Virus record (IMG/VR): IMGVR_UViG_3300030117_001006
Coordinates: 1-33,420 of that record
DNA: 33,420 bases
DNA from: a virus
Direction: 5' to 3' (one strand)
Shown one piece after another: positions 1 through 33,420 of this stretch (position 1 is the stretch's first letter; each line of letters starts with the position of its first letter). The notes under the pieces were generated by a model, which saw nothing but the letters and a program-made list of their open reading frames with translations, was not told where the DNA came from and ran no database searches. The translations under genes and the position numbers were made by a program.

Positions 1-31
1 ATACACATTCGCCATTGCAGTATTCACACAT
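1..31 (-). CDS. Start of a truncated Cys-rich protein (left edge)
   Basis: Only the first ten codons are present, read leftward from an ATG at 31-29: MCEYCNGECV. A strong ribosome site, AAGGAG, lies just upstream inside the last codons of the neighbouring 107-residue gene, so translation is probably coupled. The CxxC followed by another Cys suggests a small metal-binding (zinc-ribbon-like) protein. Its length and role cannot be judged because the rest lies outside the window. It continues the minus-strand tail-fibre cluster. Confidence 0.5.
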   Translation of the reverse strand, partial: MCEYCNGECV

Positions 32-34
32 GCT

Positions 35-358
35 TTACTCCTTTGGATTATCTGATTTAATTTGTGCGATTCTAGTTCTCCAAGCATCTATATCTTTATA
101 GATTTCATCTAATTGATCGCCAATATTACCATAAGCTGATTTACGAGTAGCTCTAACAATATTGTTAGCTTCTTCTGTATTACCAGCAGTTTCGTATGAA
201 GCTATTTGTGAATCAGTAGGTTTAGAAAAACTATATGTCCATGTTTTGATATAATCGCCTTTACCATCACTATCATTTTGTAAAGATACTTTTGTATCAT
301 CCCAAGTTTCAGAATTTTCTTTTATATATAATTCTACTTTTGTTTGTAAACTAGCCAT
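35..358 (-). CDS. Small tail-fibre-associated protein (IGDQLD type)
   Basis: 107 residues. The C-terminal half carries an 'R..AY..IGDQLDEIYKDID' pattern followed by 'I...K.DNPK'. I recognise this from small proteins next to tail-fibre genes in many phages, often annotated as XkdW-like or fibre-associated. The first 45 residues hold aromatic residues spaced as in a beta strand hairpin. The ATG has an AGGAG site six to seven bases upstream, formed in the gap after the 291-residue fibre-tip gene. It is the second-last gene seen in the receptor-binding cluster, so a role in fibre assembly or as a chaperone is likely but inferred. Confidence 0.6.
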   Translation of the reverse strand: MASLQTKVELYIKENSETWDDTKVSLQNDSDGKGDYIKTWTYSFSKPTDSQIASYETAGNTEEANNIVRATRKSAYGNIGDQLDEIYKDIDAWRTRIAQIKSDNPKE

Positions 359-359
359 T

Positions 360-1235
360 TTATACTCCTATTAACTTGTAACCACCGAATTGACTATCAT
401 CTGGTGCTACATTAGCAGTTCCACCATTTTCATCTTTAAGATAGACATATGCTTCCACAGTATCACTTGCACTTAAATCTATTATTGTATGTGCAGTACA
501 AGTTGTTTGAATATAGTTAGCAGAACCCTGTAGTTCTATTAAACCACTAGAAACTTTAGAACCATTAACATAAATAGAAGCTATAGAGTATTCTCCATCG
601 CTTCCAGCAGCAGTTCCATAATCGCAATATAATTGAACAAATATATAATACTTACCTCCTTTACCACTAGGTACTGTAAATGTAGTACCATCAAAGGCAG
701 TATCACTATCTATTTCATTATCTGTAAATCCTGTAACTTTTGTAAAAGTTGCTCTAGCTATACTTCCTTGTGTAGATGCTTTTCTTCCAAAAAAAGCTGG
801 GGTGTTAGCAGATTTTAAATAACTATAATCTACTCTTTTTAATGTCCCAGCATCAGAAATTAAAAGTTCATCTGTATCTGCTGGAGCTGCTCCTAAAGCT
901 GTTTGTCCTGTTATGACATCAGCAGTTATTTGTGAACTACCTACAGTACCTGATCCAACTGTTGTTAATTGTATTGCTCTTTCTGCTAATATAAAATCTA
1001 TAGTATCTGAACTAGTTAAAGCAGATGCAAATATAATCGTGCTTCCTGAAACTGAATAAGATGTTTGGGGTGCTTGAATAACACCATTAAGACTTACAGT
1101 TAATGATTCAGCACTACTAGGTGTATAAGCAGCACCACTTAAAAGAAGATTATAAGTTGCTGTAGCACTTGCTGTAATAGCATCTAGTTTTGCTCTGTCT
1201 GATAAATTATCAATATTTCTTCCTATGTATGCCAT
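360..1235 (-). CDS. Fibre-tip protein with C1q-like C-terminal domain
   Basis: 291 residues. The N-terminus starts MAYIGRN, a short 'YIG' attachment-like opening shared with the 181-residue neighbour. A beta-rich segment around residues 30-95 looks like a fibre repeat unit. A linker near residues 120-145 (DELLISDAGTLKRV) is of the type common in marine phage fibres. The last ~140 residues (from AFFGRK to GGYKLIGV) have alternating hydrophobic strands, the 'F.VP..G.YYI.' opening and a terminal GG-hydrophobic strand, as in C1q/TNF-like jelly rolls that bind receptors as trimers. It overlaps the upstream gene's stop by one base. Likely a receptor-binding tip; the fold is inferred by eye. Confidence 0.6.
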   Translation of the reverse strand: MAYIGRNIDNLSDRAKLDAITASATATYNLLLSGAAYTPSSAESLTVSLNGVIQAPQTSYSVSGSTIIFASALTSSDTIDFILAERAIQLTTVGSGTVGSSQITADVITGQTALGAAPADTDELLISDAGTLKRVDYSYLKSANTPAFFGRKASTQGSIARATFTKVTGFTDNEIDSDTAFDGTTFTVPSGKGGKYYIFVQLYCDYGTAAGSDGEYSIASIYVNGSKVSSGLIELQGSANYIQTTCTAHTIIDLSASDTVEAYVYLKDENGGTANVAPDDSQFGGYKLIGV

Positions 1236-1546
1236 TATTTTAATACCTCATCTGGGAATGTGTATGCTTCTACTTTCTCTACAGTATCTAATCCTGTAGG
1301 AGCATCACGCAATTCTTGTCTATAAGTTTTCATTTCATTTGACATTGTTAAATCACTACTAGCTGTCCAATCTGTTTTTCTTAATAAATTATTTCTTTTT
1401 TCTCTAAGTTCTATTAATGATGCTTCTAATAAAACTGCATCATTATCATAGGAAATTTTATTTTCATCTTTATCAAAAGCATCTTCACCTCTTATAATTG
1501 CAACATTGCTGTGTAGTTTTATTATTGCTTGGTGTTTATAACTCAT
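1235..1546 (-). CDS. Probable tail-fibre assembly chaperone-like protein
   Basis: I place the start at 1546 (MSYKHQA, 103 residues) because its ATG overlaps the upstream TGA as ATGA. A longer reading from 1570 would overlap the previous gene by 28 bases without a visible ribosome site. Residues ~55-100 carry 'LRKTDWTASSD....NEMKTYRQELRDAPT' followed by 'FPDEVL'. This matches the R...L...DW..L..........YRQ.LR....P pattern of phage tail-assembly chaperone/DUF4376-type proteins. It lies between two beta-rich fibre-tip genes, which fits a role in folding or attaching them. The exact partner is unknown. Confidence 0.62.
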   Translation of the reverse strand: MSYKHQAIIKLHSNVAIIRGEDAFDKDENKISYDNDAVLLEASLIELREKRNNLLRKTDWTASSDLTMSNEMKTYRQELRDAPTGLDTVEKVEAYTFPDEVLK

Positions 1547-2001
1547 GATGAAATCTCCAATATTGTCCAAATTAAAGGATTACTACTTCCAGCTTGAAGT
1601 AAGAAATTTCCCCCTTTACCATATAAAGAATATTTAATTGCACTTGTTGATGCTACACTAGCAGAAAAATAATGAATCGTACTGCCTTTAATATCTGTTG
1701 TTGCGCCATCTTGATGCCATTCTCCTAAAGCAGCAGAATCAGATATTTCTGATATTGAGCTATCATCTGCATAAATTGTAAACTGACCTGAAGTTCCACC
1801 TTCATCATTTTTTCTCCATGCACAGTTAATCATGTGCAAAAGTTTATTACTTGTAGATGAAGCAGTATAAGTATGATCGAATCCTGTATCAGTTACAGAT
1901 GAAGTATTTAGTGTAACTGTACCACTTGTTAAAAATGCTCTACTTGAATTAATAACTGTGCCAAAATTTACACCTCTTGATTTTAATTTTACTAAAGACA
2001 T
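1543..2001 (-). CDS. Beta-rich fibre-tip / receptor-binding protein
   Basis: 152 residues, Ser/Thr-rich, with regularly alternating beta-strand segments ('GTVTLNTSSVTDTGFDHTYT', 'GQFTIYADDSS', 'STIHYFSASVAS', 'WTILEIS'). It has the general plan of the 181-residue neighbour: an early strand with a conserved T.T......T, a central 'SNKLLHMI..' segment and a terminal 'I.E' strand. It probably shares its jelly-roll-like fold and arose from the same module. One-base overlap with the upstream start and ATGA overlap downstream show a tightly coupled operon. The role as a receptor-binding tip is inferred from position and composition. Confidence 0.5.
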   Translation of the reverse strand: MSLVKLKSRGVNFGTVINSSRAFLTSGTVTLNTSSVTDTGFDHTYTASSTSNKLLHMINCAWRKNDEGGTSGQFTIYADDSSISEISDSAALGEWHQDGATTDIKGSTIHYFSASVASTSAIKYSLYGKGGNFLLQAGSSNPLIWTILEISS

Positions 2002-2546
2002 TATGCTAATATCTCCATAACTGTTGCATTAAATTTAGCATTATTACCAAAATTAACTGTGTTGCTACTTACTTTTACATAAGGGGTATAAGTTACTGCA
2101 CTAGTTGTACTAGGTGATGATAAATACTGCCAAGAGGCAACATCATAATTTCCAGTTGAACTTTGATAACCAGAGTATCTACTTATTTCTCCTGAATCAT
2201 CACCATAACCACCACCACCGACATCTTTATAAATATTCATAAAAAATCCTGTGTTAGCAGAACTACTAAAAAAAGGAAAACTACAAAAATATAATACTTT
2301 TGATCCTGTAGCAGAAGGAGTTATTGTTACTCTACATGAAGTATTTAATTCAGTTAAAGAGGTTGATGTTATATCTTGATTTAGTGTTATTGATGTTGTA
2401 ACTACTTGTCCTACTTTACCTAAACTAAAATTTACTTTATCTGAAGTAACTGCATCATCAGCTATCTTAGCTGTAGAGATAATACCATCTGTTATATCAT
2501 CTGCTGTTAATGCCGCATCAGCTGGTTTTACACCAATATAAGACAT
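2001..2546 (-). CDS. Fibre-tip protein with YIG N-terminus
   Basis: 181 residues. The N-terminus 'MSYIGVKPADAALTADDITDGIIS' followed by 'KIADDAVTSDKVNFSLG' is a classic phage fibre leader: short heptad-like helical/beta turns with repeating I..DAV.S.K. The last ~120 residues are a beta-rich Ser/Thr/Tyr domain ending 'FNATVMEIL', resembling jelly-roll fibre tips ('SKVLYFCSFPF', 'TPYVKVSS'). It starts two bases after the 116-residue gene ends. It probably forms a trimeric tip or side fibre; the receptor is unknown. Confidence 0.58.
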   Translation of the reverse strand: MSYIGVKPADAALTADDITDGIISTAKIADDAVTSDKVNFSLGKVGQVVTTSITLNQDITSTSLTELNTSCRVTITPSATGSKVLYFCSFPFFSSSANTGFFMNIYKDVGGGGYGDDSGEISRYSGYQSSTGNYDVASWQYLSSPSTTSAVTYTPYVKVSSNTVNFGNNAKFNATVMEILA

Positions 2547-2547
2547 T

Positions 2548-2898
2548 CTATGTAATCTCCATTATTGATAATGCTGCATCTATTTTTGCAGATACAGAAC
2601 AATCAATTTTAAGAACATCTGTAGTTTGTAATACAACCTTACTACCAGTTAGTACTTCAAGAGTACCACCAACAGGAATAGGTGCATTTTTTACTACAAA
2701 TACAGTTTGATTTGTTTCTGTATCAGAAGTATCTGATTCAATTTTAACACTAACATCTACAGCTGAAGTATGAATATTACATAGTAATAATCCTAGCACC
2801 ACAGTGCTAGTAGAACTAGGTACTGTATATAATGTTAAAGGCGTACCAGAACTAGCTGGCATAGCATCATTAGTTTTTATTTTAAAAGTATTAGCCAT
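2548..2898 (-). CDS. Small beta-sandwich structural protein of the fibre cluster
   Basis: 116 residues with a regular beta pattern: 'LYTVPSSTSTVVLGLLLCNI', 'DVSVKIE', 'TVFVVKNAPIPVGGTLEVL', 'SKVVLQTTDVLKIDCS'. This 'TVP...T.VV..L.L.N......VSV' layout is common in small phage proteins next to fibres or necks, often annotated as hypothetical or tail protein. The ATG has an AAAGGA ribosome site in the 10-base gap after the main fibre gene. Possibly a fibre-attached decoration or adaptor; no enzymatic motif is visible. Confidence 0.5.
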   Translation of the reverse strand: MANTFKIKTNDAMPASSGTPLTLYTVPSSTSTVVLGLLLCNIHTSAVDVSVKIESDTSDTETNQTVFVVKNAPIPVGGTLEVLTGSKVVLQTTDVLKIDCSVSAKIDAALSIMEIT

Positions 2899-2908
2899 TT
2901 TATCCTTT

Positions 2909-4420
2909 CTATCCTAAAGCTATAGCAAGAGCAGTTGGATCTGTTGCACTTATTGTTAATGTTTCATTACCACCATCATTACCTTCAGTAAATGTAACAG
3001 CTGTTCCAGCTACTAGTTTACCATTAAGAAATCCAGCAGTAGTATCGTTAGAACTAACTTTAGTTTTAACATCTGTGTCAGCAGTTATAGTCTGCCAAGA
3101 CGAACCATCGTAATATTTAAGAACTGAGCTTGATGTATTAAAATATAAATCTCCAGCGTTTAAAGAATCTCCGTCATTGTCTTGTGTCGGATCAGATGAC
3201 TTAGCACCTAAATAAGTATCATCAAAACTATCAGCAGAAGCGGCAGCAGCGGCAGCACTTGCGGCAGCATTTGTCGCTGACGTAGCAGCTTCACTTGCTT
3301 TTGTGGTAGCTGTAGTTGCCTGTGTTGTTGCTGTCGTGGCTGAGGTAGCAGCTTCAGTTGCTTTAGTAGTAGCTGTGGTAGCATGACCAGAAGCTGTCGT
3401 TGCAGATGAAGCAGCATTTGTAGCAGAGGTTGATGCTTCACTTGCTTTAGTCGTTGCAGTTGTAGCAGAACTTGCAGAAGATGTTGCAGATGTTGCTGCG
3501 TTGCTTGCACTGGTACTTGCCTCACTAGCCTTAGTGGTTGCAGTTGTGGCAGAACCACTAGCACTAGTAGCTGAACTGGCAGCCGCTGTTGCAGAACTTG
3601 CTGCGTTAGTGGCAGAAGTTGCGGCTTCTCCAGCTTTAGTAGTCGCTGTAGTTGCGTGTCCAGATGCAGTAGTTGCACTAGAAGCAGCAGCAGTAGCCGA
3701 ACTAGCAGCGTTAGTTGCAGAGGTTGTTGCTGTAGCAGCGTCTACTAATAAATCCCACTTTGCAGAATCTGTATTAGTTGTTAAAGGTTGCGATCCTGAT
3801 GATGTATGAGCAGCATTTGCTATAAATATATTGTTAGTAGAAGTATCTTTAACTATATCTCTTTGTACATATGCTGCACTAGCTGACCAGTTTCCTTTAA
3901 AGTTACCTATTTCTTGAGAAAAATTAAGAGCATTACCAGCAGTATTTACTGTTAATACTTTATTAGCTACTAGTTCAGGAAAAGTTAAACCATAAGCTGT
4001 AGATGTTGTATCTGCTGCTTTGGGTATTAGATTAATATCTACTTCTTTTTGTTGAATAATAGCGATTACTTTATCTAATTCTGTGTTTAAAGAATTAATA
4101 GGGAAAGTACCAGAAGTAGGAAAGTCAGTAATTCTTTGTGTAGATAAGTTTCTTCTAATTGTGTATTTATCATTAAGAGTAGCACCTGAACCGAGCGTAA
4201 TTGATCCACCACCATTAACGCCAGCACCAGTTACAGAGTATTGAGTAACAGAACTAGGGCTAGAATTAAGAGTTAAAGTAGTATCAACACCACCAGCATT
4301 AGTAACAATAACTTTTAAATCTTCATCATCAAAGAACTCAAAAGGTACAGAAAATGTAGTTTGTCCAGAAGTAGCTGTATATTGTACTCTAGGGCTTGTA
4401 TCTGATATTTGTAATGCCAT
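2909..4420 (-). CDS. Tail fibre protein with T7 gp17-like N-terminal domain
   Basis: 503 residues. Residues 1-150 resemble the T7 tail-fibre N-terminal attachment domain ('[28 protein letters not shown]', '[15 protein letters not shown]', '[14 protein letters not shown]'), which binds the tail tube. Residues ~172-225 are a carbohydrate-binding-5/12-like unit ('[15 protein letters not shown]...[10 protein letters not shown]...WDLL'). Residues ~228-396 are an Ala/Ser/Thr-rich low-complexity stalk. Residues ~401-447 carry the common marine-fibre box '[15 protein letters not shown]', 'LYFNTS', 'YYDGSSWQ'. The end is a short beta domain. It overlaps the upstream stop by one base and is followed by small tip genes, so it is probably the stalk to which separate tips attach. 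Confidence 0.85.
3233..3739 (-). repeat. Ala/Ser/Thr-rich coding repeat in the fibre stalk
   Basis: About 169 codons of the fibre gene consist of imperfect tandem units such as [31 protein letters not shown] and [12 protein letters not shown]. The units [12 protein letters not shown] and HATTATTKA recur several times with small variations, so the DNA is internally repetitive and likely to expand or contract by recombination. The Thr/Lys/Glu interruptions ('TTKASEA') recur at near-regular intervals and suggest a helical, possibly coiled-coil, stalk. Confidence 0.75.
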
Positions 4421-7400
4421 TATCTTAAACCTTTTTCTAGCTTATCGAAGTTATTATCCAGCCACCATACATTTTGAAAAGGTATGAGTCTACGCACATT
4501 CCTTGCGTCATGATGATTATAAGTCCCTGTCCCCCATGCCCACATAATCTCAGATATATTAGCTATTTGATTAGCTGTAGGACCTAATACATCAGGAAAA
4601 GGATTGTTAAATACATCTCTATAAGTACCATAAGGCTTCTTATCTCCTAGTAATGGTCGCAGTCCTACATAGTTATTAGTTAGTCTTTCTAGGTTATTAT
4701 TAATATCAGAAAAAATTCCACCCAATCCAGAACGATCAAAAGCATCTACAAGCTTATCGTTATATTTTTTCTTGCTGTAATCTCTATTTAATTGGTGAGT
4801 TCTAATTGCATCTACAGCTGCTCCACCCATCATCAGTAGCATAACACCTACTAATTGGTTCATATCTCTTTCTTGTAATCCTCTCATACCAATTCTTTGT
4901 GTAGAACTAAATGCCCATTTTTTGAATTGAGTAATTAATCCACCCATTTCACTGTTAGTCCAAAGAGGGACATCACCTTTTCCGGGTGTTACAATATCGA
5001 TATTACCTTGTTTAGCTAAAGCATCATTCATCAATTTAGCGGCATCAGGATCATCCCATGCATCTGTGTTAGCAGTTCTCATATATTTATAGTCTAAGTT
5101 TGTCTTACCAGCTTTAAGATTATTAACCGAGCCTTTACCTACTCCATATTTTTTATACTGAGCTAATATCTTTTTAGAACCTTCTAGGTCAATACCTAAG
5201 GATTGAAGTCTAGCTTTATTAACTTTACTTATAGTTCCTTTTTCTACCCAGCCTTCAATGGCTTCTAGCATTCTAGTAGAATTATAAGTAGAGCTAAGAG
5301 TCTTAACAAAAGTATTCCAAGGGTTAGCTAAGTTAAAGAAGGTAAAGTAAATATTACCCATAGTACTCATTGTTCTTTCTGTTTTATTAAATACTCCATA
5401 AGCATCATCAATGTCATACATTCTCATAACAGTAGAACTTGTAGCTAAATCTAGAGCTTCACCACCTAGATTAATAGATTTCTTATTCATCTTATAAATT
5501 TCTTTAGGCATACCACTAGTTAAAACATCCCAACTAACTCCCATAGTTTTTGTAATACCATTGGTTGTAACTAATCTAGCAACGTCTACTACTTGAGATA
5601 ATCCTGTTAGCATAGTCAAAGCATTGTATAATTTAACCATTCTAATCATTCTACTCTGCCATCTATTAGGATCTGCATGCAAACCCCTAGTACCTTGTAC
5701 TAGCTGAATACCAGCATAAGCATCTTCTAAAGCTTCTTTACGAGTCTTTCTAATATTATTAGCAGCTTTGGAATCAAAACCTTTTTCAATAATAGTCTTT
5801 TCTAGGATTCTTTGGTATTCCATATCAATAGCTAATAAGCCGCTTTGGAATGGAGATTCAGGATCTTTCATAGCTCTCGAGCCTAGTCCTAAAGGATCGC
5901 CAAATACTTTACTAACTTCAATATCAGGAACTACCTGATTAAAGTATAATCTATTCAAATATGTTAGATCTTTCTCAATGAATCCAGCATCCATTAATTT
6001 CTTATAACCAAACTTACCTAAGTCAATATGACGAGAATAGAATCGACTACTAACCTTATTAACTGTTTCTAGTTTAGGTATTTGTTTACCAATAACATCC
6101 CATACATTTTGGAACTGTATAATAGGCTGATAGTTTCTAAAGTTTTCAATAATATCTTCTATTTCATCTTTAGTTAAAGAAGCCAATTTAGGATCATTAG
6201 GATTGTTTAAAATGTTTCTCATGATTCTTTGGAAATCACTAAAACGAGCATCTATAACATCTCTTTTGTAAACAATATTAACATAGTCCCTTCTTTTAAT
6301 TCCGTTTTTATTAACGTAATCTAATCTCTTTTGAAGCTTGTTTATTTGAACACTAATATCAGCTATTTGGTTTTGTAGTGTTAATCTTCTAATTTCATCA
6401 CCAGTATTGCGTAATTCTCTTTTCCATACTTCTCTAAAAAAGTCTAATCTTTCTATATTTGTTCCTAAATAAGATTGAACAATCTTTGCATTGTCATACT
6501 CATTAACTAGATCATCATAGTATTTTCTTTGGCTTTCAGCTGCTTGTTTAATGATATCATTAATACGATCATCTTGATTAGCAATTCTATAGTTTTTACC
6601 CATGAGTAGTTTTTCAAATACTAATTCTCTAAACTGGGTACTATTCATTACATCATTTCTTAATGTAAACTTTCTATCCACAATTTTTTCATACCATGCT
6701 CTGCCAGATAATCCTTTATAATGAAGATACTCATCATATAAGCTCATCATTTCTTCGTTAGCTTGAATAACATTATAATAACGAGATTTAATATTTCTTT
6801 CGATAGAAGGCTTAGTAGCTTCATCTAAAAAGTTCTTTCTCTGCATTAAAGGAATCTCTAAAGTACTTTCAATAAATTCCTGAGCAGTATCAATTTTTTC
6901 TTGTAAGGTTCTAAACACAGGAGTAGTTCTACTATTTTCTCCAAAGACACCCATTCCTGTAGGAGCTATTTTATTTAGTTCATCTGCTTCTTTTGCTAGG
7001 TCAGCTTTCCAAAATGATTTAGCACCAACCGAACCACCAGCACGATAATACTCATCTACTTTGTCATAAAAATTAGCTGTTCTATCAAAGTTTTTAGCAC
7101 TTCCTCTAGGAATAGCTGGAAACAATGCTGGTATAATAAAACCACCAGCAGTAATTAAAGCAGTATCAGAAATAGGTCTATTAGGATCTCTATTAGCTTT
7201 AATTAGTTCTTCTCCAGCTATTAAAGAACCCATGCCTAAAGAATTAGATAATCGAGTACCTCTCATTAATATATTACTAGCTTTGCTAAAAAAGAATAAA
7301 GACGAAGGATCTGTTAAACCACCTAGTATTCTACCCACAATATAAGAAGGACTACTTTTATATTTATCTGCTCCGTTTAAGAAATCTTTAATAAGAGCTG

Positions 7401-7677
7401 AAGCATGTTCTTTGTTATTAGCATGTAGAAAATTTCCCATATAGTCTTCTAGTCCTCTAAACTGAGGATCTAAATAAACATTGTAATTGGGATCTTTTTG
7501 TAAAAAAGGATTACCATTAGCTTCATAAGCTATTCTATCTTTAATTAATATGGCAATTAAATTTTCATCTCCTATTCCTCTACCTACATTTTGTAAAGCT
7601 TCACCAAGATTAAATTCTTCAGGTTGTTCGTAAGTTTCTCTATAAGGGGAAATCGCAGCTATATTAATAAAACCCAT
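4420..7677 (-). CDS. Large internal virion protein (T7 gp16-like position)
   Basis: 1085 residues, by far the largest gene. It lies last in the order tail tubes - gp14-like - gp15-like - 541-residue protein - fibre, the place of T7 gp16, the ejected core protein. The sequence is mainly helical and charged, with hydrophobic stretches near residues 125-155 and 170-195 and another near 690-720 and 940-960 ('[17 protein letters not shown]') that could insert into the host envelope. I see no SLT-type transglycosylase motif in it; the muralytic domain seems to be in the preceding gene instead. Assignment rests on size and synteny more than on motifs. Confidence 0.65.
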
Positions 7678-9302
7678 TAACCTATCCTATTGGGATTTAA
7701 TAAATTTGGATTTAATACATAAGAAGGCATAATATCAAAACTACCTAAAGACCATGCTTTAATAAGATCATATACATCTCTAAATCTTGGTTCATACCCT
7801 CCTAACTTTATTCCATCTTTTGTTACTGCGCTTACAGCATCTGTGTATAATTCTTGACCAATACTATACTCATCACCTTCTTTATATGGTCCAAAAACAC
7901 CAATATATTTTTCATCCCCTGTTGCAGCAAAATTATTTAGAGCTTCGTAAAATTTAGGACCATTAAATCCACCACCTAAATATTCTAAGTTAGTTATACC
8001 TACTCCTAACAACATATTTTTTGGAGCCAATAAGTCATAAGATTTAGTTTTTTTATTAGCTATTTGTAATTTTTCAGCAACCCTTTTATAAAAAACATAG
8101 TACGCATCTGCACGATCTAATCGTTGAGTTCCATTCATTAATCCCTCTAAAGTATATTTTTGTGTTCCATCAATGTTTTTAATAGATTCTAAAATATCTA
8201 TGTTTATTTGATCTTTTAAAGACAAACCCGGTCCTATAGTAGGATCAGCATTTTCTGATGTTAATGATTCATATTGTGAATTAGAAATATTAGATCCTTC
8301 TACATATGGTTCACGAGAAACATCTCCTGTAGCAACGCCTCTAGTACCACCAGCTGACATTTCTATCTCTTTTGAATCAAAATTAGGATCTACAGCATTA
8401 TAAACATAACTTCTATATCCTTCATGTTTTATAATACTTTCAGCAAAAGGATTATTCATCATTTGAGGCAAATGTGCTTCGTCAAATTCAACTGACAACC
8501 TATTATACATTTCTACAGGCAATTCTTCTTGTAATCTTACCTTTGCTTCATCTAAGGCTTGCATATTTAACATTCTGTCTTGTTGTATATCTGCAAGAGC
8601 ATTAGGATCATAATTTATATTTGGGAAAAAAGGAACAGATTCAAATAGTTGTTCTAGGTTTTTTAATCCTTCTTGTCCTTTGTCAAAAACCAAACCAAAT
8701 GCTACTCTAGTCAGAGCACTCATTAAACTACTAACTTCTTTAGCTTGTTCTTCTGGGATACCAAAACTTCTAATATACATATCTTTAGCATCATCCATAC
8801 CCATTGGAAGATTTTCATACATTTCTCTAGCACTATCAATGTCTGTAACAGTTTCCTCAGATCCTTTTTCTCTAAACCATTCTCCTTTTGCTTCTAAGAA
8901 ATCATCAGCCATTTTACCAATTACTTCTTCATAAATTGCTTTGAATTTCATATTGGTATATCTTGTACCCATTTTTTCAGGCACAAATAAAGCATTTCTA
9001 TTTTTCATATTAGTTAGTTGTTGCCATGATTGACCATCACCATCAATATCTATAAAAATATTATATGCTGGATTTCTAGTTCCACTTGTGTCATTCCATA
9101 AAAATTTTAATCTTCCGTCTTTATACATTCTTCTAAGGTTGTAATTATCATAAAAATCATCAGATATTCCTCTTAGCTCTCTTTCATAATCTGTATAACC
9201 ACCAATTGTTTGCATAGTAGCCCATAAAGCATCGTCAATAATTTCATCTTCATTAAAACCTCTTTGAGTATAGGTATCTATTAGGTTAAATCGTTCAATC
9301 AT
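7677..9302 (-). CDS. Internal virion protein with embedded GH24 lysozyme-like domain
   Basis: 541 residues. The N-terminal ~280 residues are helical with no recognised domain. From residue ~285 there is a phage-lysozyme-like region: 'ESIIKHEGYRSYVYN' gives the catalytic Glu candidate (E294) in the H-E-G context. The 'PTIGPG' at 354-359 matches the T-I-G-x-G box after the active-site hairpin. An insertion of ~50 residues separates the two, longer than in T4-type lysozymes. 'LGVGITNLEYLGGGFNGPKFYEALN' near 431-455 resembles the later 'N.G......ST..R.LN' part. It lies between gp15-like and gp16-like genes and overlaps the upstream gene by 8 bases, so it is probably carried in the virion and opens peptidoglycan during ejection. 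Confidence 0.6.
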   Translation of the reverse strand: MIERFNLIDTYTQRGFNEDEIIDDALWATMQTIGGYTDYERELRGISDDFYDNYNLRRMYKDGRLKFLWNDTSGTRNPAYNIFIDIDGDGQSWQQLTNMKNRNALFVPEKMGTRYTNMKFKAIYEEVIGKMADDFLEAKGEWFREKGSEETVTDIDSAREMYENLPMGMDDAKDMYIRSFGIPEEQAKEVSSLMSALTRVAFGLVFDKGQEGLKNLEQLFESVPFFPNINYDPNALADIQQDRMLNMQALDEAKVRLQEELPVEMYNRLSVEFDEAHLPQMMNNPFAESIIKHEGYRSYVYNAVDPNFDSKEIEMSAGGTRGVATGDVSREPYVEGSNISNSQYESLTSENADPTIGPGLSLKDQINIDILESIKNIDGTQKYTLEGLMNGTQRLDRADAYYVFYKRVAEKLQIANKKTKSYDLLAPKNMLLGVGITNLEYLGGGFNGPKFYEALNNFAATGDEKYIGVFGPYKEGDEYSIGQELYTDAVSAVTKDGIKLGGYEPRFRDVYDLIKAWSLGSFDIMPSYVLNPNLLNPNRIG

Positions 9303-11490
9303 TTAATAGAGTCCATTCTTTTATGTCTTTCATTTGCATAGCTTGGGTAAATACTTTTAATAAATAGTTTTCATTAAGGAAACTATTTGGAACTAAAAGT
9401 TCACCCGGTTTAACATTATTAGGATCAACCTTTCTATTAGTATAATGTAAATATATATCTTCTGCTAGTAGTGCTTTAAAGGGAACTTCAACAATATTAG
9501 CAATAGCATCTAAATCTGAATCAGATAGTTCTTTTTTAAAAAGCTCTCCCCAAAATGGAATAAGAGTATTAACAGGCATAGTATCAATATTATCTTTAAC
9601 ATAATGTTTAAATAACTGAGCAACATTTATTTGTCCATCTTCTGTAATATTGGCGTCAAAACTTAAATTAGCATCTACCCAATAATTACTAGAAGAATAA
9701 AAATTTTCTCCTGTTGGGCTTAAACTAGCTATTAGTACGCCTTCTAGATCATCTCTAACATCTTTAAATGCTTTATCATCAGGAATATTTATTGATTGAT
9801 ATTCTTTATAAAAATTACTCCATGCTTTTAACTCTATAATACTATGTTCGTCTAAATTAGAAGGAGGTATATCTTTATCTATTATATTCATAGCTAATTT
9901 ACCTAACTCTAATGTTCTTTGGAAATCTAAAGGACTTTTAATTTGTAAATACTCTTGTTGCCCAAAAGCATCAAGAACAGCAGTAGGCACTCTATTAGTT
10001 ACAGATACCAATTCATTAATTGTGTTTAAAGCATCTGGATATTTTAATCGACCACTTTCATCATATTCAAAGAAGTCAATAGTATTAGCATTAAAAAATG
10101 GTGTATGCTTCATACCTTCTTGCGTTTCACCATATCCTAGTTGTGGAGCTATTTCAGTACGATAAGTTACTGTTTCATGTGGTCTAAGTTGTTGATTAAA
10201 CAAACTATCAACCATAGCTTGTTTAACTTGTTCAGCATTTTCATAAGTTGTCCATCCTTCTGCTTTTAGCTTATTCATTATAGTAATAGACATATTGTGC
10301 ATATTAGACATTTCTGGTTTAGCTAAATAATTTTTAGATTCTTCCCAGATTAATGTGTTAGATTTTTTCTTATGAAGGATATTTGTAATATCTGCCTGTG
10401 ATAAATTAAGTTGTTGTAAAAAAGTAACTAATTCATTGTTATCTTGTTCTAATAACATTTTACTATCAAATCCGTCTAGTCTTTGATGTACATCAGCAAC
10501 AAGACTTTCAGCATTAATTTGTTGTTTAACTTTATATTTTTCAAATTCTTTATCAGAATCATTTTGGTAAGATTTTATCTTCTCTTGTAAATTTGTAACT
10601 ATTAGTTCTCTTTCCGGAATAGTAGTATCTTTTAATAAAGAAGCAAAAGCTGGGATTTCTTCTATCTTTTCAGGATTTTCCTGATATTTTTTTAATATAG
10701 TTTTAACGTATTTAGCTGCATTCTCAAATTGTAAATCATCTTTCTCAAATCCTAAATTCATTGGATCATTAAGATAACTATCAGCATCTGCTATTAAGGC
10801 ATCTTTTAAAAAACTAGTAACAATAGATTCCATTCTTGCTTCTTCTATAAATATTTGTTGGTTTCTAAACCATTCTTCTGGTCGAAGCAAATTGGAATTA
10901 TCATCTAAAGAATTGTATAACTTTGTATAAAGCTCATAAGATTCACCTAATTTCTGTAGAGCCATTCCCCCTTCCCCATCAGGACCAACAATAAATTCAT
11001 CTAATTGGGCAAAGTTCATATCTTGCATTTGAGTAGCAATGTCATTCATTATTACTGTATGACCATCTTGGAATATCTTTTGCTTTTCTGCTTGATTTCT
11101 ATTATTCCATTTAGTCCATAAAGCATCACCTTTAGTAGCTATAAGTGGGCTAATTAATTGTTTAGTCCATGATTTATATCTAAGAGGAGCTTGTTCTATA
11201 GATTTTTCCATATAAGCATTAGCAGCCGCCATAAACTTATCAGGATCATATCTGTAATTTTCATCTCTAGATAATGTAGTTAAATAGTTAGTAGCATCTA
11301 CATTAGCTTTAGTTCTATACTCTAAGTCTAATAATTCGGCAGCTCTTGCTTGGAATGTATTAACAACCTTACCAATATTATCAGCAGCAGTTGCTAGTGC
11401 ATCTCCTGTATAAGCTGGAGTTACTCCTCTTCTTTGAGATAAAGAAGCAATACTAGTTCCTACTTCTTTTTCACCTACTTTTAATGCCAT
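9295..11490 (-). CDS. Internal virion protein (T7 gp15-like)
   Basis: 731 residues, mostly helical and acidic/amide-rich. The N-terminus 'MALKVGEKEVGTSIASLSQRRGV...' followed by long helices ('AADNIGKVVNTFQARAAELLDLEYRTKANVDATNYL') resembles gp15-type core proteins of marine podophages, which form the ejected tube across the periplasm. Its place after the gp14-like gene supports this. It overlaps the gp14-like stop by one base and the next gene by 8 bases. No catalytic motif is visible. Confidence 0.65.
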   Translation of the reverse strand: MALKVGEKEVGTSIASLSQRRGVTPAYTGDALATAADNIGKVVNTFQARAAELLDLEYRTKANVDATNYLTTLSRDENYRYDPDKFMAAANAYMEKSIEQAPLRYKSWTKQLISPLIATKGDALWTKWNNRNQAEKQKIFQDGHTVIMNDIATQMQDMNFAQLDEFIVGPDGEGGMALQKLGESYELYTKLYNSLDDNSNLLRPEEWFRNQQIFIEEARMESIVTSFLKDALIADADSYLNDPMNLGFEKDDLQFENAAKYVKTILKKYQENPEKIEEIPAFASLLKDTTIPERELIVTNLQEKIKSYQNDSDKEFEKYKVKQQINAESLVADVHQRLDGFDSKMLLEQDNNELVTFLQQLNLSQADITNILHKKKSNTLIWEESKNYLAKPEMSNMHNMSITIMNKLKAEGWTTYENAEQVKQAMVDSLFNQQLRPHETVTYRTEIAPQLGYGETQEGMKHTPFFNANTIDFFEYDESGRLKYPDALNTINELVSVTNRVPTAVLDAFGQQEYLQIKSPLDFQRTLELGKLAMNIIDKDIPPSNLDEHSIIELKAWSNFYKEYQSINIPDDKAFKDVRDDLEGVLIASLSPTGENFYSSSNYWVDANLSFDANITEDGQINVAQLFKHYVKDNIDTMPVNTLIPFWGELFKKELSDSDLDAIANIVEVPFKALLAEDIYLHYTNRKVDPNNVKPGELLVPNSFLNENYLLKVFTQAMQMKDIKEWTLLND

Positions 11491-11966
11491 TAGTCTATTG
11501 CCTTTTCTATTGATTTTTCTTCTAGATATCCTTTATACCCAGTTGTTAATTGACCAGCGATTGAAGTCCAACCACCAAATGTTAAATCTTGTTTCTTCAT
11601 AACATTTTCATATTTAAGCTGTCCTATTTTACTTTGAACAGCTGAACCCATTAATCTTATTTGAGCTATATCTTTTGCTGCATTTTTTCTTGTTTGATCT
11701 TGAATATTTAGAAAACTTCGAGAGTCATCATAATACCCAGCAATCGAAGCAAACGCTAAGTTAGACGCTAAATTTTGGCTTAACGTTTCCATTCTAGCAT
11801 TTTCATCTTGTAAAGCTGTTAGTGCAGCCATTTGACGTTCAGTTTCTAATCTTTGATTTTCTCTTTCTATAGCAGCTCTTTGAGCATTCATAGAAGATAG
11901 AGTGCCAACAACTGATATTCCAGTTCCAATAGCTGTTAGCATTGATGAGGTTGCGACTGCTTGCAT
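11490..11966 (-). CDS. Internal virion protein (T7 gp14-like)
   Basis: 158 residues. The N-terminus is hydrophobic ('SSMLTAIGTGISVVGTLSSM', residues ~8-27), followed by an Ala/Gln/Glu-rich helix ('RAAIERENQRLETERQMAALTALQDENARMETLSQNLASN'). This is the usual plan of gp14-like ejection proteins that go into the outer membrane. It sits directly after tail tube B with a one-base overlap and before the gp15-like gene, the conserved podovirus order. Confidence 0.72.
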   Translation of the reverse strand: MQAVATSSMLTAIGTGISVVGTLSSMNAQRAAIERENQRLETERQMAALTALQDENARMETLSQNLASNLAFASIAGYYDDSRSFLNIQDQTRKNAAKDIAQIRLMGSAVQSKIGQLKYENVMKKQDLTFGGWTSIAGQLTTGYKGYLEEKSIEKAID

Positions 11967-14179
11967 TATGCGAAAGTTATCTCCATAGCTAATCCTAATA
12001 TTTTAAGTGGCAGAGGATCGTTCTGCGATATGTTAATGGTAGGTGATTTAGAATAACCTAAAAAATTAAACTCTTTTCTACCAGTGGTAGCTGATACATC
12101 ACTATTAACAGTAAAGTTTGTTTGTTGTATAACTAAGGGGTAATAGGTATCTCCAGTAGTTTTCATCTTAACATCCAATCCTTCAGACATATCTATAATT
12201 ACTTTATTAATTCTTCTTGGCTGTCCTGTCAATGGTCCTGTTTCAACCTCTTTATCTAAAGGCATAGTTTCTACAATAGGCGTAAAATTAAATCCTACCC
12301 TGACTCCTGTAGGAAAAGGTGAATTAGATAAAGTAATTCTATTATTACTATCTACTGTATATTCTCCAAGAGAACCATTTCCGTAGACTGCATTTACTTT
12401 TGTAGTATTTTGATACACAGCATTTACTGTATGGCTAAATCCATTAACAATAGTAATAGCAGCATTATCAGCTGGGGTAGCAGCTAAAGTTTTATCTAAA
12501 GCTAAAGTATATGCTCCTGAACCCGTATTGGTTACAGCAATAATTTCATACTCAGTTGCATTTCCAGCTATTGTAAATGTTTCATTAACTTTAGGATCGG
12601 CAGTAAAACCATCAACATTAACTGTCGTTCCTGTTTGACCAGCTCCATTTACTAAAGGAGTGCCTTTTTGGTATACAGTTGTTAGCGTAGAACAATCAAG
12701 AGTAACGCTATCTGTATCACTAAATTTTTCGAGTAAATAAACCGTGCCAGAGGGCAATACTCTTTTTGTAACTACAAATAAATTTTCATTTAAAGCTATT
12801 ACACTAAAAAATTCATCATTAGTTTTAGTTTCCCACATAGTCCAACCAGCTATCTTTTCATCTCTAATACTATGGAATACAGCTAGTTTACCACCTCCTG
12901 TAGAACCACTATTTAAGAAAAAAGCAAACTGTTCAGCTCTTTCATTGTTTCCTGTTTGCATAGCGATTTGTTTAGGAGCATCAATTAATTGAGAAGAAAG
13001 AACAGAAACCGAAGTTGATTTATAAGCTTGTTCTAAATCACTAAAGATAAACTCTCTAATAGTTTTGCCATTTTTTTGACTAAATAATGTAGCTCCATCA
13101 AATGGTGTAGGATTAGCTCTATTACATCCGTAAGGTGTTTGTCTTAAGAAAGATACATTACTAGGAGTAATAGCAGTAGTATCAGAAGAAGGAATGTAAT
13201 ATTCACCAGCATCTGTAAATATTTGTAAATTTCTAGAAGATACTAAATGTCTTACTTCGTTTACTTTATCAGAAGTAATAGCCACATTAATAGATTGACT
13301 ATCTAACCCTGTACCTACATCAAAATTTCTATAACCACTTATTTCACTGCCAATAATAGCAGAAGGTTTTGATTTAACCCCACCAAACCAAAGTCTATTA
13401 TCATGAAATGATACAGCTTGAGGATACCCCCTAACAGCAGATATTAATTGTTCTTCCCAATCCAAGTCAGCACTTGTGCTAGCCAATGCTTCTAATATAG
13501 TAACGTCTACTGAAGTAGCACTTGTATAATTAGTTATTTTACATTGTTTACCACCAATGCGTATATATGTTCCATTATGATTTGAAACAAAAGTATCTGC
13601 ACTAGCAGTAATTGTTACTCCAGTTCCAGATGTTGCAGCTGGAGTTAGTGTTATACTTGTATCTGCATATTTATAAAAAGGTTGTGTAGTTTTATTTACA
13701 CCACCTACTGTTACTGAATCATCTTCTTCAAATTCAAATGCAGACACACTAAATGAGCTAGCACTTGTTCTTTTTATTTCTCTAATAGGATTATCTCTAT
13801 GCGTAAGGAAAACTGTATCTCCAAATTGTGCAAAGTTTAGTTCAAATAACTGAGCTGTAGTCCAATTACAATTGGTTGTTATATTAGCAGCAATTGCAGA
13901 ACCACTTGAATTATAAACATCTAATCTATTATTAGATAAAGCAAAAATAGCTACTTCGTCTTCAGAAAAGATAAAAGGTATTAATCTAGTTTCCCCTACT
14001 AAGGTTGCTAAATAACTAGTAGCTGGTCTACGCATTAGACCACCTTCGTCTAATAAATACCAGTTACGACATTGTTTTGCTCCCTCAAAATATGATTGAG
14101 CATCTGTTCGAGAATTTAAAAGGGGATTTAATTCACCAGCTGAGAAGTTGGTATAAACTTGTCTTACTTTTCTGGGCAT
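11966..14179 (-). CDS. Tail tubular protein B (T7 gp12-like nozzle)
   Basis: 737 residues. The N-terminus 'RQVYTNFSAGELNPLLNSRTDAQSYFEGAKQCRNWYLLDEGGLMRRPATSYLA' is a strong family signature of the podovirus tail nozzle (F..GE..P.L..R.D...Y..G...C.N......GG..RRP). The rest is beta-rich, including 'AVSFHDNRLWFGG' (~255-270), 'LQIFTDAGEYYIPSS' and 'YGCNRANPTPFDGATLFSQKNGKTIREF', all typical. Length fits T7 gp12 (~790). It overlaps tail tube A by one base. It forms the hexameric nozzle through which DNA leaves. Confidence 0.92.
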   Translation of the reverse strand: MPRKVRQVYTNFSAGELNPLLNSRTDAQSYFEGAKQCRNWYLLDEGGLMRRPATSYLATLVGETRLIPFIFSEDEVAIFALSNNRLDVYNSSGSAIAANITTNCNWTTAQLFELNFAQFGDTVFLTHRDNPIREIKRTSASSFSVSAFEFEEDDSVTVGGVNKTTQPFYKYADTSITLTPAATSGTGVTITASADTFVSNHNGTYIRIGGKQCKITNYTSATSVDVTILEALASTSADLDWEEQLISAVRGYPQAVSFHDNRLWFGGVKSKPSAIIGSEISGYRNFDVGTGLDSQSINVAITSDKVNEVRHLVSSRNLQIFTDAGEYYIPSSDTTAITPSNVSFLRQTPYGCNRANPTPFDGATLFSQKNGKTIREFIFSDLEQAYKSTSVSVLSSQLIDAPKQIAMQTGNNERAEQFAFFLNSGSTGGGKLAVFHSIRDEKIAGWTMWETKTNDEFFSVIALNENLFVVTKRVLPSGTVYLLEKFSDTDSVTLDCSTLTTVYQKGTPLVNGAGQTGTTVNVDGFTADPKVNETFTIAGNATEYEIIAVTNTGSGAYTLALDKTLAATPADNAAITIVNGFSHTVNAVYQNTTKVNAVYGNGSLGEYTVDSNNRITLSNSPFPTGVRVGFNFTPIVETMPLDKEVETGPLTGQPRRINKVIIDMSEGLDVKMKTTGDTYYPLVIQQTNFTVNSDVSATTGRKEFNFLGYSKSPTINISQNDPLPLKILGLAMEITFA

Positions 14180-14787
14180 TACGATCCAATCTTACCACTT
14201 CGTGTACTCCAGCGATTTGTAAGAAACTTATCTGTATTAAGTCGATTACTTGTTGTTTCCTTACTTTCAGTATTTCTACCAATGAGTAAATGTCTTTCAG
14301 CTAAAGTATCAAATTGATTCACTAAAGCTGCATCTCTTGCAATAGATCCAGCAAAAGCAGAAGCTAGTTTGAATACTAAAGCATGTCTAAAATAGGGTGG
14401 GAATGTACTTTCGTCAGGTCTAAAAATGTAATCCATAACTAAGACGCTGTTAGAACCATACCCATTAACGAATATTTTATTACCATATCTTTCATAAGGA
14501 ATAGGAAAATCATTAACAGTTACTGTATGTACATGAACAACAGCTGGGCTACTAGGCATTTGATATGCATATTCATATCTTCCTGTAGGTGCATCAGCTA
14601 ATAAAGAAAGTTGTTGTTGTTCAGTAGCAAAGTCCCAATGAGATCTTGTTAGTAAAGATTCTAGGAACTCCTCATAGATTTCGTCAGCAACAGTTGCTTC
14701 TGTAGAAGAATCACTAAAAGAAGCTATTTTATTAGCTCCTACTATTACTAAGGCTCTATTGACAATATCTATTTTAGTTGTTGCCAT
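14179..14787 (-). CDS. Tail tubular protein A (T7 gp11-like adaptor)
   Basis: 202 residues. Characteristic sequence: 'IDIVNRALVIVGANKIASFSD' at the start, 'ARS/TRSHWDFATEQQQL' near residue 50 (an 'L....W.FA..R..L' gatekeeper pattern) and 'YAYQMPSSPAVVHVHTV'. Length matches gp11 (~196). It connects portal and nozzle. It overlaps the nozzle gene by one base. The gene upstream is one of the Lys/Ala-rich paralogues instead of the usual capsid gene, because two extra genes are inserted here. Confidence 0.9.
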   Translation of the reverse strand: MATTKIDIVNRALVIVGANKIASFSDSSTEATVADEIYEEFLESLLTRSHWDFATEQQQLSLLADAPTGRYEYAYQMPSSPAVVHVHTVTVNDFPIPYERYGNKIFVNGYGSNSVLVMDYIFRPDESTFPPYFRHALVFKLASAFAGSIARDAALVNQFDTLAERHLLIGRNTESKETTSNRLNTDKFLTNRWSTRSGKIGS

Positions 14788-15702
14788 TTACCATCTTCTA
14801 CGAAAATCATTCATGGGTAATGATTGTGGCATATTAATCATTAGATTTTTACCAATAACGCTATTAACTCCATATCCAGATAATTGATCCATAGCAGCAA
14901 TAAATTCTTTTTTTCTAGTTTTAGGATTATCAGATACAATAATAGATTCCATATAAGCAATAATAGATCTCACTTCATCTATTTCTTTTTGACTTAATGC
15001 CTTACCAGTTAAGATTTTATTCTTACCTTCATCATTAAACTTTAATTGGAAACCTTCACCTGATCTTTTCATTTCATAATCAGATTTAGGATTATTGTTA
15101 GATGCCATAATAGAAGCTGTTAATGCACCAGCAGCTAATGCTCCTATTGCAGCACTTGTTTTTGGATTGGCTTTTATCTTTCCTTTTACATTAAGATAAC
15201 CTCCAAGAATTTGATTTTGAAATGTTCCAGACTGACCAGATTTAGGTATTCCATATAAATCAGCCATATTTCCGCCACCAGCATCATCTACTCTTTGGTC
15301 ATTAACAAATGATCTTTCAGCTGTTCTTTTTAGCTTAGCTCCTTTTTCTTTTGCTTTATCAACAATAGGCTGAGCTTTTGCTTTAGCTTTCTCAGCAGTT
15401 CCTTTTACTTTAGCTACTACTGGTTTAGCTTTTTCTTTAACTTTTGTTGTGGCTCTTGTTACTTTTCCTTTTGCACTCTCTAGAGTTTCTTTCTTTATAC
15501 CACTTTCATAGAGATCTTTGGCTTTCTTTGCACCTAATTTAATTTTAGTACCAGCTTTAGTAGTAACATCTTTTGCTTTTGCTATTGCTGGTTTAGCTTT
15601 TCCTCTTACTCCTTTAGTAGCAGTTACAGCTTGTCTTCCTTTTTCTTTAAGAAACTTACCAGTAGATTTTGCTGCTTTACTTAATGCTTTTGCTATTGCC
15701 AT
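14788..15702 (-). CDS. Lys/Ala-rich virion-operon protein, paralogue B
   Basis: 304 residues. Residues 1-130 are very rich in Lys and Ala with almost no acidic clusters, histone H1- or LEA-like. The unit 'KAKPxxxKxK' appears at ~35-44 and 91-100, with a variant at 109-118. A hydrophobic Ala/Gly stretch (~182-200, 'TSAAIGALAAGALTASIMAS') could span or associate with a membrane. Residues ~207-292 are a compact domain clearly homologous to that of the next upstream gene: 'EIDEVRSIIAYMESIIVSDN' against 'EVDDVRTQLAILDSIILSEN', and 'IGKNLMINMP' against 'TGNNLSLIIP'. Function unknown. Its place just before tail tube A suggests a virion component that binds DNA or membrane. Confidence 0.72.
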   Translation of the reverse strand: MAIAKALSKAAKSTGKFLKEKGRQAVTATKGVRGKAKPAIAKAKDVTTKAGTKIKLGAKKAKDLYESGIKKETLESAKGKVTRATTKVKEKAKPVVAKVKGTAEKAKAKAQPIVDKAKEKGAKLKRTAERSFVNDQRVDDAGGGNMADLYGIPKSGQSGTFQNQILGGYLNVKGKIKANPKTSAAIGALAAGALTASIMASNNNPKSDYEMKRSGEGFQLKFNDEGKNKILTGKALSQKEIDEVRSIIAYMESIIVSDNPKTRKKEFIAAMDQLSGYGVNSVIGKNLMINMPQSLPMNDFRRRW

Positions 15703-15705
15703 AGA

Positions 15706-16614
15706 TTATGTCCTTCCCCTTATTTGAACTCCACCCTCTACATTAGGGATTATAAGTGATAAATTATTACCAGTAATATTTGATACTTTGTATTTATCTG
15801 CAAGATAAGTAGCAATTTGTGTAAATTCTGATCTTCTTGATTTTGGATTTTCAGATAAAATTATACTGTCTAAAATAGCTAATTGTGTTCTTACATCATC
15901 TACTTCTTTTGAATTTAATTGTTTTGCTGAAAAAACCACATTTGCGTTTTTGTCCTTAAACTGTGTACTAAATCTGCCATCTCTTAATCTTGAAATATCA
16001 TATTCTGCTTCTTTAGGAGTAGATGATTTAACCATAGATGCAACTATAGAACCAGTTCCGATTGTACCAGCTACTGCACCAATTCCTAAACCAGTTAGTG
16101 TATCTATTGCTTCATCATTATATCTTTTTGCATCAGTTCGTGGTGGTTTTTTTCTTATTTTTCTTATTTGATCACCAGCACCTCTAATTGCTTTTCCAGC
16201 TAGGTTACCCATCTGACCACCTACAATTCCACCAGCTACTGTTCCAGCTCCTAAAACACCTAAAGCACCTGTTCCAACAGTTTTTGCTGCTTTTTTAGTT
16301 TTTGTTCCAACAGTTTTTGCTGCTTTTTTTACACCTTCTGGAGTTTTGTCTGAAACTTTTTTTGCAGTTTCCTTAGTTTTATCTACTGCTTTTTTTGAAA
16401 CTTCTTTAGTTTTATCTACTGCTTTTTTAACAGCTGGTTTTGCTTTAGCAACTGCACCAGTTACTGCAGCAGATTCAGTAACTTTTTTTGTTTTTACTTT
16501 TACTGCATTTTTTAATTTGTTTGTTTGTTTTGAAGTTACACTAATCGCTTTTTTAAGACTTTTATTTTTAAGTAATTTTTTCGCTAATGCTCTTGCTGCT
16601 ACTGTTATTGCCAT
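15706..16614 (-). CDS. Lys/Ala-rich 11-residue-repeat protein, paralogue A
   Basis: 302 residues. Residues 1-112 are Lys/Ala/Thr/Val-rich. From ~62 to 116 an exact 11-residue spacing is visible, with KK at 63, 74, 85, 96 and 107 (KKAVDKTKEVS, KKAVDKTKETA, KKVSDKTPEGV, KKAAKTVGTKT, KKAAKTVGTGA). Such undecads form long amphipathic helices in LEA- and apolipoprotein-like proteins. Two Gly/Ala hydrophobic segments follow (~115-142, ~171-195), then the C-terminal domain shared with paralogue B (~203-292). The ATG follows a GGAG site, right after the capsid-operon terminator. No known function is recognised; DNA- or membrane-binding virion protein is inference. Confidence 0.72.
   Translation of the reverse strand: MAITVAARALAKKLLKNKSLKKAISVTSKQTNKLKNAVKVKTKKVTESAAVTGAVAKAKPAVKKAVDKTKEVSKKAVDKTKETAKKVSDKTPEGVKKAAKTVGTKTKKAAKTVGTGALGVLGAGTVAGGIVGGQMGNLAGKAIRGAGDQIRKIRKKPPRTDAKRYNDEAIDTLTGLGIGAVAGTIGTGSIVASMVKSSTPKEAEYDISRLRDGRFSTQFKDKNANVVFSAKQLNSKEVDDVRTQLAILDSIILSENPKSRRSEFTQIATYLADKYKVSNITGNNLSLIIPNVEGGVQIRGRT
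16271..16428 (-). repeat. 33-bp periodic coding repeat
   Basis: A 26-base segment at 16271-16296 recurs exactly at 16304-16329. A 23-base segment at 16373-16395 recurs at 16406-16428. Both pairs are offset by 33 bases, the DNA counterpart of the 11-residue helical repeat in paralogue A. Near-identity at nucleotide level, including third positions, suggests recent tandem duplication. Confidence 0.85.
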
Positions 16615-16624
16615 TTTAAACTCC

Positions 16625-16651
16625 TAAATAAAGGGGGGAATAAATCCCCCC
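16625..16651 (-). terminator. Intrinsic terminator after the capsid gene pair
   Basis: Read on the minus strand, GGGGGGA pairs with TCCCCCC (16651-16645 with 16639-16633), giving a seven-base stem of mostly G-C pairs with a five-base loop, followed by TTTATTTA. It lies right after the 84-residue gene and before paralogue A. It should end or attenuate the abundant capsid transcript. Confidence 0.85.
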
Positions 16652-16658
16652 AATATAA

Positions 16659-16913
16659 TTATGCCAGAAGCACAGTATTTAAGTTAGATCCACCATCATC
16701 GACAGATACTATTAAAATATCTACCACTGCGTTTGAACCACCACTATTTACTATAATGATATCTCCAGCTGTTAGCTCTTTGTGAGCAGCTAAAAAATAA
16801 TCATCATTATCAATATCTCCAATAGCATCACCGTCTGTGTAATACCATAGAGCATTGCTGTCGCCTAATTGACATCCTTTTTTGATAGGATTAGCTGTAT
16901 GTGAATATGCCAT
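16659..16913 (-). CDS. Small beta-rich protein paired with the capsid gene
   Basis: 84 residues, acidic and beta-rich ('ELTAGDIIIVNSGGSNAVVDILIVSV'), with an N-terminal 'AYSHTANPIKKGCQLGDSNALWYYTDGD'. It follows the major capsid gene by 9 bases with a strong AGGAG site and is the last gene before the terminator, so it is made together with the capsid. Small proteins in this position are often head decoration proteins. I see no specific motif proving it. Confidence 0.65.
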   Translation of the reverse strand: MAYSHTANPIKKGCQLGDSNALWYYTDGDAIGDIDNDDYFLAAHKELTAGDIIIVNSGGSNAVVDILIVSVDDGGSNLNTVLLA

Positions 16914-16922
16914 TATTTACTC

Positions 16923-17768
16923 CTATTCCGCACACTTAGACACTCTAATACCATTGGTGTCGATTAGGATTGAACCCATTGATAGGTAAGAAGTCATTAA
17001 GTGAGCTACCTTCTCAGGAATATAGTTCACTTCAGTTCTTACGTCAGATCCAACGCCTAAGCCCATTGATGATTTGTGCCATGCGATTGTATGTCTATCT
17101 GTTGAACCAGATGTGTCTAGCCCAGAATGTACAAATGTTAAGAATCCTAAGAATCTCTTAGCTGTATAATTCATACCACTAAAAGGTAATTCGGAAGCAC
17201 CAATGTATTCCATTCTTGACCACTGATCGTCATCTAAAAGATTTGACCATTGATTTGGACCAATAGCCCAATAACGTTGGTTATCATCTGGAACATCATT
17301 TGAACCAAATAATGCTTGCATCTCTTGGAACTTATCAACGTTCATATCAGTTGCTACTGTACCACCCTGTGCACCAGCGTTGTTAGCTAGTGTAGTTGCA
17401 GAAGCCATAGCGTCTGTTAAAATGCTGTCAGTTTTTCTACCAAGAGCATAAGCTGCGTTATTTGCGATTACTGCTCTTTCGTCAATGTTAGTCTTTAGCT
17501 CGTCTAATTTGTCTACATAGTCAGATGCATAGAAGTCTGCTAATGTTGCTGTAACATTAGTGTGAGAAATGTTCATTGCTACAACCTCAGCATGTCTTGC
17601 TTTAGATGTTGCCTCACCAGTTCCTACTTTTTGGAACTTAACAGATTCACCTGATACACCATTAACTACACGAACAAGGTTCTTGAGCTTAGAACCTTTT
17701 CTTTGATATGCCATATGTACTTCAGCTTCAAACTGAGTAATAAAAGCATTATTTATTGTAGCACTCAT
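16923..17768 (-). CDS. Major capsid protein
   Basis: 281 residues. The sequence fits the HK97-fold capsid family found in many T7-like marine podophages: 'FITQFEAEVHMAYQRKGSKLKNLVRVVNGVSGESVKFQKVGTGEA' at the N-terminus (N-arm/E-loop), 'LDELKTNIDERAVIANNAAYALGRKTDSIL' (spine helix) and a C-terminal 'EKVAHLMTSYLSMGSILIDTNGIRV' (A-domain). It is preceded by a strong AAAGGAG site and a 129-base untranslated leader, and followed by a decoration-like gene and a terminator, consistent with very high expression. The scaffold gene lies upstream. Confidence 0.92.
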   Translation of the reverse strand: MSATINNAFITQFEAEVHMAYQRKGSKLKNLVRVVNGVSGESVKFQKVGTGEATSKARHAEVVAMNISHTNVTATLADFYASDYVDKLDELKTNIDERAVIANNAAYALGRKTDSILTDAMASATTLANNAGAQGGTVATDMNVDKFQEMQALFGSNDVPDDNQRYWAIGPNQWSNLLDDDQWSRMEYIGASELPFSGMNYTAKRFLGFLTFVHSGLDTSGSTDRHTIAWHKSSMGLGVGSDVRTEVNYIPEKVAHLMTSYLSMGSILIDTNGIRVSKCAE

Positions 17769-17897
17769 TGTTTCTCCTTTGAGTTATGTTGTTATCATCA
17801 AGATTATCTCTTTGGGTGAGATATGTTGTCTTTAAAAGGCATATCCTAAAGCCAAACGAGGTCTTATCTCTAGGACTTACATATTTTTAAGAAAAAA
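17769..17897 (-). other. Untranslated leader of the capsid gene
   Basis: A 129-base gap, the longest inside the head operon. On the minus strand it contains a weak pairing of CCTA with TAGG and of GGC with GCC around 17838-17872, but no T-run. No clear -35/-10 pair is seen. It could hold a phage-specific promoter or a processing site that sets the capsid mRNA apart. Only the AAAGGAG ribosome site at the end is certain. Confidence 0.35.
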
Positions 17898-18206
17898 TCA
17901 ACGCACAATTTCTATGACATTCTCTTTAGGGATAACACAAACATCTCCAATATCTGTGTCATTCCATGTCATAAAGCAGATAATCACATCATCATTATCT
18001 ACTAATACTTTACCTTCTGTGCAGTTTACTGCTGGTTTATACTTTTTTACTTCTTCTGGATCTTGCCATGTAGCATGGCTAACAGCATCTCTCCACAGAA
18101 CTTTAACTTTTGGGCAATTATTAAGTTGCGTATTTGTTAAAGAGCTGTGTAACTTTTTCAATATATGCTGGATCTTTTTTACCATCTTCGTGATATCGAG
18201 GATCAT
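17898..18206 (-). CDS. Small conserved-looking phage protein overlapping the scaffold gene
   Basis: At most 102 residues. The core is 'PKVKVLWRDAVSHATWQDPEEVKKYKPAVNCTEGKVLVDNDDVIICFMTWNDTDIGDVCVIPKENVIEI'. It resembles small phage proteins with 'V.W.DA.S...W....E' and a late 'I....G....IP...I' strand. The start is uncertain. No ATG lies after the scaffold stop, so translation must begin inside the scaffold gene in another frame: ATG at 18206 or 18185, or TTG at 18161, all with poor ribosome sites. Translation may depend on ribosomes finishing the scaffold. Function unknown. Confidence 0.6.
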   Translation of the reverse strand: MILDITKMVKKIQHILKKLHSSLTNTQLNNCPKVKVLWRDAVSHATWQDPEEVKKYKPAVNCTEGKVLVDNDDVIICFMTWNDTDIGDVCVIPKENVIEIVR

Positions 18207-18876
18207 TCATCATAGACCTAAGATCTGCCAATGAAGGTTTCACATCTATTTGTGTTTCATGTTGTGGAATAGGTGCTTCTTTTGTTAAGCCCATTAATTC
18301 CTCAATAACCTTTACTCCGTCTGCTCTTGAAGCAAACTGAGTAATAGCATCATAAGAATCGGGGGTAAGATTTTTCTTAGCCCATAGATTAGCTGACTCT
18401 ATTCTTTCTTCTGCCTTATCTCCTAGTAATTCTTTTTCAGATTGAGGATTAGGTAATCCAGCAATTTCATTATTAACAAATTGGTTAATACCTTCAGCAA
18501 ACTGTTCTTGAGTTAAACCATTTTTTCTAGCTGTATCTGCCCACCATTGAAGCATAGGTTCTTCTGTATTAATATCTACATTAACACCTTCTGGTAACTC
18601 CAACTCTGGAATAACATATTCTTCAGGCGCTTTTGCTGACATCTTGTTAGCATAATCTTCTTCTAATTCTTTATAGAGAACATCAGTTCTTTGTCCTAGC
18701 TTTTTTTCTAAAGCTTTATAGGACATTCCTAGTTCTTCTACATTCAATTCATTTTTATCTTTATCCCAAAATTTTTCGGGAGCATACTCAGGTATTGTAG
18801 ATTCTACTTTATTTTCTTCAGCAACTACAAAATCTTGTTCTTGTTGTTGCGTATCTTGTGTTTGTTCTTCACTCAT
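18121..18876 (-). CDS. Scaffolding (capsid assembly) protein
   Basis: 251 residues, very acidic and Gln/Glu-rich at the N-terminus, lying between portal and capsid as T7 gp9 does. Segments such as 'IPEYAPEKFWDKDKNELNVEELGMSYKALEKKLG' and 'WWADTARKNGLTQEQFAEGINQFVNNEIAG' are characteristic of podovirus scaffolds, and the basic/helical C-terminus 'DPAYIEKVTQLFNKYAT' would contact the capsid. It overlaps the 80-residue gene by 4 bases (ATGA) at its start and the 102-residue gene at its end. It guides procapsid assembly and is lost before maturity. Confidence 0.88.
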   Translation of the reverse strand: MSEEQTQDTQQQEQDFVVAEENKVESTIPEYAPEKFWDKDKNELNVEELGMSYKALEKKLGQRTDVLYKELEEDYANKMSAKAPEEYVIPELELPEGVNVDINTEEPMLQWWADTARKNGLTQEQFAEGINQFVNNEIAGLPNPQSEKELLGDKAEERIESANLWAKKNLTPDSYDAITQFASRADGVKVIEELMGLTKEAPIPQHETQIDVKPSLADLRSMMNDPRYHEDGKKDPAYIEKVTQLFNKYAT

Positions 18877-19115
18877 TTCTTAATCTTTCCTTTTTTAATT
18901 CTAAGTTTAATTAAGTTTAATAAATATCTTTGTCCTTCCAAGTGCCATAAATTACTACTTGGTGTTTGTGGTCCTACTGTAGCATTAACAGTAATACTTT
19001 CAAGATACTCTAAAACTTTCTTTCCTTGCTCACTCGCAAAAACGACAGCAAAATCAGAATCTATTTGTTGTTGTTTAATATCAACCTTGTGGCTGACCAG
19101 TGTTTCCCATGCCAT
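18873..19115 (-). CDS. Bbp19-like small head-region protein
   Basis: 80 residues. The central 'DFAVVFASEQGKKVLEYLESITVNATVGPQ' and 'NLWHLEGQRYLLNLIKLRIKKGK' match the plan of the small Bbp19-type phage proteins (F..VF....G..VL..L........ EG.R.L...I...I..G). These occur between portal and scaffold in many podophages. It overlaps the portal gene by 35 bases and the scaffold start by 4. The family's function is unknown; the position suggests head assembly. Confidence 0.65.
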   Translation of the reverse strand: MAWETLVSHKVDIKQQQIDSDFAVVFASEQGKKVLEYLESITVNATVGPQTPSSNLWHLEGQRYLLNLIKLRIKKGKIKK

Positions 19116-20676
19116 CAGTATTTGTACCCTGTTGCATTTGTGATTGCAACTGTTGAATTACTTGAGCTTGTTCTTCCTTAGAACGGATTAATTTTTCTGG
19201 TAATCCCATTTTTTCTACCAAATATCTAGCTATTTCTTCTTGTTTTGTAACTAAATTTAATACTTGTGGTCCAAATGTAGTACCAATAATTTCAGCAAAT
19301 CTTAATACATCAGCAACATCTTGTTGGTATTGAGCCTTTGATAATGGGGAAGTCGCCACTATTTTGACTTTCTTATTATTAACCTTAGGTATATCAATCT
19401 TCCCCTGTTTGATTAATATTCTTATAACTCTCTGTAATAATGGTGTTACAAACTCAGCCTGTAATCTTCCAAAAGAAGAACCTATCTGTCTAGATAAATC
19501 TGCCATTCTTTCTGCTACTTCAGTAGCTGACATAGGTGTCCCTTCAGGTCTACCTAATGTTTCCATGTATAAAGCTTTCTTAATATTGTTTCTCATGTCT
19601 TGTAAGATTAATTGAGCAACATCAAATCGACCAGTAGCTGGTAAAGCTTGTAATCCTCGACTATTAGGCGCTATTGGTATTAAACTACCCGGCACTAGAT
19701 TAATATTTTCTGGATTGATAACTCCATCATCTTCATAAGTATAAATACCAGAGATATTCATCTGAGCATTTTGTAAAATCATTTCGACAGTTAAGTTAGT
19801 AGTCTTGATAGCAGCCATAGCATTAAAGACTGGTCCACGACCATATACTTCACCTGATGCTTTGTTCCAACGGAAAACAATGTAAGGGTTAGAGCCTTCG
19901 CCTTTTAGCTCTTGCTCATAAATCATTTCTTTTTCTTTTAAGCAGACAACCTGATACTTATATCTTTCTTCGTTAGGTTTGTCATACATTCTAGTAACAC
20001 ATTCAATAACAATACATTTCTTGTTAGGCTCATCTTCCATACATTTGTAAGTTCTTTCACCTAACTCAGCTTTAGGATAAGCCACCATTAAATGTTTGTA
20101 AGACATTGTTCTTTTTCTAAAAACTGTATCTACTCTTTGATCTGGTCCATTGTTCAACATTACTCTTGGTAAAGGAACAGCTGTAAACTTAACAGGATTA
20201 ATAGAATCTCCTTCTTCTACTTGTAGAACAGCAGTACCAATAGCAAGATCCATAAACGCTTCATGAACTTCTTGATTAAAATTAGAACCACCTAATACTT
20301 CAAAGATGTAATTAGTAATTGCATCTAATTGATCGTTAATTTGAGGTTTAACTTCATCAGGGATTTCTACTCCAGCTTCTAGATTAGCCCAACGACCATA
20401 TGTTGGAACCATTCCTGATTGTAGTCTTGATGCAAATTCTTGAATACCTACAACAGCAGTTTCATCAAAGATCTTGTCAGTTCTTCTTTCTCCAATTGTT
20501 TCTTCATAGAAAGATTCTCTTTGAGGCATAGTATATTCGTATGCTTCTTCATACTTGTCTTTCCAATGATCGTGGATTGATTCTGCTTCTTTATATTTCT
20601 TTAAGAATAATTGAACTCTAGGATCTAGATTTCCATACTGTTCTTCTTCTACTTCAAAGATAGGAACATAAGGCAT
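19081..20676 (-). CDS. Portal protein (head-tail connector, T7 gp8-like)
   Basis: 531 residues, the usual length. Family signature: 'YEEAYEYTMPQRESFY', 'KIFDETAVVGIQEFASRLQSGMVPTYGRWANLEAG', 'NPYIVFRWNKASGEVYGRGPVFNAMAAIKTTN', and 'MSATEVAERMADLSRQIGSSFGRLQAEFVTPLLQRVIRIL' in the wing/clip helix region. The C-terminus is Gln/Gly-rich ('QQLQSQMQQGTNTDGMGNTGQPQG'), as is common for the crown. The dodecameric ring is the DNA entry/exit point. It overlaps by one base with the 247-residue gene upstream. Confidence 0.95.
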   Translation of the reverse strand: MPYVPIFEVEEEQYGNLDPRVQLFLKKYKEAESIHDHWKDKYEEAYEYTMPQRESFYEETIGERRTDKIFDETAVVGIQEFASRLQSGMVPTYGRWANLEAGVEIPDEVKPQINDQLDAITNYIFEVLGGSNFNQEVHEAFMDLAIGTAVLQVEEGDSINPVKFTAVPLPRVMLNNGPDQRVDTVFRKRTMSYKHLMVAYPKAELGERTYKCMEDEPNKKCIVIECVTRMYDKPNEERYKYQVVCLKEKEMIYEQELKGEGSNPYIVFRWNKASGEVYGRGPVFNAMAAIKTTNLTVEMILQNAQMNISGIYTYEDDGVINPENINLVPGSLIPIAPNSRGLQALPATGRFDVAQLILQDMRNNIKKALYMETLGRPEGTPMSATEVAERMADLSRQIGSSFGRLQAEFVTPLLQRVIRILIKQGKIDIPKVNNKKVKIVATSPLSKAQYQQDVADVLRFAEIIGTTFGPQVLNLVTKQEEIARYLVEKMGLPEKLIRSKEEQAQVIQQLQSQMQQGTNTDGMGNTGQPQG

Positions 20677-21419
20677 TATTTAGCACTCATCTTTCCAGTA
20701 ATACTCTTACCAGATATTTTATAAAATTGTCTTTTCGAAGAGGCTGCCATTTCTTTTACTCTTGCCGCTGTTAAAGCTAAATTTTTTTTAGTTGAATCTT
20801 CTTGTATTGGTGTAGCAGTATCTCCTGTAGCAGTAGTAGTTGTTTGATTACCACCACCTCCACCACCTCCACCAGTGGGTGTAAAGTATGTGCTTTGTCT
20901 ATTTGTTTTTATATAATTTGCATAAGAACTTTTATAAATATTACCAGCCATAGATAATCCTAATGTAGGCATTCCCATCATAGCTCCTAAAACACCAAAT
21001 GCTGTAGCTCCCACCATTTTTTGCGAATCATACATTTGTCTTGAAAGAGGAATAGGTTCTCTCTTAGATGCTTCATATGCACCTCTAGTTGCATTTGTAA
21101 ATGTTAATCCTTTATCTGTTTGTACTCCAGCCATAAAACCACCATCAGCTCTAACAGTTCCTAAACCTTGACTAGCTAAATATTCATTTCTTGCTGCTTG
21201 ATATTCTGCACCATACATTTGATTAGGAACTTTTGTAGAATAATAACCAGTAACACTATTAGATGCTCCTTTGATTGGTCCAGCTACTGTTTTAGTAATA
21301 CCTAATTTGTCTTTAGCATATTCATCAGCTCTAATTCCTTGTACTACTGCATTTAATTCAGCAGATTTATTAGACATCCCACCTTTACTAGCAGAAGCTG
21401 ATCCTGTTTGTGATCCCAT
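20676..21419 (-). CDS. Unrecognised head-region protein with poly-Gly linker
   Basis: 247 residues. There is a helical N-terminal half and a hydrophobic Gly/Met/Ala segment near residues 136-163 ('VGATAFGVLGAMMGMPTLGLSMAGNIYKS') that could associate with a membrane. A nine-Gly run (~184-192) is followed by a Thr-rich linker, then a basic C-terminal tail ('KKNLALTAARVKEMAASSKRQFYK'). It is packed between TerL-side small genes and the portal with one-base overlaps. It could be a virion protein ejected with DNA. I do not recognise a family. Confidence 0.55.
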   Translation of the reverse strand: MGSQTGSASASKGGMSNKSAELNAVVQGIRADEYAKDKLGITKTVAGPIKGASNSVTGYYSTKVPNQMYGAEYQAARNEYLASQGLGTVRADGGFMAGVQTDKGLTFTNATRGAYEASKREPIPLSRQMYDSQKMVGATAFGVLGAMMGMPTLGLSMAGNIYKSSYANYIKTNRQSTYFTPTGGGGGGGGNQTTTTATGDTATPIQEDSTKKNLALTAARVKEMAASSKRQFYKISGKSITGKMSAK

Positions 21420-21646
21420 TATGTTATTTCTTTTCCTTCATCATAAAAACCTCTCCCACCAGCTTTAGCGAAAAGAGATCGTTGCCCTATTAAACCTTTT
21501 AATTTTCTTTTTTTGTACTTTTCTTGTTCAGCAAGTAATTTAGCTTTTTCTTCTTCAGCTTTTATTCTCTCCTCTTCCATTCGCCTTTCTTGATCTAATT
21601 CTGCTTTTGATTTCGGAGGTGTTCTTGATCCTAATAAACTTCCCAT
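21419..21646 (-). CDS. Small coiled-coil protein
   Basis: 75 residues. Residues ~14-48 are a highly charged helix (Glu/Lys/Arg with Ala), a likely coiled coil. The C-terminus 'GLIGQRSLFAKAGGRGFYDE' resembles the tail of small proteins encoded near the portal in other marine podophages. One-base overlaps on both sides place it in the same operon. Function unknown. Confidence 0.6.
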   Translation of the reverse strand: MGSLLGSRTPPKSKAELDQERRMEEERIKAEEEKAKLLAEQEKYKKRKLKGLIGQRSLFAKAGGRGFYDEGKEIT

Positions 21647-22059
21647 TATAACTCTATTTCACAAAAATTATGTTTTTTCAACGCACAATATAATTGATGT
21701 GGTGTAAATATCCACCATTTATTTAATCCTAGTATTCTTTGGACATAAGATACACAGCTATGTTCTTTAATCCAAGACTTCATCATAGTAGGAAATCTTG
21801 TATGATTAAACGCACAATCTCCCTTCAAAACTTTAGCTTTCTTCTGTTTTAACAGCTCAAAGAAGGCATCTGTTTTCTTACTATCCAAAACTTCTATTAA
21901 CATTTGACCATAGATATACTCTACGATTATCCAATGTTTACAAGTAGTATCATAATAAAGTACCCCACAATGTTTAAATCCTTTTTTAAAAAACTTGATA
22001 GACCTATCAAAGTCATTGTTTTCAAAGAAAAAGACTAGAACCCTCTTCTGTTTTGCCAT
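21646..22059 (-). CDS. Possible permuted papain-fold (NlpC/P60-like) protein
   Basis: 137 residues. The order of candidate catalytic residues is His first ('GFKHCGVLYYD', ~H32) and Cys later ('EHSCVSYVQRILGL', ~C102), followed by 'FTPHQLYCAL'. This His-then-Cys order with a hydrophobic helix after the Cys is that of circularly permuted NlpC/P60-like proteins (LRAT/YiiX-type). It overlaps TerL by 25 bases. A role in virion assembly or host-envelope modification is possible. The assignment is by pattern only and could be wrong. Confidence 0.5.
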   Translation of the reverse strand: MAKQKRVLVFFFENNDFDRSIKFFKKGFKHCGVLYYDTTCKHWIIVEYIYGQMLIEVLDSKKTDAFFELLKQKKAKVLKGDCAFNHTRFPTMMKSWIKEHSCVSYVQRILGLNKWWIFTPHQLYCALKKHNFCEIEL

Positions 22060-23552
22060 ACTGATTTTTTCTTTTTGTTATCAAAGATATTCCAGCTTCT
22101 TGTCTTAGCAATAACTGGTCTTGTTGCTTTTCCAGCCATAAGGCTTCTTCCTTCACCAGCACCTAGCATTAAATACTGTAATGCATCATGCACATGGGAA
22201 TATCTGTTCTTCATAGGCTTCTCATCATAGCGATCTCCTGATGTTTGCAGTCGCCTATAGTGATAACCCCCGTTAAAACCTTTTTTAAGATTAATACAGT
22301 TATAGTTTAGTAGGAAGCCAGCCCTTCCGTCTACCATTCTGTTCAAGGCAGCCTCCACAGCTTCCGTACGCAGAGCAACGTCATTACTAGGAGCTGGGAC
22401 TGCCTTTAATCCCTGTGATCTCAAAATCTGAAAAGGAGTAGATTCATCTGTCTGTGCTCTAAAATCACCAGCGGGATCACCATATATTTCGATATCATGT
22501 GATCGAAACTTTTTGGCTATCTCTGTTTTTAATAATTCAGAGAATCTTGTAATACCCATATCAAAACAAACCAATTCATGAAGGATTAACCATCTACCAT
22601 CAGCTAACTTCTGTCCGAACACGGCTGCTGGTGTCAATCCGAAGTCTATTCCTATAAAGATAGTGGTATTTAATGGCTCTAGGTTCTCTTTCGATAGGTG
22701 TGTACCTTCATTCCAACTAGGATAGACAGGCTTACCTTCCTCAATCGAGCCTAATTTGTTCATTACATAGACATCAATCCAGCCTTTGGTCTTACCTTTA
22801 ATAATATTGGGATAATATTTTTCTGTTAGATTAGCTTTATTCTCACATTTAGGGTTATTATTATAGCCTTCTAGTTCTCCTTTAGTATTTTTCTTCTCTA
22901 ACATAGCAGAAGGTTGGGTAAAGAACTCCCAATCATCTGGTTTTACTAACATCAAAGCTTCTTCTCTTGATAAATGTTCAGGAACAGGAACATCTCCAGC
23001 CATCACAGCCCACCAATGATCTTCTTCTGGTGCGTTAGTATCAGCAATAACACCATACCAACTTGGTCCACCATCTTTCATAGAAGGAAATCTGCCTACA
23101 CGCATAGTACAAGCATCAATAATACTCTTAGGTAACTCTCTTGCCTCGTTAATCCATATTCCAGTAAGTTCTAAAGATAGTAATTTCTTAACATCTTCTG
23201 GTCTATCTAGTGCTAAAAAAATAACTTCTAGTTCTACATCTCCTACATGGATATGATGAGTATAAGGAACTGACCAAGCAAAATCTCCAAAGTCTTGTTG
23301 AGGAAACCAGTCTAGCCAAGTTTTAATAGTAGTGGTTTTTAACTGAGGATTTGTATTTCTGATAACAGCCCAACGAGATTTTCTTTTTCCAGCTTTATCA
23401 GGTTGTTGTTCTAAGGCTCTACGAAAAACTTCAATACAACAAGCAACAGATTTGCCCGATCCTACTGGTCCTCTAAGTCCACGAAAGAATTTATCAGATT
23501 TGAGAAATGTCTTTAGGACTTCGCCATGAGGCTTGTAACTTAGCTCTGGCAT
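22035..23552 (-). CDS. terL: Terminase large subunit
   Basis: 505 residues. ATPase: Walker A 'GPVGSGKS' at 28-35, Walker B-like 'IWINEA' at 132-137 with the catalytic Glu, and a motif-III-like 'IADTNAPEEDHWW' at ~159-171. Nuclease domain: D303 in 'IGIDFG', D359 in 'YGDPAGD' and D456 in 'HVHDAL', the three metal ligands of the RNase H-like fold. It packages DNA through the portal. It overlaps the upstream nuclease gene by 59 bases and the next gene by 25. TerS is a few genes upstream, separated by a promoter-like region. Confidence 0.95.
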   Translation of the reverse strand: MPELSYKPHGEVLKTFLKSDKFFRGLRGPVGSGKSVACCIEVFRRALEQQPDKAGKRKSRWAVIRNTNPQLKTTTIKTWLDWFPQQDFGDFAWSVPYTHHIHVGDVELEVIFLALDRPEDVKKLLSLELTGIWINEARELPKSIIDACTMRVGRFPSMKDGGPSWYGVIADTNAPEEDHWWAVMAGDVPVPEHLSREEALMLVKPDDWEFFTQPSAMLEKKNTKGELEGYNNNPKCENKANLTEKYYPNIIKGKTKGWIDVYVMNKLGSIEEGKPVYPSWNEGTHLSKENLEPLNTTIFIGIDFGLTPAAVFGQKLADGRWLILHELVCFDMGITRFSELLKTEIAKKFRSHDIEIYGDPAGDFRAQTDESTPFQILRSQGLKAVPAPSNDVALRTEAVEAALNRMVDGRAGFLLNYNCINLKKGFNGGYHYRRLQTSGDRYDEKPMKNRYSHVHDALQYLMLGAGEGRSLMAGKATRPVIAKTRSWNIFDNKKKKSVWQNRRGF

Positions 23553-24078
23553 CTTTTAAAGCTTGTCTATATGCTCTTTTATCAGCTTTTCTCTGATCGA
23601 TGGTCCTAGACTCTCTATCAGCTTGTCGCATTCCCTGTTGCTGATTGAACTTTCGGGAAGGAATTTTAAATGTACTTTTTTCACTATTTTTCTGAGTGCT
23701 TGCCTTTCTCCCCAACTTATGTTGAAGATTTTTCTGTTTTCCAAATTCACTTCCGAATCGATATTGTCGATAGGCATGTAATAACTCCTTAAAAAATTTC
23801 CATTCTACATACACATTGGGATTTTCAAAGTCTTTTTTCAAGATCAGTATATCAGCTGATCCTTTCCAATTATCTAATTGTGTAAATCCCGTTCCATTCT
23901 TTCTGGCTTTTACCTCAATGGTTGTGCCATCAAATAAATCATTAACATAAACATCATGGGGAAAGTCTTGGATTGCTCCTGACATAGGCTGTCGTCTTGC
24001 TTCAAAGCCTTCTGACTGAAATAATTTTACTATCTCTCGTTCTACACGAGATCCTTTAATCTTTGATTTACTACTCAA
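23494..24078 (-). CDS. Holliday-junction-resolvase-like PD-(D/E)XK nuclease
   Basis: 194 residues. The nuclease core is in the first ~110 residues: 'GSRVEREIVKLFQSEGFEARR' with E15, 'QDFPHDVYV' with D42, and 'TTIEVKARKNG' with E55-x-K57. This is the E...D...ExK layout of archaeal-Hjc-like and phage resolvases. The C-terminal ~80 residues are very basic and Gln/Arg-rich, suitable for DNA binding. The start is a TTG that overlaps the preceding TGA as TTGA. Likely cleaves branched DNA before packaging, which fits its place next to TerL. Confidence 0.75.
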   Translation of the reverse strand: MSSKSKIKGSRVEREIVKLFQSEGFEARRQPMSGAIQDFPHDVYVNDLFDGTTIEVKARKNGTGFTQLDNWKGSADILILKKDFENPNVYVEWKFFKELLHAYRQYRFGSEFGKQKNLQHKLGRKASTQKNSEKSTFKIPSRKFNQQQGMRQADRESRTIDQRKADKRAYRQALKDARAKLQASWRSPKDISQI

Positions 24079-24188
24079 TACTTCTTTTTAACTGCAATAG
24101 TTTTTTTCCCAGTTTTCTTAGCTTCTTTTTTTGCAGCAGCCATACCTTTGGCTGTATACGGGAATTTCTTTTTTCCTACTTTAGGCAT
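24075..24188 (-). CDS. Tiny Lys-rich protein (37 residues)
   Basis: Translation MPKVGKKKFPYTAKGMAAAK followed by a Lys-rich tail ending 'AVKKKY'. The ATG at 24188 is preceded by AAAGGAG (minus strand, 24198-24192). The 'MPKVGKKKFPYT.KG...AK..AKKTGK' pattern is one I recognise from small ORFs of marine phages, so this is very likely a real gene. It ends in a 4-base overlap (TTGA) with the resolvase. Very basic, so perhaps a DNA-binding or packaging aid; its function is not known. Confidence 0.75.
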   Translation of the reverse strand: MPKVGKKKFPYTAKGMAAAKKEAKKTGKKTIAVKKKY

Positions 24189-24202
24189 TTCATCTCCTTT
24201 CT

Positions 24203-24216
24203 AGTGTTGCAACACT
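24203..24216. promoter_or_regulatory. 14-bp perfect palindrome, operator candidate
   Basis: AGTGTTGCAACACT reads the same on both strands. One mismatch outward, the outer C-G pair at 24201/24218 matches again, so 16 of 18 bases are symmetric. It lies between the promoter-like site at 24247-24273 and the ribosome site of the 37-residue gene, where a dimeric repressor would block transcription. The window encodes an XRE-type regulator at 29415-29678 and a winged-helix-like protein at 30662-31000; either could bind, but no link is shown. Confidence 0.55.
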
Positions 24217-24246
24217 TGACGTTTTGTCTTAACCAGACGGGCTTAG

Positions 24247-24273
24247 CTTATAACAGCTCTCCATTTACGTCAA
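24247..24273 (-). promoter_or_regulatory. Sigma70-like promoter candidate for packaging/late genes
   Basis: Minus strand: TTGACG (24273-24268), 15-base spacer, TATAAG (24252-24247) with an extended TG one base before it. Both hexamers match consensus at 5 of 6 positions; the spacer is short. It lies in the ~200-base gap upstream of the 37-residue gene and would drive the resolvase, terL and head genes. Confidence 0.5.
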
Positions 24274-24372
24274 TGAAAATTTTATTTGAAAAAAAATATA
24301 TCTACAATGCACACTAAATGTGTATTGACACTTTAATAAGAATCTGATCCTAAGAAAACTTCGTGTTCATCT

Positions 24373-24388
24373 GGCTCATTTCTGAGCC
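24373..24388 (-). other. GNRA-capped hairpin after the 66-residue gene
   Basis: On the minus strand GGCTCA-GAAA-TGAGCC forms a perfect 6-bp stem with a GAAA tetraloop, two bases after the TAG stop of the 66-residue gene. No T-run follows immediately, so it is more likely to protect the 3' end or pause polymerase than to be a classic terminator. The remaining gap to 24273 shows no other clear signal except AT-rich DNA around 24281-24300. Confidence 0.55.
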
Positions 24389-24390
24389 TC

Positions 24391-24591
24391 CTACTGATCC
24401 ATATAAGACGGATCTTGTTGCCAATGGTCTGCACAAACAAAGTAATAGTTGCCATGTTCTCCTTTCAGGGCGACTGTTCCCCATTGTCCACAGCGATAAC
24501 ATACCTTATATTTCTGCTGCTCCTCTCTGGTCCACCTAAATATCTGTTGTTGGTTATAGAGCTTTTTTGGACTTTGTTGTGTGTATGCCAT
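24391..24591 (-). CDS. Small zinc-ribbon-like protein
   Basis: 66 residues: 'KVCYRCGQWGTVALKGEHGNYYFVCADHW'. CxxC at ~31-34 and a later C..H provide a plausible zinc site. The aromatic-rich N-terminus 'QQQIFRWTREEQQKY' is helical. It lies between TerS and the resolvase. The ribosome site is poor and overlaps a hairpin (24603-24618), so expression may be controlled. No precise family is recognised. Confidence 0.6.
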   Translation of the reverse strand: MAYTQQSPKKLYNQQQIFRWTREEQQKYKVCYRCGQWGTVALKGEHGNYYFVCADHWQQDPSYMDQ

Positions 24592-24602
24592 CTATCACTA
24601 TC

Positions 24603-24618
24603 AAAACCTTTAGGTTTT
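24603..24618. repeat. Perfect inverted repeat upstream of the 66-residue gene
   Basis: AAAACCT-TT-AGGTTTT, 7 bp per arm, in the gap between terS and the 66-residue gene, covering the place where a ribosome site would be on the minus strand. Next to it is a run GTGGGGTGGGGGG (minus strand, 24633-24621). Confidence 0.5.
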
Positions 24619-24634
24619 CGAACCCCCCACCCCA

Positions 24635-25018
24635 CTAAGTGAGATCAATATTGACTTTCAGATCTCCCACGACTGAATGTTGAACTCTATCTGGGGTGCG
24701 CAGTCCAACCCTGTCTAGGATATCTTTGCTAGCTTCAAGCTGAACATACTCTGACTTCGCTGAACTTGAGAGTTGCACGAGCTTGTGTGTTGCATGCACT
24801 GCGCTTAGTCCCATAGTATTCGCTATTTGGGACATCATGTACTTTTGTACTTTGGGGAGTCGTAGTGTCCGACTTGCATTAACTCTACCTCCATCTCCCT
24901 TTGAATATCCAGCTTTTATGGACGCTTCACGTATACTACAGCCTTCGGCTACGAGTGTATCGACAAGCGCCTTTTGCTTGGCTGTGAGATCTTTCGAGTT
25001 GTCGGGTAACTTGTTCAC
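24635..25018 (-). CDS. terS: Terminase small subunit
   Basis: 127 residues. Typical TerS: 'LTAKQKALVDTLVAEGCSIREASIKAGYSKGDGGRVNASRTLRLPKVQKYM' is the N-terminal helix-turn-helix domain. 'YVQLEASKDILDRVGLRTPDRVQHSVVGDLKVNIDL' is the usual oligomerisation/C-terminal part. The start codon is GTG. The gene is visibly richer in G+C than its neighbours (32 of 60 bases at 24661-24720). It recognises the viral DNA and starts packaging by TerL. It is the first minus-strand gene at the divergent junction. Confidence 0.9.
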   Translation of the reverse strand: MNKLPDNSKDLTAKQKALVDTLVAEGCSIREASIKAGYSKGDGGRVNASRTLRLPKVQKYMMSQIANTMGLSAVHATHKLVQLSSSAKSEYVQLEASKDILDRVGLRTPDRVQHSVVGDLKVNIDLT

Positions 25019-25100
25019 GCTATATCCGTTAGTAGAGGACTATAATCCCTGTGTCAAGCATATAATGGTAATGATATATTACTTTTCTGTTATGTGCATT

Positions 25101-25128
25101 CCTCCCCCCCCTCCCCCCTCAAGGGGGG
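25101..25128. repeat. C/G homopolymer hairpin, G-quadruplex-prone
   Basis: The plus strand has CC-T, C8, T, C6, then TCAA and G6. C6 and G6 (25113-25118 with 25123-25128) form a strong 6-bp hairpin. The minus strand carries G6-A-G8-A-GG, which could form a G-quadruplex instead. This is striking in an AT-rich genome and sits ~85 bases upstream of terS. Confidence 0.6.
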
Positions 25129-25321
25129 CTACATAGACTCTCATCCAGCTGGCTCGGCAAGGGTGAAATGTCGTCGCTTTCTACCCTAGAGCTTCGCACC
25201 TATTTATTTGCCTCGCTGTAGCTGTCTGAGAGCATCTCTCTCTCGAATATGCTCTATTCCCCTGTTACAAATCGTTGAGAGTGGCTACATGTTAGGTCGG
25301 GGAACTATCAGAAAATTCCTT

Positions 25322-25391
25322 CACTTGACCATGCTCAAGCATGTCGCACACTTCACACAAGTGGTCGCATCCAAGTGGAAGCAACAACTTG
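25322..25391. repeat. Cluster of CAAGTGG / CACTTG motifs in both orientations
   Basis: CACTTG at 25322-25327, its complement CAAGTG at 25358-25363, CAAGTGG again at 25372-25378 and ACTTG at 25387-25391. These can pair with each other (6-bp and 5-bp stems) or serve as iteron-like protein sites, with a related CAAGCTTG palindrome at 25423-25430. Confidence 0.4.
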
Positions 25392-25476
25392 TAGCTCGGT
25401 GCAGACAGCATTGGCGCATGGACAAGCTTGTAATTTTTGATGCAAGAGTAGGCATATTCGGATAGAGATGAGATAT

Positions 25477-25489
25477 CTAGTGATACTAG
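25477..25489. promoter_or_regulatory. Inverted repeat upstream of the early operon
   Basis: CTAGT-GAT-ACTAG, perfect 5-bp arms, ~65 bases before the first plus-strand gene. It is operator-like in size and place, but short enough to arise by chance. Confidence 0.35.
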
Positions 25490-25554
25490 GTAAGAGATTT
25501 CATCAAAACTAGAGAATATAGATATTAACATGATAAAAGAAAGGAAAAAACATC

Positions 25555-26091
25555 ATGGATATAAATCAAAAGCGTGAGTATGTGTTAGACGGTATTCGTC
25601 AAGACACACTAAATGGACTGAAGCTAGAGTATGCTTCAATGATTAAATATGACGACTTATATAATTTCAAAATGGAGTTACAGTCGCATATATCTAAACT
25701 AGAATTTGGTTTAGATGGTTTACTGAAGAAGCTAGATGAGAAAAAACTAGCACTTGAGAAACATAAAGAAGCTAACGGTAATAGAAATATAGATGTACAA
25801 ACTGCTAGCTTTCAATCCTTAGAGGTACTAGCTAATACCCTTACACAATTAGAGAATAGCATTGCTAACTTTAAATATAGTATTGGTATTAAAAAAGCTC
25901 GTATTCAAGCATCTAAGGATTTTTACCTTCAGATAATGGGTAAACCTTACCTAAAATATACTTCCAAAAACGGTCCTGTGCGACAGCTCAAGTTTACGGA
26001 AGCAAATGAGTGGAACAAGAAAAACGCTCATAAGGTAGAGCCTGTGATTGAGCCTGATCCAAATCACGTGCCTTTACCAGAAGGCATCTAA
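25555..26091 (+). CDS. First early gene; coiled-coil protein of unknown function
   Basis: 178 residues, charged and largely helical. Residues ~35-70 ('MELQSHISKLEFGLDGLLKKLDEKKLALEKHKEANG') and ~84-115 have heptad-like Leu/Ile spacing, so a coiled-coil oligomer is likely. The C-terminus is Pro/Glu-rich ('EPVIEPDPNHVPLPEGI'). The ATG has AAAGGA upstream, and a strong terminator follows the gene, so it may be the separately transcribed first early gene. No family is recognised. Confidence 0.65.
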   Translation: MDINQKREYVLDGIRQDTLNGLKLEYASMIKYDDLYNFKMELQSHISKLEFGLDGLLKKLDEKKLALEKHKEANGNRNIDVQTASFQSLEVLANTLTQLENSIANFKYSIGIKKARIQASKDFYLQIMGKPYLKYTSKNGPVRQLKFTEANEWNKKNAHKVEPVIEPDPNHVPLPEGI

Positions 26092-26108
26092 GTTATAAAG
26101 ATTTTTAT

Positions 26109-26154
26109 ACCTTCCCGTTTCCACGGGAAGGTAGCGTTTTTAAAAAAAAACGCT
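26109..26154 (+). terminator. Tandem-hairpin terminator after the first early gene
   Basis: ACCTTCCCGT-TTCC-ACGGGAAGGT is a perfect 10-bp hairpin (26109-26132). It is followed by AGCG and five T, which themselves are the left arm of a second perfect 9-bp hairpin (AGCGTTTTT/AAAAACGCT, 26133-26154). The two structures share the T-run, so formation of the second could compete with release, leaving room for partial read-through. Confidence 0.8.
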
Positions 26155-26171
26155 CTGAGTGTGAGTGAATG

Positions 26172-26185
26172 CCGAGCTAGCTCGG
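26172..26185 (+). promoter_or_regulatory. 14-bp palindrome in the leader of the 93-residue gene
   Basis: CCGAGCTAGCTCGG is perfectly self-complementary and lies directly before the ribosome site GGGGAAAGGA (26184-26193) of the next gene. It could be an operator or an RNA hairpin adjusting translation. It is G+C-rich inside AT-rich DNA. Confidence 0.45.
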
Positions 26186-26197
26186 GGAAAGGACAAT

Positions 26198-26479
26198 ATG
26201 ATACACACAGTAATTACAAAAGAAGAACATCATGAATTATGTGTTCTAGGGGGGACATATAGTGATCTCTATAAAGACCTTTATGGTATGCGACCTAGAG
26301 GGTTTTATCCCTCAACAGTAGAGGAATATAAGCTAGAGATAAGCAGAATTGCAAACGAATTAAGCATGGAAATTGAGTCAGAACGCAAAAGGAAAGAGAG
26401 GATTAAAAATAGAAAGCCTTATGTTAGTAGACCAATCAATTATCCATTTAAAGATTTAAATGAATTAATAGGAGGATAA
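26198..26479 (+). CDS. Small early protein with 'LYGMRPRG' motif
   Basis: 93 residues from ATG 26198, chosen because AAAGGA lies five bases upstream. A longer frame from 26165 would read through the palindrome without a ribosome site. The centre 'TYSDLYKDLYGMRPRGF' resembles the 'LYKD.YG.RPR' motif found in many small phage proteins of unknown function. The C-terminal half is a very basic helix ('ESERKRKERIKNRKPY'). Probably a host-takeover or DNA-associated small protein; not determined. Confidence 0.65.
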   Translation: MIHTVITKEEHHELCVLGGTYSDLYKDLYGMRPRGFYPSTVEEYKLEISRIANELSMEIESERKRKERIKNRKPYVSRPINYPFKDLNELIGG

Positions 26480-26484
26480 TAATC

Positions 26485-26664
26485 ATGTTTATATTATTGA
26501 TTAGAATATTACTTGGGTTTCTATCTGTTGGTGGAATAAGTTTAATATTATTCTGTATGGCAACAGGACAAAATATGGATTTACCAATATTAATGCAATT
26601 CGCATTAATGGGATGTTTTAGTTATGGATTTTATACATCAATAAAACCTGAAGGAGGGATATAA
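26485..26664 (+). CDS. Small membrane protein with two hydrophobic segments
   Basis: 59 residues, from ATG 26485 with AGGAGG nine bases upstream. It begins MFILLIRILLGFLSVGGISL. Residues ~2-26 and ~33-50 are hydrophobic and can each span a membrane, with a short polar turn (TGQNMD) between. The gene is A/T-rich. Its size and two spans fit a holin or other small membrane effector, but its place among early genes makes a host-envelope or exclusion role equally possible. Confidence 0.7.
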   Translation: MFILLIRILLGFLSVGGISLILFCMATGQNMDLPILMQFALMGCFSYGFYTSIKPEGGI

Positions 26665-26665
26665 A

Positions 26666-26755
26666 ATGGTATTAGTAATAATATTGTTATTCATAATATT
26701 AGTTTTAATAAAAGCTTATTTAATAGTGGAAAGCGAGAAAAAAGAAAGGAGTTAA
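26666..26755 (+). CDS. Tiny single-span membrane peptide (29 residues)
   Basis: MVLVIILLFIILVLIKAYLI followed by the charged tail VESEKKERS. The gene starts one base after the previous stop, with AGGAGG (26652-26657) eight bases before the ATG and still inside that gene, and ends one base before the next ATG. The tight fit between two genes, the strong ribosome site and the hydrophobic-then-charged plan all support a real micro-protein. Its own 3' end supplies the AAGGAG site of the next gene. Confidence 0.6.
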   Translation: MVLVIILLFIILVLIKAYLIVESEKKERS

Positions 26756-26756
26756 T

Positions 26757-27146
26757 ATGTCTGAATTAAATTCTCTTGTTTGTGGCATTGTTGGTACACG
26801 CACCTTCACCAACTTTATTTTATTCCAATCTGTGATGAAAAAAATCCGTCTTGCAGACGGAAACATCACTAGATTGGTATCTGGTGGTGCAAAAGGTGCA
26901 GATAAACTAGCTGAACGTTACTCTATGATTTACGATATACCAATCAAGGTATTCTACCCTGATTGGAAAACTTATGGCAAATCAGCTGGACCTATTCGCA
27001 ATAAACTTATTGTAAAAGCATCTGATTTTGTGGTTGCCTTTTGGGATTACTCTAGCAGAGGTACATTGTCCAGTATAAATTTTGCCAAAAGTTTTGGTAA
27101 ACCAGTTCACATTATTGACATCAGAAAGGAGTCATTAAATGGTTGA
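26757..27146 (+). CDS. SLOG-fold nucleotide-binding protein (YAcAr/DUF2493-like)
   Basis: 129 residues. Motifs: 'CGIVGTRTF' (9-17), 'VSGGAKGADKLAERY' (41-55), 'VFYPDWKTYGKSAGPIRNKLIV' (65-86) and 'VVAFWDYSSRGTLSSINFAKSFGKPVHII' (92-120). Together they define the SLOG (Smf/DprA-LOG-related) family often encoded by phages. The fold binds nucleotides or NAD-derived ligands; the exact role in phages is not established. It overlaps the next gene by 8 bases. Possible functions include ligand sensing or sequestration against host defence. Confidence 0.88.
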   Translation: MSELNSLVCGIVGTRTFTNFILFQSVMKKIRLADGNITRLVSGGAKGADKLAERYSMIYDIPIKVFYPDWKTYGKSAGPIRNKLIVKASDFVVAFWDYSSRGTLSSINFAKSFGKPVHIIDIRKESLNG

Positions 27147-27354
27147 GAAATTAAATAGCTTAATTAGACAAGAACTATCAAAGTTTATGGAACAAAAAAT
27201 CCAGTATATGGATATGCATAAACTAAAAGCCAAGACATATTGGCTTTTTAAAGACTATCATCAAGTAGGGAATGATTCAGCGTATACCGAGGAGTTCTAT
27301 AAAATAACAATAGAAAGGATTGATTTAGATGATAACATTCAAAGCAATCAATAA
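27139..27354 (+). CDS. Small early protein, unknown
   Basis: 71 residues, helical at the N-terminus ('LNSLIRQELSKFMEQKIQ') with an aromatic-rich centre ('YWLFKDYHQVGND'). AAAGGAG upstream of the ATG is strong and the gene overlaps both neighbours by a few bases, as usual in this operon. No family recognised. Confidence 0.6.
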   Translation: MVEKLNSLIRQELSKFMEQKIQYMDMHKLKAKTYWLFKDYHQVGNDSAYTEEFYKITIERIDLDDNIQSNQ

Positions 27355-27496
27355 ATATAGCGTTATTTACAATGGTAAAACAATAGACTATTATAAATTA
27401 ACGTTTTTAAACGGGGATTTCAAAATCTTAACAGAAGAGGATTTTGATTTATTAAAGCAAGAGGTAATGTGTGATGTCAAAAATACTATGTCCTGA
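27329..27496 (+). CDS. Small early protein, unknown (55 residues)
   Basis: Begins MITFKAINKYSVIYNGKTID and ends in ...VKNTMS. The ATG at 27329 follows AAAGGA and overlaps the previous gene by 26 bases. It is predicted beta-rich in the first half ('YYKLTFLNGDFKILTEEDFDLL'). It overlaps the next gene by 23 bases. No known domain; it looks real because the operon leaves no gaps otherwise. Confidence 0.55.
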   Translation: MITFKAINKYSVIYNGKTIDYYKLTFLNGDFKILTEEDFDLLKQEVMCDVKNTMS

Positions 27497-27638
27497 ATGT
27501 AATGGTGAAGCCTATGTAGATGATGAGCCTTGCTTATCATGTGAAGGTGGATTCATGGAAGAAATAGGTCCAGAAGATTACACATTAGTCGAAGATCAAT
27601 ACACGAAAGGAGTGAATGATGATCTCATTTATGAGTAA
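27474..27638 (+). CDS. Small zinc-ribbon protein (54 residues)
   Basis: Starts MSKILCPECNGEAYVDDEPC and continues LSCEGG, giving CPEC and CLSC, two CxxC knuckles 14 residues apart, a typical treble/zinc-ribbon spacing (as in DnaJ-like or zinc-ribbon phage peptides). The acidic tail is 'EEIGPEDYTLVEDQ'. The start overlaps the 55-residue gene, the end overlaps the 115-residue gene. Likely a metal-binding adaptor of unknown target. Confidence 0.65.
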   Translation: MSKILCPECNGEAYVDDEPCLSCEGGFMEEIGPEDYTLVEDQYTKGVNDDLIYE

Positions 27639-27966
27639 GACAGCTAGAACTGTCGCAAAAGGCTTAGCAACTACCGAAGCCTATAAATATAGCAAGGGTA
27701 GAGCAGTATGGTACTGGCGAGTACTATTAAGCCCAGATTTCTCTAAGACTATGACAAATTTATACAATGTCAATAAAGTCGAGAGAGATTTAAATAACAA
27801 TGCATTCGATCAAACACCAAAGAAAGTATTTCATATCAGCCCAGAGGGCGATATTTATGACATACGCACTGGTGATATCTATGGCAATGTAAGAGAACCA
27901 AAAAGCAATAGATATAATAATATGAATGATGCTAATTACAACAATGTGGAAGGAGCTACTACATGA
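27619..27966 (+). CDS. Small early protein, unknown (115 residues)
   Basis: Start chosen at 27619 because AAAGGAG ends six bases before it; ATG 27616 is only three bases away from it and would add one residue. N-terminus 'SKTARTVAKGLATTEAYKYSKGRAVWYWRVLLSPD' followed by 'PKKVFHISPEGDIYDIRTGDIYGNVREPKSNRY'. The 'G.IYD..TG.....V' segment is a short beta repeat. It overlaps the zinc-ribbon gene by 20 bases. No family recognised. Confidence 0.55.
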   Translation: MISFMSKTARTVAKGLATTEAYKYSKGRAVWYWRVLLSPDFSKTMTNLYNVNKVERDLNNNAFDQTPKKVFHISPEGDIYDIRTGDIYGNVREPKSNRYNNMNDANYNNVEGATT

Positions 27967-28238
27967 ATGACGAACAAACCAAAGCTTTTATTAAGTGGTC
28001 TGAAAGTATATTAGAAGCATTACAAGCAACTAATAAACAATTAGATATGCTTACTAACAAAGTATACGAGTATCAAAAGTTTAATATAGCTATGGGTACT
28101 AGTGTACTTAAACTGTTTACCGATCTAGCTGAAAGTAGTGATTTATTTAGTGAAGGTGAACTCAAAGCAATTGCAGATATGCAAAGGAGTATTAATGAGC
28201 AAAATGAACGCCCTAGCAATGGAAAAGCAAATAGCTGA
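27963..28238 (+). CDS. Small helical early protein, unknown (91 residues)
   Basis: Mostly helical: 'ILEALQATNKQLDMLTNKVYEYQKFNIAMG' shows a heptad-like Leu/Ile spacing. ATG 27963 follows AAGGAG by seven bases and overlaps the previous stop by four (ATGA). The end overlaps the next gene by 44 bases. No motif indicates function. Confidence 0.58.
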   Translation: MNDEQTKAFIKWSESILEALQATNKQLDMLTNKVYEYQKFNIAMGTSVLKLFTDLAESSDLFSEGELKAIADMQRSINEQNERPSNGKANS

Positions 28239-28455
28239 CGAAGAACGTTTAGAAATTACTAGAGAACGACTTGGTAGATTAACAGAAATCCACCATCATC
28301 TAGTTGCTTTACATGATGACGACAAATATAATTTTGATAGTAATACACGGTTAATACTTAATTTAATGAAGAAACAAATTGATTCATTATGTAAAGTAGA
28401 TGAACAAACTGTTGATCTTCTTGAAATGGAATTAACTGATTTATCTCCTCTTTAA
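28195..28455 (+). CDS. Small helical early protein, unknown (86 residues)
   Basis: Start at ATG 28195, preceded by AAAGGAG with a five-base spacer; an upstream start at 28138 would give a 105-residue form with no ribosome site. Sequence is helical and charged ('MEKQIADEERLEITRERLGRLTEIHHHLVALHDDD'), ending 'LLEMELTDLSPL', with Leu/Ile spacing of a short coiled coil. It is the last gene before a hairpin at 28465-28491. Confidence 0.6.
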   Translation: MSKMNALAMEKQIADEERLEITRERLGRLTEIHHHLVALHDDDKYNFDSNTRLILNLMKKQIDSLCKVDEQTVDLLEMELTDLSPL

Positions 28456-28464
28456 ATAAAATTA

Positions 28465-28491
28465 GGTGAGAGGGGTTTATCCCCTCCCACC
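28465..28491 (+). other. Long intergenic hairpin
   Basis: GGTGAGAGGGG pairs with CCCCTCCCACC around the loop TTTAT: 10 of 11 pairs formed with one A-C mismatch. It lies between two genes of the early operon. There is no T-run after it, so it is a pause, stability or processing element, or a weak terminator. Confidence 0.6.
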
Positions 28492-28505
28492 ACAGAAGGT
28501 CTATA

Positions 28506-28532
28506 ATGTGTAATAGAAAGGAATATACATGA
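28506..28532 (+). CDS. Eight-codon leader ORF (MCNRKEYT)
   Basis: A mini-ORF with its own ribosome site (GAAGG, six bases before the ATG) whose TGA overlaps the next gene's ATG as ATGA. The AAAGGA site of the next gene lies within it. The 14 bases GAAGGTCTATAATG at 28495-28508 are identical to the ribosome site and start of the 91-residue gene at 32386-32399. It could regulate translation by coupling, or be a relic of a duplicated gene start. Confidence 0.35.
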   Translation: MCNRKEYT

Positions 28533-29395
28533 TACAAACCGAAAGTAAACTGCACATAGCAGAAAACTGTAATATTGTCCCCAGTATTCGTGATATTTAT
28601 TATCATGATTTACAGGCTGGCGACTGGGAACAGATCCCAGATAAGAAAGCTTTGTTTAATGAGGACAAATACATTGCCACTATGAGCAATGCAAGTGCCG
28701 AGAATCTCAGGACTTATCCTGATTTTGTCAATATGTTGAATCAAGGTCTTATGGACTCTAATTCATTAGACCTAGACAATGTAACAGTAGAAGATGATAT
28801 CATTGATAATGGTGGTAAATTTAGTCGTATAATTACATTTAATGGAACGACTACCACCTTTGAAAAAGATACATTGAAGCTAAGATTATGGGCATGGACT
28901 GCCTACAATCTACGTTGGGCTGAACAATTTATCTTTGGTCCAATGATTGTTTATTGTCTTAATGGTTGTATGAGAGCTGATTGGAAGATCAAAGGTATGT
29001 CCAAGAAAAATTGGAATACCAAAACTTCTATTGGAGCTTCTGATATATCCAGAGCATTAGATGCATTTAATCAATTCCCAGAGTGGTTTGAGAGAATGGC
29101 TAAAAAACAAATAACACAAGATAAAGTGAGATATCTATTTGAGAATACAATAGCACAAATAGATGATCCTATCCATCCTAGAGTGTCGGACTATGCAATG
29201 TCAGAGTTATCATCACATTGGGAAAACTATAAACGTAGATATGGTATCAATATGTATGCAGTTTATCAAACTGCGACACATTGGGCTACACATCCAGAAG
29301 GTCGTGGACAACCAATGAATAAGTTCAGATCTAGATCAGATAAAGTAGCATCTATGTTACAATCACAGGATTGGCATACTTTACTTGCCGCTTAA
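28529..29395 (+). CDS. DUF932-like phage/plasmid protein
   Basis: 288 residues. The middle 'LRLWAWTAYNLRWAEQFIFGPMIVYCLNGCMRADWKIKGMSKKNWNTKTS' resembles the 'FG..RV.C.NG.......K..HT' core of DUF932/TIGR03299 proteins. 'FEWFERMAKKQITQDKVRYLFENTIAQ'-type helices and the closing 'YGINMYAVYQTATHWATHPEGRGQ...FRSRSDKVASMLQ' match the later 'Y..YNAVTE..TH' region. The family is common on phages and plasmids; its biochemical role is not known, though it is often near recombination genes. ATG follows AAAGGA and overlaps an eight-codon leader ORF. Confidence 0.65.
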   Translation: MIQTESKLHIAENCNIVPSIRDIYYHDLQAGDWEQIPDKKALFNEDKYIATMSNASAENLRTYPDFVNMLNQGLMDSNSLDLDNVTVEDDIIDNGGKFSRIITFNGTTTTFEKDTLKLRLWAWTAYNLRWAEQFIFGPMIVYCLNGCMRADWKIKGMSKKNWNTKTSIGASDISRALDAFNQFPEWFERMAKKQITQDKVRYLFENTIAQIDDPIHPRVSDYAMSELSSHWENYKRRYGINMYAVYQTATHWATHPEGRGQPMNKFRSRSDKVASMLQSQDWHTLLAA

Positions 29396-29414
29396 ATTAA
29401 TATATCAATTCTTT

Positions 29415-29678
29415 ATGGAGTATGCATTAGGCAAGAAATTCTATAAAGAAGTTATACCCCAGTTTGTCAAAGCAAGAGAGAAGCTGGGGTATACCCAAGC
29501 AACAGTAGACGAACTATTGGGTGTTGCTAGAGGTCTTGTTTCCAAATGGGAAGTAGGCATACGCAAACCGAGTGGTTATTTATTCTGTTGTTGGGCTGAT
29601 GCTTTAGGGTATCAGATTACATTAACAGAAAGGAACAATCATGAGGATAATATATTATCAAGAAAAACTACATCTTAG
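29415..29678 (+). CDS. XRE/Cro-type helix-turn-helix regulator
   Basis: 87 residues from ATG 29415 (a TTG at 29385 in the same frame would overlap the previous gene and seems less likely). Residues ~17-67 form the HTH: 'FVKAREKLGYTQATVDELLGVARGLVSKWEVGIRKPSGYLFCCWADALGYQI' with the 'R...G.TQ...........S.WE.G.R.PS...L......LG' pattern of the Cro/C1 family. The recognition helix is 'ARGLVSKWEVG'. The start has a weak ribosome site. It may bind one of the palindromes in this window. Confidence 0.82.
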   Translation: MEYALGKKFYKEVIPQFVKAREKLGYTQATVDELLGVARGLVSKWEVGIRKPSGYLFCCWADALGYQITLTERNNHEDNILSRKTTS

Positions 29679-29841
29679 TTTAACTAAATCAGAAATAGAT
29701 GATTTATATCATGCAAAAGGTACAGCAGTAGAAGTATGTCCTTCTTGTTTATTAACTTTACAACAAGATATATGTGAAGCTACTCGACAATACTTAATAG
29801 ATTTACAAAATAAATTAGATAAACATGAAGAATCTAAGTAA
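29641..29841 (+). CDS. Small Cys-containing early protein (66 residues)
   Basis: Sequence includes 'HLSLTKSEIDDLYHAKGTAVEVCPSCLLTLQQDICEATRQYLIDLQNKLD'. The CPSC plus a nearby Cys could bind metal, but a full four-ligand site is not visible. AAAGGA lies six bases before the ATG, and the gene overlaps the XRE gene by 38 bases. No family recognised. Confidence 0.55.
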   Translation: MRIIYYQEKLHLSLTKSEIDDLYHAKGTAVEVCPSCLLTLQQDICEATRQYLIDLQNKLDKHEESK

Positions 29842-30112
29842 TATATTAGGTAAATACAAAAGAGAAATATTACAAGAACAGGACCGAACTAGTCCAATGA
29901 CTTATAAGCAACGGAAAAGACAGTTCATCCTGAAAGCTGCAAAGAAATATTTTACTTATGACAAATATATAATGTTTATGAAGCTTTATCTATCACCCAG
30001 AGTGAAAGACAATCGAATAGTTTATGATACAGCGAATATGCTTTATGACAAATACAGAAAGGAGTTGCAAGAATGGCAACAAAAAAAAGAAAACTATCGA
30101 AGAAAGAGATAA
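29825..30112 (+). CDS. Small basic early protein, unknown (95 residues)
   Basis: Lys/Arg/Gln-rich ('SPMTYKQRKRQFILKAAKKYFTYDKYIMFMKLYL') with a predicted helical core and a basic end ('EWQQKKENYRRKR'). The ATG overlaps the previous gene by 17 bases and has no obvious ribosome site, so translation probably depends on coupling. It may bind DNA. It overlaps the nuclease start by 40 bases. Confidence 0.58.
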   Translation: MKNLSNILGKYKREILQEQDRTSPMTYKQRKRQFILKAAKKYFTYDKYIMFMKLYLSPRVKDNRIVYDTANMLYDKYRKELQEWQQKKENYRRKR

Positions 30113-30723
30113 AAGTATCATTAGGTGGTACTGATGCTATCAAGATAGTTAAAGGTCAATGGAAAGATATATGGGAAATTAAAACTGGAAAAACAGAAAA
30201 AGAAGATTTATCAGAAGTTCTACCAGTGCAAATGGGCATATATACCGAACCATTTAACATTGACTGGTTTGAAAAACAAACTGGATTAGAAGTAACGAAT
30301 AATAACAAAGTTTATACTAGTCCAGATATAGAGTTTCTACATGCAACAGTAGACGGAGTTATACATAAAGAAGAAGCAATCTTCGAAGCAAAACATGTTA
30401 GCCCGTTTAGTGCAAAAGATGTAGTAGATAGATATTATCCACAGTTACAACATTACATGATAGTAACAGGATTAAAACAAGCTTATTTATCTGTGTTGAT
30501 AGGTAATCTACAACATAAGATTTATAATGTAAAAGCTGACTATGACTTTATGCATAAACTGATATATGCTGAAACATATCTATGGAATTATATACAATAT
30601 GATATTCAGCCACCAGATTATGTAGATTTTGAGGCGTTTTGTTCAAGAAAGGAAAATCTAAATGGACTCACAGAACAAGTTACGATATCCATACCAAGCT
30701 GGTTACAAGAAACGATCCACTAG
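30073..30723 (+). CDS. YqaJ / lambda-exonuclease-like recombination nuclease
   Basis: 216 residues. PD-(D/E)XK motifs in order: 'VQMGIYTEPFNIDWFEKQTG' with E59 in the helix, 'FLHATVDGVI' with D94, 'AIFEAKHVS' with E105-x-K107, and 'YYPQLQHYMIVTG' with Q124 in the Q-x-x-x-Y helix typical of this nuclease class. A basic N-terminus ('KKRKLSKKEIK') precedes it. With the Rad52-like annealing protein downstream it forms an exonuclease-plus-annealer pair, as in Red/RecET systems. The ATG has AAAGGAG nearby. Confidence 0.85.
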   Translation: MATKKRKLSKKEIKVSLGGTDAIKIVKGQWKDIWEIKTGKTEKEDLSEVLPVQMGIYTEPFNIDWFEKQTGLEVTNNNKVYTSPDIEFLHATVDGVIHKEEAIFEAKHVSPFSAKDVVDRYYPQLQHYMIVTGLKQAYLSVLIGNLQHKIYNVKADYDFMHKLIYAETYLWNYIQYDIQPPDYVDFEAFCSRKENLNGLTEQVTISIPSWLQETIH

Positions 30724-31000
30724 TAAGGAAGCAGCAGATAAAATCAATATGAAATATCCAAGACTGATGTTCATGATTGAAGATATATATAAGTTTGGTG
30801 ATAATTTAACTTATACAGCTGATGAAGTAGCTGAACAATTAAATCAGAATTTAATAAGTGTTAGAGCTAGGATTACAGAATTAAATCAAACAGCAGTTCT
30901 AAGAGATTCTGGTGAAAGACGAAAGAACAAGAATAACAGAAATGTTATAGCTTGGATTCACAGAGATAAACTAAAGAAACAGAAGGAGTTGTTTACATGA
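30662..31000 (+). CDS. Winged-helix-like DNA-binding protein
   Basis: 112 residues. 'LTYTADEVAEQLNQNLISVRARITELNQTAVLRDSGERRKNKNNRNVIAW' reads as a winged-helix: helix-turn-helix with the 'T.DEVAE.L......VR.RI.EL' pattern, then the wing 'L.DSGERR.N..NRNVIAW'. This pattern is common in small phage regulators near recombination genes. ATG 30662 follows AAAGGA and overlaps the nuclease's 3' end by 62 bases. May regulate early transcription or replication initiation. Confidence 0.68.
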   Translation: MDSQNKLRYPYQAGYKKRSTSKEAADKINMKYPRLMFMIEDIYKFGDNLTYTADEVAEQLNQNLISVRARITELNQTAVLRDSGERRKNKNNRNVIAWIHRDKLKKQKELFT

Positions 31001-31476
31001 GTGATAACAAACGTATCTGGGACAGTTTCAAACATACTGATCCCAAGTTTACCAAACAATTTAACAAGTTTGGTAAAGATCTAACAACTACTGATCCTAT
31101 GTATCAGGTGATGAAGATGACAGATCAATTTGGTCCAGTCGGTAAAGGTTGGACTTATAGTGTAGAATATACATACACAGAGAAAAATGTATTTGCAGAA
31201 CTTAAAATAGGTTGGCGAGAAAATAAGGATAGTGAATTTAATTGGTACGGTCCTGTGTCAGCAGTCAATCCTTTGTATAATACTAAAGGCACACTAGATG
31301 ATGAAGCGCCCAAGAAAGCTATGACAGATGCTATGACTAAAGCTATGTCGCATTTAGGTATGGCAGCAGATGTATTTTTAGGTTTATTTGACAACAACAA
31401 ATATGTTCAACAAATGAAATCTAAGTTTACAGTAGCTAACGAGTCTAAGATTACAGAGATTAAGGTAGCCAAGTAA
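30997..31476 (+). CDS. Rad52-like single-strand annealing protein
   Basis: 159 residues. Core pattern: 'FGPVGKGWTYSVEYTYTEKNVFAELKIGWRE' (beta-beta pair as in Rad52/Sak), followed by a loop and 'DDEAPKKAMTDAMTKAMSHLGMAADVFLGLFD' at 101-132, the 'D..A.KKA.TDA..KA...LG.....y.....' helix diagnostic for this family. It would anneal complementary single strands made by the neighbouring nuclease. Overlaps: 4 bases at its start (ATGA), 1 base at its end. AAGGAG precedes the ATG. Confidence 0.8.
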   Translation: MSDNKRIWDSFKHTDPKFTKQFNKFGKDLTTTDPMYQVMKMTDQFGPVGKGWTYSVEYTYTEKNVFAELKIGWRENKDSEFNWYGPVSAVNPLYNTKGTLDDEAPKKAMTDAMTKAMSHLGMAADVFLGLFDNNKYVQQMKSKFTVANESKITEIKVAK

Positions 31477-31733
31477 TGAGTTATACATTTAAAGGCAAAG
31501 ATATAATTGCTGTATCTATGTTACCTGATAATAACATGTATGAAGCCTACTACAAAAAAGATAAAGGTAGTGGGCTTCAAAAACTCAGGTTTAGTGCATG
31601 GGATTTTACTGACGGAATATTAAATTCATTAAAGAAATCTGAATTTACTATAAAATATCCAACATGGGGATTTTATAGATTATGCAATCAAAGACATCAT
31701 AATATATTAGGAAGGAAGTTATATAATGATTAA
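31476..31733 (+). CDS. Small early protein, unknown (85 residues)
   Basis: Sequence 'MSYTFKGKDIIAVSMLPDNNMYEAYYKKDKGSGLQKLRFSAWDFTDGILNSLKKSEF' is beta-rich at first and helical later. Start overlaps the previous TAA as TAATG. It lies in the middle of the recombination module, so an accessory role in DNA metabolism is possible. No family recognised. Confidence 0.58.
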   Translation: MSYTFKGKDIIAVSMLPDNNMYEAYYKKDKGSGLQKLRFSAWDFTDGILNSLKKSEFTIKYPTWGFYRLCNQRHHNILGRKLYND

Positions 31734-31977
31734 ACAGAAAATAGAAAATTGGGGATTTGATGTAGTATCAGAATCTCTAGAAGATTATTACGAAGGTTAT
31801 GACCATTTGGAAGTATGCCATAGTGTATTTCACGGTATCCCTATATGGAAACGATATACATTAATAATTTTATTAGGAAGAGATTGGTTAGACGAAGAAG
31901 TTGATTTAGCAGTCAGAGATAAAACTGATGAGTTATGTCAAGACCAAGTAGAACGCAGAATGGAAGGAGCGTATTAA
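31726..31977 (+). CDS. Small acidic early protein, unknown (83 residues)
   Basis: Net acidic, with 'DYYEGYDHLEVCHSVFHGIPIWKRYTLIILLGRDWLDEEVDLAVRDKTDEL'. ATG follows AAGGAAG in the previous gene, with an 8-base overlap. It ends in a one-base overlap with the ssb start. It lies between the annealing protein and SSB; role unknown. Confidence 0.58.
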   Translation: MIKQKIENWGFDVVSESLEDYYEGYDHLEVCHSVFHGIPIWKRYTLIILLGRDWLDEEVDLAVRDKTDELCQDQVERRMEGAY

Positions 31978-32378
31978 TGACAATTAATAAAGTAATATTA
32001 GTAGGTAACTTAGGGAATGATCCAGAAGTTAAAATATCTACTAAGGAAAAGAAGTTCGCCAAACTATCTGTAGCAACACATGAGAAGTTTAAGAATGCTA
32101 AAGGCGAACTAGTAGAAAGAACACAATGGCACAATGTAGTTGTGTTCGATCCAAGATTAGCTGAAACAATAGAGAAGCATTACAAGAAGGGAATGCAAAT
32201 CTATGTAGAAGGACAATTAGAAACTAGAAAATATGAACATAATGGTGAAACCAAATATGCAACAGAAGTTGTAGTTCCACAGTTTTCTGGTGATATTAAA
32301 ATTGTCGGGACTAAAGGATCAGCACCTAAAGAGTCATCAAGTAATGATGATGATGAAGGAGCAGATATACCATTTTAA
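31977..32378 (+). CDS. ssb: Single-stranded DNA-binding protein
   Basis: 133 residues from ATG 31977, preferred over an upstream start because GGAAGGAG precedes it and TAATG overlaps the previous stop. OB-fold motifs: 'NKVILVGNLGNDPEVKISTKEKKFAKLSVATHEKF' (bacterial SSB opening), 'ERTQWHNVVVFDPRLAETIEKHYKKGMQIYVEGQLETRKYEHNGETKYATEVVV'. The C-terminus is the acidic partner-binding tail ending 'ADIPF', as in host SSB. It protects single strands and should serve the neighbouring exonuclease/annealer. Confidence 0.95.
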   Translation: MTINKVILVGNLGNDPEVKISTKEKKFAKLSVATHEKFKNAKGELVERTQWHNVVVFDPRLAETIEKHYKKGMQIYVEGQLETRKYEHNGETKYATEVVVPQFSGDIKIVGTKGSAPKESSSNDDDEGADIPF

Positions 32379-32396
32379 TCGAAAGGAAGGTCTATA

Positions 32397-32672
32397 ATGC
32401 CATATCGTAAAGTAACTAAAGGACACTATACAGCTACAGTTCCTAGAACATTTAATGATGATATTGTAATTCATCTAGTTAAGAACAGTAGAGCCAGTAG
32501 TTATGTTGGTAGTGAGTCATGGCAGATAGTTGTTGATGACAGTTATGTGAATGCTGAGAAGAAAGTTATAGGGACAGCTGGTTCTTATGCTCTTGCAAAG
32601 AAGAAAGCAAAGACATATATTGAGATGAGGTTATTATCTCATATAGATAGACAATTGGCGTTTGTAGAATAA
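32397..32672 (+). CDS. Small early protein, unknown (91 residues)
   Basis: Sequence is basic and probably mixed alpha/beta: 'HYTATVPRTFNDDIVIHLVKNSRASSYVGSESWQIVVDDSYV' then a helical 'GSYALAKKKAKTYIEMRLLSHIDRQL'. The ATG follows GAAAGGAAGG in a 14-base block identical to one at 28495-28508. It is the last gene before the structured non-coding stretch. No family recognised. Confidence 0.58.
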   Translation: MPYRKVTKGHYTATVPRTFNDDIVIHLVKNSRASSYVGSESWQIVVDDSYVNAEKKVIGTAGSYALAKKKAKTYIEMRLLSHIDRQLAFVE

Positions 32673-32983
32673 AGTTTCCATATGGAACTGTGTAGCAAAG
32701 CTGGTGGCTATAAGACTACACAAAAACGGCAAGGATAGTGCCAAGGGGAGTTTCCCAAAACTATCCACAAGTTTCGTGATATTGATTAGCTATCAGTATC
32801 GGCTGACTGAACAACTCTAAAACAGAGGGGTAAGGTACACTCGAGAGGAAGTATGGGCAAATGCCTGAGGTAATCGAGGGTGGTTGTAAGTAGGCATGAT
32901 CAGAGGTTTATCTGTAGCCGAAAGCTTGTGGGTGATACAACTAATCCCACGCCCTTGGCGAATTTAACAAAGGAGTAATTATA
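32673..32983 (+). ncRNA. Candidate structured non-coding RNA or leader
   Basis: 311 bases with no plausible gene, richer in G+C (28 of 60 at 32701-32760) than flanking genes. Successive hairpins: AGTT(T)CC/GGAACT (32673-32689); GTGTAG/CTACAC (32690-32695 with 32716-32721) with inner AGC/GCT; GGATAGT/ACTATCC (32733-32739 with 32760-32766) enclosing GGGA/TCCC; TGATA/TATCA (32777-32795); CTCT/AGAG (32815-32827); CTCGA/TCGAG (32840-32878) enclosing GGC/GCC; CAGA/TCTG inside GGC/GCC (32893-32919); GTGGG/CCCAC (32928-32950). It ends at the AAAGGAG site of the next gene. Could be a stand-alone RNA or a long regulatory leader. Confidence 0.6.
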
Positions 32984-33205
32984 ATGTCTGATTTACAAAA
33001 TACTATTGAAGAACATGCAGTTTCTTTAGTTGAAGAAACAGTTAATGATTTTGATTTTGATTCAATCATTGAAGATGCTATATACACTTACATTAACGAC
33101 AATCCTGATGTCGTTAGAAATGCTGTTAGAGATTCCTTGTCTACACTATCTATGAATGATAGACAAGCTATCAAAGATTTGGTTAAACTATTAAACGAAG
33201 AATAG
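32984..33205 (+). CDS. Small acidic helical protein (73 residues)
   Basis: Sequence 'TIEEHAVSLVEETVNDFDFDSIIEDAIYTYINDNPDVVRNAVRDSLSTLSMNDRQAIKDLVKLL' is acidic and helical with no known domain. A strong AAAGGAG is nine bases before the ATG. It is enclosed by two structured non-coding stretches, which is unusual for this gapless operon, and could be the protein controlled by the upstream RNA structure. Possibly a DNA-mimic-like inhibitor because of its acidic character, but this is speculation. Confidence 0.62.
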   Translation: MSDLQNTIEEHAVSLVEETVNDFDFDSIIEDAIYTYINDNPDVVRNAVRDSLSTLSMNDRQAIKDLVKLLNEE

Positions 33206-33219
33206 TTTCGAAATAAGTT

Positions 33220-33353
33220 TTGTATTGCATATTAAATTTCTAGGGTAACCTTTCGCTCTAGTCCTTTCCAATTGCGATACAACAGGGGTAGGTTTCATAT
33301 CCTCCGCTTTCTCCTACCCCTGTCAGTTTGTAGGAAAGAAAGAATCTACCTAC
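33220..33353 (+). ncRNA. Second structured stretch downstream of the 73-residue gene
   Basis: TTGTATTGC (33220-33228) pairs with GCGATACAA (33274-33282), nine pairs with one G-U, enclosing CTAGGG/CTCTAG (33240-33261). Directly next, ACAGGGGTAGG pairs with CCTACCCCTGT over 11 perfect bases (33282-33292 with 33313-33323, 20-base loop), then GTAGG/CCTAC (33330-33353). Together with the terminator after it, this looks like a 3' UTR or small RNA. No gene fits. Confidence 0.55.
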
Positions 33354-33364
33354 ATATAATACTT

Positions 33365-33419
33365 AAGGCAAGGTAGTAGCCATAATGAGATATCACCCTT
33401 GCCTTTCGTATCTTTTTTT
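33365..33419 (+). terminator. Intrinsic terminator at the right edge
   Basis: AAGGCAAGG (33365-33373) pairs perfectly with CCTTGCCTT (33397-33405), loop of 23 bases, followed after seven to eight bases by a run of seven T (33413-33419). It closes the structured stretch and presumably this early transcription unit. A TATAAT at 33355-33360 lies just upstream but lacks a -35 partner. Confidence 0.7.
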
Positions 33420-33420
33420 A

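Follow-up and report, generated by a model that had tools for sequence, protein, structure and literature searches.

The 311 bases at positions 32673-32983 in the DNA of an uncultured marine phage are probably part of a small array of non-coding RNAs, the main product of which would be a divergent homologue of manA RNA (RF01745), ~190 nt long, processed from a transcript and acting in trans as a stand-alone RNA. Homology to manA, a conserved structure, the lack of a fixed neighbour gene, and the adjacency of relatives to tRNA and tmRNA genes were all observed. The RNA is a divergent manA branch in a new setting rather than a wholly new family. The initial annotation had described it as a candidate new RNA, which holds only in part, its core being a divergent manA RNA that scores below the Rfam gathering level.

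The window, that is, the whole stretch of 33,420 nucleotides that was analysed, comes from the viral contig IMGVR_UViG_3300030117_001006, which has 43,535 bases. The gene set of this record is podovirus-like (head-tail adaptor, terminase, and internal virion protein), and the head-tail adaptor shares 55% identity with its counterpart in Pelagibacter phage EXVC031P Hodr, the nearest isolate found, whose host is Pelagibacter. The early operon runs rightward and encodes a RecE-like exonuclease, a second exonuclease family, and SSB; the array is located at its downstream end, and a leftward (convergent) operon lies directly beyond. Genes within 26757-32378 overlap or almost touch, and the 311 bases between a 91-codon gene (32397..32672) and a 73-codon gene are indeed free of genes, as first described. 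Hairpins continue past the 73-codon gene as far as the window edge, and the genes beyond run leftward. A run of 10 Ns just past this edge (L122 422-431, record ~33421-33430) is a scaffold gap inside the hairpin region.

The stretch was also correctly described as richer in G+C, with 43.7% against 33.3% in the early region 25500-32672, a value matched by none of 686 equal-sized early-region windows and by 4% of those across the whole window. No conserved ORF was found in 32673-32983, where crossing ORFs have only 20-48 codons. ARAGORN predicted no tRNA or tmRNA gene and Rfam gave no match at gathering level, in agreement with the first reading; phage records compared directly at the DNA level with the window and with the clade RNAs gave no match, and Hodr is without a match to the RNA (best E 0.25). 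Both inverted repeats first pointed out, GTGTAG/CTACAC and GGATAGT/ACTATCC, are present; the supposed series of eight consecutive repeats is really two small hairpin modules and one multi-helix RNA, with closing stems ~190 nt apart (Table 1). The fold energy of the stretch, proposed as a check, is barely better than that of shuffled controls (-83.9 vs -78.3 +- 5.3 kcal/mol; z -1.05; 17 of 100 shuffles equally good), and that of the large RNA alone (191 nt) gives z -0.60. These energies are not significant and were therefore left out as support; the second hairpin (module F) is the sole part with an outstanding fold energy. By the energy criterion alone the structure would fail, yet covariation is clear and a conserved ORF is absent. 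It is very improbable that the repeats are not RNA but a DNA-level feature, such as a recombination site or an origin: a fold energy no better than shuffled would suit it, as would the shuffling of modules as DNA cassettes with a common AGTTT edge, but compensatory changes including G-U pairs occur in many groups, and the co-location with tRNAs is on the same strand.

Table 1. Modules of the RNA array, parts of its manA-like member, and the gene lodged in the array (positions in the window).
Feature	Position	Strand	Evidence
Module X, short variant: AGTTTCC-ATAT-GGAACT hairpin and GTGTAG..CTACAC stem enclosing GCTGGTGGCTA	32673..32722	+	Fold z -0.81
Module F: GGATAGTGCCAAGGGGAGTTTCCCAAAACTATCC hairpin, inner GGG/CCC	32733..32766	+	Eight relatives; z -2.4 to -2.7
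Module M: manA-family RNA including AGTTTC header	32770..32965	+	RF01745 match; R1 covariance model 211.7 bits
Terminal stem, 5' side TTCGT, partner GCGAA 32958-32962	32773..32777	+	97.5% paired; G-C to A-U in L003, L130, L131
Hairpin P1 GATATTGA..TCAGTATC	32778..32800	+	Both sides changed in 3/6 counted pairs
Closing stem, 5' side GGC, partner GCC 32951-32953	32801..32803	+	No variation within clade
Invariant core TGACTGAAYAA-[hairpin 32814-32831]-TAAGGTACACT	32804..32841	+	Sequence conserved family-wide; hairpin pairs covary
P3 arm, apical hairpin GGGC-AAAT-GCCT at 32855-32866	32838..32882	+	Apical pairs G-C/U-A/A-U
P4 arm, tip variable	32886..32925	+	Inner pairs GC/AU, CG/UA
P5 hairpin GTGGG..TAAT..CCCAC	32928..32950	+	U-A replaced by A-U in 11/22 sequences
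73-aa acidic ORF	32984..33205	+	Weak match to PHROG 12463, unknown function; lodged among RNA modules
Module H: AGTTTTGTATTGCA..TTGCGATACAA	33216..33282	+	Also in L003, L004, L005
Module I hairpin: AGGGGTAGG..CCTACCCCT	33284..33321	+	Also in L003, L004, L005
Module J hairpin: AAGGCAAGG..CCTTGCCTT	33365..33405	+	Also in L024, L132, L133

Four contigs, obtained through relatives of the 91-codon gene, carry the same RNA at the same place, and searching viral contigs for the core pattern TGACTGAAYAAN{8,34}TAAGGTRNACT gave 107 stretches; individual loci are cited here by L numbers. Alignment of 22 members of the window's clade with MAFFT and folding with RNAalifold gave the manA architecture, in which both partners had changed in 12 pairs. 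When the named structure was counted in these 22 sequences, 99.3% of cells were paired, against 33-48% with the partners slid; with the terminal stem included (24 clade loci), 98.5% were paired, against 35-50% in the slid controls, and 11 of 42 pairs had changed on both sides, the covariation counts being of sequences, not events, among closely related clade members. A joint alignment of the clade with recognised manA, in which 96.5% of cells were paired and 24 of 37 pairs had changed on both sides, was fitted to the covariance model R1, built from the window's clade alone; the clade-only MAFFT alignment is independent and in agreement. The compensatory changes sought in homologous loci were clearly found, and this covariation supports a genuine structured phage RNA, as the initial annotation had suspected. 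Across manA groups the closing stem GGC/GCC is paired in 29 of 29 sequences, and each of its three pairs has changed on both sides. This pairing had also been considered as a pseudoknot, which was rejected, as both the RF01745 alignment and the RNAalifold fold have it as a nested closing stem.

In a permissive search RF01745 matched 32780-32958 over model positions 1-192 of 192, with 29.1 bits (E 6.4e-6) against a gathering score of 55.2, and the match is repeated in other clade members at 28-40 bits. R1 in turn detects gathering-level manA at full length in L071 (72.3 Rfam bits; R1 E 3e-7), L072 (66.6; 1e-6), and L026 (55.9; 3e-4), and gives 95-126 bits in the bridging groups L012, L036, L088, L029, and L127, three of which (L012, L088, L127) reach 28-40 bits with RF01745. 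Because the loci were obtained by the core pattern, the core is non-independent evidence; the other helices are independent. The window RNA shares with manA the full-length alignment, the helix order, the core GACUGAAYAA..UAAGGU, the GGU..UAAUCC hairpin, and the phage and marine distribution. On the other hand, it scores below threshold, its P3 arm and P1 loop differ, its genome is podovirus-like and pelagiphage-related rather than that of a T4-like cyanophage, and it has no link to sugar, nucleotide, or photosynthesis genes. Nor was it found in 5' UTRs belonging to metabolic genes, the neighbours being ssb, small unknown proteins, and other RNA modules. The manA of isolate S-CREM1, a more distant one, gave no match to R1 at E <= 1, the clade model being narrow. 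In view of full-length homology and bridging groups, yet a missed S-CREM1 manA, the large RNA is named a divergent member of the manA superfamily, below Rfam's own threshold. Among 84,980 bacterial and archaeal species the core pattern matched twice, in neither case manA, and the RNA therefore looks phage-restricted within the reach of that pattern. The two matches (L125, L126), a number close to chance, were rejected as manA, since R1 matched neither and Rfam also gave none for L126.

Near-identical RNAs of the clade adjoin at least seven upstream and at least eight downstream gene families, or none. The upstream gene may be ssb (L017, L027, L044, L052, L059-L064, L067), a 91-aa gene (window, L002-L005), a 137-aa gene (L011, L056, L068, L085), a ~270-aa gene (L024), a ~320-aa gene (L022, L065, L093), or others; downstream there may be a 267-aa, 73-aa, helix-turn-helix-like, ATPase-like, or other small gene, or none within 200 bases, all names except ssb being read from the sequence and not from family libraries. 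As neither neighbour is constant, the RNA is better explained as an autonomous element than as a leader or a 3' UTR. The initial annotation had offered a leader of the acidic 73-residue protein as one of two possibilities, and a cis-regulatory leader or riboswitch is the label that manA carries in Rfam and in Weinberg 2010, having first been reported mostly in potential 5' UTRs as a riboswitch candidate (PMC2864571). Such a role, here for the 73-aa gene, is unlikely. An AAGGAG and an ATG do follow 15-30 nt downstream of the window RNA, and some cyanophages and a 17-locus phage group have the RNA tens of bases or less from a constant gene; in ACG-2014f cyanophage, for example, manA precedes an Fe(II)-dependent oxygenase gene. 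However, close relatives have different genes or none downstream of the RNA, tRNAs or other RNA modules often follow it directly, and in L066 a strong promoter-like TTGACA-16-TATAGT intervenes between the RNA and the ATPase-like gene. A consistent place ahead of one gene or pathway, as expected of a riboswitch, was not found in the window's clade. The 73-aa gene itself is kept in L004, missing from L003 and L005, and replaced by another gene in L002; it lies inside the array without a constant partnership with the RNA, so that the proposal of a leader for this gene was not supported.

The strongest argument for a cis role comes from the 17-locus group (L013, L016, L019, L043, L078, and others), in which a distant manA-like RNA is followed by the gene family M[SA]KVKTIT... 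Many members of this group also have a tRNA-Arg ~790-870 bases upstream of the RNA.

A second role tied to a neighbour, that of a 3'-UTR or operon-end element stabilising or terminating the upstream early transcript (a bidirectional terminator or decay block), is less probable again than a leader. The array of the window does lie between convergent operons, and in several members the RNA starts directly after the ssb stop codon. Against this, a single weak terminator-like site was seen, on the opposite strand, the upstream genes vary, relatives sit inside tRNA arrays, and the conserved internal loops and closed 190-nt fold are more than a decay block requires.

The remaining evidence for a stand-alone RNA comes from recognised manA. 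In five loci (L048, L072, L075, L079, L092) it is set between tRNA-Met and tRNA-Ala with spacings of a few bases, and in L046 a tRNA-Asn abuts it. In five others (L026, L053, L063, L081, L113) manA lies ~10 nt downstream of a permuted alpha-type tmRNA, in L071 it comes 183 nt after a tmRNA, and in L101 a tmRNA is found 30 nt downstream of a manA-like RNA of 29 bits. In the isolate cyanophage S-CREM1, whose paper terms manA cis-regulatory (PMC9964418), tRNA-Leu ends at 10213, manA follows at a distance of 1 nt and occupies 10215-10429, and the abutting tRNA-Asn 10429-10501. Compared with random placement on each contig, the adjacency to tRNA or tmRNA has p 0.0005-0.02 in each of six lineages, the S-CREM1 value being scaled from local tRNA genes to the genome's 24. 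In the window's own clade none of the RNAs was found to have a tRNA or tmRNA nearby, and the link to translation thus depends on relatives. The label of probable cis-regulator or riboswitch has been attached to manA since 2010 and is repeated in later phage papers. Contrary to it, the placement within tRNA and tmRNA arrays makes it more likely that manA is chiefly a stand-alone phage RNA, which can be tested in a culturable phage such as S-CREM1. For the window RNA too, of the two possibilities first offered, the stand-alone RNA seems the better supported, by these arrays and by the shuffled neighbours. In this respect it resembles GOLLD and ROOL, phage non-coding RNAs of unknown function that are often near tRNA islands (PMC12286853), but these are several times larger, and the Rfam search of the window matched neither.

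Three details of these neighbourhoods may be added. The tmRNAs span 921-1262 in L026, 1226-1629 in L071, and 4806-4922 in L101. Phage tmRNAs adjoining manA are mostly of the permuted type, with the tag ANDNFAPSGYALAA or ANDNFASQDYALAA. In S-CREM1 (OP535465 10132-10643, L124) an abiF RNA and another tRNA are close downstream of the manA/tRNA pair.

If the window RNA is a stand-alone product, it would be transcribed by read-through from the early operon and released from the transcript, with the UUCGU/GCGAA stem closing its ends and the AGUUU junctions as possible processing sites, and would then act in trans as a stable folded RNA. As members of the same family occur within the tRNA arrays of phages and next to phage tmRNA, translation or the handling of tRNA and tmRNA during infection would be the likeliest area of action, and binding of a host protein may also be considered. 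The loose RNase E consensus RN|WUU accommodates AGTTT and is too degenerate to serve as evidence.

The manA family now reaches a phage group whose nearest isolate infects Pelagibacter, alongside structured modules outside Rfam. In the window's phage group, modules X, C, D, E, F, M, H, I, J, K, and others are strung directly after a stop codon, most of them headed by AGTTT and of at least eight distinct types (window 32673-33405; L024, L027, L052, L059, L064, L109, L130-L135). The arrays counted, 9.3 kb from related loci, contain 59 copies of AGTTT, against 12.1 +- 3.5 expected. The order of modules varies: X-F-M-gene-H-I-J in the window, X-M-E in L109 and L052, X-C-M-E in L059, F-C-M in L130-L135, and M-C in L017. 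A longer module X is directly upstream of the manA-like RNA in L027, L052, L058-L060, L064, and L109, and downstream of it in L003/L057 and L005. Covariation was also found in module F (98.6% of cells paired in eight relatives; both sides changed in 3 of 9 pairs) and in module C (99.4%; 8 of 15 pairs), and an Rfam search of the non-manA modules in the loci examined matched no family. With their small structured RNAs strung together at short spacings, these loci are like phage tRNA and tmRNA arrays, inside which recognised manA sits, whereas the array of the window has no tRNA and only manA among its modules matches Rfam. It is conceivable, though short of probable, that marine phages exchange arrays of many undescribed structured RNAs, of at least eight types and mostly AGTTT-headed cassettes, with the manA family the commonest; these would form a phage arsenal of non-coding RNAs akin to the tRNA arrays, with perhaps a separate host target bound by every member.

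The header of the manA-like module pairs with the module end, a terminal stem supported in 24 sequences. As a general rule, pairing of each AGTTT header with its own module end was only weakly above random positions (mean helix 7.4 vs 6.6) and is kept as a lead only. Unnamed modules common to different phages were also seen at L127 1678-2196 (minus strand), L131, and L135, for example GTATGTGT..CCCTATCC..CACTTAATCTTTG and AAATCCAAACACC..GGTTAGTGTTTAGTAA.
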